The translations under genes and the position numbers were made by a program. Below the pieces are notes generated by a model that worked only from the letters and a program-made list of their open reading frames with translations, did not search any database and was not told the origin of the DNA. A DNA stretch of 64,000 nt from assembly GCA_019057475.1 (NCBI GenBank), contig DXJO01000006.1, positions 194,327 through 258,326 of the forward strand, in the 5' to 3' direction. Numbering within the stretch: the stretch's first letter is position 1; each line of letters opens with the position of its first letter. Shown here in pieces: positions 1 to 64,000 of this stretch. Source of the stretch: Candidatus Thorarchaeota archaeon (GTDB lineage: Archaea; Asgardarchaeota; Thorarchaeia; Thorarchaeales; Thorarchaeaceae).

Positions 1-10
1 TGTCATCTTT

Positions 11-1018
11 CTAATCCTCCGTTATTTTGCCATCCCAATTCATCATAATGTCACCCACTTCGGCAATCATTTTCAGTCCCTTGGGTTCCCGATCAAACAT
101 TGGGATTACTGCACAAACATAGTTGCCCAATTCCTTCTCGATTTGAACCAAGTATTTTTGCTGCATCTCTATGCGTTCACGTAGAAAGTCGCCCAGGTCA
201 TCACGCTTGAGAAGTTCCCGAGGATAGACCTGGTTGACAACAACCCCAGTAAGGGTGATGTCCATCTGCGCAAACATATCCAGCGCACGCCTGGTGTCCA
301 AGATTGCCATCTTCTCTGGGACAATGACCATGTAGAACGCTGTTCTCTTGCTATCAGTAAGGAGGTCCTGGAAAAAGCCAAGTTTCTTACGGATTTCCTG
401 CAGCTCGTTAAGCATCTCATCTTGACCGGAAGCTGCTCCCTTCTGTTGAATTCGGTATGCAGAATCACCGTATTCTTGGGCCATTCTTCGCGTTTCTTCC
501 ATCTTGTCAATCCACATATCTAGTATCCGCGCCATTGATACCATTCTGATTCCGTGACCAAATGGAGGCATATCAAACACGTAAAAGTCGAATTCCTGAG
601 ACGCTAGAAGACCTGCCATGGCGTCGTAGGTGGCTGACTCGTGCATCGCCGGTTCAGCTGCGGCTGCAGTTATGTACTCATCAATCTCTCTTGGAATCTC
701 ATCGATTCCGTACATGTCCTTGATCTTCTGGCGAATCTCTTCCTGAAAGATGGCTATTCGCTTATCAGCGTCTATCTCCATTACATACAGGCTCTCTTGT
801 AGCTCCTGTCTACCCTTCCCAAAGATGTCTTTCTCGAAGATATCGGATAGCGACGCCTGCGGATCGGTACTGAAGCAGAGAGCCCGCCGACCCTTCTTTG
901 CCAGCCAAGATGAGAGGGCAGCGCTGCATGTTGTCTTGCCCAATCCACCCTTGCCGGCGAACACTGCGATTTTCGTATCGTGATTAGATGAATAATAGTC
1001 ACTCATTTTCGAAGTCAT
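11..1018 (-). CDS. ArsA/Get3-like anion-transporting ATPase (SIMIBI P-loop ATPase)
   Basis: P-loop AGKGGLGKTT near N-terminus; DMPPFGHGIRMV resembles the ArsA/Get3 switch II DTAPTGHTLRLL; IPEKMAILDTRRALDMF..VVVNQVYP matches the ArsA family pattern. Confidence 0.88.
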   Translation of the reverse strand: MTSKMSDYYSSNHDTKIAVFAGKGGLGKTTCSAALSSWLAKKGRRALCFSTDPQASLSDIFEKDIFGKGRQELQESLYVMEIDADKRIAIFQEEIRQKIKDMYGIDEIPREIDEYITAAAAEPAMHESATYDAMAGLLASQEFDFYVFDMPPFGHGIRMVSMARILDMWIDKMEETRRMAQEYGDSAYRIQQKGAASGQDEMLNELQEIRKKLGFFQDLLTDSKRTAFYMVIVPEKMAILDTRRALDMFAQMDITLTGVVVNQVYPRELLKRDDLGDFLRERIEMQQKYLVQIEKELGNYVCAVIPMFDREPKGLKMIAEVGDIMMNWDGKITED

Positions 1019-1066
1019 AATGCCTCACCTCTAAGTATGAATGCTGGAACTAGTGGACCAGCTACC

Positions 1067-1369
1067 TTAGAACAATGCGTCAGTGAAATCACGTTCCTTG
1101 AATAGAGACCGTTTCCAGGTCTTGATATTCGGAACTGCATACGGTAACAGTTTCAACGAGTAGTACGGAGGAAGGATGGGAATACCCAACATGTCTCCCA
1201 AGGTGATGAGCATAAATAAGTGTTCGAGATACATACGAGTCTTCAAGGCGTACCGCGTCATACCTTGCATTGCCATACCATAGAAGAAGTCCTTCACAGC
1301 TTCCTTTGCACCGCCCCTTTTCTTATCAGGGGCATCCTTGTCTTTTTTTTTCCCCATAGGAACCACCAA
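1067..1369 (-). CDS. small hypothetical protein, paralog of 1563..1871
   Basis: ORF of 100 aa ending 48 nt upstream of the ATPase start; shares ITLGxxLGxPxLxxYYS...W+R..xKERDxxDxxF with the neighbouring ORF. Confidence 0.75.
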   Translation of the reverse strand: MVVPMGKKKDKDAPDKKRGGAKEAVKDFFYGMAMQGMTRYALKTRMYLEHLFMLITLGDMLGIPILPPYYSLKLLPYAVPNIKTWKRSLFKERDFTDALF

Positions 1370-1562
1370 TTGGTCGAAAGCTGGGAAACCTATATCTGTT
1401 GTGATACTTTTGGCGCTGTGGAAATATCAACCTTGATGCATGAAACCAATAAATCTCTTCATGTTCTTGCGCTATCATGAGCATGTAGGACGCCATTAGA
1501 TGCTGGTATTCATGCTTTGAACTGGTTCATATTGGGGCGTTTTTCTGTAAGGTCTATGTTGC

Positions 1563-1871
1563 CTATTCAAACATTCTGTCAAGCATGTCCCGCTCCTTTA
1601 ATACTCGTCTTCGCCAAGAAAAAAATTGCGGAAGCAGGTGCACCAAGACTATTCGAGAGTAATATGTCGACAAAGTGGGGTACCCCAGCAGGGTGCCCAG
1701 GGTTATAAAGATTAGAGCATTGTCGTAGTGCGATTTCGTCTTTCTGAGAGGCTCTGCAAGACTCAGCTTCTGAGCCTGCCAAATGCCGGCTAAGATTGCT
1801 CTTATCGACTTAGTTATCCGCAAACGAGTGTCATCCATGTAACCTATAGAGCATCCGCCCAATAAACGCAT
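1563..1871 (-). CDS. small hypothetical protein, paralog of 1067..1369
   Basis: ORF of 102 aa; C-terminal half alignable to the neighbouring 100-aa ORF (ITLGTLLGYPTLSTYYS...WRRRVLKERDMLDRMF). Confidence 0.72.
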   Translation of the reverse strand: MRLLGGCSIGYMDDTRLRITKSIRAILAGIWQAQKLSLAEPLRKTKSHYDNALIFITLGTLLGYPTLSTYYSRIVLVHLLPQFFSWRRRVLKERDMLDRMFE

Positions 1872-2017
1872 GGGTCATGCGAATGAAGCTTCAAGCTTGA
1901 AGGCTGTAAAGGGAAAGAAAAAAGGGAATGCAGATCCGGCACCCATGATTGACACGGACACCGGATTGCACTCGTTGAGAGGGACTTGAACGTCTAGGCT
2001 TTTCTGTTGAAATGCTC

Positions 2018-3799
2018 CTATGCTTCAGTCTCTCCTATTGGGCCACGTTTCAACGCCGCCCAAGCGTCCACGAACACCAATACTCCGAGTATGATCAGGA
2101 TGACTGTAATTCCAATAAATGTAACAGTCAACGCCTGAGCTGGCAAGATGTTCCCTGCTGCCGCCGCGTCTCCAATCCAGCTCCCAGCCCTAGCGTAGTA
2201 GTACGGCGCAGTGGTGAGCGCTCTTACGAAGACCCAACACTCCCATACGAGTGCAGCCAAACAGGTTACAATCATGAAGAGTGCAGGAATCAACGTGTAG
2301 TGCGTTGGCTTCTTGGCGCGTGCTAAGTAAACAGAACCAAGCATTAGGCAAAGACCTGCGAGCAGTTGGTTGCTTCCACCGAATAGCAGCCAAATGTGAT
2401 ACCAAGCACCAGTGGCCGCGAAGATGAATGCAATGAGACAACCAATGAAGGCGCCTATCCATTTATTCCTGAACAGCGGTGCGATTGGTGAAGTACCAGC
2501 AAGGTCAGCGGCTGCCATCCTAAAGAATCGCGGCATCAATTGCAGTACGGTGATGGCATACAGCTCCAGTACCATTGCAAAAAAGGCAATAAGAATCACG
2601 CTTGACACTGCTGACCCACCAAATAGACCTTGGGTAAGGATTGTGGCACCCACTGGGAAGTTGACGAACCATGCCGGGCTCAAGAGAGCGGGATCTATCA
2701 CGACGTAGGCGGACAGGGCTGACATCGCGAGTAGCCCCTCAACGAACATCGAACCGCCAGCTACAGGCAGAGCATCCACTTCAGACATTAGTTGCTTTCC
2801 GGTTGCGCTGCTGCCAACTAAGCTATGCCAGCCAGAAACAGCACCGCATGCAATAGCCACAAAGAGTATTGGCCATATCGGACCGTTTGCCTCGGTAAAG
2901 AGCGTGATGATTGGCGCTGTATGAACTACGACCGGATCTGCAGGGTAGAGCATCACTGTGAATGGACTTAGCAGCGCACCCACAATGATCATGATCACAG
3001 CCACGAAGCAGGGCCAGAAAGCCACGTAGTTTACCGGTTGTGCCCATTCAGTGATGGGCAATGTAGCTCCGAAGTACACAAGGATCAAGGCAACTACAAT
3101 CCAAAGCTCTACTGGTGTAGTAGCAATCCAGCCAAGAGCGGCTATACCTGCAGGTGCGGGTAGATAGAGCCACAATCCCAGCCAAATACCTACAACCATG
3201 AAGGCCAGCCCAACTAATGTCGAGATGACGATGCTTAGCTTCATTCGGTAGAGCAGGATTCCGCTAACGAAACCGCCTATGATAACCATAATTGTTGGGA
3301 CAATGCTCTGCGGAAACGCCCTGAAGAAGGCACCACAGATGTACGCAAAGACTGCCATAACCAAAATCAAGTAGAAGATGATAAAACCCATCAAACCCTT
3401 ACGGGCTCGAGCGCCGACCATTCGGTAACAGATGGGACCGAACGATTCTCCTTCGCTTCGAACTGTAATCATAACAGCTGTGTAGTCATGAATCCAACCT
3501 ATGAAGAATGTGCCGAATATTATCCACAAGACTGCTGGAAGCCAACCGAAGACTAATGCTATGAACGGTCCGCTGATGGGACCGAGCGCAGCAATAGATT
3601 TGAATTGGAACCCAAAAAGAACGCTCTTGGATGTTGGGAAGAACTCCACTCCATCCATATACATATGAGCGGGTGTTTTCACTTTTTCATCGGGCCCCCA
3701 CACGGTCCTATCTACAAACCTAGCGTACATCCAGTACCCTACTATGTAAATGACCAAGGCGACGCCGACAAAGATAGCCGGAGAAGTCACATATACCAC
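2018..3799 (-). CDS. cstA: carbon starvation protein CstA family transporter
   Basis: 593-aa polytopic protein with CstA-type segments (PAHMYMDGVEFFPTSKSVLFGFQFKSIAALGPISGPFIA; GWIHDYTAVMITVRSEGES; WHSLVGSSATGKQL). Confidence 0.92.
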   Translation of the reverse strand: MVYVTSPAIFVGVALVIYIVGYWMYARFVDRTVWGPDEKVKTPAHMYMDGVEFFPTSKSVLFGFQFKSIAALGPISGPFIALVFGWLPAVLWIIFGTFFIGWIHDYTAVMITVRSEGESFGPICYRMVGARARKGLMGFIIFYLILVMAVFAYICGAFFRAFPQSIVPTIMVIIGGFVSGILLYRMKLSIVISTLVGLAFMVVGIWLGLWLYLPAPAGIAALGWIATTPVELWIVVALILVYFGATLPITEWAQPVNYVAFWPCFVAVIMIIVGALLSPFTVMLYPADPVVVHTAPIITLFTEANGPIWPILFVAIACGAVSGWHSLVGSSATGKQLMSEVDALPVAGGSMFVEGLLAMSALSAYVVIDPALLSPAWFVNFPVGATILTQGLFGGSAVSSVILIAFFAMVLELYAITVLQLMPRFFRMAAADLAGTSPIAPLFRNKWIGAFIGCLIAFIFAATGAWYHIWLLFGGSNQLLAGLCLMLGSVYLARAKKPTHYTLIPALFMIVTCLAALVWECWVFVRALTTAPYYYARAGSWIGDAAAAGNILPAQALTVTFIGITVILIILGVLVFVDAWAALKRGPIGETEA

Positions 3800-3849
3800 T
3801 TCCTCTCTGAGAATGTCCCGTTATGAAACATCCCGAATTATGTGAGCGT

Positions 3850-3862
3850 TTTATAATACGAA
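3850..3862 (-). promoter_or_regulatory. candidate archaeal TATA box upstream of cstA
   Basis: TATTATAAAAC on the minus strand about 50 nt upstream of the cstA start. Confidence 0.4.
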
Positions 3863-3984
3863 ACTTGACCTTAAGTCTAGCGGTAACTGGATTTCCATAG
3901 CTATTAGTGAGCAAATAACCACATTTAGCACAAGAATATGCTTTGGAGCAATAGGAAAATCAGCTGGAGAAGCTCTTTGCTGGC

Positions 3985-4647
3985 TCAAGACTCGTGTCCG
4001 TGGCACAGAACTGAATTCAATGAAGCAACTAATTTGTTAGCATTCTCAAGAATCATTTTAGAAGATTGTGACTTCCAAGTGAACGTTAGAAGCCTCCCGG
4101 TTTCTTCACAGGGAATGTATCCTTCAAGATTAGCAATAGGTATAGGTCGTCCTATAATCCCGAAACGGCGTCGATAACCGGTCCAAAGCGCATAGCTTCC
4201 AGCATGATTGCCTGCATGTAGTTCACCATGCTCAACGACCTCCCGATCCTTCTTTGTATGACGTGTTAAGAGGTCCTCGGGTGTAGGTGCAATTGGTCCT
4301 AGCTTCTGCAAGTCCACAACTACCCTCAATGTGAAGTCGAGGTTGGGTCTGCTCGCCCCATTTCGCTGACTAGAGATGAGACACTCAGTTTCCCCAGTTC
4401 CCACCCAAATCTTATTCTTATAGAGAAACCGATTAGTGACTAGGGGTTCGTCTAGCTGATAGCCGGTCATCCACGACTCAGGTACGCGAATGTAGTTGAA
4501 TAATGCACGGCCAAAGAATATGTTCCATGCTTCGATTGCGATCTCGCGCGTCCCATTGTCCTGCTTATTGGCATCGTTTGGCATGAATGCGCCCTCAATT
4601 GGTGATGAGCCCCTTGTTATATTCGTTGTGCAGTTCTCGGCTGCCAA
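3985..4647 (-). CDS. hypothetical protein
   Basis: 220-aa ORF with no competing ORF; true start may be the internal MPNDANKQ. Confidence 0.65.
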   Translation of the reverse strand: MAAENCTTNITRGSSPIEGAFMPNDANKQDNGTREIAIEAWNIFFGRALFNYIRVPESWMTGYQLDEPLVTNRFLYKNKIWVGTGETECLISSQRNGASRPNLDFTLRVVVDLQKLGPIAPTPEDLLTRHTKKDREVVEHGELHAGNHAGSYALWTGYRRRFGIIGRPIPIANLEGYIPCEETGRLLTFTWKSQSSKMILENANKLVASLNSVLCHGHES

Positions 4648-4729
4648 TTTCGTCGGATATCCTTAAAGGGAGGATGTGGGGTCACGAGAACAACACTACG
4701 CAACTAGTTATCGCCTGAGGTTAGAGCTG

Positions 4730-5407
4730 ATGCAAGACATTGAAACCGTTGGTCTCTACATCGTGATGGGACTTGGGGTTGTATTGATTTGGATTTGGAT
4801 GGCAGGCCGGATGTCCACCAAGAAACTCCGCAACAAGATTGCCCAAGACATTGCTACGCGCTTTCAATCGATAACCTCCAAGGTCAGTGTGAAGCTCCTC
4901 GGGAATACGGGAGTCAAGTTCGCACTTCACCAAAAGGCGAAGAGCTCATTCTCTAAGCTGGAAGCAACAGTCCTGCTCCTTGATCGTTCCAACGCATTCC
5001 ATATGCTCTATTGCAAGGTCCGCCATCGAACTGATCAGATTCAAATCCGAGGGAGTCTTAAGGAAAAGCCTGCTATCCGGGTTGAGATGGCATCTGCCAA
5101 CGAGAAGCAGAACTTGGATGATACACTTAAGGATCAAGCCAACAACCTCAAGGAGTTCAAGGTAGAGTACCTAGCTGAGTGGCTCTATATTCTCACAAAT
5201 GATACTGGGGATGGAGCTGATTTCTTCGACCAATCAGATGTAAGTGCAGCTTTCAAGGAAGCAGCACAATACTTGACCCGTATATCTATTGCTCCACGTG
5301 AACCTCACCTCTTTATCTCAGCGGTGCTTGTCCCACAATCTGTGGAGCCAATCGAGCGGCTTACTCTCTCCATCGCAAAAGGAGTCCGCAAGAAGAATAG
5401 AAAATAG
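4730..5407 (+). CDS. hypothetical membrane-anchored protein
   Basis: ORF 4676..5407; internal ATG at 4730 gives MQDIETVGLYIVMGLGVVLIWIWMAG, an N-terminal TM segment followed by a soluble domain. Confidence 0.65.
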   Translation: MQDIETVGLYIVMGLGVVLIWIWMAGRMSTKKLRNKIAQDIATRFQSITSKVSVKLLGNTGVKFALHQKAKSSFSKLEATVLLLDRSNAFHMLYCKVRHRTDQIQIRGSLKEKPAIRVEMASANEKQNLDDTLKDQANNLKEFKVEYLAEWLYILTNDTGDGADFFDQSDVSAAFKEAAQYLTRISIAPREPHLFISAVLVPQSVEPIERLTLSIAKGVRKKNRK

Positions 5408-5639
5408 GGGCAGAAGTTGTCCTTTGAGGACGATATCCCGGACAGCGATTCGCAGTCTGGTCTAATTCGTTGCAGAGGTTAAGGATGTGCTTCAACCCCT
5501 GAGTCTTGACTTGCTTCTTCTTCGGCTTATTCCCTTCTGGAGTGAGGGGACCGTTGTTTCTACCTGAGGTCGAGCTAGAGAAACCGATTCTTCTTTGTGA
5601 GATCATTGTCCTCCCCAAGCTCGACATTCAGGATATTCG

Positions 5640-6029
5640 CTATGTGTAGTGTTGTTTAGTTGCCGGTTGATGTAGATAGAAGATGATGAAGAGGCTTATG
5701 AGAGCGCCCCACCATTCATCGCCAACCAACCAGAGCGGTATTCCGATTATGTTCAGGATGAAAGCATATTGCCAGAACTTGCTCTCAATGTTATACAAAC
5801 CCAATGCAACCCACAGGCTAATCAATCCAAGAAGCAGTCCAATGCCTGCTGCTACGAGATTGATTGTGCCCCAGACTTCACCCTGGTACCATAGTATGGT
5901 ATCTGCGTAGGCGAGGTTTATGCCTCCGACTATGATTCCCGCTAGTCCATTTACAGCCACCAAGATACTTACCCAGGTTACTTCACTAGGCTTGCCTGAC
6001 GGCGTTCCAGTAGTTCCTTCTTCTGCCAT
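5640..6029 (-). CDS. small integral membrane protein
   Basis: 129 aa with about four hydrophobic segments. Confidence 0.7.
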   Translation of the reverse strand: MAEEGTTGTPSGKPSEVTWVSILVAVNGLAGIIVGGINLAYADTILWYQGEVWGTINLVAAGIGLLLGLISLWVALGLYNIESKFWQYAFILNIIGIPLWLVGDEWWGALISLFIIFYLHQPATKQHYT

Positions 6030-6166
6030 CGGTGTCTCTCCAAATTGGTCAGATTGGCTTTGCTGGGCGTCTAAAATCCTTTACTATTCCGTGAGGAGAG
6101 GTTCCTCTAGGGTTAGGGGAATGCTCGCTAAGCGAACAAGCCCCCGGTCTTTCCCCTGAGTTCGCA

Positions 6167-9100
6167 TCAATATGCTCTTCGCCTTCTGAGCACAACTGCT
6201 ACTATGATAACCACCACGACGACGCCCATAATGATGATTATGACAATGGTCATGTCAATGGGTGGGATAGGTGTGGTGGGTTCACTGACTGTGACGAGCT
6301 CTGTATCACTTGAAGAGAGTCCGTGCTCATCCGTCACAATCAAGGTATAGCTGTACGTGCCGGAATCTAGTCCATCAACTGAGATGGAAATTACTTCTGA
6401 ACTAGAGTTCCACGGACCCGATCTAACAACGGTGCCATCTATCGAGATCTCATAGCTTGCTGGAAGCGCGTCTGTTGGATGCCAAGTGATAGAGTTGCCA
6501 GTTTCGCCTAGCGTGTAGTTGATGTCTTCAGGATGGTCGATTTCTGGCGGCAGAGTGTCCTGAACACTTACAGAGAACGTGCCGCTCAATGTGTTCCCCA
6601 GAGTGTCGTTCACCCAAATATGCAGACCGTATGTTCCCTCTTCAAGGCTTACTATGCTGGTCACAAGACCATCTGCACTGACAGCGAAGCGAACCGTATC
6701 ATTCAGCCACCATGTGCTGATGCCCGAAGGATCGATTGCCGTCAATCCGTAGCTGAGGGCATGACCAAGCTCTACGTTCTGATCGGTGGGATCTTCAGCC
6801 CAGACTGGCGCAGTCGTGTCATAGGCAGGAAGGAGGTTGGTTTCGGTGATGTAGCCCTCCATGGGATTTAGTGGGTCATCCGACCTGATGTATACGAGCA
6901 TTCCTGTTGGTCGAAGAGCATACGCCGTCATCATGTGTTCCTCGTTGCTGAGAGTCCACACAGCATAACCTTCGTATATTGTGGATCCATCTACGAACAG
7001 GAGATCGTTCCACGCGAAGAACGGTGCGGCATCGCCCATGTCAGCGAACGAACCGATTACTTCTAGACTTTGTAGACCTGAGAAACAGAAGAAGTGCATG
7101 TGATCCCAGCCCATATCAGCAAATGGAATGTACCCATTGAGCACATTGACAATCATCCCGAATTCGCCAAGCATGATTGTCCCGCTTTCATTGTACAGGT
7201 GTATCGTCATCGAAACATTCACTTCAAACTCAGAGAGCCAATCGCCAAAGGTGAAGTTCATGTCCTCCGTGTACAAGTCTGTTTCAATACGCCAGTTGAC
7301 ATAGTCACCTGGATTCGGAAGGGCGATTGGAACCACATCAATGGAATCGACTGTGACCGTGGCATTGAGAGTTGTCAGGTCCCACCAGAATGCCATCAAC
7401 AAGATTGTGTTTGTACCATTCTGAAAGACTGGGACAATGAGATCCGAATTGCCCGTCGCGTTCCAGAGTGACGTTATGAATTCACCATTCACAAACACGT
7501 GAATTTCTTGTAGGTTCTCCGAATCTGAGGCGTCGAACTCAACGTACACCTGACCTCCGAAAACAGTCGCCCCAATGGTTGGCGTAACGATAAAGAAGTA
7601 CGTTCCGCCCACGCTCGGAAGAGCCGTGGCGACGTTGTTGCCGGTGAAGGGTTCACCAAGAACTGGTTCAGCATACGCAGTGATGTTGTAAGTCCTCATC
7701 TCAGTCGGTATCCAAGGATAGCTTAGCACATAGGACTCGTAGGAGTTCAACTGTGGGATGGTCACTGATGAAACCAGGGCGTCATCGATGTAGAGGCTGA
7801 ACGCAACGCCAACCTCGTCTGACGTTCCCAAGTTGGTTACTGTGGCGTCGATAATGAACAGAGTGTCCACGGGAAGTTCCGAGGGCACATTGAGAGAAAC
7901 TGCGAGGTCATGCTCGTAGGCATGATATGTGAATCTAAGAGCGAAATCGGTGACTCCTTCAAGATCGTCATCGAGATAGTTATTGTAGTGAATCCCGTCC
8001 CCGTGATTGAGTCCAACAGTTGCGGAGAATACATTCACAATCTCAAGGTAGTTGAACTGGATTAGGCCATCCGCATACAGTACAACCTCGAACGTTCCAA
8101 GAAGTGACCCTCCTAGGTGATCATAGTTGTCAAACTGTATTACCGCCCAGTCTGCGGTCACCCACGCATAGACATTGTTGTCCGCCCACAAATCATCCCA
8201 GAACGGAGCCAAAGCATATGCGAAGTCTGGGTCGGCCGATGGAAATTGCGGGTTGCTATACTCCCGCGGATCGGGGTTGCTGAAGGAGAGCCAACCGTTA
8301 CTGCTGATATAGACTGTATCAAAGGTCCCATCGTAGAATCTAAAGTTAAACGGTAGTGCAACACTGGTATACACATCATCACCATTGAGATACAGATTCT
8401 CGCCGTTGGCCTTCGCATCCAACCATGTCGCAGATCCTTCCTCCATTGTGTAGTCATGTAGCTCACAGATTGAAACCAGCCGTGTGGCAGCATTGTTCCC
8501 GGTATTCTCATCATCTGGCTTAGGCGCGACGTAGGCAGTCACATTGTATGTGCCTTCAAGAGTCGGTGTCCATAAGTAGGAGAGTGTCTGGCTAGTGCCA
8601 TTGGCGAGCTCAGAGATGAACAATGAGTCGACCTCAATGTCGTCAATGAAGAGCTGGAGCAGAACATTCGTTTCAATATTCAAGCCAGTGTTGAAGGCCG
8701 TAGCATTCAGCAAGACTGAGTCACCTGGGCTGAGGCGCTCTGGTGCTTGAAGACCAGCAGCCAAATCATGGTCATAGATGATGGGAATGTGCAGTAGGAT
8801 ATTCTCAAGGATGCGACTGCTACCGTTTTCAAAACCATATTCTAGGGTCTGTGTGGAAATAACTATAGCTCCGGCACCAAAGCGAAATTCAATAAGCGCT
8901 GGATAGTCGGGTTCAGCCACAAGAATGATGTCTGCTCCTGCAGGAATGCTGTCAAGATAACCGTATACTGACCACCACCAGTTATCCAACTCCGCATCAG
9001 TGATCAGATTAGGGTTCAACAGTATAGGATGTACGGGGTTGACAATACTCACCACATCACCGTAGAACGCAACATAGGTAGGTCCACCAGGAATCATGCC

Positions 9101-12100
9101 ATTGACCCAATATGAGTCTGTAGCTGCATGTACCTCCAGTATGCCTCCTTGGGATGCATAGTCCTCGAACCAGTCCAAATTGCTGTAAACAGCCTCCATG
9201 AAGGCTGAAGGCTGTTCGGATGCGATTACGACCTTCTCATATGGAGAAAGATCTACAGAACCAATGTCCGAACTCAAGAAGATGTCATAGCTTATGCCCC
9301 AAGCCGTAAGAATATCTCTGATAGCGGGAGAACCCCACGGATCCCAAACCTGGAAGACCGCAACAGGTCCGGTTATCGCTATTTCAAAGACCACAACCAT
9401 CGAGGTCACACCATTGTTGGTGATGCTCGCCTCGTCGGGCACGGGGGCTGCGTAAGCAGTCACGTTATAGACATCCTCAACAGCGGGGGTCCATGAGTAG
9501 GAGAGTGTTTCACTCGTACCATTGTTGAGAGTCGGAATGAGAAGTGAGTCTACCTCAATACCGTCGATAAAGAGCTGGAGCAGAACATCTGTTTCGCTAT
9601 TTAGCCCGTAGTTCGAGACCGTGGCATTGAGTAGCGTCGAATCGCCTGGATTGAGGTGACCTGGCGCGTCCAGCGCGACACTAAGATCATGCTCAGGAAT
9701 CTCGTAATCTGACCACTGGAGCGCATTGTAAATGAACTGGATATCCGCTGTGCTCGACCAGTACTCCGGTATATGTGAGCAATAGGCAAGTCCCCGATGA
9801 GTGAGTACAGCTCCATAATTCTGACTAGATACATCCAATGCTTGGTATGACGCGCCATTAAGCACGGAGGAGTCCCAACCAGAGCTCTGTGGATGGAACG
9901 ACATTCCACCGTAGCCCACTCCATAAGGAGTGGACATTCCCTGGAAAATGGGATGAGCAAGGTTCAGGATGTCGAAGTCAGTTATGCTATCCGCGGTGTA
10001 TGTGATGGAATCAGCTAGTCCATAGAAGGAAGCTAGATCCTCTGCATTCATAGGCATTGAAGAACTTGTCGACAACAGTCCATGTCCCTGCCGGACGTAA
10101 TTCATGATTGCGTCATTTTGCTCGGTAGTGTATGGGTCATAGACATGGGACAAAATCAGAACGTCCGCATTGAAATCTTCAAGGGCCTGAAGTGTGAAAT
10201 CGGGCGCGCTAAATGTCGTGTAGTCGATGAATATCGGAACACTCCCATAAGATTGCCAACGGAAATTGATCTCATCCCAACAGCAGTAATCAGGGTAAAT
10301 TGTGCCGAAGCCGTATAGAACCGCAGCTGTGATGCGAACAGGAATGTAACCGGTGAAGTTGATATGCCCAGTCAGATTGGCCTCAATTGAGATTAGTCCA
10401 CCTACAGTAGGAGTCAAAACGAAATCAATCAAGCCTGATGAGTTTGTGTAACCCGAATCGGCAACACCACAGCCAATGAGATTGATGAAACAATCTTCAA
10501 GTGGGCTACCCTCATAGTAGTCACTGGCAAAAACAGTTAGCGCTTGCGTTTCTTCTTTCATCAAGTAGATCGGGTCCGTGTCAAGATCAACTATTGGTGT
10601 ATCATAGACGATGATGCCCGTTGTGCAGTTCAGGAAACCTGACTTCATGATGTTGACTTCAATGATTCCCTCCGTACTGGGATTAATGAAAATCGTGCAG
10701 GTTCCGTCGACAGAGGTATGATTCGACGCAGAAATGCCGCACCCATCAAAGGTGACATGGGCATTGGGAATTGGTGTGCCGTTCGCACATTCAACCACAT
10801 CAATGGTGATTGTTTCCGAGGTTCCTGTTCTCAGGGCGTCATCGGAGAGTGTGGCCATCAAGCTTGGATATAGAAGGAAAGCGGCTGAGTTCTTGATGAG
10901 TTGACTTCGGTATTCTTGGCTGCCAATGGCATCAATTGAAAACCCGATGAATACAACCCCACCAAACGTGATTGAGGTTAAGGGTGACAGAGCTGAAATC
11001 GCACTATCGCCAGTGAAGCTGCCGCTGTAGCCACCGACATGCATTGATCCATTGGTTGGACTGAATACATCCGCGTACGGTGAACCCAGTCCTCCAGCCA
11101 ACGGAATGGTTGCTGGTAAACCTGAGGTAATGGGATGCGCTCCAGTCTCAAGGTTCAGACTGCCAGAATTGGTGATATGTTGATCAAATTCGACATGGAA
11201 TAGACTCGGGAAGATGGCTCCGTGCTCAGCATCCAGAGTGTTCAGAATGCTGCACCCTTCGAACAGAAGGTTGCCGCCGTTATTGTGGTAGTCAAAGAGT
11301 ACATCCAGCAGGTAGCTATTCGGAGCAACCAATGGATATCCGTAGTTATCACCAACCGAGACAACAACTATGTTATACAAATCCAGTAGAGAAAGGCTAG
11401 GAGTTGAGTTCCATCGAGGATAATAGATGGACACGTTGTACTCCTCGTGGAGCGCAACATAGAAGTCGGCGTAGTTCGTTGAGTCGCCAGCATTGTCGTC
11501 CACCCAACCACCGGGATATGATGGGCCCCACTCACCGGCGTCATCTGCGATTACTAATACATCACCTCGCTTGACTTGAAAGAAGACTTTATCGCCTCCA
11601 TGATGAGTGCCATTGTCAGCCTCGATGTATAAACTGAGCATCCCGAAACCAGTGACGTTGATGTCAGACGAGAATGCCCCGGAGGTGATGGTGAATACCT
11701 TCGTCTGAAGTACGCTGCCCTGTGCATCGAGAAGATAGGCAGTGCCGGAACCGTCTTGATCTGATGTACCGCTGAAGTCAAGAAGAGCATTATAGATAGG
11801 TGCGGAGTCTAGACCCACAGCGACATTGAGGCTTCCAACATAGAAGTCGGTCAACGTTGTACGCACGAATGGATTGTGTACTGTGGTTTCTACCGTGTAA
11901 CGCCCGGGATACTCGTTGACATAGAAAGTGGCAGTGTATTCACCAAGGACATTGGTTGCGAGGGCATCGTCATAGACAATTGTGCCAAAGGGGTCTTTGA
12001 CGGTGACATTTACAGTTCCTACTATGGGGGTGTTGTTGTAGAACAAGCTACAGGTGCCATCGAGCTGAACTTCCTCATCAGTTTCAACTGCTGAAGCTTC

Positions 12101-14125
12101 AGTTGTGACGTTATGCTTCCAATAGAATTTGAATGTAGGATCACCAAAGTAGATAGACTGATAGACTGTTTCCAAGCTAACTACATTTGTCATGTCGAAT
12201 GTCGTAACAACCTCGTACAATGCCGTCTGGAAGGCTTCTTTGGGACTGGCGGTCTGCTGGTCCAGCGCATCTTGAAGAAAATTATTCCAGAAACGATGGT
12301 GGAATCCATCGAAGGCATGATAACCGGCCCACGCAATTCGTGTGGCACCGATGTAAGCAATCGCTCCACCATTCGTAGCTCGGAAGAAGGCCTCGCCTAT
12401 CGTCGGTTCTATGCCTTCGACGTCGAACGCTGCGGTTTCGCAAGCCATTGCAAAGGCAAGGAAACTCATGTTGCCATTATCCAAATCAAGGGCTTCAGAG
12501 GCGTATAGGGAATCCACCCACTGGTCATAGGCTCCGTGATCGAAGAAGTCTACTAGGCTAACTCCCGCATTGATCCGGTCAATCGTTGCCTGATGAGACA
12601 GCGAGCCGTCTGTTGGGTAGAGCCGGTCAACCTCAAAGAACGAGTCGTAGAGAAACCTCTGATTTATCTCTTCTTCAACCATGTTGGCTCCATCGCCGCT
12701 ACCGAAGCAGTCGGGAGCAATTAGGAGGAAGTCATCCATCCAGTCGCCAAGAACAGGATTGCTTTCGAATCGAATAATAGAAGCACATACTTGCTTTGCT
12801 TGTTCAGGAGTCTGAACAGGAAGTCTGCCGACCATTACTTCTGGGAACAGGTCTACGTTATCTTCAAGCTCGCCATAGAGCCCGTTGTCATTAGCATCCC
12901 AGTCCCCATCTAGGCACTCGAAGTAGAAGTCGCTTGGTTCAGTACCGTTATCGAGCCCTGCACCGGCGTTCTCCGGATCCCATACCTCGCGAGTCGGTAC
13001 GATATCGCAATCGCCAACAAGCAAGTAATACTCGGTCCCCCTATCGTGGTACGTCGCGTTGATGAAATCGCGTACCTGCTCTGCATGGTCGTCCCCAGAA
13101 TACCATGCGTAAATGTCCTGCACTGTTTCTATGGTGACATTGAAGCCAATATCTGTCTTCCAATCCACGAAATCCTCCAATGCAGTTACAAACGTTTCAT
13201 CAGCAATGAGGATATAACCTTCGCCGTTGTCGAATGACGGTCCGAAGGATGTTGAAGGATTGATGAAATCTTCGGGTGAGATGGGCACATCGAATTGAAT
13301 CTCAACAGTCAATTGGATAGCAAGCAGGCCCTCCTTTGTGGTTGGATTGTATCGGAGCGGACGCAGTGTCATGTAAAGCCCCTGTTCGTCACCCATATTC
13401 ACGATATCGGTTTCAATGACATTATCTGGTGCAAACGTAGCCAAAGCGTAAGCATCTGGATCAAGGAAAAGCCCTTTCAGAGATCCCAGTTGATTTGAAA
13501 CTTGCAGTGGTTCAGGCCCCGGAATGATTCTAAGTCCATTAATGGACTCGAACATTTGGTCACGAACCTCAATGGATTTCACATTGGCATAGTCAGGGAT
13601 GGAGAGCATTATGTTTCTGTATGGCAGTGTTGGGCGTCCGTGATCCTGGCTGAGCTGAGTGTTTGGAACTACTAAGCTTTGAAAGACACCTTCTTCAAAA
13701 GAGTACGTGATTGTGCTGTAGCTACCAATTGAAACATCAACGTAGAGAGTGTCACCTGCAACCTCATAGCGAATGTCCATGCCAGAGCCTGCGTCTTCGT
13801 ACAGGCGTGTTTCCCAACGTTGAATGCCCTCTGCGGATTGCCTGTAAGGCGCTAGCATGTCGCGGGAGTCAAACCAGTTGTTTTTTTCGTCTAGACGATA
13901 CCAGTCATCGTCGGTGCTTGACGGTTCCTTTGAGCTCAATGGCTGAGCGCGGTCTTTGGTTGATGACGATACAAATGAGTCATCAAGTGTATTGAGTTGT
14001 TTAGTTATGCCCTCCGTTGAGTTTCCAGATGGAAAATAGCTGGAAAATGGCACGGTTAGCGGCGGTACAAAAAGCAAAGAGATCACTGCCAGACACAGCA
14101 GTTTGGAAAGCAAATCGGTCCTCAT
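6167..14125 (-). CDS. giant secreted/surface protein with gingipain-like (C25, clan CD) peptidase domain, GATase-like modules, CARDB-like repeats and C-terminal TM anchor
   Basis: 2652-aa ORF with N-terminal signal-like segment. C25 features: YYLLVGDCDIVPTREVW, VDFFDHGAYDQW (His), SFLAFAMACETAAFD (Cys). Three EHDL/DHDL...NATVxNxG... repeats; C-terminal hydrophobic helix plus RRRRAY. Confidence 0.88.
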   Translation of the reverse strand: MRTDLLSKLLCLAVISLLFVPPLTVPFSSYFPSGNSTEGITKQLNTLDDSFVSSSTKDRAQPLSSKEPSSTDDDWYRLDEKNNWFDSRDMLAPYRQSAEGIQRWETRLYEDAGSGMDIRYEVAGDTLYVDVSIGSYSTITYSFEEGVFQSLVVPNTQLSQDHGRPTLPYRNIMLSIPDYANVKSIEVRDQMFESINGLRIIPGPEPLQVSNQLGSLKGLFLDPDAYALATFAPDNVIETDIVNMGDEQGLYMTLRPLRYNPTTKEGLLAIQLTVEIQFDVPISPEDFINPSTSFGPSFDNGEGYILIADETFVTALEDFVDWKTDIGFNVTIETVQDIYAWYSGDDHAEQVRDFINATYHDRGTEYYLLVGDCDIVPTREVWDPENAGAGLDNGTEPSDFYFECLDGDWDANDNGLYGELEDNVDLFPEVMVGRLPVQTPEQAKQVCASIIRFESNPVLGDWMDDFLLIAPDCFGSGDGANMVEEEINQRFLYDSFFEVDRLYPTDGSLSHQATIDRINAGVSLVDFFDHGAYDQWVDSLYASEALDLDNGNMSFLAFAMACETAAFDVEGIEPTIGEAFFRATNGGAIAYIGATRIAWAGYHAFDGFHHRFWNNFLQDALDQQTASPKEAFQTALYEVVTTFDMTNVVSLETVYQSIYFGDPTFKFYWKHNVTTEASAVETDEEVQLDGTCSLFYNNTPIVGTVNVTVKDPFGTIVYDDALATNVLGEYTATFYVNEYPGRYTVETTVHNPFVRTTLTDFYVGSLNVAVGLDSAPIYNALLDFSGTSDQDGSGTAYLLDAQGSVLQTKVFTITSGAFSSDINVTGFGMLSLYIEADNGTHHGGDKVFFQVKRGDVLVIADDAGEWGPSYPGGWVDDNAGDSTNYADFYVALHEEYNVSIYYPRWNSTPSLSLLDLYNIVVVSVGDNYGYPLVAPNSYLLDVLFDYHNNGGNLLFEGCSILNTLDAEHGAIFPSLFHVEFDQHITNSGSLNLETGAHPITSGLPATIPLAGGLGSPYADVFSPTNGSMHVGGYSGSFTGDSAISALSPLTSITFGGVVFIGFSIDAIGSQEYRSQLIKNSAAFLLYPSLMATLSDDALRTGTSETITIDVVECANGTPIPNAHVTFDGCGISASNHTSVDGTCTIFINPSTEGIIEVNIMKSGFLNCTTGIIVYDTPIVDLDTDPIYLMKEETQALTVFASDYYEGSPLEDCFINLIGCGVADSGYTNSSGLIDFVLTPTVGGLISIEANLTGHINFTGYIPVRITAAVLYGFGTIYPDYCCWDEINFRWQSYGSVPIFIDYTTFSAPDFTLQALEDFNADVLILSHVYDPYTTEQNDAIMNYVRQGHGLLSTSSSMPMNAEDLASFYGLADSITYTADSITDFDILNLAHPIFQGMSTPYGVGYGGMSFHPQSSGWDSSVLNGASYQALDVSSQNYGAVLTHRGLAYCSHIPEYWSSTADIQFIYNALQWSDYEIPEHDLSVALDAPGHLNPGDSTLLNATVSNYGLNSETDVLLQLFIDGIEVDSLLIPTLNNGTSETLSYSWTPAVEDVYNVTAYAAPVPDEASITNNGVTSMVVVFEIAITGPVAVFQVWDPWGSPAIRDILTAWGISYDIFLSSDIGSVDLSPYEKVVIASEQPSAFMEAVYSNLDWFEDYASQGGILEVHAATDSYWVNGMIPGGPTYVAFYGDVVSIVNPVHPILLNPNLITDAELDNWWWSVYGYLDSIPAGADIILVAEPDYPALIEFRFGAGAIVISTQTLEYGFENGSSRILENILLHIPIIYDHDLAAGLQAPERLSPGDSVLLNATAFNTGLNIETNVLLQLFIDDIEVDSLFISELANGTSQTLSYLWTPTLEGTYNVTAYVAPKPDDENTGNNAATRLVSICELHDYTMEEGSATWLDAKANGENLYLNGDDVYTSVALPFNFRFYDGTFDTVYISSNGWLSFSNPDPREYSNPQFPSADPDFAYALAPFWDDLWADNNVYAWVTADWAVIQFDNYDHLGGSLLGTFEVVLYADGLIQFNYLEIVNVFSATVGLNHGDGIHYNNYLDDDLEGVTDFALRFTYHAYEHDLAVSLNVPSELPVDTLFIIDATVTNLGTSDEVGVAFSLYIDDALVSSVTIPQLNSYESYVLSYPWIPTEMRTYNITAYAEPVLGEPFTGNNVATALPSVGGTYFFIVTPTIGATVFGGQVYVEFDASDSENLQEIHVFVNGEFITSLWNATGNSDLIVPVFQNGTNTILLMAFWWDLTTLNATVTVDSIDVVPIALPNPGDYVNWRIETDLYTEDMNFTFGDWLSEFEVNVSMTIHLYNESGTIMLGEFGMIVNVLNGYIPFADMGWDHMHFFCFSGLQSLEVIGSFADMGDAAPFFAWNDLLFVDGSTIYEGYAVWTLSNEEHMMTAYALRPTGMLVYIRSDDPLNPMEGYITETNLLPAYDTTAPVWAEDPTDQNVELGHALSYGLTAIDPSGISTWWLNDTVRFAVSADGLVTSIVSLEEGTYGLHIWVNDTLGNTLSGTFSVSVQDTLPPEIDHPEDINYTLGETGNSITWHPTDALPASYEISIDGTVVRSGPWNSSSEVISISVDGLDSGTYSYTLIVTDEHGLSSSDTELVTVSEPTTPIPPIDMTIVIIIIMGVVVVVIIVAVVLRRRRAY

Positions 14126-14271
14126 TGGGAATCCCCTTTTTTTGGCGTGCGCAAGGAATAAGCGGCCAAAACTCTGTCTATGTTACAGAATTCAGCATTG
14201 CTCTGGCTTCGTCCGTCCTTACCACAGGAGTTCTAAGAAATAAATGCTATTAATTGTTTGCAGTTTTTACA

Positions 14272-14751
14272 TTATTCAGCTTCGTCATACTCTTCAAAGA
14301 CCGACCAGTTCGGTGCGTATTCGATTGGTTCAAGGTCCCGCTCTTCTAGTTGCAGGCCCTCAGCTTCTGCCACTGCTAGTCGTAGTGTGTAAGACTTAGC
14401 ACCCTCCCAGCGCAGGTAATCATTCAAGTCCGCAGAGAACTCGCCCTGATACCGCCCACACTGTCCGCTACAGAACACCTTACTATTCTCGCGGATCTCA
14501 AGAATCCCACTACAATATTTGCAGAAAGCCTCCATTCCATGGGCATGTAATCGGCCATCAATCAAGCGTACGAGAAAGACAGTGTCGTCGAGATTGCAGA
14601 CGCCCCACTCCTCGCCTTCATGGGTTGTCTTTTGCCACAGTTGTCCTTTTGGACGCTCCCGCTTCACAACCACCGGAGGCTTAGGTTGACTGACTTCTTT
14701 CTTCTCGGACTCGTCGAAGTCGGCCAGCCTTGTCTGCACAGAACGCCTCAT
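14272..14751 (-). CDS. hypothetical protein with Cys-pair (zinc-binding-like) motif
   Basis: 159 aa; FCKYCSGILEIRENSKVFCSGQC. Confidence 0.65.
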   Translation of the reverse strand: MRRSVQTRLADFDESEKKEVSQPKPPVVVKRERPKGQLWQKTTHEGEEWGVCNLDDTVFLVRLIDGRLHAHGMEAFCKYCSGILEIRENSKVFCSGQCGRYQGEFSADLNDYLRWEGAKSYTLRLAVAEAEGLQLEERDLEPIEYAPNWSVFEEYDEAE

Positions 14752-14803
14752 GCAGTGATGTGCCTACAGGGACTGATAAACACGTAGACATGGACCGCCT
14801 GTG

Positions 14804-15772
14804 TTAGCTTGATAGATCGGTTATCCTTTCAAGCATCCATTCTTCTATGTGCTTCTTTTTCTTCCATGTATCCTCGAAGGGGGTCTCCACAAGATCTCGA
14901 CCTGATTCCCCAACCATGATACCTGTCTTGCCCTCGAGTATGCAGTCAATGGCATATGCACCAAGGCGTGTTGCCAGAATCCGATCACAATGGGTGGGAT
15001 TGCCTCCTCTCTGGATGTAGCCAAGAATAGAAACCCTGCAACCCTCTTCCACCTTGTCGGTGAGCTTTGAAGCTATTGCAGTAGCGTCCCCGGCTTCGTC
15101 GCCTTCTGCCACGATGATGATGGAACTCATCTTACCTTTTCTTCGCTCCTCAATGATAATCTGGGCGAGTTCATCAAGATCCGTGGGAGTTTCAGGGATT
15201 ATTATTGCAGAGGCACCGCTCGCGATTCCCACGTGTGCCGCGATTGCTCCCGAATGCCGCCCCATCACCTCGATAAGGAACACCCTCGAAAACGCTTCTG
15301 CAGTGTCTCGAATCTTGTCGATTGCCACTAGAGCATTGTTCACTGCAGTGTCGAAACCTATCGAATGGTCTGTACCAAAGACATCATTATCGATAGTTCC
15401 TGGCACGCCGATGAGCAACCCGTCTTTCCATCGTTTCCCAAGCTCGTAGAGCCCTCTCATGGTTCCGTCCCCCCCGACAGCAATCAGCGCGTTTATGTCC
15501 TTCTTCTTTAATTTCTCAGCCGCTTTCTTGAGACCCGCTTTGGTCTTGAACTCCTCCGATCGGCCAGTAGTGAGTATAGTGCCACCTCTGTGGATGATCT
15601 TTGCCACCGACCTTGCGTCAAGAAAAACGTACGCTTCATCAAGGATTCCTTGGTATCCTCCAACGATACCGTATACTTGGAATCTCTGCTTGCAGCCGAT
15701 TCTAACAATGGCCCTGATACAGGCATTCATCCCGGGGCTGTCTCCGCCGCTGGTCAGAACTCCTATTCTCAT
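14804..15772 (-). CDS. pfkA: 6-phosphofructokinase, ATP-type PfkA family
   Basis: MRIGVLTSGGDSPGMNA, VGGDGTMRG, PGTIDNDV, GFDTAVN, EVMGRHSGAIA. Gly in GGDGT and PGTIDND is the ATP-type signature. Confidence 0.94.
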   Translation of the reverse strand: MRIGVLTSGGDSPGMNACIRAIVRIGCKQRFQVYGIVGGYQGILDEAYVFLDARSVAKIIHRGGTILTTGRSEEFKTKAGLKKAAEKLKKKDINALIAVGGDGTMRGLYELGKRWKDGLLIGVPGTIDNDVFGTDHSIGFDTAVNNALVAIDKIRDTAEAFSRVFLIEVMGRHSGAIAAHVGIASGASAIIIPETPTDLDELAQIIIEERRKGKMSSIIIVAEGDEAGDATAIASKLTDKVEEGCRVSILGYIQRGGNPTHCDRILATRLGAYAIDCILEGKTGIMVGESGRDLVETPFEDTWKKKKHIEEWMLERITDLSS

Positions 15773-15842
15773 AGCTGAAGCGTATGTGGGTTTTCAGATA
15801 TAGCCATTCTGGCGAATGCAAACGGGTCGACTATGGGGCGTT

Positions 15843-16331
15843 TCAACCAGGAGGATTCTCAGCAAAGAACATCAGGTAATCAGTACCGGGGATCTCCTTA
15901 CCAAGCGCCCTTAAGGTCATGACAAGTTGGCCTCGATGGTGTGTGTTGTGAAATAGATATTGCAGATAAAAGTCTAGAACGTCCATCTCAAATGGTTTGT
16001 CAGTCAGGTGTGGGACCATTATCTTGCCCTGTGGAATCTCCGCGATTGTCTTGCTCAATCGAGTATCCAATCGAGCCCATCGGCTTAGAAGCTCATCCAT
16101 TGAGTATCTTTCAACTGCTTCGAACACTGTCCGATCAGATGATTCGTCTGCAATGTAGAAGCACGTTTCCAGCGCAAGAACAATATGCTCGCTTAGACCT
16201 CTTGCCGTTTTTGTTCCGATCTTCTTGTTGAGCTCCTTCTTAGTCAGTTTGCTGACCAATGCTCTGATTCTTTTTCCTGCCCAGAGATTGTACTGTCCAA
16301 GATACTTGAAGGTCGTTTTGGATTCCTCCAT
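15843..16331 (-). CDS. DinB-like family protein
   Basis: 162-aa helical protein with YLQYLFHNTHHRGQLVMTLRALG, typical of the DinB fold metal-binding His. Confidence 0.75.
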   Translation of the reverse strand: MEESKTTFKYLGQYNLWAGKRIRALVSKLTKKELNKKIGTKTARGLSEHIVLALETCFYIADESSDRTVFEAVERYSMDELLSRWARLDTRLSKTIAEIPQGKIMVPHLTDKPFEMDVLDFYLQYLFHNTHHRGQLVMTLRALGKEIPGTDYLMFFAENPPG

Positions 16332-16427
16332 GTGCTTCGTAAGGTCACAACTAGCTTAGCTGAACTTTCTCTTCTTTGTATCGGTTTGACTAAGGTGTCG
16401 ATTTGACAAGCCACTCTTGGTTGCCCT

Positions 16428-17435
16428 TCAAACCAGGTTCTTGAACTTCAGATAGAACAACAGTGGTACGGTGATGATTAAGCTGAATAGCGTGATGATG
16501 ACAAACGCAAATGGGTCGCTCTCTAGCGGAAGACCGACGTTCATCCCATACAAACTTGCTATCAGTGTCGGCACACTCACAACTAATGAGATTACGGTCA
16601 GAGTCTTCATGACCTTGCTTAAGTTATGACCTACAATGCTGTCGTATGCATTCATAGCATTATTGATGAGATCTCGATAGATGGCGCTCAATCCCATTTG
16701 CTGCTCAAGATCAACCTCAAGTTCCTCAAGCCTATCAGCATCGAGTGGCATCTTGCCAATCATGTGAACTCTCTTCAATCTCCGCAAGACCCTCATGTTA
16801 GCCTTAAGGGCTGCCTCCATGAAGATTGTATCTCTTGAAAGCTGGAAGAAACGGTCAAGCTGCGACGGGTAGAGCTCGGCTAGCAGGCGATCCTCCATGT
16901 TGTTAATTGTAGCCTCAACAATATCAAGCGTATATTCAAAGGACTTGATGATGGTTTCCCACAGTTGGTAAATGACCTCACTTGGTGTGGTGCTGTTTCG
17001 AAGCTTCACCCACACCCGGTCCTTCCTAAGAGGGACAAGCTGATTCTTTACAATGATGATGTCGCGTCCGTTCGTGAAGACACCAATTGGGTAGGTGGAG
17101 TACGGGCGCTCTTCTACATTGAGATTGACGGGCACTCGAAGTATAAGCATGGTATACCTGTCTTCTATCTGAAGCCGAGGTCTCTCGTCCAAGTCCTGGA
17201 CATCCTGCAAGTCCTCAAGGTCGATCTCGAAACGCTGAGATATCTTCGCTAAATCCTTGGGAGTAAAATCAACTAGATCGATGAGCAACGGTACGTCTGG
17301 AGCTGCGTCAAGGTTGTCATGTTTTATCCCACTCTCCAATTCGATTATTGTGAAGGTGCGTTTCTCCTTCTCTATACCGCTCATCGTATCCACCTCGTAT
17401 GCAGTTTCGTATCGCTGACATCTTTCTTTACCCAA
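16428..17435 (-). CDS. corA: CorA family magnesium/divalent cation transporter
   Basis: YGMNVGLPLES (GMN motif) between two C-terminal TM segments. Likely start is the internal MSGIEKEKRTF. Confidence 0.92.
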   Translation of the reverse strand: MGKERCQRYETAYEVDTMSGIEKEKRTFTIIELESGIKHDNLDAAPDVPLLIDLVDFTPKDLAKISQRFEIDLEDLQDVQDLDERPRLQIEDRYTMLILRVPVNLNVEERPYSTYPIGVFTNGRDIIIVKNQLVPLRKDRVWVKLRNSTTPSEVIYQLWETIIKSFEYTLDIVEATINNMEDRLLAELYPSQLDRFFQLSRDTIFMEAALKANMRVLRRLKRVHMIGKMPLDADRLEELEVDLEQQMGLSAIYRDLINNAMNAYDSIVGHNLSKVMKTLTVISLVVSVPTLIASLYGMNVGLPLESDPFAFVIITLFSLIITVPLLFYLKFKNLV

Positions 17436-17555
17436 CTAGATAGGTGGTTCTATTACATGCGAACCTTAGAACACAATTGTGCCTTTTACCCTGGGGCCTG
17501 TAGATATCCGCTGTTGCCCTTTTAGGGTTTTCCGCATACTTCAAGAACGAACAGA

Positions 17556-18872
17556 CTAGATTATCACACTCTCGACTTCGACCTTGCGGTTCTTCAAGCC
17601 TAGCGCTGTTGAGAGTATTGTCTTTCCACCAAACAGCTCTGCCTCTGGCTCTCCGCGATAAAGTGCGTCTGCTATCCGTGCTAAAGCGTCCGCCTTCATG
17701 ATTCCACTGCCACTAGCACCTCCAACGACCAAGACACCCGATTCCTTGTAGACAAAGGGAATCCTGTCCGGGGCATAGCTGTAACCTCCTGCCCAGCTAT
17801 TGACGGGTCTCGCATCGGTGAATGCAGGGAAGTACTTGGATAGAACCGGATAGATTGAATCCTCGTAGTAGGCGCTCTCGGGAACAAGGTCTTCATCGGT
17901 CTGTATGTATTTGTACTCGCGACCGAACTTGTCGCCGCAGCCTATCCAGAATCCTTTCTCTTGATGTTGCGGTCTGAAATAGACTCCTGCAGAGGGAAGA
18001 ATCGTGAACGGGATGGAGTCCATCTCACTGAATCCCTTGGTGTTGAGTACTTCAAGCAACTCCGCCTTGTCTTCTGCATGCAAGACGAAAATTTGACGCT
18101 TCTTCGCCTTCGTCAAGCTGTCAATCCCTATGGGATCTAGAAGCTCATTGGCCCAAGCTCCAGTCGCGAGAACTACCGTTTCAGCCCTGATGTTGCCCTT
18201 GTTGGTTCTAACACCGACCACATGCTTCTTCTGCCATACAAATGGCTCACCAGGCAATTCTAGCGGAGGGTCGGCTTCGACAATGAGGGTCTGAACGTCA
18301 ACCCCATAGCGAGGCTTCACTTTGCTGATCTTAATGAACTCCTCTAGGTAGTGCTCTACAAGGCGTGTTGGATCCAAAACACCGCAGTCTGCTCCAAAGA
18401 GGCCATAGCTTACCTCTTGAAGGTTCATCAGCTCAGCCTCCTCGTCTCCAGCAAAGTCAACATTGAGATTCGGAATTAGCTCCTTTAGCTGCTTCTTGTC
18501 ATAGACTTTACAGCTAATATCGGACTCCTTCATTCGCTTCATCCAAAGCTTTACACTCTCGTGGCTGAATTGCTCCTCACTCAGAAGCCAGAGGTACCCT
18601 GTTTTTTCAAACATCAGGTCGTAGCCTATCTCGTTCTGCACGTGTTCGAAATACTTGATGGAGGTGTCAGTGAGCAGTTGATTAGTAGAAGATGCGAACA
18701 TATTCCGCACCGCTGCGGCACTCATGGCAGTGTTAGCTTGCCCTGCAGCCAAATATCTATCAACAAGAAGTATCTTCTTTGACGGATTGTTCTTTTGCAG
18801 GTAGTAAGCAGTGGCAACTCCAATCACACCAGCTCCCACGACTACTATGTCAACGGACTCTTCATTGCTCAA
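17556..18872 (-). CDS. FAD-dependent oxidoreductase (DAO family)
   Basis: VDIVVVGAGVIGVATAYYLQ dinucleotide-binding motif; SWAGGYSYAPDRIPFV; GASGSGIMKADALARI. Confidence 0.88.
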   Translation of the reverse strand: MSNEESVDIVVVGAGVIGVATAYYLQKNNPSKKILLVDRYLAAGQANTAMSAAAVRNMFASSTNQLLTDTSIKYFEHVQNEIGYDLMFEKTGYLWLLSEEQFSHESVKLWMKRMKESDISCKVYDKKQLKELIPNLNVDFAGDEEAELMNLQEVSYGLFGADCGVLDPTRLVEHYLEEFIKISKVKPRYGVDVQTLIVEADPPLELPGEPFVWQKKHVVGVRTNKGNIRAETVVLATGAWANELLDPIGIDSLTKAKKRQIFVLHAEDKAELLEVLNTKGFSEMDSIPFTILPSAGVYFRPQHQEKGFWIGCGDKFGREYKYIQTDEDLVPESAYYEDSIYPVLSKYFPAFTDARPVNSWAGGYSYAPDRIPFVYKESGVLVVGGASGSGIMKADALARIADALYRGEPEAELFGGKTILSTALGLKNRKVEVESVII

Positions 18873-19021
18873 AATGACAAGCCTCCAACGTGTGTTGCGG
18901 CCGAGAACAATGCCCGCCTAAAACAGTTTCCGTGCACCAAAAGAAAAAAGGTGCCAGAGGGGCAGCAGAGCAACCTCACTGCCTATCTGGCCTGTAGTTT
19001 CCTGCTTTCATCGTAGCCGGG

Positions 19022-20737
19022 TTATATCTCTAGGACACACATGAGCACATCATGATCCGAGCTCCTAATCCCAGTATTCCGATCGTAGACATATGTCCAA
19101 TAGGGAAAGTCAGGATTGAAATGGATCACCATGGCCTTATGAAAGGCTTTCTTCAACGATGGTGTAAGCAGAATGTGGTCTAGACATTCCGATACCCCCC
19201 TGTAGATGTAGGTGTAGCGATCTTCTTTTTCTACCTCATAGTTCAGATGGTTCAACCCACCAACAGTCAGCGCTGCCAATGTTGCGCTATCCACGAAGTC
19301 GTTTAGATCACCAATCACAACGACCTTCGCGTCTGGATGGCCATCATCAATCTCGTCAACTAAGCTACTGACCCACTCTGCCTGTTCGATGCGTCGGGGC
19401 TCTGGATCCGCATAGTATGGTTCATAGACACCCTTCGACTTGAAGTGATTGATAATCAACCACAGATCTGAGGTGCTTCCTTTCTTCCCCAGAATCTCAA
19501 GATTGACCACCAGGGGTGGTCGCGAGAAGAGTGGATTGGCTCCCTCTGGGCAAACGTAATTGGGGTCTGTACCAGGTCCGTAGCCATCGTTCAAGTATGT
19601 GTGATACTGCCTAGCCTCCGCATAGTTAACCGAGCCAACTCTATCAGTTCGATAGAGCAGACCAACATTGATTCCGCGGACATCTGGCCCATCAATGAGG
19701 ATTGCCTCATATTCAGCCTCAATTGGCCACGTTGCTGCCAGTTGCTGAAGGAGTTCAATCTTCTCTACTTCTTGCACTGCGATTAGATCAGGCTCGCCTA
19801 GGAAATCATGAATGGCGTGAGCATGCTTCGCAAAATCCGTTGCAACGTAGTAGTCATCAAAGAAGTTGTACATGTTGTAGGTGGCAATCGTTAGAGCCTT
19901 GTAATCCTTGGCTGGCTTCAAGTTGTGCCCTTGTTCAATTACTTCGAGCTCGATGTTCCTAGCTGGCTGTATCTTGTACTCGTCGTAGGTGTAATCGAGC
20001 GGCCCGTATAGACCTTTAACCACCCAACCGGATTCGACTTCAAGTCGACACCCGCCTTCATCATCCACAAAGATTAGCTCGCCTGTGCCAACGGGGTCGT
20101 CCTGGAACACTCGCTCGACATTTAGATCCTCGACAACACCAGCGAACTCGTTAAAGCGATCTGTACCAGCCACCACTTTCATGTCTGAAACCGAAACAAG
20201 CATCCCCTCAAGCGATTCATAGTAAGCATCGGATGCATAGTCACGGCGTGGCGGATTGAGCTCAACTGCGTCAGGAAGTGGATTGTCACTGGACAGGATA
20301 GTGATAGTCCTTGCATAGTATACCTCGGTCAACCCGTAGTACTCCTTGACCTTTCCGACCAAGTAAATCTCATCGCCGACATTCACATCCGTCCAACGAT
20401 TGTAAACGAAGATCCCGTCAGAGGTATCCGGATTACCGTCACCCTCTGAATCTTGAAGGAAGAACCCTTTCTTATTCTCACCTTGGTAATCGGCTGTGAC
20501 AATACCCGTAGTTTCCAGATACGTGTATTGATGCGGTGATTCAAAACCATCGCCTTGGATATCCCCGATTCTATAGAATGTATAAGCATGAACCAGAGTT
20601 GGACTCATAATAACGAGAAATCCAAGTGTAGTCAGAATGTACAGCGTAAGCAGCCTACGTATTTGTTTCTGCGTCATTTTCATTCTCTCTCCCTTTTTGA
20701 ATGTCAAGACATGCTTCTGGAGCTGGTCGTTTGACAT
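19022..20737 (-). CDS. secreted endonuclease/exonuclease/phosphatase family nuclease (extracellular nuclease-like)
   Basis: Signal-like segment (RRLLTLYILTTLGFLVIMSPTLVHA), OB-like domain, then EEP motifs TIATYNMYNFFDD, IAVQEVEK, VVIGDLNDF, SSDHDVL. Likely start is the internal MKMTQKQ. Confidence 0.85.
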   Translation of the reverse strand: MSNDQLQKHVLTFKKGERMKMTQKQIRRLLTLYILTTLGFLVIMSPTLVHAYTFYRIGDIQGDGFESPHQYTYLETTGIVTADYQGENKKGFFLQDSEGDGNPDTSDGIFVYNRWTDVNVGDEIYLVGKVKEYYGLTEVYYARTITILSSDNPLPDAVELNPPRRDYASDAYYESLEGMLVSVSDMKVVAGTDRFNEFAGVVEDLNVERVFQDDPVGTGELIFVDDEGGCRLEVESGWVVKGLYGPLDYTYDEYKIQPARNIELEVIEQGHNLKPAKDYKALTIATYNMYNFFDDYYVATDFAKHAHAIHDFLGEPDLIAVQEVEKIELLQQLAATWPIEAEYEAILIDGPDVRGINVGLLYRTDRVGSVNYAEARQYHTYLNDGYGPGTDPNYVCPEGANPLFSRPPLVVNLEILGKKGSTSDLWLIINHFKSKGVYEPYYADPEPRRIEQAEWVSSLVDEIDDGHPDAKVVVIGDLNDFVDSATLAALTVGGLNHLNYEVEKEDRYTYIYRGVSECLDHILLTPSLKKAFHKAMVIHFNPDFPYWTYVYDRNTGIRSSDHDVLMCVLEI

Positions 20738-20962
20738 CTAATGGCTGCATGTGTAGGCACACTATTTGTTTGTTATGCTTCGGATCCCCTTATGCCGCTG
20801 AAACCAAGCCCTGCCTGGAGCATCTCCAGTCGGTGGAATAACGCCAAGCGATTCAATCTCGCATTTCGCGTGGTGCTATTATTACCAATACCAGATGCTA
20901 ATACATGCCGAGGGATTGTTATGCCAGACACTATCAACCCCTTCGGTTAGAGGTGTGACGAG

Positions 20963-22132
20963 TTGCAGACATTGAAAGGAATCAATGCACTTGAGCGAAT
21001 TGAAGAGCGCTATCTCGCACTTCGCAAGCTCCTTACCGATTTGGTTGCTAATTCATCCTCCAGCACGCAGATTATGTCTGCATTACACAAGATTGGAGAA
21101 ATCGCAAAAGGGATGGCTTCTATCGGCGTATACATTGGGCCTGGCGAGTGGATTGCGCTGAATCCTACGGACAAAAGAGCGAACTGGCGGCCTGCCGAGA
21201 GGAGTGAAGCAGACCTCTTCACAAAAGCAATGAACGTGAGCACAGTGGAGTTCTGTGAAGGGCAATCCAGTTCCAGTCCTCTGATAGCAGTGTCCTCCGA
21301 AGGTCAAACTCCGTTGGTCTTGGTTATCACTGACATAAAGGATTCAAAATGGTCAGATTCGACTATCGAAGGCTTCAAGGAACTCATGCTTCCTCTCAGC
21401 TTAGCTGTCCAATATGCAATGTCACTTCAAGAGGCCAAGCGGTCAGCACGCCAGACAGATCTACTTCTTGACCTTCTTCTCCACGACATCAGGAATTTTA
21501 TCAGCATAACTCGAACCTCCCTGGAATTCCTAGAGATCGACTCCAGCAATGTGAACACAAGAGAGGAACATATCGCAATCGCATTAGACCAGACCGACGG
21601 CATAACCAACTTGCTTGCACGTGTGAAAGGCATTCTATCCAAGAAAGAACCAGGAGAATTGTCATCGGTGAATCTTATCGAAGCCTTGAGGGCGAGCATT
21701 AGCACCGTCACGTCACAGTATGGAAACGATATACTCGAGATTGGACTGAAAGACGAACTGGAAGATGGCACGCCCTTTGTGATTGCAGACCAGCTCTTAT
21801 CGGAGGTCTTTGTGAACATTCTCACCAATGCAATCAAATACACAGAAGAAGATACCAAGTGGATTGAAATTGATTGGAACCGCTGGAGTGTCAACCCCTC
21901 ATTCGTTGTGATATCGTTCTCTGACAGAGGTAGGGGGATTCCAGAACACCTCAAATCCAAAGTTATCGGGCGTTTTGCCCTCGAAAGCAGCACGGGTATG
22001 GGTCTTGGACTAAATGTCATTTTGCGACTTGTTGAGCAATAGGCTGGGTATCTCTGGTTCGAGGATAGGGTTAAAGGTGACCATAGCCAAGGCACCGTAG
22101 TAAACGTCGCTCTTCGTTTAGCTGGCGATTAG
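20963..22132 (+). CDS. sensor histidine kinase (GAF-like + HisKA + HATPase) with in-frame TAG at 22040-22042
   Basis: LLLHDIRNFISITRTSLEFLE (H-box), NILTNAIKYTEE (N-box), FSDRGRGIPE (G1), GMGLGLNVILRLVEQ (G2). The ORF track stops at the TAG, but the frame continues AGYLWFEDRVKGDHSQGTVVNVALRLAGD, the canonical HATPase C-terminus. Confidence 0.8.
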
Positions 22133-22155
22133 TTACAGGCACGGTCCTGAGTGAA

Positions 22156-22974
22156 TTACGGCTCAGGTGGAGGAACTGTCAGCTGCGCTCGTTCATTGAA
22201 CATCTCGCGCAGGAACAGACGCGACGTTATTAGAGCAGCAATCATGGCGGACAAGAAGATCATGATGAATATAATGACTTGATAGATGGCGGCCTCGAGT
22301 GGATTTACACCTCCGATAATCATTCCGCTCATTAGCCCCGGAATACTCACGATGCCAAGAGACGCGTACCGGTTCAAATTCGGCAGCAAGCCGGACCTTA
22401 TTGATTCACGAATTGTTAGCTCTGTTGCTTGCTTAGGCGTGGCGCCAAGAGCCAGGGCGGTTTCAAGGAGTGGTCTTTGCTTTTGGGCGTTTGACCACAT
22501 CCTGTCGATAACCAAGCTGGTTAGACCCATGCAATTCCCGATGAGCATGCCACCCATTGGAATGATGAATTCCCCAGGACCCGACCGCCAATCGATAATT
22601 TCCAGTACAACTACAACGGCCATGACAGAGAGAGCGCCGACCAAGATTCCCGGGAGAGTTGCACGCATGACCCCGGGAATGCGTTCCAGATTGCTTCTTG
22701 TCGTATGGCCGGCAAAGACGCCCATGAACGTCAGCACACCAAAAATGACAATCAAATCAGAGAGGGCAAAGATGTAGACCAGAATCAAGGCCATCAATAT
22801 GATTTGAATTGTACCCCGAATCGTGCCTACGATCAGTTTGTGTCCTATGCCGATTCCTTGCCATTTTGTTACTATGATAAGGACAGCCAGCAGTATCATC
22901 GCGGCGGCGTAGCGTTGGAGCATCACAGTGTACTGCTCTGGAATCTGAAATAGGGCGAATAGATCTAATTGCAT
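22156..22974 (-). CDS. ABC transporter permease, FetB/YbbM (UPF0014) family
   Basis: Polytopic; PMGGMLIGNCMGLTSLVIDRM and ALALGATPKQAT, LNRYASLGIVSIPGLMSGMIIGG. Confidence 0.88.
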   Translation of the reverse strand: MQLDLFALFQIPEQYTVMLQRYAAAMILLAVLIIVTKWQGIGIGHKLIVGTIRGTIQIILMALILVYIFALSDLIVIFGVLTFMGVFAGHTTRSNLERIPGVMRATLPGILVGALSVMAVVVVLEIIDWRSGPGEFIIPMGGMLIGNCMGLTSLVIDRMWSNAQKQRPLLETALALGATPKQATELTIRESIRSGLLPNLNRYASLGIVSIPGLMSGMIIGGVNPLEAAIYQVIIFIMIFLSAMIAALITSRLFLREMFNERAQLTVPPPEP

Positions 22975-22975
22975 T

Positions 22976-23629
22976 CTAGGACGCCTCCGATAGGTTTTCC
23001 AACTCTAGGACTCTAGAGGTGAAACGTTCTGCCTGCTCTTTGTTGTGTGTCACAATCAAGACGCCCATCTGGTGATCACTCAGAAGACTATTGATTGTCT
23101 TCTCCACGGCCAACGCCGAATCTGTATCGAGGGCAGAAGTAGGTTCATCGAGGAGTAGCACATTGGGTTTGAGCAGGAGTGCGCGAGCTATTGCCACGCG
23201 TTGTTTTTGACCACCTGAGAGGTTCTCAGCATTACCATCCAAGTCTATTGGCCAGAGCTGAACCTCCCGCAGTATTGCTTTCAGTTGTTCATCCTCAGTG
23301 GTCATCCCGTGAACCTTTAACCCCCACACGAGATTCGCTCTAACCGTGCCGGGAAACATCTTGGCTTCTTGGGGGACCATCACTACTCTCCGACGTAGCT
23401 CTTGAGGATTCCATTCTCTAACATCCTTCTCTTGAAACCGCACACTTCCGGAAGTGGGTGACAGGAGATCGTTGACGATTCGAAGCAGTGTACTCTTCCC
23501 ACATCCAGAAGGTCCAGTGATTCCATAGGTTTCATTGTGGTGCAAGATAAGAGAAACATTCCTCAGTACTTGCTTCCCTTCAAATGCCATAGAAACCTTC
23601 TCTAGCTCTAGTATCGGAGCGTCAGGCAT
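22976..23629 (-). CDS. ABC transporter ATP-binding protein (FetA-like)
   Basis: Walker A GPSGCGKSTLL, signature LSGGQKQRVAIARAL, Walker B VLLLDEPTSALD; adjacent to the FetB-like permease. Confidence 0.92.
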   Translation of the reverse strand: MPDAPILELEKVSMAFEGKQVLRNVSLILHHNETYGITGPSGCGKSTLLRIVNDLLSPTSGSVRFQEKDVREWNPQELRRRVVMVPQEAKMFPGTVRANLVWGLKVHGMTTEDEQLKAILREVQLWPIDLDGNAENLSGGQKQRVAIARALLLKPNVLLLDEPTSALDTDSALAVEKTINSLLSDHQMGVLIVTHNKEQAERFTSRVLELENLSEAS

Positions 23630-23751
23630 AGATATTTCAATCCTAGATACTAACGGATTGCATCGTTGTTAAAACTGCTAGTATCAGTAACTTGGTACCA
23701 TAATGGTCATAAGGCAAGCTCTTAGTTCGCTCTTGCTGAGTGTGAAACTGG

Positions 23752-24549
23752 ATGGATGAATCTGACGCTGAACAGGATATGGTGCTGATTGAAGGAAGAT
23801 CAGAAACCATCCGAATTGTTGTTGGAGTTGTTCTTGCGGCCCTTTATGCGGTTTTGGCACTTCTTCCTATGAGTGGCTTTGTGGGGGCTGGAGGCATCAC
23901 TAGTATCCTGAGCTTCGCAGTTATCATTGCACCTCTCTTCGGATTGCTGCTTGGACCAACCAGGGGTTTTGTCTTCGGTTTGATAGCTGGAATACTAGCG
24001 TATGTAGTGACTCTGCCCGTCGGTACAAGCGTCTACATATTGCTGCCACTAACAATCCTAGGTCCGGCAGTCGCCGGGCTTTTCACAGGGCTCGCGATGA
24101 GGAGAATTACCAAGATTCGAGGCGTTCGCCTGCCTGGCCCAATCTTGACAGCGCTATTTCTAGCTGCAATAATCGTGCTGTACGAGATTCCCAACCACAG
24201 CGCCTGGTGGTTCATGACGCCCTACATGCTCGCATTGATTATTGTGTTGCTCCTGCAGGTGAGAAGCATTGAATTCAATCCTGATAGGCAAGGGCCCTTG
24301 AGGTACCTGCAGCTCCTTCCGTACACATTCATCGGCGCGATGCTTGACCACTCTATGATGGCGATGGGCTCTGTGTATCTCTTGACACTGGAGCCAGCGG
24401 TCTTTGGTTTCGTTATATTTCCGTTGATGCTGTTGGAGCGTGGGCTTGCGGCGATTGTCGGTGCCATGGTCGCATCTGTTGTGCTGGGCGCATTCCGCAA
24501 CGAGGTGTGGATCAAAATTCAGGTTTCCTCGGCTGAATCCAGTGTCTGA
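23752..24549 (+). CDS. ECF-transporter S-component-like membrane protein
   Basis: 265 aa, about six TM segments, with GLLLGPTRGFVFGLIAGILAY. Confidence 0.6.
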   Translation: MDESDAEQDMVLIEGRSETIRIVVGVVLAALYAVLALLPMSGFVGAGGITSILSFAVIIAPLFGLLLGPTRGFVFGLIAGILAYVVTLPVGTSVYILLPLTILGPAVAGLFTGLAMRRITKIRGVRLPGPILTALFLAAIIVLYEIPNHSAWWFMTPYMLALIIVLLLQVRSIEFNPDRQGPLRYLQLLPYTFIGAMLDHSMMAMGSVYLLTLEPAVFGFVIFPLMLLERGLAAIVGAMVASVVLGAFRNEVWIKIQVSSAESSV

Positions 24550-25142
24550 ATAACAATCTCAATTGCTCGGACGATGCTTTCGAGGGGCATTGTGGCAAGC
24601 TCCATCTTATCCTTCTCAAGGGCTTGAGAGGGCAGCGGTGGCAAGTGTATGAACGTGACACGCGCGCGAATCTTGCCTGTCGCAATTCTGTGGAGGATAC
24701 TGAATAAAATCCAATTGCATCCATATGTTCCTGCGTGATAGCTGACGTAAGCAGGAATTCCCTCACTTTTAAGAGCCTCTACAAGTGGATGAGGGTCAAT
24801 GTTTGCGTAGTAGGCCGCCGGTGCATCTGCATCAATCACATCAGTTTCCGGAGTGTTTCCCCAGTTATCAGCGCGCTTTGTGCCCAATGCGTTGATAGCA
24901 ATGCGTTCAATGGATACCGTAGCTCTGCTGGCTTGGCCACAACACAAGATGACCTGTGGGTTATGAGCAGCCAACAGCTCCTCAAGCTTATCCAAGGCTG
25001 TCGCATAGTCGAGCGGAAGGGTAGCCCCTACGATGTCGTATCCTGCAATCTTTCGCCCACTGATTGCCTTCACTAGTTCATCTGAGGGGTTTATGCTGTA
25101 TCCATTAAAGGGCTCGAACCCTGTAGCAAGCAGTTTTGACAT
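24519..25142 (-). CDS. pcp: pyroglutamyl-peptidase I (C15)
   Basis: LATGFEPFNGYSINPS, LCCGQASRATVSIERIAIN, YVSYHAGTYGCNWILFSILH. Confidence 0.9.
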   Translation of the reverse strand: MSKLLATGFEPFNGYSINPSDELVKAISGRKIAGYDIVGATLPLDYATALDKLEELLAAHNPQVILCCGQASRATVSIERIAINALGTKRADNWGNTPETDVIDADAPAAYYANIDPHPLVEALKSEGIPAYVSYHAGTYGCNWILFSILHRIATGKIRARVTFIHLPPLPSQALEKDKMELATMPLESIVRAIEIVIQTLDSAEET

Positions 25143-25308
25143 CCATCCACTTCATTTCATAGCATTGTGATCGTGTTTCGTCATATACGCAACCAGATAT
25201 CGAAGCAGAGGGATATTGATATAATGCATCCTATCAGTCTTGCAGCACCTCTAGAGGAGATAGGAAAAGGGAAATCTCGCTCATAGAGCCAGCCCCCTTC
25301 AACTTAAG

Positions 25309-28300
25309 CTAACTGCCACCTCGTTTTCTCAGGAAAATTACGATCCCAATCATTAGCACAACTAAGCCTGCTGAGATTCCCAAAATCATGCCGAAATCAA
25401 AGATTGGAGTTGTCGTTTCTGTGGGCGTCGTGGGCGTTGGTGGCGTTTCGACAGGCTCCGTATACGGATTTACTGTGACAATGACCTCGTCAGATACTAA
25501 ATTTCCGCCATAGTCAATGACCACGATTGTGACATTGTAGACTCCTTGTGCCCAGTTGCTAATTCCCATCTCTATGGGGTAGCCTGAACTCCAAACTCCC
25601 GAGCGGAAGACGACACCATCTCGGTATATCAGGAATTCATGCGGATGGTCGTCTGTTGCCGTCCACTCAATCATGAGACCATAGTCTTCTTCGCCTTCAG
25701 TGTATTCGACGTCATCAGGATGACTGATCTCTGGCAAAATGCTGTCTGTCACCGTGATGCTAAAGATGACTGACGCGTAATTGTCGTAAGGGTCAAATGC
25801 TCTGACCTCTAACCAAAATACGCCGGGCCACCACAATGAAGATGAGTTGGTAATCACGCCAGAGGAGTCTATGTAAAACTGCTCCGTGACATTCAGCCAC
25901 CATTGATCAATGCCAGATGGGTCAGTTGCGTTCAAATCGTACCGAAATTCATCAGTGTACTCTACAGTCTGATCCGTAGGTAATGGATGCCATTCAGGGC
26001 CTGTCGTATCCTCCACAGTCACTGTGAAGACTGCTACGAGCTCAAAGCCTTGGAAATTCATTCCTGATACGCGTAGCTCGTATGCACCAACCGCTAGCGG
26101 AGTGATGTTTGTAATAACCCAGTTCCCATCAATGGTGAAATGAACTATGTCGCTAACCACCATGTTCAGGGGTTCAGGAGCAGTAGCATTCAGGTCGTAC
26201 CGGAAGCTATGGTCGAACTCGACTATTTGATCTACAGGTTCTTCCACCCATGATGAGGGCAGTTCTGGAAAACCGGGTGTCATTAATGGATACTGATCCT
26301 CGTTGCTAGCGCTACCTGGAATTGGGTGAGGTGTATCCCCAATCCCATCTGCATTGCCGTCAGAGCCAGTATAGTTCAACCAGTAGTTATGGTGGATGAA
26401 GTTATCTTCTCCGTCATCAACCGCGTTGTTGGAATTATTCGCAAAGGTGTTCCAGAAAATTGAGCACTTGATTGCACGATCATCAATGTAGAGTCCATAC
26501 CTGGTGTTGTTGGCACATGTGTTGTTCATCAGTGTGGCAAACTCGTAATACTCAATGGAGATGCCATCACGACTGTTGTTAAAGCAGAAGTTGTCCACAA
26601 TCAGGATGTACGATGAATAGAAACCCCCTACATGGATCCCATCAAAGCTATTGTTGACGCACGTATTGTTCGAGATTATGCCCCCCACGATATTACCCAT
26701 TACAATACCAGTGGAGCCATTGCTGCATGTGTTGTTATCAACTGTCGTGTAGTCACAATTGCTACGGATACTGATGCTGGTGCTGGGAGTTGTAACGGTA
26801 TTGTTTGCAATAACGCAGTGTTCTGAATCCTCCAAGTGGATCCCAACTCCACAGTTACCGATAAGATTGCCAGCGACTGTGACCCATTCGGAGTATTCGA
26901 GTTTGATACCCTCCCAAAGGTTATCGCAACAGGTATTATTCAATGCGGAGCTGTAGTCAGCATTTCGCAAGGTCATCCCTGTGCCATCGTTGTATTGGCA
27001 TGTGTTGTTTACAATAGCGCTTCCGTGACTCGAGTGGATTCGAATTCCCTCATCGTAATTCCAACTGCAATTATTGTTAGCAATAGTGTTGTTTTCCCCA
27101 ACTAAATCGTAGATGCCGCGATAATTGCGCATGCACGTATTATTAGCCACGGTGTTGAATGTGCTTTCATCAGTGGAACCAACATTCGCAGAGATATAGA
27201 TACCAGTCCGTAGATTGTCGGTACACGTATTATTGGCAACTAGATTGTGTGGACCACATCGTTCCAAGTTGATGCCATGAATGCAATTCGTGACTGTATT
27301 ATTAGTGACTGTAGAATAATTCGAACGCACCAACTGAATACCAACTGAGCAGTTAGCCATAGTCTGATCTTCAACAACTATACCGGAACACGCAACAATG
27401 ATGATTTGTCCAGCTTCCGCTGGGACGATTTCCCCAACCTGATCCTGCAGGTATACTAACGGAAGACCATTGACAGTGTTATCAGTGACTTGCTCCTGCC
27501 GGACAAAAATTTCAAAACGGGGTTCCAGAAACAAGCCGCAGCCTATCATGGTGTTGTTGGCGACAGTATTGCCACCCGACTCGTGTAGCAGTATCGCATA
27601 CTTTCCATTGTCGATGAAAGTGCTGTTGGCAATAGTATTGTCATTGCAATAATGACCAATACTTATCCCCGTGTCGCCATTCTCAGTGAACGTGTTGTTG
27701 TAGATAGTGTGAGAGCCATTATATAACATGTAGATGCCTACGTCGTCTTGCATGAATCTATTGCTGGAAACATTGACATCGCTTGAGTGATCCAAATAGA
27801 GACCATAGGCATTACCAATGAACGTATTGTTGTAGATTGAAAATCCAGGGGTGTGTTCTATAGCTATCCCGAAGTTGCAGCTCGTAAGAGTGTTGTTGAT
27901 TATCGCTGCTGAACCACAATCCTGCATGCGCATTCCGTAGGTATTGTCTTCACAGAGATTGCTGACCAGTTGTGCGTTACTCACATTCAGTAGGTGGATG
28001 CCTATTCCGCCGGCTCCTCCATTATCCCGCACAGTGCAATTCAGAATGATGAAGTGAGCTCGTGTATTCCATATAGCAATGCAGTCATCACTTCCTCCCG
28101 TGATGTTGTAGTTCTCGATGCGGTATGGGTCTTCATCTGTACCTGCTCCAGGCCACCCTTGACTAGCGAAATCTGCATCACCATTAATCGATATGACTGC
28201 ATGCGGTATATGCCCAGCTGTAGCGATTTTCTTGGTGAATGTAATTCGATTAGTATCCACCTCTTCCGAGATGGCAATTTCAGGAGGGATAGTCAATAGA

Positions 28301-28377
28301 AGAAGTCCAAAGATTGCAATGATGGTCAGTGAATTCGCTATCCCTCCATGCTTAGTGGTAACTCCACAAATACGCAT
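25309..28377 (-). CDS. NosD-like right-handed beta-helix surface protein with C-terminal TM anchor
   Basis: 1022 aa; many NNTxxxNxxGI repeats; signal-like N-terminus; Ig-like modules, Thr/Pro stalk, TM, RKRGGS. Confidence 0.88.
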   Translation of the reverse strand: MRICGVTTKHGGIANSLTIIAIFGLLLLTIPPEIAISEEVDTNRITFTKKIATAGHIPHAVISINGDADFASQGWPGAGTDEDPYRIENYNITGGSDDCIAIWNTRAHFIILNCTVRDNGGAGGIGIHLLNVSNAQLVSNLCEDNTYGMRMQDCGSAAIINNTLTSCNFGIAIEHTPGFSIYNNTFIGNAYGLYLDHSSDVNVSSNRFMQDDVGIYMLYNGSHTIYNNTFTENGDTGISIGHYCNDNTIANSTFIDNGKYAILLHESGGNTVANNTMIGCGLFLEPRFEIFVRQEQVTDNTVNGLPLVYLQDQVGEIVPAEAGQIIIVACSGIVVEDQTMANCSVGIQLVRSNYSTVTNNTVTNCIHGINLERCGPHNLVANNTCTDNLRTGIYISANVGSTDESTFNTVANNTCMRNYRGIYDLVGENNTIANNNCSWNYDEGIRIHSSHGSAIVNNTCQYNDGTGMTLRNADYSSALNNTCCDNLWEGIKLEYSEWVTVAGNLIGNCGVGIHLEDSEHCVIANNTVTTPSTSISIRSNCDYTTVDNNTCSNGSTGIVMGNIVGGIISNNTCVNNSFDGIHVGGFYSSYILIVDNFCFNNSRDGISIEYYEFATLMNNTCANNTRYGLYIDDRAIKCSIFWNTFANNSNNAVDDGEDNFIHHNYWLNYTGSDGNADGIGDTPHPIPGSASNEDQYPLMTPGFPELPSSWVEEPVDQIVEFDHSFRYDLNATAPEPLNMVVSDIVHFTIDGNWVITNITPLAVGAYELRVSGMNFQGFELVAVFTVTVEDTTGPEWHPLPTDQTVEYTDEFRYDLNATDPSGIDQWWLNVTEQFYIDSSGVITNSSSLWWPGVFWLEVRAFDPYDNYASVIFSITVTDSILPEISHPDDVEYTEGEEDYGLMIEWTATDDHPHEFLIYRDGVVFRSGVWSSGYPIEMGISNWAQGVYNVTIVVIDYGGNLVSDEVIVTVNPYTEPVETPPTPTTPTETTTPIFDFGMILGISAGLVVLMIGIVIFLRKRGGS

Positions 28378-28503
28378 GGCTTCTACCTTCCTCTCTTCGT
28401 AGTGTTGAACAACTGGCCGCGAAGCTATTAAGTTTTATCGAAATCGAAGCCCTGCCCGACAAGTCACCAATTGCTTCTTCATAAAGAAAAAGGGGGTGCC
28501 CCA

Positions 28504-28523
28504 CGGGTCTAAGAAGCGACCCG
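28504..28523 (-). terminator. hairpin followed by T-run downstream of the 1252-aa gene
   Basis: CGGGTC-taagaagc-GACCCG; on the minus strand followed by CCCCTTTTTC. Confidence 0.45.
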
Positions 28524-28573
28524 GGGAGCTCACAGCAGCTCCTTTGCAGGGTGACCGCTCTGATTTGTACTAC

Positions 28574-31500
28574 TTAGCTCTTTCCTCGTTTTTTCATGAC
28601 TATGACTATCACGATTATCGCAACAACTCCACCAGCAGCACCGATCATGATAATCAAAGTCATGAGATCCAATGGGACCCCGGTGTCAGTCGTACCTGTC
28701 GTCGTGGTTGTAGTTGTGGTTGTTGTAGTCACAGCTTCGGTCACGGTGACAATCACTGTATCACTCGTCAATCGACCTTCGCGGTCGTATACAGTACAGG
28801 TATAATTGTAGGTTCCAACTTCAAGTCCATCAAGAGAGATTACTATATTCCCTCCGTCCCAAGTGTCTGACTCAAAGACAGACCCATTCTCTAAGACCTG
28901 ATAGGTTGCTGGGTCGGTATCAAAGACAACCCATGTGAGTTCGTTACCCGTACTATCCTCTTCTATCGACATGTCCGAAGGTCCTTCAATGGTTGGCGCT
29001 ATTATATTCTGAACAGTCACCTCCACACTGTCCATGGTAGATCGGCCATTCATATCGAATAAGACAATACTATGATTGTGTATCCCGACTGTCATGTACG
29101 GAGTTAGATTATGAACAATGCGATGACCAGCCTCCCAGGAGCCACTACCCACATTTACTCCATCAACGAAGATGATGTAGTTGGTTGGATAATTACCAGA
29201 CGCCACCCACTGAATGGTGGGGCTTGTGGCATCTTCAGGCAAGTCCAAGTCAGGAGGACTAGATACAATTGGATCACGACCAAGCAGTGGCAGCACATCT
29301 GAGGAAACCAATTCTCCGCTCCCTATGGCAGTTCCGTATTCGACAATCATCCCACTGAATTTCAAAACTGAGATGTAATACAAGCTACCACCGAGGACAG
29401 CTTCAAGAATATGAGTTTCATACCCATTCCAGCTCCCTTCTCCAGTAACGGTGGCAATTTGGTTCCAGAGTTGGAAACAGCTCTTGTCACCTATACTAGC
29501 AGCAGGACGCGCATCTTCAGTAATCGTTTCCTGATACGGAATACGTTCGGGTGCCGCCAGGTTAGTGAACCACATGAAGCATGAGTGCAAAAAGTATGGT
29601 GTTACTGGCCATGTCTGACCTTCTTGTGAGATCCATCCGTTGAGAACATTCACAACAATCCAACTCTCAGAGATCACCCATTCACCCATGTACTGTGCAA
29701 TGGTCAATGTGCAATTGAGTTCGAACTGCGAAATCCACGAGTCATAGGTTGTGTTGATATGCATGACTTCCATTCCCAAAGCGATGAACACGAAGTGGCT
29801 ATAACTATCAGCTGGGATGTCAGCTATCGGCACAACATACTCAGAGGTTATTGAAACCGTGTCGTTGGTAATGGCTCCGGAAGGATAAGCTCCCAACAAT
29901 GAAATCACATTCGTCCCATTTTGGAAGACGGGGACAACCAGACCATTATTCGGATACGCACTTACGTGGTACACAGTGAAAACTTCCATACCATTTACAC
30001 GAGCAGTCAGGTTTTCCATCTGAGCGAAATTGGTCGCTGAATAACTAACGAATACGCTTCCTCCGACCAGAGTTGCTCCTGGTGTTGGATCCAATATCGT
30101 CAGTTCCTCAATTGACACAATAACCGTGTCCCTATTGTTAGTAACATAGACTTCACCCGTCACGGGCGCCACAAAGGATGTGATGTTTGCGGTCCCTGCA
30201 TGATCTACTACGATTGGCACAATGAGCTCAGTCCATTCGCCCGAATCAAGGGATGCTACGTTGAGAGTTGCTTCAAGTGTTTCATCTATCCATAGCTCTA
30301 AGGCGAAACTTGTTTCAGTCGAACCGCCCTGGTTAACCAGATCTATAATGCAAGTTGTTTCTTGACCCCGTCCCACTCCCTGTGGTTGAATGACAACTGT
30401 GCTGAGATCATGATCCTGTACTGTGAGCCAGTTCTCTACGATGTTTGTAAAAAGCTGGCGGTTGTCCTCTTCGTCAATGAACCCTTCAAAGCTTTGTGCA
30501 AGTGAGAGTATCTTGGTTGCGCCGAGTTCCACACTAACACCAAAGGGATACAAACCATCGGGCGAGTAGATGAGTTTTCGTCCTGGTGTTGTGACTTGAA
30601 ACTCCTCTTGCATAATTCCCACCCACAGGCTACTGATGCTTTCCATCAATGGATGTGAAGCATCAAAGCTAGTTGTAGTATCATGATATATATGCTCTCC
30701 TCCACTAAAACTGATGCCATACGGAGCTATTATTGATCTGACAGAATTCGATAGGGAACCATCGCCCATTGTTACTAGAATGCCACCACTGGAGAGATAA
30801 GACTCAACTGCAGCAATATCATAATCAGGCCAGATGTACTTGTTGCTTGTAACAAAGAGGATATCATAGGAATCAAGGTTGGTTTCAGAGAGGTTGCCTC
30901 TCAACTCAACGGTGATGTGACCCAGCATCTGATAGTGATCGAAGACGTCCCATATTTCCATCTCTTGATGTGCATATATCATTCCAATCGTCGCAACGGT
31001 TCGATTATACAAGACCGTGACATTGTCCGCACCGTAGTTGAGGGCTTCGTCGTAGGCTACCACAGTGATATTGACCCATTGCTCATTTGGAATTGCTAGG
31101 TACGTTTCTACTGCCCAAGGCTCAAGTGTAGTATGCAATACTCCATCCACTAGGACTTCGATTGCTGAAATATCGAAGTTTTCAGTCACAGACCAGTTAA
31201 CCTTTCCATCGGATAATTCAGTATCATTAAGCGGATAATCAATCGTTACCGTAGGTGATGTCAAGTCAACTGCCAAGTCCGTGGAGTAGCTATAATTAAC
31301 CCCTCCAGTTTCCATCTTGATTTCTATGTTATGCCAGTTTTCTGATAGTCCAGTGAGAGAGTAGTTCATTGACGATGTGCTTCCATTATAGGCAAAGTCC
31401 AGGTAGACATGGAAATCATCGATTGATGCGCTGGAGCGTGCATACCATGTTATGTTGAAGTCTGTGGAGCTTGTAACAATCGGAGAGGGGCCCCATATGA

Positions 31501-32332
31501 CGATTGGATTATACTCGAACCTAAGGGCCAGGTCATCGACAGGATCTGAGGAGAAGGTGTAGGTATTGTAGAAGCTAGTGTTCAATCCGTAGTTCAGGCC
31601 AACTGTGTAATTGTCCATTCCCTGCAACCAGTCATATTGGAATACAATGTCACCCCAAGCATATAGTATGACTTGGAAAGTTCCAGCCAAACCTCCTTCT
31701 CTGTAGTTGATATCCTCGAATTGAAACACGAGTCGTTCAGGAGAAGAAAGGTGTTTCACAGACATCCTTTCGATTTCCAAATCCGCCCAAAAAGGGGCTA
31801 GGAGGAACTCAGTGTCAGTATCGCCTAAAGGAAATGGTCTGATATCATAGTAATCGGGACTATTTCCGAAACAAAGCATGCCTGACGGTAATATGGTCAC
31901 ATAAGTAAAAGCTTCGCCATAGAATTCAAACTCGAATGGGAATTGAACGGAAACTGAATTTTGTATGTTTAAGTAATACAGATCACCATCACTCGCATCA
32001 ATCCAGCTATAAGCTGGTATTGTCATAGTATAGTTGTACCCGGTGATTTCAGGTGGATCGTCTAGAGGAATCATGTCGGAAAACTCGAATGTGCCAGGGA
32101 AACCTACTCCCTGAGGTTCTTTGTTCCAAGAAACGATATCTTGCTGATGATCTACTGAATTATCTTCGCGATGGTCAACGGAGGTCTCTTTAACAGGAAA
32201 ATCAGAGGTTTCAGTAACCACACGCGAAGGATTGCTCGAAACATTCACCGCAGGGGGCATTATCGCGGCAATGTTCACAAATAGAAATACAAGTGTTAAT
32301 ACCACTAAGAAAAAGCAGGGTCGTTTCTTCAT
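28574..32332 (-). CDS. large surface protein with CARDB-like and GATase-like modules and C-terminal TM anchor
   Basis: 1252 aa; segments parallel the C-terminal third of the 2652-aa protein; Thr-rich stalk (TTTTTTTTTTTG), TM, MKKRGKS. Confidence 0.82.
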   Translation of the reverse strand: MKKRPCFFLVVLTLVFLFVNIAAIMPPAVNVSSNPSRVVTETSDFPVKETSVDHREDNSVDHQQDIVSWNKEPQGVGFPGTFEFSDMIPLDDPPEITGYNYTMTIPAYSWIDASDGDLYYLNIQNSVSVQFPFEFEFYGEAFTYVTILPSGMLCFGNSPDYYDIRPFPLGDTDTEFLLAPFWADLEIERMSVKHLSSPERLVFQFEDINYREGGLAGTFQVILYAWGDIVFQYDWLQGMDNYTVGLNYGLNTSFYNTYTFSSDPVDDLALRFEYNPIVIWGPSPIVTSSTDFNITWYARSSASIDDFHVYLDFAYNGSTSSMNYSLTGLSENWHNIEIKMETGGVNYSYSTDLAVDLTSPTVTIDYPLNDTELSDGKVNWSVTENFDISAIEVLVDGVLHTTLEPWAVETYLAIPNEQWVNITVVAYDEALNYGADNVTVLYNRTVATIGMIYAHQEMEIWDVFDHYQMLGHITVELRGNLSETNLDSYDILFVTSNKYIWPDYDIAAVESYLSSGGILVTMGDGSLSNSVRSIIAPYGISFSGGEHIYHDTTTSFDASHPLMESISSLWVGIMQEEFQVTTPGRKLIYSPDGLYPFGVSVELGATKILSLAQSFEGFIDEEDNRQLFTNIVENWLTVQDHDLSTVVIQPQGVGRGQETTCIIDLVNQGGSTETSFALELWIDETLEATLNVASLDSGEWTELIVPIVVDHAGTANITSFVAPVTGEVYVTNNRDTVIVSIEELTILDPTPGATLVGGSVFVSYSATNFAQMENLTARVNGMEVFTVYHVSAYPNNGLVVPVFQNGTNVISLLGAYPSGAITNDTVSITSEYVVPIADIPADSYSHFVFIALGMEVMHINTTYDSWISQFELNCTLTIAQYMGEWVISESWIVVNVLNGWISQEGQTWPVTPYFLHSCFMWFTNLAAPERIPYQETITEDARPAASIGDKSCFQLWNQIATVTGEGSWNGYETHILEAVLGGSLYYISVLKFSGMIVEYGTAIGSGELVSSDVLPLLGRDPIVSSPPDLDLPEDATSPTIQWVASGNYPTNYIIFVDGVNVGSGSWEAGHRIVHNLTPYMTVGIHNHSIVLFDMNGRSTMDSVEVTVQNIIAPTIEGPSDMSIEEDSTGNELTWVVFDTDPATYQVLENGSVFESDTWDGGNIVISLDGLEVGTYNYTCTVYDREGRLTSDTVIVTVTEAVTTTTTTTTTTTGTTDTGVPLDLMTLIIMIGAAGGVVAIIVIVIVMKKRGKS

Positions 32333-32447
32333 GAAGATCTCTCTCCTTCAATCGACGCAGGATGACATCCACGCTATGCACCAGAATCCTGCGTAATTAC
32401 TTTCATTGTCATGTTGAACTATAAGTCTTTTCAATTGTCGCAGAATG

Positions 32448-33170
32448 TTAATAGAGAGCCTCTAGTAGGAACCACATTCCCAATACAATTTGAAAGACCC
32501 CTACCATCACACTGATCCAGTTGATTCCTCCAACCTTGGCCTTTTTGCCAGCCTTTTCAGTTCCTACAGCAAGAACAACGCCGAAGAGAAGGTCTGTTGA
32601 GATGTGTACGAGGTACACGAGGACTCCAGCAAGGAAAACTGTCCCTACCTCAAGAGTTTCCATGAGGCTTGATACGGCCGTGAACCCTGCTGCAATCCAC
32701 CAAAGTAGAAAATAAGGTGAGAGAATGCTCACTAGAGCACCTTGAATCGTCGCTTCGGCAGCAGTTGCCGAACTCATTGTTTCCTCGGATTCTTTGCTTT
32801 GTAAATTGTCATTATATCGATATTCTCTGAGGGCCACAAAGCCAAAGAGGATGATCACGAGACCCCCGCCTCCCTTCATGAGGTCGATGATTAGCTGGTT
32901 TTCAATGACCATCTGAACGCTCAGGATTATCACCGCAATAATGCCAATCTCAACGATGGCATGTCCGATCATGGGGAGCATTCCGTGCAGCTTACCTCTT
33001 TTGTTTGTCTGCATGACAACTGCCGCGGAAAGTGGACCTGGGGCTAAAGCTCCTGTCAATGATAGGATGAACCATCCAACAAGAATCTCTACAACAGCCA
33101 AAGCACTGGTCTCCACGCTCCATGCGACACACCCCCTTGAAAAAGGTTCGAATGTATGCATAACACGCAT
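32448..33170 (-). CDS. LysE family translocator
   Basis: LVGWFILSLTGALAPGPLSAAVVMQTNKRGKLHGMLPMIGHAIVE is LysE/RhtB-like; about six TM segments. Confidence 0.78.
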   Translation of the reverse strand: MRVMHTFEPFSRGCVAWSVETSALAVVEILVGWFILSLTGALAPGPLSAAVVMQTNKRGKLHGMLPMIGHAIVEIGIIAVIILSVQMVIENQLIIDLMKGGGGLVIILFGFVALREYRYNDNLQSKESEETMSSATAAEATIQGALVSILSPYFLLWWIAAGFTAVSSLMETLEVGTVFLAGVLVYLVHISTDLLFGVVLAVGTEKAGKKAKVGGINWISVMVGVFQIVLGMWFLLEALY

Positions 33171-33270
33171 ACAATGGTATTACCACTATTACAGGTCATT
33201 CACTTAACGCGTGCCGAGAAAGTCTTAATAGAACTCTGAGCCGAATCAACTCCAATCGGAGCGGAATTCT

Positions 33271-34422
33271 ATGAAGCAGGTTCAAATCGTTGTTCCTTTC
33301 GAAAAGACCGAGTCCGTACTCAATTTCCTTCTTGATGTTGCTGATGTCAAGAACGTCATGAAATTCAATGCGGACAATGCACATGTCTTGCAGTTCCGGA
33401 TTCCAGACGGCGCTGTCTTGGAAACCGTGGAGAAGCTAAAGAGCCGTGGCATTGGTGTAGAATACGGCTATGTGGATATCCTGGACCTGACTGCCTCACT
33501 TCCAAGGGAGATTGAAGAAGAAAATGACAAAATGCTGCATAGAGAGGCCAGTTTGGCGGTTGAAGAGATCTACGAGAATGTCAAGAAGCAAGCATCACTG
33601 AGTTTTGATTTCATTGCATTTGTGGTCGTTGCAGCGGTCATGGCCGGGTTTGGCTTGATGCAGAACAACATGGTCATTATTGTTGCTTCAATGCTCCTGT
33701 CTCCGCTTATGGGCCCGATGCTAGGAGTGGCGCTTGGACACGTGGTTGGTGACCATTCACTCTTCATCAAAGGGACGAAGAACGAACTGATTGCACTAGC
33801 ATTTTCGTTTGCAATGGGGGGGGTGATGGCTCTCCTGATGCCTATTTTGGACCCTGGCCTACTTGCCCGTGTTGTAGCAGGAACCGGGGAGTTTGCATCG
33901 AATGCTACCATGCTTACGGAAATCACTCGAAGGGGGAATATGTTCTCCGGGCTCGACATCGGAATCGCGATCTTCTCTGGTGCTGCAGTAGCAATATCCG
34001 TGACCAGAGGCGATATGTCAAGTCTAGTTGGTGTTGCCATCTCAGCGGCACTGATGCCGCCAGCTGTCAATGTAGGAATGATGATTATACTTGGCATCGC
34101 CTATGGAGCCCCAATCGCGATAACGATTGGGACGGGTTCCTTGGCACTTCTAGCTATGAACATCATATTGATTGATGTAGCTGCGATTATCACTTTTAAA
34201 ATCAAGAAGCTGACACCCATAGCTAACAAGTCAGCGACCTGGACAGGGGTCATGGAATTCAAGCAAACACGGTCAGCAAGCCTCTATCATACAGCCCCGA
34301 TAGAGTCTGTGAGCAAACCTGAGGTCACAGCTGCGACCTTCACCCCTGCGCCTTCGGAAAAAGAAGACAGCAAAGAAACCGGGAACATCGCGAGTCAAAA
34401 ACCTGCAGAGCCAGAAGGCTAG
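33271..34422 (+). CDS. DUF389 / TIGR00341 family membrane protein
   Basis: MKQVQIVVPFEKTESVLNFLLDV; ASMLLSPLMGPMLGVALGHVVGD; GVAISAALMPPAVNVGMMI. Confidence 0.88.
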   Translation: MKQVQIVVPFEKTESVLNFLLDVADVKNVMKFNADNAHVLQFRIPDGAVLETVEKLKSRGIGVEYGYVDILDLTASLPREIEEENDKMLHREASLAVEEIYENVKKQASLSFDFIAFVVVAAVMAGFGLMQNNMVIIVASMLLSPLMGPMLGVALGHVVGDHSLFIKGTKNELIALAFSFAMGGVMALLMPILDPGLLARVVAGTGEFASNATMLTEITRRGNMFSGLDIGIAIFSGAAVAISVTRGDMSSLVGVAISAALMPPAVNVGMMIILGIAYGAPIAITIGTGSLALLAMNIILIDVAAIITFKIKKLTPIANKSATWTGVMEFKQTRSASLYHTAPIESVSKPEVTAATFTPAPSEKEDSKETGNIASQKPAEPEG

Positions 34423-34679
34423 AATTCACTTAATGAATGCACATCTAGATATGCTGGCTCAGGGTGAATCCAAAGAGTCCAGTTCCGTCAGTTCTCTCGA
34501 TGACATCTTCGATAGTACAATCCCACTAGAAGCTGATGATGTGATGTCAGAATGAAGATTCCCAACATAGAACCCGATAACCAGTGGGTTGATTTGGTTG
34601 CCAAGGCGTTTCATACTTCGTTGGGGGATTAGCAAGTCGCCGGGGGATGAAAATCAGAATCGTTATTAATAGCAGTTGA

Positions 34680-36671
34680 GTGATTCCCACCTGTTATGAT
34701 AGGGCGTGGGATGCAATGATGAATGACAGGTCAAAAGAATCGCAGCTTCTTCTAGGTCTATTGGCTATCCTAATGCTTGTAACCTCATTGGTCCCGTTTG
34801 CACAGCAAATTCCACCTACGAATTTAGACATATCAAAAGGACAGACTGAAGGTTCTAGTCCACAGGACAAATTCATCCCTTCTTATATCACCCATGATCC
34901 CATTACGATTACCTCAAATGCGGATTTTGTATCTCAGGGTTTTTCGGGTAGCGGGACAGCAGAAGAGCCGTTTGTGATTTCAGGTTATAACATAACAACA
35001 ACAGAAACATGTATCTCCATTCAAGACACTGACGCTTACTTTGTCATTCGTGACTGTCTACTCACAGGAGGGTCATCAGGCCATGGTATTAGTGGCATTA
35101 GATTGCACAATGTGACCCACGGGGAGACACGAAATAATACCATCAGTCAAAAGGAATATGGTGTGTACCTCTCTTACTCCTCGAACAACAATGCGGTGGT
35201 GAACAACACCATATCTGATAGCGATTATGGTGTGCTTCTCTTTTATGGCTCACGCAACAACGTGATGGTGAACAACACCATCTTGGGAAACCTAGTCGGT
35301 GTGTACTTGTATAGATCCTTTGACAACACGTTATCATCAAACATCATGGTGAACAATGGAGTCCTCATTTCTGGTAATGCAGTGGAATATTGGCGGCATA
35401 ACATCACTACTGACAACTTGGTGAACGGAAAGCAGTTGGGTTATTTCTGGAACTGCACCGGTGTAGTCATTGACGGGGCCCAATACGGTCAGGTAATCCT
35501 TGCAAATTGTACTGGGATGGCTGTGGAGGACGGTGTGTTTAGCAACGCTTCGGCGGGGTTTCTTCTGGGGTACTCGTCATACTGCAGTTTGACGAATAAT
35601 ACACTATCAGGAAACTACTATGGCGTGCACCATATTTTTTCCTCGAATAACACATTGATGAACAACACAATCTCGGGAAACTATGATGGTGTGTACCTCT
35701 ATTATTCCTCGAACAACACAATAGTGAACAACACCATTTTAGAAAACTCAGATTGTGGCGTGTATTTGTGGGCTGTGTCAGAAGGCAACCTCTTCTACCT
35801 CAATGTAATTGCCTATAACGCTTATGAGAATGCTCATGACAGTGGAACTGACAACCACTGGAACTCCACCGGGATGGGAAACTACTGGTCTGACTATAAT
35901 GGTATTGGTGTGTATTATGTCACAGGGCCTACAGGTCCCATCGACTACCACCCCTTCATGTACCCACCTGATACCGCTCCACCAATAATCGACCACCCTG
36001 CAGACATAAGTTATGAAGAGGGAACAACTGGCAATTTCATCTTTTGGACTCCTAGTGATACCCATCCCTTTCATTATGTGATCTACAGGAATGGTACAGA
36101 GGTGGCATCCGACAGCTGGGATTGGATCTTCATTGGTATAAACATCGACGGACTGAGCGTAGGTGTCTACAACTACACGATTGTAGTGTATGACACTTCG
36201 GGGAACTATGCCAATGATACTGTTTTTGTCACAGTTATTGAAACCATCGAACCAACGATCGACCACCCTGCAGACATGGATTATGAAGAGGGAACAACTG
36301 GTCATAGTATCACCTGGACATCTAGTGATGAACATCCCTCACATTATGTAGTCTACCGGAATGGCACACAGGTGGTTTCTGAGAGTTGGGACGGGAGTTC
36401 CATCACGGTGAATGTTGATGGTCTGGGCGTGGGAGTCTACAACTATACGATTGTGGTGTATGACACCTCGGGGAACTGTGCCAGTGACACTGTTTTTGTC
36501 ATTGTACCACCACAAACGACCACAAGTACAACAACGACCACAACATCCACGACTACCACAACTCTTGATGAACCGGGTACATTTGACTACGCTACAATCA
36601 TAATCATAGTATCAGCTGGGGCTGTGCTAATCATAATTATCATCATAATCCTGAAAAAACGTGGTGATTAA
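34680..36671 (+). CDS. NosD-like beta-helix surface protein with two tandem Ig-like modules and C-terminal TM anchor
   Basis: 663 aa; NNTISGNYDGVYLYYSSNNTIVNNT repeats; IDHPADxxYEEGTTG modules; Thr/Ser stalk, TM, LKKRGD. Confidence 0.88.
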   Translation: MIPTCYDRAWDAMMNDRSKESQLLLGLLAILMLVTSLVPFAQQIPPTNLDISKGQTEGSSPQDKFIPSYITHDPITITSNADFVSQGFSGSGTAEEPFVISGYNITTTETCISIQDTDAYFVIRDCLLTGGSSGHGISGIRLHNVTHGETRNNTISQKEYGVYLSYSSNNNAVVNNTISDSDYGVLLFYGSRNNVMVNNTILGNLVGVYLYRSFDNTLSSNIMVNNGVLISGNAVEYWRHNITTDNLVNGKQLGYFWNCTGVVIDGAQYGQVILANCTGMAVEDGVFSNASAGFLLGYSSYCSLTNNTLSGNYYGVHHIFSSNNTLMNNTISGNYDGVYLYYSSNNTIVNNTILENSDCGVYLWAVSEGNLFYLNVIAYNAYENAHDSGTDNHWNSTGMGNYWSDYNGIGVYYVTGPTGPIDYHPFMYPPDTAPPIIDHPADISYEEGTTGNFIFWTPSDTHPFHYVIYRNGTEVASDSWDWIFIGINIDGLSVGVYNYTIVVYDTSGNYANDTVFVTVIETIEPTIDHPADMDYEEGTTGHSITWTSSDEHPSHYVVYRNGTQVVSESWDGSSITVNVDGLGVGVYNYTIVVYDTSGNCASDTVFVIVPPQTTTSTTTTTTSTTTTTLDEPGTFDYATIIIIVSAGAVLIIIIIIILKKRGD

Positions 36672-36681
36672 AGAAATCCGA

Positions 36682-36706
36682 GCCCGTCTAAACCCACGTG
36701 ACGGGC
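36682..36706 (+). terminator. hairpin downstream of the 663-aa gene
   Basis: GCCCGTC-taaacccacgt-GACGGGC just after the stop codon. Confidence 0.4.
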
Positions 36707-36752
36707 CGTGGCTTCCTTTCCTTGAGCTTGAAATGACACATTGAATGACTAA

Positions 36753-37124
36753 ATGTGCTACTACGACTTTTCACGTATTACAAGCCAATATAGCGAGAAG
36801 GGTTACCCTTCTAACTATTCTTGGCTGGAGAATTATGCCGTGTCGAAGAAGGCAGAACTGAAGAATAAGCTCTTCAAAGGCTTAACACCGCATGATATTC
36901 TGACGTGGGAAGAGGAGAAGATGCGATACCAAAGAAAACAGGGCAGGAAAGTCACTGACCTTGAGTTTCTAAGACATCTGATGATGTACGCATCTCGACC
37001 TGTGATTTCTAGGAAAGAAGGCGTATCCGGCTACCTGACAGGGCAAGGTCCGATCTATGATAAAACTGGAAGTCTGCTAAGTCGGCATAGATCCCAGAGC
37101 AGCAAGCCATCACAGAAGGCATAA
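36753..37124 (+). CDS. hypothetical basic protein
   Basis: 123-aa ORF directly upstream (9 nt) of the 435-aa ORF, same strand. Confidence 0.6.
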   Translation: MCYYDFSRITSQYSEKGYPSNYSWLENYAVSKKAELKNKLFKGLTPHDILTWEEEKMRYQRKQGRKVTDLEFLRHLMMYASRPVISRKEGVSGYLTGQGPIYDKTGSLLSRHRSQSSKPSQKA

Positions 37125-37133
37125 ATTCATAGG

Positions 37134-38441
37134 TTGAATGGAACACGCGACACGTTGAAGGGAGCTCTCGCATTGGCTGACCATAACATCCAAGCTATAT
37201 TACTGATGGACAAAGGTGGCATCCCGCTTTTCTTCATGAAGCTGGATCCGAAAGTCCTTGATATTGATCCAATGCTAGTGTCAGGATTCTTCACAGCGAT
37301 TCGGAGTTTTTCTAAGGAGGTAATCGAAAAAGGTGCAACGCAGTTCCAAGTTGACTATGGCGCACGGTTATTCAATATCACCTCCGGGAAGAAAGCAGAT
37401 CTCCTAATCGTCAGTCTTGGAAAACTGCAGGAGCGATTCGGACCTGTTATGACATCGATGCTCAAGGAATTCGAGAGCAAATGGCTCAAGGGCAAGAGCG
37501 TTGAAAAGATAGATTCCATGGACATTCACACTTGTTTTCCCAAGTTCCGTGAGAGTATCATTCACCGACTAACTTCTGGACGGATATCCATCTCATGGAT
37601 TCCATTCCTCGTCAGCTCTGATGGTGAACAGTCACCCGACCTGACAAGCCCTATCTTGTCCCATATCGACGGGGTGCGCACTTTGGAACTCATTCAGGAA
37701 CAGAGTGGGTTTCCAAGAGAAGAGGTTATTGAGGAGATATCCCGTCTTTGGGTGATAGGAGCAGTTGCGTTTCGCAGAATCCTGGACACAAGAGACATTA
37801 TAGCTTCAACGTCCAGACTTGACCCACTGCTGCAGTCCTCATCTGCGGAAAGAGAAGAGCTGAAACGAAATCATCCGGATATCGCAGTTCTGCTTCCTCG
37901 GCTATCTGGTATGTTTGACGGAAGGAGAACTGTGGAGGAAATCCTGAACGCGCTTGAAGGCCAACTCGAAAGGGAAGCTTTGGTTGATGCTATAGAAACC
38001 CTTCTTGACATGCAAGCAGTAGAGCCGCTATCACCTGAGAGGAGACGAATTCTACTCGCAAAGGAAGCAATGGATATAGCCATTAGAGTTGCAGAGAAGG
38101 TGTATTCTTCCGGCGAAATGACCAACGCGCTGCAGTCTTCACTGACCATGGGTTCTGCGCCAGAAGTCGTGGGGGAGATTAGATTGGTGGATAACAAATG
38201 GTCTGTCGAGTACGATTCCAGACTTCTTGAAGGCCTCGACCCCAGACGATTGATGGACCTGTATGCCGACTGGATGAAGCTGCTTGCTCAATTCTCAGCC
38301 GCTCTTGGAAGAAAGAAGTTGAAGCGATTCGTGGAAACCTTGACTCAAGCTTATGAAGTGTACCTATTGAACCGCTATTCCTCTCAAGACCTCAGAGGGT
38401 TTGAAGAGTTCTCATTCTGGCTGGAGCTGATCAACAAATGA
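37134..38441 (+). CDS. sensor/winged-helix-like regulatory protein (N-terminal roadblock/longin-like candidate)
   Basis: 435 aa; paralogous along its length to 47709..49001 (SGFFTAIRSFSKEV / AGFVSAMTSFMGEL; FDGRRTVEEIL / LDGRTPLVSVF). The fold assignment is inference. Confidence 0.75.
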   Translation: MNGTRDTLKGALALADHNIQAILLMDKGGIPLFFMKLDPKVLDIDPMLVSGFFTAIRSFSKEVIEKGATQFQVDYGARLFNITSGKKADLLIVSLGKLQERFGPVMTSMLKEFESKWLKGKSVEKIDSMDIHTCFPKFRESIIHRLTSGRISISWIPFLVSSDGEQSPDLTSPILSHIDGVRTLELIQEQSGFPREEVIEEISRLWVIGAVAFRRILDTRDIIASTSRLDPLLQSSSAEREELKRNHPDIAVLLPRLSGMFDGRRTVEEILNALEGQLEREALVDAIETLLDMQAVEPLSPERRRILLAKEAMDIAIRVAEKVYSSGEMTNALQSSLTMGSAPEVVGEIRLVDNKWSVEYDSRLLEGLDPRRLMDLYADWMKLLAQFSAALGRKKLKRFVETLTQAYEVYLLNRYSSQDLRGFEEFSFWLELINK

Positions 38442-38767
38442 ATCAAAATGAAACCGGTCTTCAAGAGATGGTCAGTATACTTGGTAGACGAGGGCAAACC
38501 ATCTACGGCAGACAAAGCATTGTGGAAGCCTGTACCAAAGCAGGTGTCATACTCATCGACACTCCTGATGACGAGCGATACGATGAGAATAGTCGAAAAT
38601 CGTTGGAGCGCTTCTTGCTAGAATACTCAAAGCTGGGTCCAGCTGCCAGATTGACGCTATTGATTCTCTCAAAACAATATGAAGCCACGTTGCCTGAGGA
38701 ACTTGCTCGCAAGAAGAAGAGCTTGGTTGACATTGTGAGCCTGCTCTCAGACTTTATGAACCAGTGA
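38438..38767 (+). CDS. hypothetical protein, translationally coupled
   Basis: 109 aa; start overlaps the previous stop (ATGA, 38438-38441). Confidence 0.68.
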   Translation: MNQNETGLQEMVSILGRRGQTIYGRQSIVEACTKAGVILIDTPDDERYDENSRKSLERFLLEYSKLGPAARLTLLILSKQYEATLPEELARKKKSLVDIVSLLSDFMNQ

Positions 38768-38821
38768 GTTGTCCGTAACATTGAACTAGGTGTAGGACGC
38801 TAGGAAGGCTTGGTATTCGCC

Positions 38822-39334
38822 ATGAGTCCATCATACTTGTTTAAAATCGTTACAGTAGGCGGAGCGGCCGTGGGAAAGACCTCGATAATTCTGCGTTATA
38901 CAACGGGGAAGTTTCGCGAATACTATTCCCCTACGCTGGGAGCAGATTTCGCCATTAAGACAATGGAGTTAAATGGCAACAGGGTCAAGCTTCAAATTTG
39001 GGATTTGGGGTCCCAAGATTTCCTAGGAGGCGTTCGAGCGGGATTCTATCCAGGGTCAAAAGGCGTGCTCTTTATGTACGATGTTACTTCCAGAGAGAGC
39101 TTTGAGGAATTGACCAAGTGGAAAAAGGAAGTTGACTCACACCTCAAGGGATACGAACGTCTTATCGTGGCCAATAAGACAGATCTCAAGGATGAGCGAG
39201 TTGTGTCAAAAGCAGAAGGCAAGAAGATTGCAGAACGTTTCGGTGGAGCCTATCTCGAAGCCTCAGTGAAGCTAAACGAAAACGTGGACGACAGCTTCAG
39301 CGAAATGGCTAAGATGGTCCTCGATGCGCGATAA
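38822..39334 (+). CDS. Ras/Rab-superfamily small GTPase
   Basis: G1 GGAAVGKTS, switch I T (YYSPTLGADF), G3 WDLGSQ, G4 ANKTDL, G5 EASVK. ATG at 38822 is the likely start of ORF 38810..39334. Confidence 0.92.
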   Translation: MSPSYLFKIVTVGGAAVGKTSIILRYTTGKFREYYSPTLGADFAIKTMELNGNRVKLQIWDLGSQDFLGGVRAGFYPGSKGVLFMYDVTSRESFEELTKWKKEVDSHLKGYERLIVANKTDLKDERVVSKAEGKKIAERFGGAYLEASVKLNENVDDSFSEMAKMVLDAR

Positions 39335-39559
39335 TGCTCATGCGAACTAGGGACCGCCTGGTTCACAAGTCTTATTAGTAAAGCAACGGACTGTACTAGG
39401 GACCGACTATTACTCTAGTCCGGCACTTTGACGTGATGTAAACTTGATTGCAGACATAGATGTAGAGGCGAATGTAGAAGCAAGACAGGACAATATCGGA
39501 CCATCCGGGTGGATGACTATCTCTAATGTGAGCTGGACACCCAGCAAACTGATGATAGA

Positions 39560-40351
39560 GTGGTATACTATCCTAACAGGCATGTGGAATATTCTTGTCT
39601 TCTAGGTGTACTTGGAGGACTGCCGTCGTTGACAAGAACAGATCCAGAAGATCTTGACAAGCTGTTCAAGGCCCTTGGTCACATTACTAGAAGACGCATA
39701 TTGCGGCTTTTGGCACAAACCCCAAGATACCCATATGAGCTAAGCAAGCTTCTGGAGCTAAACAGACGAGTGGTGCTGAAGCACTTAGACGCACTGCAGG
39801 ACGCAGCTCTCGTAGAACGCGAAGCGGGTGACAGTGATCTAGGTCCGGACAGGATATATTACCGCCTAAAAGCAAGTTTCGGTCTGTCAACTACAATATC
39901 GCCAAACGCATTCCTGATGCGATTCACCCAAAGGCAGCATCCTGCCGCACTTGCTTCACATCCAAGCTTTGTCATACGCGACACAGATTCTGATGTGAAG
40001 GCTGTACGTAGACTCCTTGGGGAGTTAGACAAGACGCACAAGCAACTGAGCGCTATTGACGAGGAGAGAATGCGCCTTGCGTCCATTCGTGCGGAGATAA
40101 TTCGACGCATTGAAGGGGTAATGAACGAGTGTAAGTGGGATCGAGAGAGCTGTCAGCGTGTGAGGGCGCTCATTAACCCAGTTCGCATGAGCGTTCCTGT
40201 TGAAACGACAACAGGAAAGGATCCGTGGTCAGAGTCGATTCGTGAGGCGCTAAACCTGTTTGAGAAGATGTTCAGTCTGCCAAGAAAACCGAGGGACCTA
40301 GAGAAGAAGGATGACCTGACTGAGAAGGATGTACCAATAGAATTCGAGTGA
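39560..40351 (+). CDS. ArsR-type winged-helix transcriptional regulator
   Basis: LDKLFKALGHITRRRILRLLAQTPRYPYELSKLLELNRRVVLKHLDALQDAALVEREAG. Confidence 0.85.
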   Translation: MVYYPNRHVEYSCLLGVLGGLPSLTRTDPEDLDKLFKALGHITRRRILRLLAQTPRYPYELSKLLELNRRVVLKHLDALQDAALVEREAGDSDLGPDRIYYRLKASFGLSTTISPNAFLMRFTQRQHPAALASHPSFVIRDTDSDVKAVRRLLGELDKTHKQLSAIDEERMRLASIRAEIIRRIEGVMNECKWDRESCQRVRALINPVRMSVPVETTTGKDPWSESIREALNLFEKMFSLPRKPRDLEKKDDLTEKDVPIEFE

Positions 40352-40378
40352 CTATGCTTTGTTCACACTCAGCTCAGT

Positions 40379-40753
40379 TCATAACCCAAGCTGCTTCTTT
40401 ATGACAGCTAGAAGGTTCTTCCCTGAGAATGGTTTGACTATGTATTCGTCAGCTCCAACTTGACGACCTCTTTCAATGTCTCGACTAAGACCCTTAGCAG
40501 TGAACATGACGATACGAACATCTTTGAAGTCAGGGTCACTCCTTAGCTCCTCACACACATCGAAACCATCCTTCTGGGGGAGCACGATATCTAGAAGAAT
40601 AAGGTCCGGTTTCTCGGCCCGCGCAACCTCAAGAGCCTCTACTCCATCATAGGCAAAGACCACTTCAAAGTCGTGGGGTTCTAGGAATGCCTGAACAAGC
40701 TGAGTCGTGATGCGCTCGTCATCGACTATGAGGATTTTTTTCCTATTCGTCAT
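40379..40753 (-). CDS. response regulator receiver domain protein
   Basis: ILIVDDERI, DLILLDIVLPQKDG, MFTAKG, GADEYIVKPFS. Confidence 0.93.
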   Translation of the reverse strand: MTNRKKILIVDDERITTQLVQAFLEPHDFEVVFAYDGVEALEVARAEKPDLILLDIVLPQKDGFDVCEELRSDPDFKDVRIVMFTAKGLSRDIERGRQVGADEYIVKPFSGKNLLAVIKKQLGL

Positions 40754-40858
40754 TCTCTACCACCACTACGCATTTCGCTCTAATTCACTCTTCTCCTCAT
40801 CATCTATATACCAATTGGGGTGCATAATCGTGGGACATTTCTATCAGTTCCAACAGCC

Positions 40859-41394
40859 TTATCGACCAAGGGTATCTGATCGGAATATTTCCATCATTAC
40901 GCTGACCACATGTTTTCCATCAATGTAGAACTGTTGATGTGCAGTTCCGTACTCAACGAAACCCAGTTTCAGGTATACTTTCTTTGCACGCTTATTGAAG
41001 GAATGAACGCCTAGCTCTAGTCTTCAAAGATTGATGTGCTTCCAGCAGAAGTCGATAAGCAGCTCCATCGCTTCTGTTCCATATCCCTTACCCCAGTTCT
41101 CAGGCTTATGGACAACAATCCCTAATCGCCCATTTCTTGAGATCCACTCGATGTCATGAACCGCCAATGTACCCAGGAATGCATCATCAGATAGGCGTTC
41201 AATTGCGAATGCAAACAGCTTCTGCCGCTTCATGTCATCTTGCACGGACTGAAGCCAATCTACCTCCGATTGCCTGCTGTGCGGGATGACACCTGCTAGG
41301 AATCGTCTCATTTCGGGATTGTTCCAATTCTCTATTATTTGATCTAGGTGCGCCTTTTCAAGTACAACAAGCCGTACTAGTTCCCTTCAAACAT
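40859..41394 (-). pseudogene. GNAT-family N-acetyltransferase, disrupted by a frameshift and a TGA
   Basis: ATG TTT GAA GGG (MFEG) is out of frame by one nt with ELVRLVVLEKAHLDQIIENWNNPEMRRFL...FCWKHINL; TGA at 41024-41026; frame continues RLELGVHSFNKRAKKVYLKLGFVEYGTAHQQFYIDGKHVVSVMMEIF. Confidence 0.82.
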
Positions 41395-42435
41395 GGGTTT
41401 CACTTAGCGCGATTGTGCTATTTGGTGGATATGACTGTTTCCACACTGAATCCTACATCGCATCCAAGCCGTTTGACCAGGGCAAATAGCATAAACTCAA
41501 CACGTCCTATCACTCAATTTTCATGTCCAAATTCATGCTTCACCCCTACAAATCACTTCCTACCTGAGTCGGCAGATATCATATTCATTCAAACAATTAT
41601 TGTAGGTATTTTTTACTGAGCGGTATTGTATCAATCAAACACCTAATTATTTCACTGTGCGTTACACTATATTGTATTGCCTTTGCTTGGTTGATATTGT
41701 ACCATATGGGGGCATATTCTCATAACCATTATTTGTATTTTATTGCTCCAATGGTTATAGTACTCTTTGTAGTAAACGCGCTTCGTAACCGATTAACAAC
41801 ACTTTCATCTACTAATGGGATCTCTTCATTTTACTCCTCATACCCAGAAACTAGGTTATACAGTCTATAACAATAAAGAGTGTCCAAATAAGCCGGGTTA
41901 TCCTCGGTGGAAGCTACCAGTACACGGTAACTGAGTACAGCTGTAGGTGATGGATGGGTCAAGATGAACTATCCGTATTCGACAAATGGATACAGCATAA
42001 TTCGTCATCTACCATAAGGAATGCCATGATCGTGAGTAGACCATTACAAGCTTCAAGTATATGATAGTGACCGGATTGAGAAATGCATACGGTTGGTACA
42101 AAGATGCGGCTATCACTGCCTCCAAAAAGATAAATTTGAAGGCAATGGAGGAATGAAAAAAGAAAAAAAGGGGCACGAAAGTGATGGTCGCATGTGAGCG
42201 AAACCTTTCGAAAAATCGACAGGTTCTGAGTGACAAAAGTGAGCGATAAAAATACGGATCAAAAGTCAAATGGCAAAGCGAAGAGCTTTACCATGGGATG
42301 CCTAACCCAATATAGTTTATATCGTTAAACAGGAGCTAAGCAATCAGCGCGCAATGACTGCAGGGACTACATGAACTATCTTCAGCAAGCGACAACGTAG
42401 AAACAGTCTACGAGCGTACAGGTAGGCAAGAGAGT

Positions 42436-42798
42436 ATGGTCACAGTATTCATCATCGATGACGAAGCTATCCTGCATCGGCTTTACAAGGACGTTTTCGC
42501 AATCAAGGGACATCAAGTGATTGCTGACGCATACGATGGTACTGAGGCCGTAGACAAATTCAAGCAGATGGACCCAAAGCCCGATGTTATCATTCTAGAC
42601 CATCGAATGCCCAATAAAGACGGACTCGAAGCAATGTCAGATATCCTGGCGTTAGATCCAAAGGCCCGCATAGTGTTCATTAGCGCAGATGCCAATGTGA
42701 GAGAATCTGCAATGACTAGCGGGGCCTCGAGTTTTGGCCTGAAGCCGGTGACCATCAGACACATGCTTGACTTGGTTGAGAGTGCAGTAGAGGAATAA
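42436..42798 (+). CDS. response regulator (CheY-like)
   Basis: VFIIDDEAI, DVIILDHRMPNKDG, FISADA, GLKPVT. Confidence 0.92.
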   Translation: MVTVFIIDDEAILHRLYKDVFAIKGHQVIADAYDGTEAVDKFKQMDPKPDVIILDHRMPNKDGLEAMSDILALDPKARIVFISADANVRESAMTSGASSFGLKPVTIRHMLDLVESAVEE

Positions 42799-42853
42799 GA
42801 GTGCTCAGATGGGTCATTCAGGTATCCTTGAACATCATCTCGGAGGCATGATT

Positions 42854-43246
42854 ATTTTGTCGGACAAGCCTGAGATGAGAGTAGTAATAGCATGTGATGT
42901 ACCGTTACTCGGAGCGTTATTGCGCCTGTCGATTGAGGATGCAGGTTTTGAGGTTGTCAGAGAGGTTTCCCAGAGCACTGAACTGCTTGTAGCGGTGAGT
43001 CAACATGAACCTGACATTGTCATTCTGGACCTGGAGCTCCCTGAAATGGAGCACATTAGACTCATAGAGAGTATCCTTGACCTTGACTCAACCCTTGCGA
43101 TTGTAACCGTTTCTAATCTCAATGATGATCTGGGCGAGATGGTTTTCGCCGCAGGTGCGAGAGCATTTCTTCGAAAGCCTTTCAGCATGTATGATTTAGT
43201 TGACATTGTCAGGAAGGTTGCACCCGTTCATCGAAGTCACCGTTAG
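42854..43246 (+). CDS. response regulator receiver domain protein
   Basis: ORF 42809..43246; MRVVIACDVPLLGALLRLSIEDAGFEVV, DIVILDLELPEM, VTVSNL, ARAFLRKPFS. The start within the ORF is uncertain. Confidence 0.85.
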   Translation: MLSDKPEMRVVIACDVPLLGALLRLSIEDAGFEVVREVSQSTELLVAVSQHEPDIVILDLELPEMEHIRLIESILDLDSTLAIVTVSNLNDDLGEMVFAAGARAFLRKPFSMYDLVDIVRKVAPVHRSHR

Positions 43247-43417
43247 ACCTTGGTACAGCGGAATATGATTCAAATGGAATGTGTTCAATCACATGTTAAG
43301 CGATGTATTGGTAGTGCCTTCTGGTCCTAGCTGCATGCGGATAAACCCACTAGAACCTTAAATTGAGTGTTTGCGGGTTTTCGGAAGGTCCCATCCGATA
43401 GATAATTGGTGTAAGAA

Positions 43418-44983
43418 TTGATACCCGAATTCGCGATGCATGAGTATGGACTAGATTCCTCCGAGATAGAGGAACTTGAAAGAAGCTTGGCCACAGCCAT
43501 AAGGACAGGAAAGGACCGATTCATGGCATTTACCGACATCCTGGTTGAGCATGTTAGGAGCAGTGAATGGAAAGACAAGAGTCCCAGTTTCGTGACTATG
43601 TGCGCAAAGGCATCCTTTCTTCGAGGACTGTACAGCTACAATCAAGTCTTGGCCAAAGGAACCCCGAATATAGCTTGCAAAGGATACGCCGCGGCTGCCA
43701 ATTGCAAACAGAGCCTAGACCCGCGATGGATGAACAATCTGCGAAACTATGTGAATCAGGCGTGGCAAGCACGAGACCACATCGTATTCGCAGAGCTTTC
43801 GGGTCTGCTTGCGTCAATACTCATGGATCTTGGTTATGCTGATCATGCTAAAGCAGTAGCTTTTGAGAGCATTGAAAAAGTAACAATGACAACGAGCAAG
43901 AATGCCGAGATACGCAATAGAGTCCAGGCAGCACTGCTTAGACCACGGATTATGCTTGCGTCGATATCGCGAGAATCTGAACCTAGGGAGGAAGTCTTGA
44001 TTCGGTTGGATGCAGCAGAAGAGGCTGCGAAACACCTTGACCATCAACTAGCGCTTACAGACATCAGCTATCAAAGAGCCAGAGTCATGGAAGAAGTCAA
44101 CGAGTACGAAAAGGCAATGGACCTGGCTATCTCCGCTCTTCGGATGTATGAGCGAATGGGTTACCTACAGGGTGTAGCCAATGCACGAAATATCAGGGGA
44201 GTGGTCTTTCTGGACCGTGGCGAAGTGCAGGATGCCAGAGACCAGTTTGAGGAAGTCTTGGGGATTCAGCAGCAGCTAAACAACCAAATCGGAGTGGCCA
44301 ACTCCTTCATCAATGTTGGAGAAATCGACCGGGTTTTGGATCAGTTTGACCAGATGGAAACATACAATCGCAAGGCGCTGGAAATAAGCCAAGAAGCAGA
44401 GTACATGAGGGGAATCGCGATTTCCAAGATCAACCTTGGTGATGTTGCATTGAGACGCGGCGGCATAGACGAGGCCATTGAGCTTTACGAAGAAACGATA
44501 TCATTGGCTGAGAGCTCAGGAATGAAAGATCTCTTGTGTTTCGTTCTTTTCTTAGCGGGGGATGCCCACTTCTTGAAGGGAGAGTTCGATAGCGCACTCG
44601 AACTATATCACAAGGCAAAGGAATTCTCAGCTGAAACAGGACACTCGGTACATTCATTCACCGCAGATGTAAGCGAGTTGATGACTACTTGGGCTCGCGA
44701 GGAAAGGCCAAGCGCAGAGCTGCTTGAGTCAGTGAAATCCATTGTAGGACCAAAATCGAAGTGGCTAGAGAAAAAGGATGCTTCCATGATGCGAGATTTG
44801 TACCAGATTGTGGTGGAGGATCCTTCCGTCGAAACTGAGCTTTGCGTCTTCTATGATGGGGAAATGAATTTCCAGTGTCGCGTGGAACGCAAGTCCCTCA
44901 AGAAGGAGTGTTTTGGCAATCTGTTTTGGATGGGGGGTCTCTGCAAACACTTCAAGGAGTTCCTTGAATCACTAGACAGCTAG
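43418..44983 (+). CDS. TPR-repeat protein
   Basis: 521 aa; repeated helical units such as GVANARNIRGVVFLDRGEVQDARDQFEEVLGIQQQLNNQIGVANSFINVGEI, RGIAISKINLGDVALRRGGIDEAIELYEETI. Confidence 0.85.
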   Translation: MIPEFAMHEYGLDSSEIEELERSLATAIRTGKDRFMAFTDILVEHVRSSEWKDKSPSFVTMCAKASFLRGLYSYNQVLAKGTPNIACKGYAAAANCKQSLDPRWMNNLRNYVNQAWQARDHIVFAELSGLLASILMDLGYADHAKAVAFESIEKVTMTTSKNAEIRNRVQAALLRPRIMLASISRESEPREEVLIRLDAAEEAAKHLDHQLALTDISYQRARVMEEVNEYEKAMDLAISALRMYERMGYLQGVANARNIRGVVFLDRGEVQDARDQFEEVLGIQQQLNNQIGVANSFINVGEIDRVLDQFDQMETYNRKALEISQEAEYMRGIAISKINLGDVALRRGGIDEAIELYEETISLAESSGMKDLLCFVLFLAGDAHFLKGEFDSALELYHKAKEFSAETGHSVHSFTADVSELMTTWAREERPSAELLESVKSIVGPKSKWLEKKDASMMRDLYQIVVEDPSVETELCVFYDGEMNFQCRVERKSLKKECFGNLFWMGGLCKHFKEFLESLDS

Positions 44984-45313
44984 GAAGTTCTGGAACAATC
45001 GCAGGCAATCCTATTTTCGACAGCAAACCTTGATGTTCTCTGCATTTCTTGGAGTAAACGATAGAGCTTAAGGAATTCACGGTTTCCTTGCATCGTTTTA
45101 CGCGTTAAGGAGCATCGCTGTGTATTACAAGGTCCAATATACTAGGCAGCCACTGCACAAGTCAGAAGTAAACGATACTTATTGGCGAAGTGCATTCGCA
45201 ATCAAGTGTATTCCCAAGTTTCCTCCTACTTCGAGTCGAGAACGACTTTCTATCAGATTGGGTGCCGGATGTACTGATTTTTGCTAACGTGTACTATTAG
45301 CACCAAAACAAAC

Positions 45314-45439
45314 ATGCGTGTACTGGAGCTGAAGAAGAACGGCGCGTTTTTCCTAGGTGTCGTTCGACTCCTTGGGCAAGATGTGGATGTGTTTCCCAGT
45401 ACACGCGACCATCTATTCCCTCATGAGTCTAGAACATAA
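45314..45439 (+). CDS. possible small protein (41 aa)
   Basis: MRVLELKKNGAFFLGVVRLLGQDVDVFPSTRDHLFPHESRT; below the ORF-track cutoff, in an otherwise empty 540-bp gap. Confidence 0.3.
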   Translation: MRVLELKKNGAFFLGVVRLLGQDVDVFPSTRDHLFPHESRT

Positions 45440-45527
45440 CGTTTACTCGCATTCTTGGGTTGAAAGAAGTCAAGAATCAACAGGACTAATGTTTTATGTC
45501 TGATTCCATTGACCGCGAAGGGATACT

Positions 45528-46766
45528 ATGTCCAATGTTGATATCCCTATTGTGATCATTGGTGCGGGGCCAGCAGGTCTAACTGCCGCTAGAGTGCTAA
45601 CCGAACTGGACATTGATTACATTCTACTGAGCAGGGAGAAGGTGCCAGGAGAAAATAAGGCGTGTGCGGGCTTCATACCATCCAGCGCTCTTCGCGATTT
45701 TGACATAAGCACTTTTCCTGGAGCACATCCAGTAACAACAGTGCGCATGAAGTTCCCAAGACAAGATATGAAGACAGTGGAATTTGGAGCAAAGGTTGGC
45801 GTAAACGCCAGTCGCGCAGACCTTGGTATGACGATGTTGAAGTATGTTGGCGCGGGTAGTGGAGAGATACGTTTCCAGACTGAGGTAGGGCATGTATCTG
45901 TCAAGAAATCTGGGTGTGAGATGACACTCCATAAACAAGGACAATTCGAGAAGTTGACGTCAGAGATTGTGATTGATGCTAGCGGCGTAAACCCCGTATC
46001 ACTCAAGACGGTACAATTGCGAGAGCGGCTTCCTGATCATCTTATGGGCTACACAGCTCAGTATCAAATGCGAAGACCTTCATCAATGGGCTCTCTGAAT
46101 GGAGTAAATGATTTCTACTATGGAAGCGATTTTTCACCCAGCGGATACGCCTGGGTGTTCCCCCGCGGGCATGATATTGCAGTGGGTACAGGGGGACTGC
46201 TAAGGTCCTTCAAGGAAGAAAAGAAGCGCATGTTCGACTACCTTGAGCACCTTGTTTCTCATGATGATTCTGCTAAAGCGACCCTTGAGAACGCAGAGGT
46301 TGTCAAGAGGGAATCAGCATTAGTTCCTCTTGCAGGCGTTGTGCAACCCTCATTTACGGATCGGCTCATGCTTGCTGGTGATGCGGCGGGTCATTGTTGC
46401 CCCATAACAGGAGAGGGAATCCATTACTCGATGATAGGGGGAAGGAAAGCAGCACAGACAGCTGCACAAGCGGTAAGAAAGCGGGACTACTCAGCTGGCG
46501 TCCTATCCAAGTACGAAAAAGACTGGATCAAAGCGATTGGCTCGAACCTCAAATGGGGACTGTGGTTACAGCAAAGGATGGTAGGGTCCAGTTCTGGTGG
46601 ACTTGGGACAAGTCTAGTGGGGTCCGACAGGAGCCGCAAGCTCATCGCCGAGATGCTTGTTGGTGCCCGGTCTGTAAGAGCTACTCTTCTTGCAGCAGCC
46701 CCCACATACATGGCCAAGAAACTGCAACGCAAATTACAGCACCCTGCCCCACATCATGGTGGCTAG
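45528..46766 (+). CDS. geranylgeranyl reductase family FAD-dependent oxidoreductase
   Basis: IPIVIIGAGPAGLTAARVLTE, CAGFIPSSAL, RLMLAGDAAGHCCPITGEGIHYSMIGGRKAA. Confidence 0.9.
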   Translation: MSNVDIPIVIIGAGPAGLTAARVLTELDIDYILLSREKVPGENKACAGFIPSSALRDFDISTFPGAHPVTTVRMKFPRQDMKTVEFGAKVGVNASRADLGMTMLKYVGAGSGEIRFQTEVGHVSVKKSGCEMTLHKQGQFEKLTSEIVIDASGVNPVSLKTVQLRERLPDHLMGYTAQYQMRRPSSMGSLNGVNDFYYGSDFSPSGYAWVFPRGHDIAVGTGGLLRSFKEEKKRMFDYLEHLVSHDDSAKATLENAEVVKRESALVPLAGVVQPSFTDRLMLAGDAAGHCCPITGEGIHYSMIGGRKAAQTAAQAVRKRDYSAGVLSKYEKDWIKAIGSNLKWGLWLQQRMVGSSSGGLGTSLVGSDRSRKLIAEMLVGARSVRATLLAAAPTYMAKKLQRKLQHPAPHHGG

Positions 46767-46948
46767 TCTGTGCATTTTGCTCTTGCTCGATGATAAATGG
46801 ATTAAGAGGAGATTCCAAGCATATTCTTCAGGACTATCTGGAAATTCCAAAAGAGAAGTGAAAGCAGACCCGCCAACCTAATGCTTTTCGTTGACGGGCC
46901 AGCTTGGAGAGTGGACGTTGAGATAGAGAATGGACAGTTCTACAAGTT

Positions 46949-47398
46949 TTAGGATCCTGCAGTTCCCCGCATCTTGTGAACAATGAAGCATTTCTGACGA
47001 TAAGCCTGTTCGTCAAGATCAGTGATGTAATTCTCCAGTTGCTTGACCCTGGTGAACTCTGCCTCAATACCTAGATCTCGAACCGTGAGCATTGCTTTCT
47101 TATTCTCGATTCGGACGTAAACGCCGCCCAAACCGACATTGTGTTTCATGTATACTGGCTCGTCCTGGTTCTTGACCCTGTAGAAGCCTTGTCTCCTGAG
47201 CATTCGTGTGAACATCATCATTTTGTCTTGGCCCTCCCGGCGGTTGACAAGAAAATGGTAAACGCTAACCGCAATATAAACCCATTCGGTTTTGATGTGT
47301 AAACGCGCCATATCGAACTGGAAGCTCAATCCGCAAATACAGTGGTGCAGAAGCTTCCAAGGCCTATTCTGTGCAGTTTCCCGCGTTTTCCTGCGCAT
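46949..47398 (-). CDS. hypothetical protein
   Basis: 149-aa ORF; likely start at the internal MARLHIKTEW. Confidence 0.5.
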   Translation of the reverse strand: MRRKTRETAQNRPWKLLHHCICGLSFQFDMARLHIKTEWVYIAVSVYHFLVNRREGQDKMMMFTRMLRRQGFYRVKNQDEPVYMKHNVGLGGVYVRIENKKAMLTVRDLGIEAEFTRVKQLENYITDLDEQAYRQKCFIVHKMRGTAGS

Positions 47399-47708
47399 TT
47401 GTAAGACGATTATTCTCTTCCATTAGCTAATTAGCTAGGAAATGGCGCGAATTAATGCTGCGTGTACAAATCAGTAGAAAGTGGAATCTTCAATTGACAT
47501 GCAGCGTGTACACAGACGTTCTAAGATGGTGTACAGATTTCGAATCTTAGCTAGGGCTTGAGACCGGTTCTTCTGTCTCATACGCTGGATTTGAAGCGAT
47601 TTGTGGCTCAATTCAGCTGTAAAAGAATGATTTGCGCAGCAACCCTCGGTACACCAAGGACTATAGAATGCAAACCATTGAAGGTAAGCCGGATTGCGTT
47701 GGTTCGAC

Positions 47709-49001
47709 CTAGACTACTGTGTCCATTAGGTACGAGCTCCAGATTGCGCGACAGCGTTTCCTTATGCCTGCTAGTAGGTACTTGGCGCTGAGCGGTCCGG
47801 CATCGTTTGATAGCTGGTCCGCCACCGCGAGAATCAGGAACTCCACTGCGTCGCATATGTTATCCAAATCTTCTGGCGTCATGGTTTCATCGAGTTGACA
47901 TCTAACAGCCATGTTGTCTTGGAGCTTAATCCTTCCAACCCATGGATGCATCTCAATCCCTCTGTCTTGGCCTGTGAAGAAGTAGTTCGTAGCATCCGAG
48001 GAACTTCTCACCTTAACACATGCTCGAACGAGTGCAGAGAGGACACACTCGTTGGCAAGAAGTAGTCGCCTCTCAATTGATGCTCTCTGTAAGTAGCCTT
48101 TGTTAACCAAGTTGCCAAGTTCATAGAGTACAGAACTTGTTGTCCAAAGATTCAGCTTCTCGAAAACAGATACTAGTGGAGTGCGGCCATCAAGGGTGGT
48201 TATTATTCTCAAGACCTGCAGAGAGTTTCTCAGGGGGTTCTCGCGACTTAGCAGAATGCCTGACGACTTCTCTGAGGTCAAAAGGATATCATCATCTGAT
48301 GGCACATAGCTCAGATGAATGGCATTATTCCAACGAGCCATAGATACTAGATCCTCTACCTCTCGCATTGGAAGATCTTGCGCTTCAGCTATCTCTGACA
48401 ATGATTGGCCGCTCGTTGCTGAATGCAAGAACTTTGTTATCTTGAAAGCCATGCTGGGCAACTCGTAGTGTCCAGAGGTGTCATATCTGCGCGCATTCTT
48501 TAGAATGATCGAGCGTTCTGTCAGTCTATCTCCCAGGAATGTTCTCCTCACGAATTGGTCAAAGTCCTTGAATAGATGGCTTTCGATTCCATCATCGTGT
48601 TTCAGACATTGGAAGCTGTCTTCAAATTCCATCACGACACGTCTAAGCTTGCTCCGCCCTTCATTGGTTTCTCTCGAAACTGCAAGAACTCCTGTTGTCC
48701 AGTCCCCAACCTCTACTAAGAGTGTGGAGCTAGACCCAAATTCTGTCTTCCACTGGGTCTGCTCTGAACCCGTAAGCTCGCCCATGAAACTCGTCATAGC
48801 CGATACAAAACCTGCGAGAATCTGGGGGTCCTGTTCCCCCGAAACAAACTCATGCGAATAGGGAGCAATCCCCGTGAGCTTGTTGAGGATGAAGAGTACC
48901 TTCTCGTTGGATATCTCCGAGTAATCAGATGTCGTTGGCTCAACTGCGTCGTCTAATTGCGGACGCGATGAAGCACTGGGTTGTTCTGAGCCTTCAGTCA
49001 C
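47709..49001 (-). CDS. sensor/winged-helix-like regulatory protein, paralog of 37134..38441
   Basis: 430 aa; alignable N-terminal module, two winged-helix-like segments (LDGRTPLVSVFEKL; SIERRLLLANE) and C-terminal module. Confidence 0.78.
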   Translation of the reverse strand: MTEGSEQPSASSRPQLDDAVEPTTSDYSEISNEKVLFILNKLTGIAPYSHEFVSGEQDPQILAGFVSAMTSFMGELTGSEQTQWKTEFGSSSTLLVEVGDWTTGVLAVSRETNEGRSKLRRVVMEFEDSFQCLKHDDGIESHLFKDFDQFVRRTFLGDRLTERSIILKNARRYDTSGHYELPSMAFKITKFLHSATSGQSLSEIAEAQDLPMREVEDLVSMARWNNAIHLSYVPSDDDILLTSEKSSGILLSRENPLRNSLQVLRIITTLDGRTPLVSVFEKLNLWTTSSVLYELGNLVNKGYLQRASIERRLLLANECVLSALVRACVKVRSSSDATNYFFTGQDRGIEMHPWVGRIKLQDNMAVRCQLDETMTPEDLDNICDAVEFLILAVADQLSNDAGPLSAKYLLAGIRKRCRAIWSSYLMDTVV

Positions 49002-49201
49002 AGCTAATTCCCCTATCAGAGGTCAGAATGACAGGATTCCTTGATCGGTTTCGGTTTTGCACAGCGAATCTTTTCTTGAGTTGACCCCTGCTCGATACGT
49101 GTGGAGGGCACATATCAAGTTTCACTGTTTGGCAAGAGAATGCGATAGACATGGTTCTTGAACCCGAATAGCGAAAAAGGAACCACCTACAAGCGATTAT
49201 T

Positions 49202-49789
49202 ATGGGCACAGAAATCCTAGCTACAACGAGCCTTGACCCCAAACTGGCTTCTTTGATTGGCTTAAACATTGAGTCGGTGGAGAGAGCGCAGAACCTAATT
49301 CAGAAAGTACAAGCCACACGGGGGTTGCTTACAGTCCCGCTCACCGAGAAGTCATTAAGAAACGCTCTCGAGGAATCAGTGGGGGCTTTGAAAGCAACCT
49401 ATGACGACCTTGAGATTAAGGTCAATTACAGGCTTCGGCGTTCAAAGGTCAAGGCTGACCAGTACCTTGACAACCTACTGGCGAACCTACTTGAAAACGC
49501 AACCATTCACAACAATAGGAGCCCCAGAAGAGTTTGGGTTACCCTGCGAGAATCTAAAGGTGGCTACGAAATCTCGATCGCAGACAACGGACCTGGAATC
49601 TCGAATGAAAAGAAGGAGAATTTGTTTGACCCAGAGAGACGCTTCGGTGGTGTTGGAATCCATCAGGCGTTACGCATCGCACAGAAATATGGCGGATACA
49701 TAAGCGTGGAAGATAGAATTGTAAATGACTCAAGCCAAGGCGCCAAATTTCTGGTCTGGTTACTAAAGTCAGATGCCTCAGGCTCATGA
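49202..49789 (+). CDS. histidine-kinase-like HATPase protein, H-box absent from the ORF
   Basis: NLLANLLENATIHNN (N-box), IADNGPGIS (G1), GGVGIHQALRIAQKYGGYISVED (G2); no phospho-acceptor His region inside the ORF. Confidence 0.82.
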   Translation: MGTEILATTSLDPKLASLIGLNIESVERAQNLIQKVQATRGLLTVPLTEKSLRNALEESVGALKATYDDLEIKVNYRLRRSKVKADQYLDNLLANLLENATIHNNRSPRRVWVTLRESKGGYEISIADNGPGISNEKKENLFDPERRFGGVGIHQALRIAQKYGGYISVEDRIVNDSSQGAKFLVWLLKSDASGS

Positions 49790-49898
49790 TGCTAGCTCTC
49801 AAGCAGAACAACGAAGTTCGCACTTTTCTTGCGATTACCCTTGACTTCGCTTTAATCACGAGAGTGAGGGAGCCAGGGCCCCTCAACGGCAACTTTGC

Positions 49899-51686
49899 TT
49901 AGAGCGCGTCCTCAAGCATCTTGATGAACTCAGCGTACTGATCGATGCCCTTCTGCCAGAACTCCTCAGTTGTGATATCGAACCCAACGTCAGCAGCTAG
50001 GTCGCGGGGGGACCTGCTAGAACCAGCGGAGAGAATCGCCTTCAGCTTGGGTACAAACTCCTTGCCTTGTTCCTTGTACAGACGGTACAGCGCGTACACA
50101 AACAACTGGGCAAACACGTACGGATAATTATAGAAACGAAAGTTGGGCATGTAGTAATGAACTTTCATCGTCCATTCCCACTTCATCTCAGGTAGCCACT
50201 CGACGCTATCGCCGTAGATCTTGTCCCGACCTGCAGTCCACAGAGCAGCGACTGTATTCCCATCTAGGAACTTGCCTTCCTTAATCGCATCATACATGCT
50301 CTGTTCAAAGAAGAATCGAGCTGACACTTGGAACGCCGCCATGCCAGCCCCATCAAGGACCGTAGCAAGAATGGCTTGTTTCTCTTCATTCGATTTAGCC
50401 TTAGCCAAAAGCCTCTCTGTAAGCAGTAGCTCGCCGAATATCGAGCCTACCTCTGCAATGCAGGCGCCAATCTCATAGTTGCTCGGTTTCTGGGCTCGCG
50501 TTCCTAGGTACGCATGGGCAGCATGCCCCAGCTCGTGAGCCTGAGTATAGACATCACCAATTATGCCATTGAAGCTCTGAAGGATGTAGGCACTCTTACC
50601 GTTGTGCCAAGTTGCGCAGAAGGCTCCAGACCTCTTACCGTTACGAACCTCACCGTCGATGTGACGCCGCTCGTACATCTCGTCAATCCAGTCGCCAATC
50701 TCCCCGTCGAACTCGGTATAGGCGCCGACAGTTTCTTTTCGCGCTTCCTTCCAAGTGTATTTGATTTCAGGAGCATTGGGCAGTGGTGCCATTATATCCC
50801 AGTTCCCAAGCTTCTTGAAACCCATGATCTTTGCTTTTATGGTCAGATAATTCTGGTATACTCCAACGTTCTTCTCGATGGTCTTCATAAGACTGTCAAG
50901 GGTCCCTTGATCAAGGTCGTTGGCTATGAGGCTCTGAGATGTCATGGCGGGATGCTTTCTCAACTTACACATCTGTATATGGTCTGCACAGACAGCACGT
51001 ATGGCGCTAGCCCACAGAATCTCGTCCTTGCCAAGGTACTCGTACACGACGTGATTAGCAAGGCGTCTAACATCGCGGTCAGCATGTTCATAGAGTGCTA
51101 CTATCTCGCCATAAGACATTGTCTTGACTTTGCCTTCAATCTCAATGTCAAACTTGCGCGTTGATAGCCAGTCGCCTTGAATCATTTGCCAGGCGCGTAT
51201 GCCATTCTTGTCCTTGATTATCGCAAGCTGCTCTTGCTCTACAGAGAGCATATGGGGAACTTCTCTGAGTATCTTCTCCAAGTAGTGCTTGTACTCAGCT
51301 ACGATGGGGTTTTCGACTATCTTTGGGGTCTCGGACAGGAGTTTTCCCAGCTCAATTTGAAGAACAACAAGGCTCTGCCCAATAAGCATCAATGCTCTGC
51401 GCACCTTGTCATTCAACTTCTTCGCCAAGTCGGTGGTGGAGTTAGCTTGGTACATGAGGTAGCTATACATCGTAGCTCCTTCGAACTTCAACTGCATGTC
51501 ATCGCTCTCTTCCAGCAATCCAAGAACGCCGTTTGCATCCAAGTTCGCGATTTTGCCAGAATACTTCTCTTGGAACTCTTGCACCAAGGCAACAGCTGCG
51601 TCCAGTTCCTTCTCAATCTTGTCAGGATCATCGCTCTTCACGAGCTGTGCTAGATCCCATTGCATCTCCTCGACTGTCATTGTCAA
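49899..51686 (-). CDS. pepF: M3 family oligoendopeptidase F
   Basis: AHELGHAAHAYLG (HExxH) with downstream IAEVGSIFGELLLTE. Confidence 0.93.
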   Translation of the reverse strand: MTMTVEEMQWDLAQLVKSDDPDKIEKELDAAVALVQEFQEKYSGKIANLDANGVLGLLEESDDMQLKFEGATMYSYLMYQANSTTDLAKKLNDKVRRALMLIGQSLVVLQIELGKLLSETPKIVENPIVAEYKHYLEKILREVPHMLSVEQEQLAIIKDKNGIRAWQMIQGDWLSTRKFDIEIEGKVKTMSYGEIVALYEHADRDVRRLANHVVYEYLGKDEILWASAIRAVCADHIQMCKLRKHPAMTSQSLIANDLDQGTLDSLMKTIEKNVGVYQNYLTIKAKIMGFKKLGNWDIMAPLPNAPEIKYTWKEARKETVGAYTEFDGEIGDWIDEMYERRHIDGEVRNGKRSGAFCATWHNGKSAYILQSFNGIIGDVYTQAHELGHAAHAYLGTRAQKPSNYEIGACIAEVGSIFGELLLTERLLAKAKSNEEKQAILATVLDGAGMAAFQVSARFFFEQSMYDAIKEGKFLDGNTVAALWTAGRDKIYGDSVEWLPEMKWEWTMKVHYYMPNFRFYNYPYVFAQLFVYALYRLYKEQGKEFVPKLKAILSAGSSRSPRDLAADVGFDITTEEFWQKGIDQYAEFIKMLEDAL

Positions 51687-51736
51687 TCAGCTATACGCAA
51701 GCCAAGGATGCCGCCTTAAGAGTTCAGCGAAAAGGG

Positions 51737-52408
51737 TTATTCTTCCAGCAGCTTTCTTCTGGAGGACCCCCGTCCGGGGCATTTCGTAGCATATGCGCCG
51801 GCAATGATGCAGAGCGTGGCAGCTGCGATTATCACAAGACCTACGATAAGCTGTGGAGAAGCAAGACCTGCCGCTATAACGAATGGTCCGACGAAATTCT
51901 CAGGGGAAGACACTTGGAAAGGAACCTCAACTGTGCTATTCGAGTAGGTTCCCTCCACCGCTACTGCAAAATAACAATCTGTACCAGTGATGGACCCGTC
52001 AAGAATCATGCTAGCGGATGCTGCGGCATACTCGGCTCCGGACATAGCTGGAGAAAACTCCTCGATCTGGACTGACACCAATGTATACATCGACCCGCCC
52101 GGATCGCCCCTCTGGACGGTAAGTACAATCTCTGTAATCGTTATCGTAGTGATATTCTCTGCTAATGGAGCAACCTGTAGAGAGATGTTTACTTCCTCAG
52201 AAAATGGGCTATACCATGGTGTGTTGGCCGTTATCCAGACAGTCACTTGAACATCATCTTCAGTGAATGAAGCTTCTGCGAAATCAACAGCATGTGCCGG
52301 CATGATCAGAAGGACTAACAAAAGGCATAACGTCAGCACACGTTTCATCGCAGAGTCGCCCAGAGATATACACAGTAATCTCATTCTTAACTTTGACTCC
52401 CAAAGCAA
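51737..52408 (-). CDS. hypothetical secreted/membrane protein
   Basis: N-terminal signal-like segment and one C-terminal TM. Confidence 0.62.
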   Translation of the reverse strand: MLWESKLRMRLLCISLGDSAMKRVLTLCLLLVLLIMPAHAVDFAEASFTEDDVQVTVWITANTPWYSPFSEEVNISLQVAPLAENITTITITEIVLTVQRGDPGGSMYTLVSVQIEEFSPAMSGAEYAAASASMILDGSITGTDCYFAVAVEGTYSNSTVEVPFQVSSPENFVGPFVIAAGLASPQLIVGLVIIAAATLCIIAGAYATKCPGRGSSRRKLLEE

Positions 52409-52655
52409 GGTCCTTGGAGATGGTTATTCGAGCGATTCCTTAATAGGCAAGAGCTAAACAGGTGCTATTCTTGCCGATATGCGAAAACCTCACCCGTCCG
52501 TACACTCCTGCCGGAGTTGCGACATGGTGAGGCTAGATGATGTCACTGGACCTGCTCTTTGACATAGCTAGAAAGGTGTTACAAAGAAGGAAATTATAAA
52601 ACCTATTCATTTCAATGCAAATGAAATTTCGATTCCATCAAGCTAGAAAAGATTA

Positions 52656-55600
52656 GTGCATACTCTGAAATATCAAATAATCCTCCGAGGATTTAATAAC
52701 CATCCCGCCTTGTTCATACCACTTCGCGCTAACGGAGGAGATCCATCGTTGCATAGTAGAGAACACTTCCTACGACATAGAGGGATTTCGACCTTCCTCG
52801 TCTTCTTCGCTCTATTTGGGCTTCTATTGCATTCCATTCCCTCTACAGATTCCGTGCAAGTGGGATACAAATCATGTCCGAGTCTGACTTGGACGCCAAG
52901 GGTTATGGAAGCCAACATCGGGCCATCTACAATGACTGGCTTTCATGCAAACCAACAGGGCATTTCGATTCTTAGCGTTGCAAAACTCGCTCCAACACCA
53001 ACATCCCCGAGAAGGAATCTGGAGCCAGAAACGTGTTCAGAGTTGGCAATTCAACACACCTCCGAGAAGATTGTACACCCCCCAAGAGGGAGGCGTCCAG
53101 ATTTCGCAATACTTGAGCCCATTCCAATGGACCCCGATCCCCATGGAATCATCCATATCAACAATGATACACATTTCGCGTCAATAGCAGATGCTGAGAA
53201 TTGGGAAGGATCTGGTACCTCAGGAAACCCATACATAATCGAAAATTATGATATCGATAGCGATGACACTGGAGATGATTGTATATTGATCCTCAATACA
53301 CGGGTCCACTTCATCATCCGCTATTGTGTGCTAATCGGTGGTGAATATGCTGGACATCGATTCCTCCAATCCGGCATCAAATTCTATAACGTGAGCAATG
53401 GTGATATCGTTGACAACACAGCCTATGACCATGGGGAAAGCGGGATACTATTAACGAACTCGTCCAACTGCCAGGTAACTGACAACACCTGCACTGGCAA
53501 TTGGAATGGTGGAATCTATCTGGGACGTGGTTCACACAGCAACACTGTGGCGGATAATGGCTGCTCAGGGAATGACTGGGCTGGCATCATGTTGAAAGGC
53601 GAAACTGTCAGGAATAACACAATCGTGGGAAACACACTCTCTAACCACCATTGGGAGGCGCGCAATGAAGCTGGCATATTACTACTGGAATGTGAAGCCG
53701 GAGGCAATACAGTTAGCTTCAATACTGCAACGGACAATGACCTTGGTGTTGCCTTGGCTGAGTCTTACGACAACACTGTTGTCAATAATACGTGCAATAA
53801 CAATGACTTCTGTGGCATCTACTTAGGGGGCAGTGAGTATGGGGACGGCTCAAAGTCGAATCTTGTTGGCAACAATACCTGCAACAATAATATCGTGTCA
53901 GGGATACATTTGGAGTACAGATCGCGCTTCAATAGCCTGACCACTAACCTCTGTGATAACAACGAGCACGGCATCCACCTTGACGACTCCAATAACAATA
54001 CCTTAGTTGAGAACGAATGCTCCATGGGTACGTACGGAATCTATGTGTATAGCTCAGATTACAACACATTGATAGGCAATAAACCCACGGAGGTCCTTCA
54101 TGGTATTCGTTTGGACGGTTCCACCTACAGTAACATCCATAGCCACACCATCCATGATCTAGTGTGTGGCATCTCATTGACAGCGTCCACAAACAACATC
54201 ATACATGACAATGTTTTAATCAGCAATACCGAAGTAGGCATCTATCTTGAGTCGGATTCGGAGTCGAATCACCTTGAGGGCAACACCTGCAGATTCAATC
54301 ATTATGGAATCTATCTGGACATATCACACTACTGCACCTTGACTGATAATGTGTGCGTGAACTCAACATCACAGGGACTGCATACGAGGGGGTCTTGGGA
54401 TATCCTTGTTATCCTAAACACGCTTTCGAACAATAGCAACTACGGCCTTGGCATTGATGGTGCTGAAGATGCCAACTTTACTGACAACACTTTCGATGAC
54501 AATGGCGCGGGCGGCATTCACATATCTGGCTGGGTTGACGACTGCCTTGTCGCCAGGAATTCAATCTCTGGAGGCGGCTCAGGCATCTACATCAACAGCG
54601 CAGATGGCAGCCGCTACGTAAACAATACATGCATTGATTGCACTTATGGAATTCGATGCGACACCGGTTGGCACAATTGGATAGAGGAGAATACCCTGGA
54701 CTGTGACGTGGCGTGCATAGACCTGTTTGACGTGGCCAGACTGAATTGGGTGGTTGACAACTGGTGTACCGGAGGCGAATCCGGCATATCCGTACGCAGC
54801 TACTCATATCAGAACACATTGGAAAATAACACCTGCACCGGGAACGAGAAGGGTATATCTCTTGATGACACACACACGAACACAATCGAGAATAACGATT
54901 GTATGGACAATGATATCGGAATCTATGTTCATAATGCTGATTCCAATACATTCGTCGAGAACGATTGCTCTCTAAACGCCATGGGCATCGTTCTGAACGC
55001 GTCTGACAACTGCAATGTCCTCGATAACTACTGCAGTCAGGCTTCTGGTGGCTCACCGTCTGTCGGTCTACTACTATACTCCACAAACCAGACAACGGTA
55101 TTTGGAAACCTGATTGACAGCTGCGACAACGGTATTCATCTAAACATCTCTGATTATGCCCGCATAGAGAACAATACTGTTAGCAATAACGTATACTACG
55201 CTGTGATCATGGATGCCATGACGAACAGATCTGAGGTTCATTGGAATATAATCGACAATAATTCTCTGAACGAAATTGATGACGGTACATTCAACGACAT
55301 AGACTACAATTACTGGTCTGCGTACGAGGGCACTGATTCCAATGGCGATGGCTTTGGTGATACGCCATATCCAATCTCTGGGTCAACCGGCAATGAAGAC
55401 CCACACCCGCTCGTTTATCTACCAACACCGCCAGAATGGAACCCCGAGCCTACAGACCAAATAGTCGAATGCGGCACGCATTTCACATATGATCTGGATG
55501 TCATTGCAACCACTACAATTAGGTGGTGGATTGATGACACCGCACACTTCACAATCGACAACGATGGCGTCATCACTGACAATGAACTCCTGACATATGG

Positions 55601-56111
55601 AGAATACTGGATAGAGGCACGCGCATACAATCTGTACAATGCCTCATGTAGCGCTACATTGAAATTGACCATGGATGACACCACTGCACCGGAAGTCGAT
55701 CATCCTGATGATGTGACCTTCCGTATGAACGAAGAAAGGCGGATCACGTGGACAGTATCCGACTTCAATCCGGACTACTGTTGTATCTATGAAGGAAGAT
55801 GGCAGGAAACGTATATAGGCTGGGCTGATGGAGAAGCCACCGTAGAGTATTGGATTGGATACGTTGAAGTGGGCTGGGTTATCAACGTCACAATTGTGGC
55901 TTTCGATGTTGCAGGGAACACCGCAACCGACACAGTGATGGTGACAATCATTAGCGCAACTGACGACACGCCCACAACCACGACGTCAACTGGACCCACA
56001 GGCGGTGGCTGGGACTTCAGTGATATGACCACAATGATAGCAATTGCAGGCACGGCTAGTATCATTGCAGTGCTTGTTATTGTAGCAGTCATGAAGAAAA
56101 GAGGAAGCTGA
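52656..56111 (+). CDS. NosD-like right-handed beta-helix surface protein with C-terminal TM anchor
   Basis: 1151 aa; repeated NNTCxxNxxGI units; VDHPDDVTF Ig-like module, Thr stalk, TM, MKKRGS. Confidence 0.88.
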   Translation: MHTLKYQIILRGFNNHPALFIPLRANGGDPSLHSREHFLRHRGISTFLVFFALFGLLLHSIPSTDSVQVGYKSCPSLTWTPRVMEANIGPSTMTGFHANQQGISILSVAKLAPTPTSPRRNLEPETCSELAIQHTSEKIVHPPRGRRPDFAILEPIPMDPDPHGIIHINNDTHFASIADAENWEGSGTSGNPYIIENYDIDSDDTGDDCILILNTRVHFIIRYCVLIGGEYAGHRFLQSGIKFYNVSNGDIVDNTAYDHGESGILLTNSSNCQVTDNTCTGNWNGGIYLGRGSHSNTVADNGCSGNDWAGIMLKGETVRNNTIVGNTLSNHHWEARNEAGILLLECEAGGNTVSFNTATDNDLGVALAESYDNTVVNNTCNNNDFCGIYLGGSEYGDGSKSNLVGNNTCNNNIVSGIHLEYRSRFNSLTTNLCDNNEHGIHLDDSNNNTLVENECSMGTYGIYVYSSDYNTLIGNKPTEVLHGIRLDGSTYSNIHSHTIHDLVCGISLTASTNNIIHDNVLISNTEVGIYLESDSESNHLEGNTCRFNHYGIYLDISHYCTLTDNVCVNSTSQGLHTRGSWDILVILNTLSNNSNYGLGIDGAEDANFTDNTFDDNGAGGIHISGWVDDCLVARNSISGGGSGIYINSADGSRYVNNTCIDCTYGIRCDTGWHNWIEENTLDCDVACIDLFDVARLNWVVDNWCTGGESGISVRSYSYQNTLENNTCTGNEKGISLDDTHTNTIENNDCMDNDIGIYVHNADSNTFVENDCSLNAMGIVLNASDNCNVLDNYCSQASGGSPSVGLLLYSTNQTTVFGNLIDSCDNGIHLNISDYARIENNTVSNNVYYAVIMDAMTNRSEVHWNIIDNNSLNEIDDGTFNDIDYNYWSAYEGTDSNGDGFGDTPYPISGSTGNEDPHPLVYLPTPPEWNPEPTDQIVECGTHFTYDLDVIATTTIRWWIDDTAHFTIDNDGVITDNELLTYGEYWIEARAYNLYNASCSATLKLTMDDTTAPEVDHPDDVTFRMNEERRITWTVSDFNPDYCCIYEGRWQETYIGWADGEATVEYWIGYVEVGWVINVTIVAFDVAGNTATDTVMVTIISATDDTPTTTTSTGPTGGGWDFSDMTTMIAIAGTASIIAVLVIVAVMKKRGS

Positions 56112-56249
56112 CACAAGCAGATCAACCGTGGAAGATCACCCATCCGAGTGTTCTTTCCCTTCTCTTTTTATCGTCAAAGACTGGTTCGTTGGCTATGGCT
56201 CAGCTTCGGCCTTAAATCTGGGTTCGTAGAAGAATCTTGAGGAAATGGA

Positions 56250-56576
56250 ATGGCAATTATACCTGAATGGATAACAGAATGGATTCAGAAAGATCGTCTC
56301 GTTGGAAACAAGTTCAGAATAAGCCAGAGCTATCTCCGTCATTCAAAGCGAATCCAACTAGCGAGAAGTGAGAGAGATACTGAAAGCGGATTGGAGAGGT
56401 TCCATTACGTCGTGCATTCACCAAAGTACGGGCGATACAATGTAAGGTATGAAAGGGGCCGATACCAATGCAACTGTCCTTTCTTCAAGCATAGAGGGAT
56501 CTGTAGCCACATCTTTGGCGTTTGTCGGCTCACTGACATTTGGCCAGAACGGGAGTCAATCTTCAACCACGATTGA
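56250..56576 (+). CDS. SWIM zinc-finger protein
   Basis: YQCNCPFFKHRGICSHIFGV (CxCx(n)CxH). Confidence 0.8.
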   Translation: MAIIPEWITEWIQKDRLVGNKFRISQSYLRHSKRIQLARSERDTESGLERFHYVVHSPKYGRYNVRYERGRYQCNCPFFKHRGICSHIFGVCRLTDIWPERESIFNHD

Positions 56577-56646
56577 GCTGCATGAACCATACAGCAATGC
56601 CTTTGTAGCAGTTCTTTGCAGTTCCCTTCACTTGACGGTGCATCAG

Positions 56647-57510
56647 ATGAAACTCCCAATGATTATTGTGCACGGCGGCGCAGGAAAGTGGAAGGACGAG
56701 CGGATACCAGTCGGCCTAGAGCAGGTCGAAAAGGCTGCCACAGCTGGTTTTCAAGTCCTGGATAATGGTGGTTCCGCTCTCGATGCGGCTGAAGCGTGCA
56801 CTGTGTACATGGAGAGTTGTGGTAAGCTCAATGCAGGTCTTGGAGCTCGCGCTAACATCGATGGGGTCAAGGAACTCGACGCCATGATTGTGGACGGCAG
56901 CTCGCTCAACTTCGGATCCGTAGCGGCCATCACTGGAATCCGGAATCCAGTTTCTTTAGCTAGATACATCATGGAAAAGACAGGCTTCTCATTCTTCGCC
57001 GGAGACAACGCCAAACGGCTCTACGAGAAGATGATTGCCGAGGGTTACAGAACCGAAGCAGAACCAGGTGTTGTTGCCCAGTCATCTGATGGTGGGGCGA
57101 AGGACACAGTTGGATGTGTTGTGGTTGATGGCCAAGGTCGAATCGCAGCGACGTCGTCAACTGGCGGAATCTCCAAGAAGATACCTGGTAGAGTGGGCGA
57201 TTCTGCGGTAATGGGCTCAGGTGCGTATGCAAATGATGTCTGCGGCGCAACTGCCACTGGCTGGGGTGAACACATTATGCGTGTGACCCTGTCAAGGATG
57301 ATAGTGCTGTACGTCGAAGAGGGCTTGGACGTTGGTTTGGCTGCCAAGAGGGGGATGGAGATGTTTGAAGCCAAGACTGGAAGCGAAGCTGGTGTAGTTG
57401 TCGCTGATGCAAAAGGGAACTACGGCTTCTCTACGAATGCCAAAGCAATGCCAACTGTCATCATTCAAGGAAGTATTGACAACATGACTTCCTTTACTTG
57501 CCAAGAGTAG
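56647..57510 (+). CDS. isoaspartyl peptidase / L-asparaginase (Ntn hydrolase, T2)
   Basis: MIIVHGGAGKWKD, LNAGLGARANIDG, GAKDTVGCVVVDGQGRIAATSSTGG (Thr nucleophile). Start reset to ATG 56647 within ORF 56449..57510. Confidence 0.92.
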   Translation: MKLPMIIVHGGAGKWKDERIPVGLEQVEKAATAGFQVLDNGGSALDAAEACTVYMESCGKLNAGLGARANIDGVKELDAMIVDGSSLNFGSVAAITGIRNPVSLARYIMEKTGFSFFAGDNAKRLYEKMIAEGYRTEAEPGVVAQSSDGGAKDTVGCVVVDGQGRIAATSSTGGISKKIPGRVGDSAVMGSGAYANDVCGATATGWGEHIMRVTLSRMIVLYVEEGLDVGLAAKRGMEMFEAKTGSEAGVVVADAKGNYGFSTNAKAMPTVIIQGSIDNMTSFTCQE

Positions 57511-57519
57511 CGAATGCCC

Positions 57520-58125
57520 TTACAGCCTCTCAATCTTAACGACCAAAGATGCGCCGCAATGTGGACACCGCACAGTATTAGGACCAATCCAGTCGACTTC
57601 TTCAGGATTCACGTCCGCACCGCATTTGTGACACGTGGGTGGAATCCTTCGCGTTAGGAGCACCTCACGCTCGATTACCTCGCGCTCAATGACCGTTTCC
57701 GAGCCCCATCCCCTTGGAAATTGCGGTGGTTGGATATAGGATTCGTCGAATAAAGGAATGCCTTCCACGTTCTGCGTGCTCTTGAATTTTCGTCTGCTTA
57801 CCAAATACATGATTGGTGCGCCTGCAACTATGTAGACGAGGCCGAGCAAAGTAAGCCAAGTCGCTAGAAAGGGGTTTCCATCAAAGGGGTTTGAAAACCA
57901 GCTGCCTTGAAAGATGATAGCTAGACCAGCGGCCACCATCAAGAAGCCAGCTACGCAGGAGGGGAACAACAACGGATTTGGCTTGGTCTTGAGTATTGAA
58001 ATCGGGAGACCTACAGCTAGAATCGTAACTCCTGCCAGTTGCATGATTATCCCAAACCCACTGAGGACAATATTAGCCATAGATCCGATAACAATAAGAA
58101 AGAAACCAAACATCAAGACAATCAT
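57520..58125 (-). CDS. membrane protein with C-terminal zinc ribbon
   Basis: About four TM segments; CHKCGADVNPEEVDWIGPNTVRCPHCGA. Confidence 0.75.
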   Translation of the reverse strand: MIVLMFGFFLIVIGSMANIVLSGFGIIMQLAGVTILAVGLPISILKTKPNPLLFPSCVAGFLMVAAGLAIIFQGSWFSNPFDGNPFLATWLTLLGLVYIVAGAPIMYLVSRRKFKSTQNVEGIPLFDESYIQPPQFPRGWGSETVIEREVIEREVLLTRRIPPTCHKCGADVNPEEVDWIGPNTVRCPHCGASLVVKIERL

Positions 58126-58253
58126 GGGCTTGGATGGGGAGCTTTGGACAAGCGTTATCTGTTACGACTTCCATCTGGTCGACAGCGGTTCCGCATTTAA
58201 TCTGTTCGCAACTACTGCGGCAATGTGCGATCTATTAATAGTAAAGGGGCTTT

Positions 58254-58712
58254 TCAGTTCACGGAGTTCAGGAGCTTCTCTATCAGCATGTCATAATCGT
58301 TGATAGATCTCAGACCTGGAAGGTTTCCCACTGGTTTTCCATTCTTGAACGCAAAGACCATCGGGACAGATTGAATGCCGAACTGCGTCGATGTCCGTCT
58401 GTTACGGTCTATGTCCATCTTGCCAAAGTAGACCTTACCCTTATGGTCAACTGCCAATTCTCGCAGGATAGGAGTTAGAACCTTGCAGGGCTGACACCAT
58501 TCCGCACTGAAGTCCACAAGTGCAGTCTTGGTCTTCCCAACAACCTGCCAGAAGTTGGCATCGGTAAGCTCATTGACAAGCCCGTTAGCAAGAGGCTCAA
58601 GCACCGCAGGTTGTTGTGCCCGCTCCATCATCAGTTGCATCTTTTTGCGCCTGATCTCTGCAAGCTCGTCGTCGTTAAGCATCTCGGCACTATCTCCATT
58701 GCGCTTGTGCAA
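58254..58712 (-). CDS. thioredoxin-fold protein with N-terminal helical extension
   Basis: ALVDFSAEWCQPCKVLTPILREL, GIQSVPMVFAFKNGKPVG. Confidence 0.92.
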   Translation of the reverse strand: MHKRNGDSAEMLNDDELAEIRRKKMQLMMERAQQPAVLEPLANGLVNELTDANFWQVVGKTKTALVDFSAEWCQPCKVLTPILRELAVDHKGKVYFGKMDIDRNRRTSTQFGIQSVPMVFAFKNGKPVGNLPGLRSINDYDMLIEKLLNSVN

Positions 58713-58813
58713 TTGAAATGCACAACCGTTTTAAGCATTGCGATTCGAAGCTCAGTTCGTTCTCTTTAATAGACAGTATGTTAGCGAGCAAGGAAATGAC
58801 TTGGTGAAACTCT

Positions 58814-59761
58814 GTGGCTGAGAGACCCATCACATCATATGCGCTTCTCGTCTTCGCTATGATTGTATGGGGCGGAAGCTGGGTCTCAGCCAAGATTGCT
58901 GTGTCAATTGCTCCACCCCTCACGATAGGGTTCTTCAGATTCTTCTTTGCAACCATTCTGTTCCTGATTTTTATGCCGACCACAGGACATAGTTTGAAAA
59001 AGATGTTTTCGCGCAACAATCTGAAATGGTACATTCTACTTGGCGTCACAGGCATCTTTGGCTACGGCGTGTTCTTCCTCTTTGGCATGGGTTTCACAAC
59101 CGCCGCTCAAGGAGCTCTCATTGCCGGACTTAATCCTGCCTTTGTTAGCATATTTGCACATATCATCCACAGGGAACGGCTCGCCCAGAAGTGGCGGTAC
59201 AGTGGTTTTCTCTTGGCATTTCTTGGAATCATTTTGGTTATAGGGATCCAGGTGTTACTCGACTTCCGCATCGAGTACCTTGTGGGAAACCTGTTGATTG
59301 TCTGTGCAATGCTGGTTTGGGATCTCTACTCCTCTATTGGAAAAGCAGCGATGAAATCCATTTCGTCCATGGAAGCTACTGCAGGAGGTGTGTTTGTAGG
59401 AACAATCCTATTCGGCATCGGTGCAGTGGCGGAGGGCTTTTGGGCACTTCCTGCCATGTACGACTGGATATTCTGGGCAAATACGCTCTTTCTCGGAATT
59501 TTCGTAACATTCCTGGGGTTCCTATTCTACTTCGATGCAATCAACAAACTAGGAGCCACAAGAACGGGAGTATTCATCAACCTCGTCCCGATTTTCGGCG
59601 TTTTTCTTTCTATGCTGATACTAAACGAGATTATTCATTGGACATTCTTTATTGGCCTTGCTCTGGTGATAATCGGTATTGTCATCATTAACGGTGGAAT
59701 CGCAAGGGTTGATATCCCGCAACAGGCAAGCAAACAAACAATTTCTTCTCCGGAAGAATGA
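58814..59761 (+). CDS. EamA/DMT superfamily transporter
   Basis: About ten TM segments in two EamA-like halves (VWGGSWVSAKIAV; GATRTGVFINLVPIFGVFLSMLILNE). Confidence 0.9.
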   Translation: MAERPITSYALLVFAMIVWGGSWVSAKIAVSIAPPLTIGFFRFFFATILFLIFMPTTGHSLKKMFSRNNLKWYILLGVTGIFGYGVFFLFGMGFTTAAQGALIAGLNPAFVSIFAHIIHRERLAQKWRYSGFLLAFLGIILVIGIQVLLDFRIEYLVGNLLIVCAMLVWDLYSSIGKAAMKSISSMEATAGGVFVGTILFGIGAVAEGFWALPAMYDWIFWANTLFLGIFVTFLGFLFYFDAINKLGATRTGVFINLVPIFGVFLSMLILNEIIHWTFFIGLALVIIGIVIINGGIARVDIPQQASKQTISSPEE

Positions 59762-59826
59762 TAACACTGCTAGGAGCCGAAAACCAAGGGCAATGGCTCA
59801 ACTCTGTTGAATTGTGGTGTTGAAAG

Positions 59827-61344
59827 ATGGATGCTTATGATGAACTAATGACCAAGGCGAAAGAAATCACCCATTTGCGATTAATCGCAGGCGTCGCTCA
59901 TTGGGACCTTGAAACCTATATGCCTCCAAAGGGCGTGATGCAGAGAAGTGAACAACTTGCAGCTATGAGCAAGCACATACACAGAATGTTCACCAGTCCA
60001 GAGGTCGGGAAGCTACTTGGTGAAGCCGAAAAGGTATCTTCACTGAACGAGGTCAAAAAGCGGAATCTATTCCTAGTCCGTATCAAATACGACGAGCAAA
60101 CGAAGGTCCCGGGGGAGCTTGTGGCCAAACTGGCTAAACAGCGGGCGCTTACCACAAACACCTGGAAGAAGGCAAAAGCCAAACAAGATTGGAAAATGTT
60201 CGAGCCGGACCTTCAGAAGCTTGTTGACCTATCGCGAGAGAAAACCGAGATCATCATGAAGGTCAAGGGAACCAAGACGCTCTACGATACGCTCTTGGAT
60301 GACTACGAGAGAGGAATGACTGCTAGCATGGTTTCGAAAGTTTTCAAGGAACTAAGAAACAGTCTAGTGCCCCTGACTGAGAAATGTGCGGAGGCCTCCA
60401 AAAACGTAGATCCAAGCCTACTGAGGAAGACAGTACCAATCGATGCACAGAGGAAGATAGCAACCGATCTTGCAACATTGATTGGCTACGACACAACATC
60501 TGATGAGGCGGGGGGCCGCATCGATGAAACCGAGCATCCTTTCACCACAGGCTACTACGATGACGTTAGAATCACGGTGAAGTATCACGAAGATAATGCT
60601 GGTTCAATGGTCTTCGCCATTCTTCACGAAGGCGGTCATGCCTTATACGAGCAGAATCTGAATCCCGACTGGAAATTCCAGCCCGTGGGAAATGCAGCTA
60701 GCTACGGAATTCATGAGTCAATGTCACGGTTCGTCGAAAACATGGTAGGAAGGTCTCCTGAGTTCTGGCAATTCTATCTACCAAGGCTGAACGAACTCAC
60801 TAACGGTGCTTTCTCTGGAATCCCGCTCGATCAATTCGTGAAGACTACGAACCTCGTAACCCCATCAAAGATACGCATTGAAGCAGACGAAGTGACCTAT
60901 TCGCTCCACATCATAATTCGATTCGAGATTGAGCAAGCTCTCTTCGCAGACAAAGTCACAGTATCAGAGCTGCCCAGTCTTTGGAACGAGAAGTACGAGG
61001 AGTATTTGGGATTGGAAATCCAGAATGACTCTGAAGGAGTCCTGCAGGACACTCACTGGGGAAGCGGTCTCTATGGGTACTTCCCGAGCTATGCGTTGGG
61101 CAATGTCTACGATGGTATGTGGCTCGAGAAGCTTGACAAGGATATGCCAGACTGGCTGAACCATGTTTGCGCAGGGGAGATAACCACTATCACCAAGTGG
61201 CTTGCTGAAAACATCCAACATCAAGCATCACTGTATGATCCTGGTGACTTGGCCGAGCGAGTAACCGGCAAGAAGCTCACGGCCAAACCATTCTTGGAGT
61301 ACGTTGAGCAGAAGTACTCGAATCTCTTCGGTTTCCAAATTTAG
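59827..61344 (+). CDS. carboxypeptidase Taq (M32)
   Basis: ILHEGGHALYEQNL (HExxH), GIHESMSRFVENMVGRS, DTHWGSGLYGYFPSYALGN. Confidence 0.94.
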   Translation: MDAYDELMTKAKEITHLRLIAGVAHWDLETYMPPKGVMQRSEQLAAMSKHIHRMFTSPEVGKLLGEAEKVSSLNEVKKRNLFLVRIKYDEQTKVPGELVAKLAKQRALTTNTWKKAKAKQDWKMFEPDLQKLVDLSREKTEIIMKVKGTKTLYDTLLDDYERGMTASMVSKVFKELRNSLVPLTEKCAEASKNVDPSLLRKTVPIDAQRKIATDLATLIGYDTTSDEAGGRIDETEHPFTTGYYDDVRITVKYHEDNAGSMVFAILHEGGHALYEQNLNPDWKFQPVGNAASYGIHESMSRFVENMVGRSPEFWQFYLPRLNELTNGAFSGIPLDQFVKTTNLVTPSKIRIEADEVTYSLHIIIRFEIEQALFADKVTVSELPSLWNEKYEEYLGLEIQNDSEGVLQDTHWGSGLYGYFPSYALGNVYDGMWLEKLDKDMPDWLNHVCAGEITTITKWLAENIQHQASLYDPGDLAERVTGKKLTAKPFLEYVEQKYSNLFGFQI

Positions 61345-61376
61345 GAGAACACGGAGCGAGGAGGAACAGGGTAAGG

Positions 61377-62237
61377 TTGAGAAAAATCACTCTGAATCTT
61401 GAGGAGAAGACATATCTTCCGGGGGATCGAATCGAAGGATTAGTTACTGTTAGTACAGACGAATACTTCGAGTGCAATCGAGTTGTTTTATCAATCAAAG
61501 GACAGGAACGATCGAGAGTTGTAAGGGGAAGTGGAAAATCACGTCGCGTCTATCTGGAAAGAAAACACCATATCGATGAGCAAATCGAACTCGTTGGTTC
61601 TACTGGTATGCAAGCTGGCAAAACCAATTTCCCTTTCAGCTTCGTACTTCCAAGAAACATCCCAGGTAGTTTCCAAGGGACGTACGGCAAGATAGAGTAC
61701 AAGCTGGAAGCGAAAGTCGAGATCTCGTGGGCTACCGACCCTAAGGCCAGGCAGAAGATTACAATTGACATGAAGCAAGAGATGGCGAATGAACAGTCAG
61801 TGTACGAGAATCTTGATGACAACGATGCAAGACTATTGAGCGTTCAATTGCCAAGCGACATGATTCATCTGGGGCAGGACTACCCCATCAAACTGATGGT
61901 CAGCAGTGAAACGAAGATTAGAGGTGTCAGAATAGAGCTAGTGTACCATGAGTTCGTTTCGCCCAGGGGACACAAGGCTACAAGAAAGCAAACACTTGCT
62001 AAGCTGTATTTGGAAGAGCTCGAGTTGCCACGCGAAATGTGGATTGATGCAGCAATCGGTACACAAGGCGAATGGTTGCAGCCCTTCAAATCCGAACTCA
62101 TCGAAACATACTATAAACTGAAAGTGACCCTAGATATCGCGTGGCGTATTGACAAGACGATTTGGATTCCGCTCAAGATAACCCATGAGCTTAACCAGAA
62201 TGATGAAAAAGACCCGTTCGCGTTTGGCTTCTACTAG
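61377..62237 (+). CDS. arrestin-fold domain protein
   Basis: YLPGDRIEGLVTVSTDEYFECNRVVLSIKGQERSRV...FPFSFVLPRNIPGSFQGTYGKIEYKLEAKVEI matches the Arrestin_N pattern. Confidence 0.75.
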   Translation: MRKITLNLEEKTYLPGDRIEGLVTVSTDEYFECNRVVLSIKGQERSRVVRGSGKSRRVYLERKHHIDEQIELVGSTGMQAGKTNFPFSFVLPRNIPGSFQGTYGKIEYKLEAKVEISWATDPKARQKITIDMKQEMANEQSVYENLDDNDARLLSVQLPSDMIHLGQDYPIKLMVSSETKIRGVRIELVYHEFVSPRGHKATRKQTLAKLYLEELELPREMWIDAAIGTQGEWLQPFKSELIETYYKLKVTLDIAWRIDKTIWIPLKITHELNQNDEKDPFAFGFY

Positions 62238-62293
62238 GTGGGCTGTCTGCCGAAGCCGTTGAACTAGAAAGTACCCCAAAAAGAAAGAGAGAA

Positions 62294-62317
62294 GGAAGCC
62301 CTGAAACCAAGGCTTCC
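62294..62317 (+). terminator. hairpin downstream of the arrestin-like gene
   Basis: GGAAGCC-ctgaaaccaa-GGCTTCC. Confidence 0.4.
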
Positions 62318-62424
62318 AGCTTAGGTATCATTACCGTTCATTGTAAACCTAATAATGGTTTTATACAGTTCACCACAAAGCATAAATAGGAATTCATCGT
62401 ATTTTTTACAAAGGCGAGCTGCCA

Positions 62425-62583
62425 ATGAACACGAACAAGAAATACTACATCAGAACCAAAGGCAAGGAACGTAGAGTGTTCTTTGACTCGAAAACAAGAT
62501 AGTACTACTACAAGCAAGGCAGAGGCAAGGTCTTCCTGTCACAGGACGGACTCTCACGCCTCTACTACAGGGAGGCACACTAA
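62425..62583 (+). CDS. small ORF of the integrase cassette, interrupted by in-frame TAG at 62500-62502
   Basis: MNTNKKYYIRTKGKERRVFFDSKTR(TAG)YYYKQGRGKVFLSQDGLSRLYYREAH; stop overlaps the next start (TAATG). Confidence 0.5.
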
Positions 62584-62885
62584 TGACTGTTATGAAGAAA
62601 CGGTTCAAGTGCCGAACATGCGGCAAAGAGTTCGCATATCACAAGGCCTTCCAGAAGCACAGAAAGGCACACACGAAGGAGGAGATGATGAGTCGCAGAA
62701 AGGCACAAGGTCTGATCTGCGGCGCATACTCAAAATATTGGAAGGATATCAAGCAGTGTTCTATCTGGGGTCCAAGGACCATCCATACTTCTACTCCGAT
62801 TTGGGAGCCTGATACTATTTGCACTCTGGCATTCTGCCAACATGTGAAGGGCGAACCCAAAAATTTTCACGAGGAGGAACATTGA
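62583..62885 (+). CDS. small C2H2 zinc-finger protein
   Basis: FKCRTCGKEFAYHKAFQKHRKAH; stop directly abuts the integrase start (TGA ATG). Confidence 0.75.
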   Translation: MTVMKKRFKCRTCGKEFAYHKAFQKHRKAHTKEEMMSRRKAQGLICGAYSKYWKDIKQCSIWGPRTIHTSTPIWEPDTICTLAFCQHVKGEPKNFHEEEH

Positions 62886-64000
62886 ATGAAAAAACTGCGA
62901 AAAGAATACCGTGAATATCTGGACAAGAAGACAAAATTGAAACCAACGACAAGGAAGGACCAAGAGATAATCTTGAGGAACTTCCCGCCGATTGGAAGAC
63001 TGAATGCCGCTTATTTCCGGTCTCTTATGAGAGAGAAAAAAGATTCGGGAGAAGAGAAGTATTCAGCTTTCACAATCTGGAAGCGCTACGGATTGGCCAA
63101 GAGGGTCTTGGAGTCTCATGGGATTGAACACGACTTGGACACACTGAAGAAAGACGACCTGCCAAGTCTGCATGACAAAGAACCCGTGACCCAGAAAGAC
63201 TTGTACACATCTGATGAGTTGAAGCGGATGTTCGCCGCCTGCAAGAACAGTCGGGACCGTGCACTACTTGAGATGTTATACGAGTCTGCGGCAAGGGCAA
63301 GCGAATTGATTTCCTTGCAGGTTGAAGACATTAAATTCGGTAATGACCCCAACAACGGGCCACACTACAGTATAACAGTCGTCGGCAAGACCGGCACTCG
63401 GACCATTCCGATGGGTCACAGCGTCGTTGCATTACGGGCTTTGTTGAATGTGCATCCTTTATTGAAAGACAAATCAAAGGATGACTACAAAGGACCACTC
63501 TTTGTCTCTGCCACTGGGTCACATCGCCAGATAATACGCAGTCACTTGTATTTGATCGTAAAAGCCGCACTGGAGGACGCAGGCATAACGGGCAAGAGGA
63601 AAATCGTCCATATGTTTCGCCACACCAGAGCCACCGAATTAGTCAACCGTGGAGTGCGTGGACCACTACTGTGTAAATTCATGGGGTGGAGCTTGAAATC
63701 AAACATGGAACAAGTCTACGTGCACCTATCGACGAGTGACATCGAAAACGAGATGGCCGAAAAGGTCTATGGCCGCCAAGTCGTTGAGAGGAGAGGCCAG
63801 ATGGTCGAGGCCAAGTCGTGCCCTTCGTGTTCGCAAGACGGGATGGATATGGCGGCAGTGTTTTGTTCTGCGTGCGGATTCCCATTAACAAAGAACGGTG
63901 TGCGACTTGCCGAAGAAAGAACTGACGACTTGGAAGCAAGAATATCGAGCTTGGAGAATTTGATACGTGACGTGGCTAACGGCAAGGTGCCAGTCGATGA
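62886..64000 (+). CDS. tyrosine recombinase/integrase, C-terminal zinc ribbon, truncated by window end
   Basis: Translated by hand: YESAARASELISLQ (Arg), VVGKTGTRTIPM (Lys), HMFRHTRATELVNRG (HxxR), MGWS, QVYVHLS (Tyr); CPSCSQDGMDMAAVFCSACG. Absent from the ORF track because it has no stop in the window. Confidence 0.92.
   Translation, partial: MKKLRKEYREYLDKKTKLKPTTRKDQEIILRNFPPIGRLNAAYFRSLMREKKDSGEEKYSAFTIWKRYGLAKRVLESHGIEHDLDTLKKDDLPSLHDKEPVTQKDLYTSDELKRMFAACKNSRDRALLEMLYESAARASELISLQVEDIKFGNDPNNGPHYSITVVGKTGTRTIPMGHSVVALRALLNVHPLLKDKSKDDYKGPLFVSATGSHRQIIRSHLYLIVKAALEDAGITGKRKIVHMFRHTRATELVNRGVRGPLLCKFMGWSLKSNMEQVYVHLSTSDIENEMAEKVYGRQVVERRGQMVEAKSCPSCSQDGMDMAAVFCSACGFPLTKNGVRLAEERTDDLEARISSLENLIRDVANGKVPVD

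Follow-up and report, generated by a model that had tools for sequence, protein, structure and literature searches.

A Rab/Ras-like small GTPase in a conserved Thorarchaeia operon with an NPRL2/NPRL3-like protein and its companion

The window analyzed here is a stretch of 64,000 nucleotides from a Candidatus Thorarchaeota archaeon (contig DXJO01000006.1 of assembly GCA_019057475.1). It contains four co-directional open reading frames on the + strand that encode proteins of 123 aa (gene A), 435 aa (gene B) and 109 aa (gene C) and a small GTPase (Table 1), located where an earlier note on this DNA had placed them. The window's genome (G000, contig C29) falls in the same genus as Thorarchaeota MAGs, in keeping with the Asgard setting assumed in that note. 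The ATGA overlap of B and C described in the note is also present (C starts at 38438, B ends at 38441). This overlap is confined to the window's genus; in other genomes B and C are fused, separated by a short gap or overlapping in another way. For the GTPase, the start common to relatives, ATG at 38822 (170 aa, MSPSYL), is most likely the correct one, rather than TTG at 38810 (174 aa). Comparison with two relatives from the same genus indicates purifying selection on all operon genes (dN/dS 0.08-0.22). Just upstream of the operon (34680-36671, +) lies a gene for a surface-like protein of NosD/beta-helix type, which contains repeated Ig-like units as well as a Thr-rich stretch.

Table 1. Position and description of the operon genes, their domains and motifs, and neighboring features in the window.
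Feature	Position	Strand	Description
Gene A	36840..37124	+	~94 aa (123 aa in the listed ORF, 36753-37124); family unknown; accessory, lineage-restricted
Gene B	37134..38441	+	435 aa; NPRL2/NPRL3-like, with a longin domain, a pair of winged-helix units and a helical C-terminal region
Longin-like domain of B	37182..37487	+	~aa 17-118; AF2 model, fold matches
Two winged-helix-like units of B	37665..38030	+	~aa 178-226 and 245-299; model secondary structure
Gene C	38438..38767	+	109 aa, helical, no known family; obligate companion of B
Ras/Rab-like small GTPase	38822..39334	+	170 aa; Pfam Ras, PDB Rab10, orthologue alignment
GTPase G3 motif WDLGSQDF	38999..39022	+	Ser codon 39011-39013 at DxxG Gly position
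ArsR-like winged-helix regulator	39560..40351	+	Neighbor in window's genus, L117, G112; not core
Distant B paralogue	47709..49001	-	430 aa; alone, without C, GTPase or ODP

The first gene of the operon differs from the others in its distribution. Its listed start is probably too far upstream: the conserved part begins at a GTG near 36840, and because relatives carry stop codons upstream of this codon, a protein of 94 aa is more plausible than one of 123 aa. Gene A is under purifying selection (dN/dS 0.10-0.18), and together with the ArsR-like gene it accompanies the operon only in the window's genus, at locus L117 and in genome G112. The earlier note had listed the 123-aa gene together with the other three. 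Outside the window's genus, however, the gene is confined to two related genomes, and we ruled it out as a core part given this restricted distribution and the lack of conservation of the 123-aa start. In G112 (L182:9239-11228) the genes for A, the GTPase and the ArsR-like protein are still adjacent and B and C have been lost; in this one genome, the GTPase persists without B and C.

The remaining three genes form a conserved neighborhood. A scan of named genomes yielded 49 loci, 39 of which have the order B-C-GTPase, which excludes chance association and answers the proviso in the earlier note that its reading would fail if the genes were not conserved together. In 7 of the 49 loci, B is followed by a metallo-beta-lactamase-fold protein (ODP) and then by C, and at three loci (two of them near a contig end) neither a GTPase nor an ODP partner is seen. 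A GTPase and an ODP never occur together at one of the 49 loci. Several sets can be present within one genome; G023, for example, has two sets with a GTPase and one with ODP. In some loci C and the GTPase are separated by a large gene whose product has a hydrophobic or signal-like N-terminus (419-455 aa at L085, L094 and L096; 856 aa at L033).

The tie between B and C is closer still. C was found 40 times among 119 Asgard genomes, in all 40 cases with B, and in 22 loci B and C are a single open reading frame with C fused to the C-terminus of B. On these counts, C depends on B as an obligate companion. Neither a Pfam nor a PDB match was obtained for C, and its part of a fused B-C model contains helices.

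Protein B has no Pfam family above the cut-off anywhere in its family. When its profile was compared with the PDB (hmmsearch), the only significant matches were NPRL2 (E 7e-7) and Npr2 (E 0.0016). The AlphaFold (AF2) model of the window protein (pLDDT 85, pTM 0.85) has a longin-type domain, with the order beta-beta-alpha-beta-beta-beta-alpha, followed by two winged-helix units; the C-terminal part is helical. The N-terminal sensor-like module and the winged-helix-like repeats that the earlier note had described in the 435-aa protein thus both have a counterpart in the predicted structure. In a Foldseek search with this model, all 11 matches at E < 1e-3 were GATOR1/SEAC chains of NPRL2/NPRL3 size, aligned over 344-492 columns (best E 1.5e-6). 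TM-scores to these chains are low (0.21-0.29), so the placement of the domains differs between B and the GATOR1 chains. MglB, roadblock and Ragulator folds rank after GATOR1/SEAC and cover the longin part only, over ~100 columns.

At the family level, the commonest Pfam hit is a weak, sub-threshold match to HTH_NPRL3 (8 of 20 B members); some members also have sub-threshold matches to PqqD and TrmB. The cut-off of Pfam NPR2 was reached in none of 99 genomes, and the sole sub-threshold match (E 6e-4) is a B protein. We therefore rejected membership of B in Pfam NPR2 and did not file it as an NPRL2 member. Since two independent methods, profile and fold comparison, agree, B can be labeled NPRL-like: by these predictions it is remotely related to NPRL2 and NPRL3 of GATOR1 and is not an NPRL2 orthologue. 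Members of the B superfamily occur in 144 of 147 Asgard genomes, frequently in multiple copies, and the window's genome carries, besides the paralogue within the window (47709-49001), a further one at G000:C29:14645.

The gene that completes the operon encodes a GTPase of Ras/Rab type, in agreement with the earlier assignment: it matches Pfam Ras (E 3e-46, 157 bits), and its best PDB matches are Rab10 (E 9e-40) and Rab8. The G1 (GGAAVGKT), switch I (SPTLG, with its Thr) and G4 (NKTD) motifs are normal, and the Gln of switch II is kept. Nothing follows the G domain in this protein of 170 aa, which has neither a C-terminal (prenylation) cysteine nor the C-terminal roadblock domain of the Rag type. 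Its G3 motif departs from the DxxG consensus, as it reads DLGS, with the motif WD[LM]GSQ in the family as a whole. The 41 orthologous GTPases in the tree form a single clade, and every one of them has Ser in place of the DxxG Gly. The sister of this clade is a stand-alone GTPase of the same genome with WDLAGQ, in which AGQ is kept, and all other GTPases of the window's genome with a readable motif have Gly at this position. Searching 147 Asgard genomes for the DNA pattern WDxGSQ[DE]F gave matches in 29, all from the window's family (f1), and none for the reversed control pattern. Of the 39 sites, 37 adjoin B; the other two are at a contig edge and in G112, where B and C are lost. An extra B-linked copy in G098 reads WDLGSQAF. 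In Ras, a residue other than Gly at the corresponding site, G60, hampers the GTP-driven closing of switch II, and the G60A variant forms a tight complex with its GEF and does not switch.

The protein found in the place of the GTPase at other loci belongs to PF19583 (E 1e-50 to 1e-53), and its nearest structure is the oxygen-binding diiron protein 6qrq, the Treponema denticola ODP (E 7e-27), an oxygen sensor in chemotaxis of that bacterium (PMC7666581). The metal-ligand motifs HQDPD, PYxHF, FSSD and PQHGS are conserved in 13 sequences. Sets with the order B-ODP-C or ODP-C-B occur in five Asgard families (f1, f17, f18, f21 and f22), the last of which includes MAGs named Heimdallarchaeota; at the window's own locus, ODP is absent and the GTPase is encoded instead.

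In a tree of B rooted on its paralogues, the GTPase-linked sequences form one clade (99/99), within which the fused B-C forms are again a single clade (100/99). The ODP-linked sequences occupy the lower, paraphyletic branches, with moderate support at some nodes (bootstrap 83-90). Because the ODP grade lies below a single GTPase-linked clade, the tree indicates that ODP is the older partner and that the GTPase was recruited once; it places the ODP linkage as ancestral and the GTPase linkage as derived. Positions of B that distinguish GTPase-linked from ODP-linked copies include F33/L, M35/QL, S237/T, A385/RTN and R421/DE, and the split is clean at those in the longin domain, with Phe33 in the GTPase set vs Leu in the ODP set, and Met35 vs Gln or Leu. 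The last 20 residues of C contain 9-12 Lys/Arg in ODP-linked copies (13/13) vs 2-6 in GTPase-linked ones, and the basic tail is also absent from fused C; on these counts, it was lost after the partner swap.

A functional linkage between B-C and the GTPase is well supported, and we favor, with somewhat better than even confidence, the following account. B and C would form a conserved signal-reading unit of two proteins, often in one chain, on an NPRL-like longin/winged-helix scaffold, that reads the state of the one partner encoded beside it. In its ancestral form, the input would be oxygen or redox state, received through the ODP-type di-iron protein. In one Thorarchaeia lineage, ODP would have been replaced by a Rab/Ras-like GTPase, with Ser fixed at the DxxG position at the same time, so that at the window's locus the input would be the nucleotide state of the GTPase. 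The GTPase most probably docks on the longin platform of B, as the Rags do on NPRL2/3 and MglA does on MglB. Its Ser60 switch would be a modified one in which the GTP-driven closure of switch II is weakened; as substitutions of this Gly in Ras interfere with that closure, the GTPase may depend on B-C to adopt or to leave its active state. We infer the physical binding, the direction of the signal and the effect of Ser on nucleotide cycling from these comparisons. A single-chain model of B-C with the GTPase, obtained by reading through the stop codons of L101 (SMTZ1-45), has a pTM of 0.56, with the GTPase poorly modeled and no predicted interface.

The NPRL2/NPRL3 heterodimer is a GAP for RagA. 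Since B resembles these proteins, the suggestion in the earlier note that the operon encodes a GAP, GEF or effector set is plausible by analogy. The complex prediction that the note proposed as a check showed no interaction in the model described above, with its poorly modeled GTPase. In its GAP version, B (with C) would act on the GTPase through a hairpin arginine, R78, as NPRL2/NPRL3 does on RagA. Besides the likeness by profile and fold, the retained catalytic Gln of the GTPase fits this reading, as does the sequence YGAR78LF of B at the hairpin that matches the one holding Arg78 of NPRL2 (YSR78NALLF, checked in the sequence), a residue described as an arginine finger (PMC8534245). However, the hairpins were paired by secondary structure and not by residue-level structural alignment, and Ser at DxxG is expected to impair GTP hydrolysis. 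Moreover, position 78 is Arg in 35 of 39 GTPase-linked copies but His in the other four, and Arg is kept in 5 of 6 ODP-linked copies that have no GTPase beside them, so R78 is not GTPase-specific. Given this distribution, we did not accept R78 as a proven arginine finger, and we consider the GAP reading unlikely.

Alternatively, B-C could be a GEF, with the longin platform opening the nucleotide pocket, as in Mon1-Ccz1 and TRAPP for Rabs, and the Ser60 GTPase open and prone to exchange. The behavior of Ras G60A allows that Ser60 could favor the exchange complex, and longin dimers are a common platform of Rab GEFs (PMC8534245). On the other hand, the nearest relatives of B by profile and fold are NPRL2/3, on the GAP side, rather than Mon1-Ccz1 or TRAPP, and the single-chain model predicts no interface; we regard this reading as quite improbable.

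The earlier note also linked the set to gene regulation, in line with B being a winged-helix transcription factor under the control of either the GTPase or ODP. The two winged-helix units, the sub-threshold TrmB and HTH matches of some B members, the basic tail of ODP-linked C and the ArsR-like gene next to the operon in the window's genus would all suit such a role. However, the better family match is the HTH of NPRL3, a protein-contact module, and the winged-helix units of NPRL2/3 form protein contacts. In addition, GTPase-linked C lacks the basic tail, and the ArsR-like gene is not conserved with the operon beyond the window's genus and two relatives. We found no positive evidence for DNA binding by B and rejected its reading as a DNA-binding regulator; the proposed link to gene regulation is not borne out, and a transcription factor controlled by either partner is very doubtful. 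That the genes are mere neighbors kept by operon inertia, with no joint function, is highly improbable: inserted genes in a few loci and the GTPase of G112 without B-C would agree with it, but 39 linked loci, several complete sets in single genomes (e.g. G023), the restriction of Ser60 to the B-linked lineage, the B-C fusion and the exchange of partners at the same site do not.

The signal-reading unit that we favor is best compared with GATOR1/SEACIT, in which NPRL2/NPRL3 (Npr2, Npr3) work with Rag/Gtr. Similar to these, B combines longin and winged-helix domains over most of its length, and is encoded next to its putative partner, a Ras-superfamily GTPase. In contrast to GATOR1, no DEPDC5/Iml1 is seen in the Thorarchaeia operon, B stays below the Pfam NPR2 cut-off (99 genomes), the GTPase is Rab/Ras-like and lacks the roadblock domain of Rags, and there are an additional protein C and an alternative partner, ODP. 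MglA/MglB, a bacterial polarity module with the roadblock GAP MglB, is similar in that a GTPase is encoded with a roadblock/longin-type partner and that MglB matches the longin part of B by fold. However, MglB is a single domain, whereas B has winged-helix units and C, and the operon GTPase matches Rab/Ras rather than MglA.

Within the Asgard archaea, the operon GTPase is matched by Thor-Rab 7ezb (E 1e-36), and the combination of small GTPases with longin/roadblock regulators is shared with the described Rab-, roadblock- and TRAPPC3-like proteins (PMC10933270). For MK-D1, that study reports that genes of small GTPases as a rule do not share an operon with those of roadblock, longin or TRAPPC3 proteins, and it judged gene order to be of no help in matching GTPases to regulators (PMC10933270). 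The Thorarchaeia operon, with a GTPase-longin linkage conserved across a family, is a clear exception to this pattern. Asgard genomes encode tens of small GTPases without assigned regulators; with one of them tied to a conserved, NPRL-like pair of partners, a cognate set can be tested directly. NPRL2-like longin domain proteins are already among the listed Asgard signature proteins (PMC9834061), and the operon, which is real and conserved, is a variant of a known longin-GTPase theme. Among the papers open to searching, we found none that describes the operon, protein C or the Ser60 clade, or that associates ODP with longin proteins in Asgard archaea.

The first reading of this locus did not include the fusion of B and C, the replacement of the DxxG glycine by Ser or the use of ODP as an alternative partner. 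It is unusual for a near-universal switch residue to change from Gly to Ser and for the change to be fixed precisely in the lineage that is linked to the partner. The replacement of an oxygen-sensor protein by a GTPase in one genetic slot offers a rare view of how a GATOR1-like scaffold could gain GTPase control. GATOR1 is a nutrient regulator of eukaryotes, and the Asgard group comprises the archaea to which eukaryotes are related. It is conceivable, though on balance improbable, that an oxygen/redox ODP with an NPRL-like B-C is an old Asgard device from the same stock as GATOR1, which Thorarchaeia converted to GTPase input by recruiting a Rab-like protein, its switch remodeled for this role through the Gly-to-Ser change. 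If true, the link of a GATOR1-type longin scaffold to a GTPase would represent a partner exchange outside the eukaryotes, either parallel or ancestral.

The ODP of the putative ancestral triad belongs to the same family as that of T. denticola (TDE2498, with the receptor TDE2496) and has the motif residues conserved, but its Asgard partner is the NPRL-like B-C pair and not a chemoreceptor. The ODP/B/C sets are a candidate for an oxygen-sensing system of the Asgard archaea in its own right. ODP together with an NPRL-like B and a small C is seen at L119-L123, L128, L129, L160, L162, L170, L188 and L189. At L188 (4673-5983; family f18), transposase-like open reading frames lie directly upstream of the ODP-C-B set, whose gene order is unlike that of the other families.
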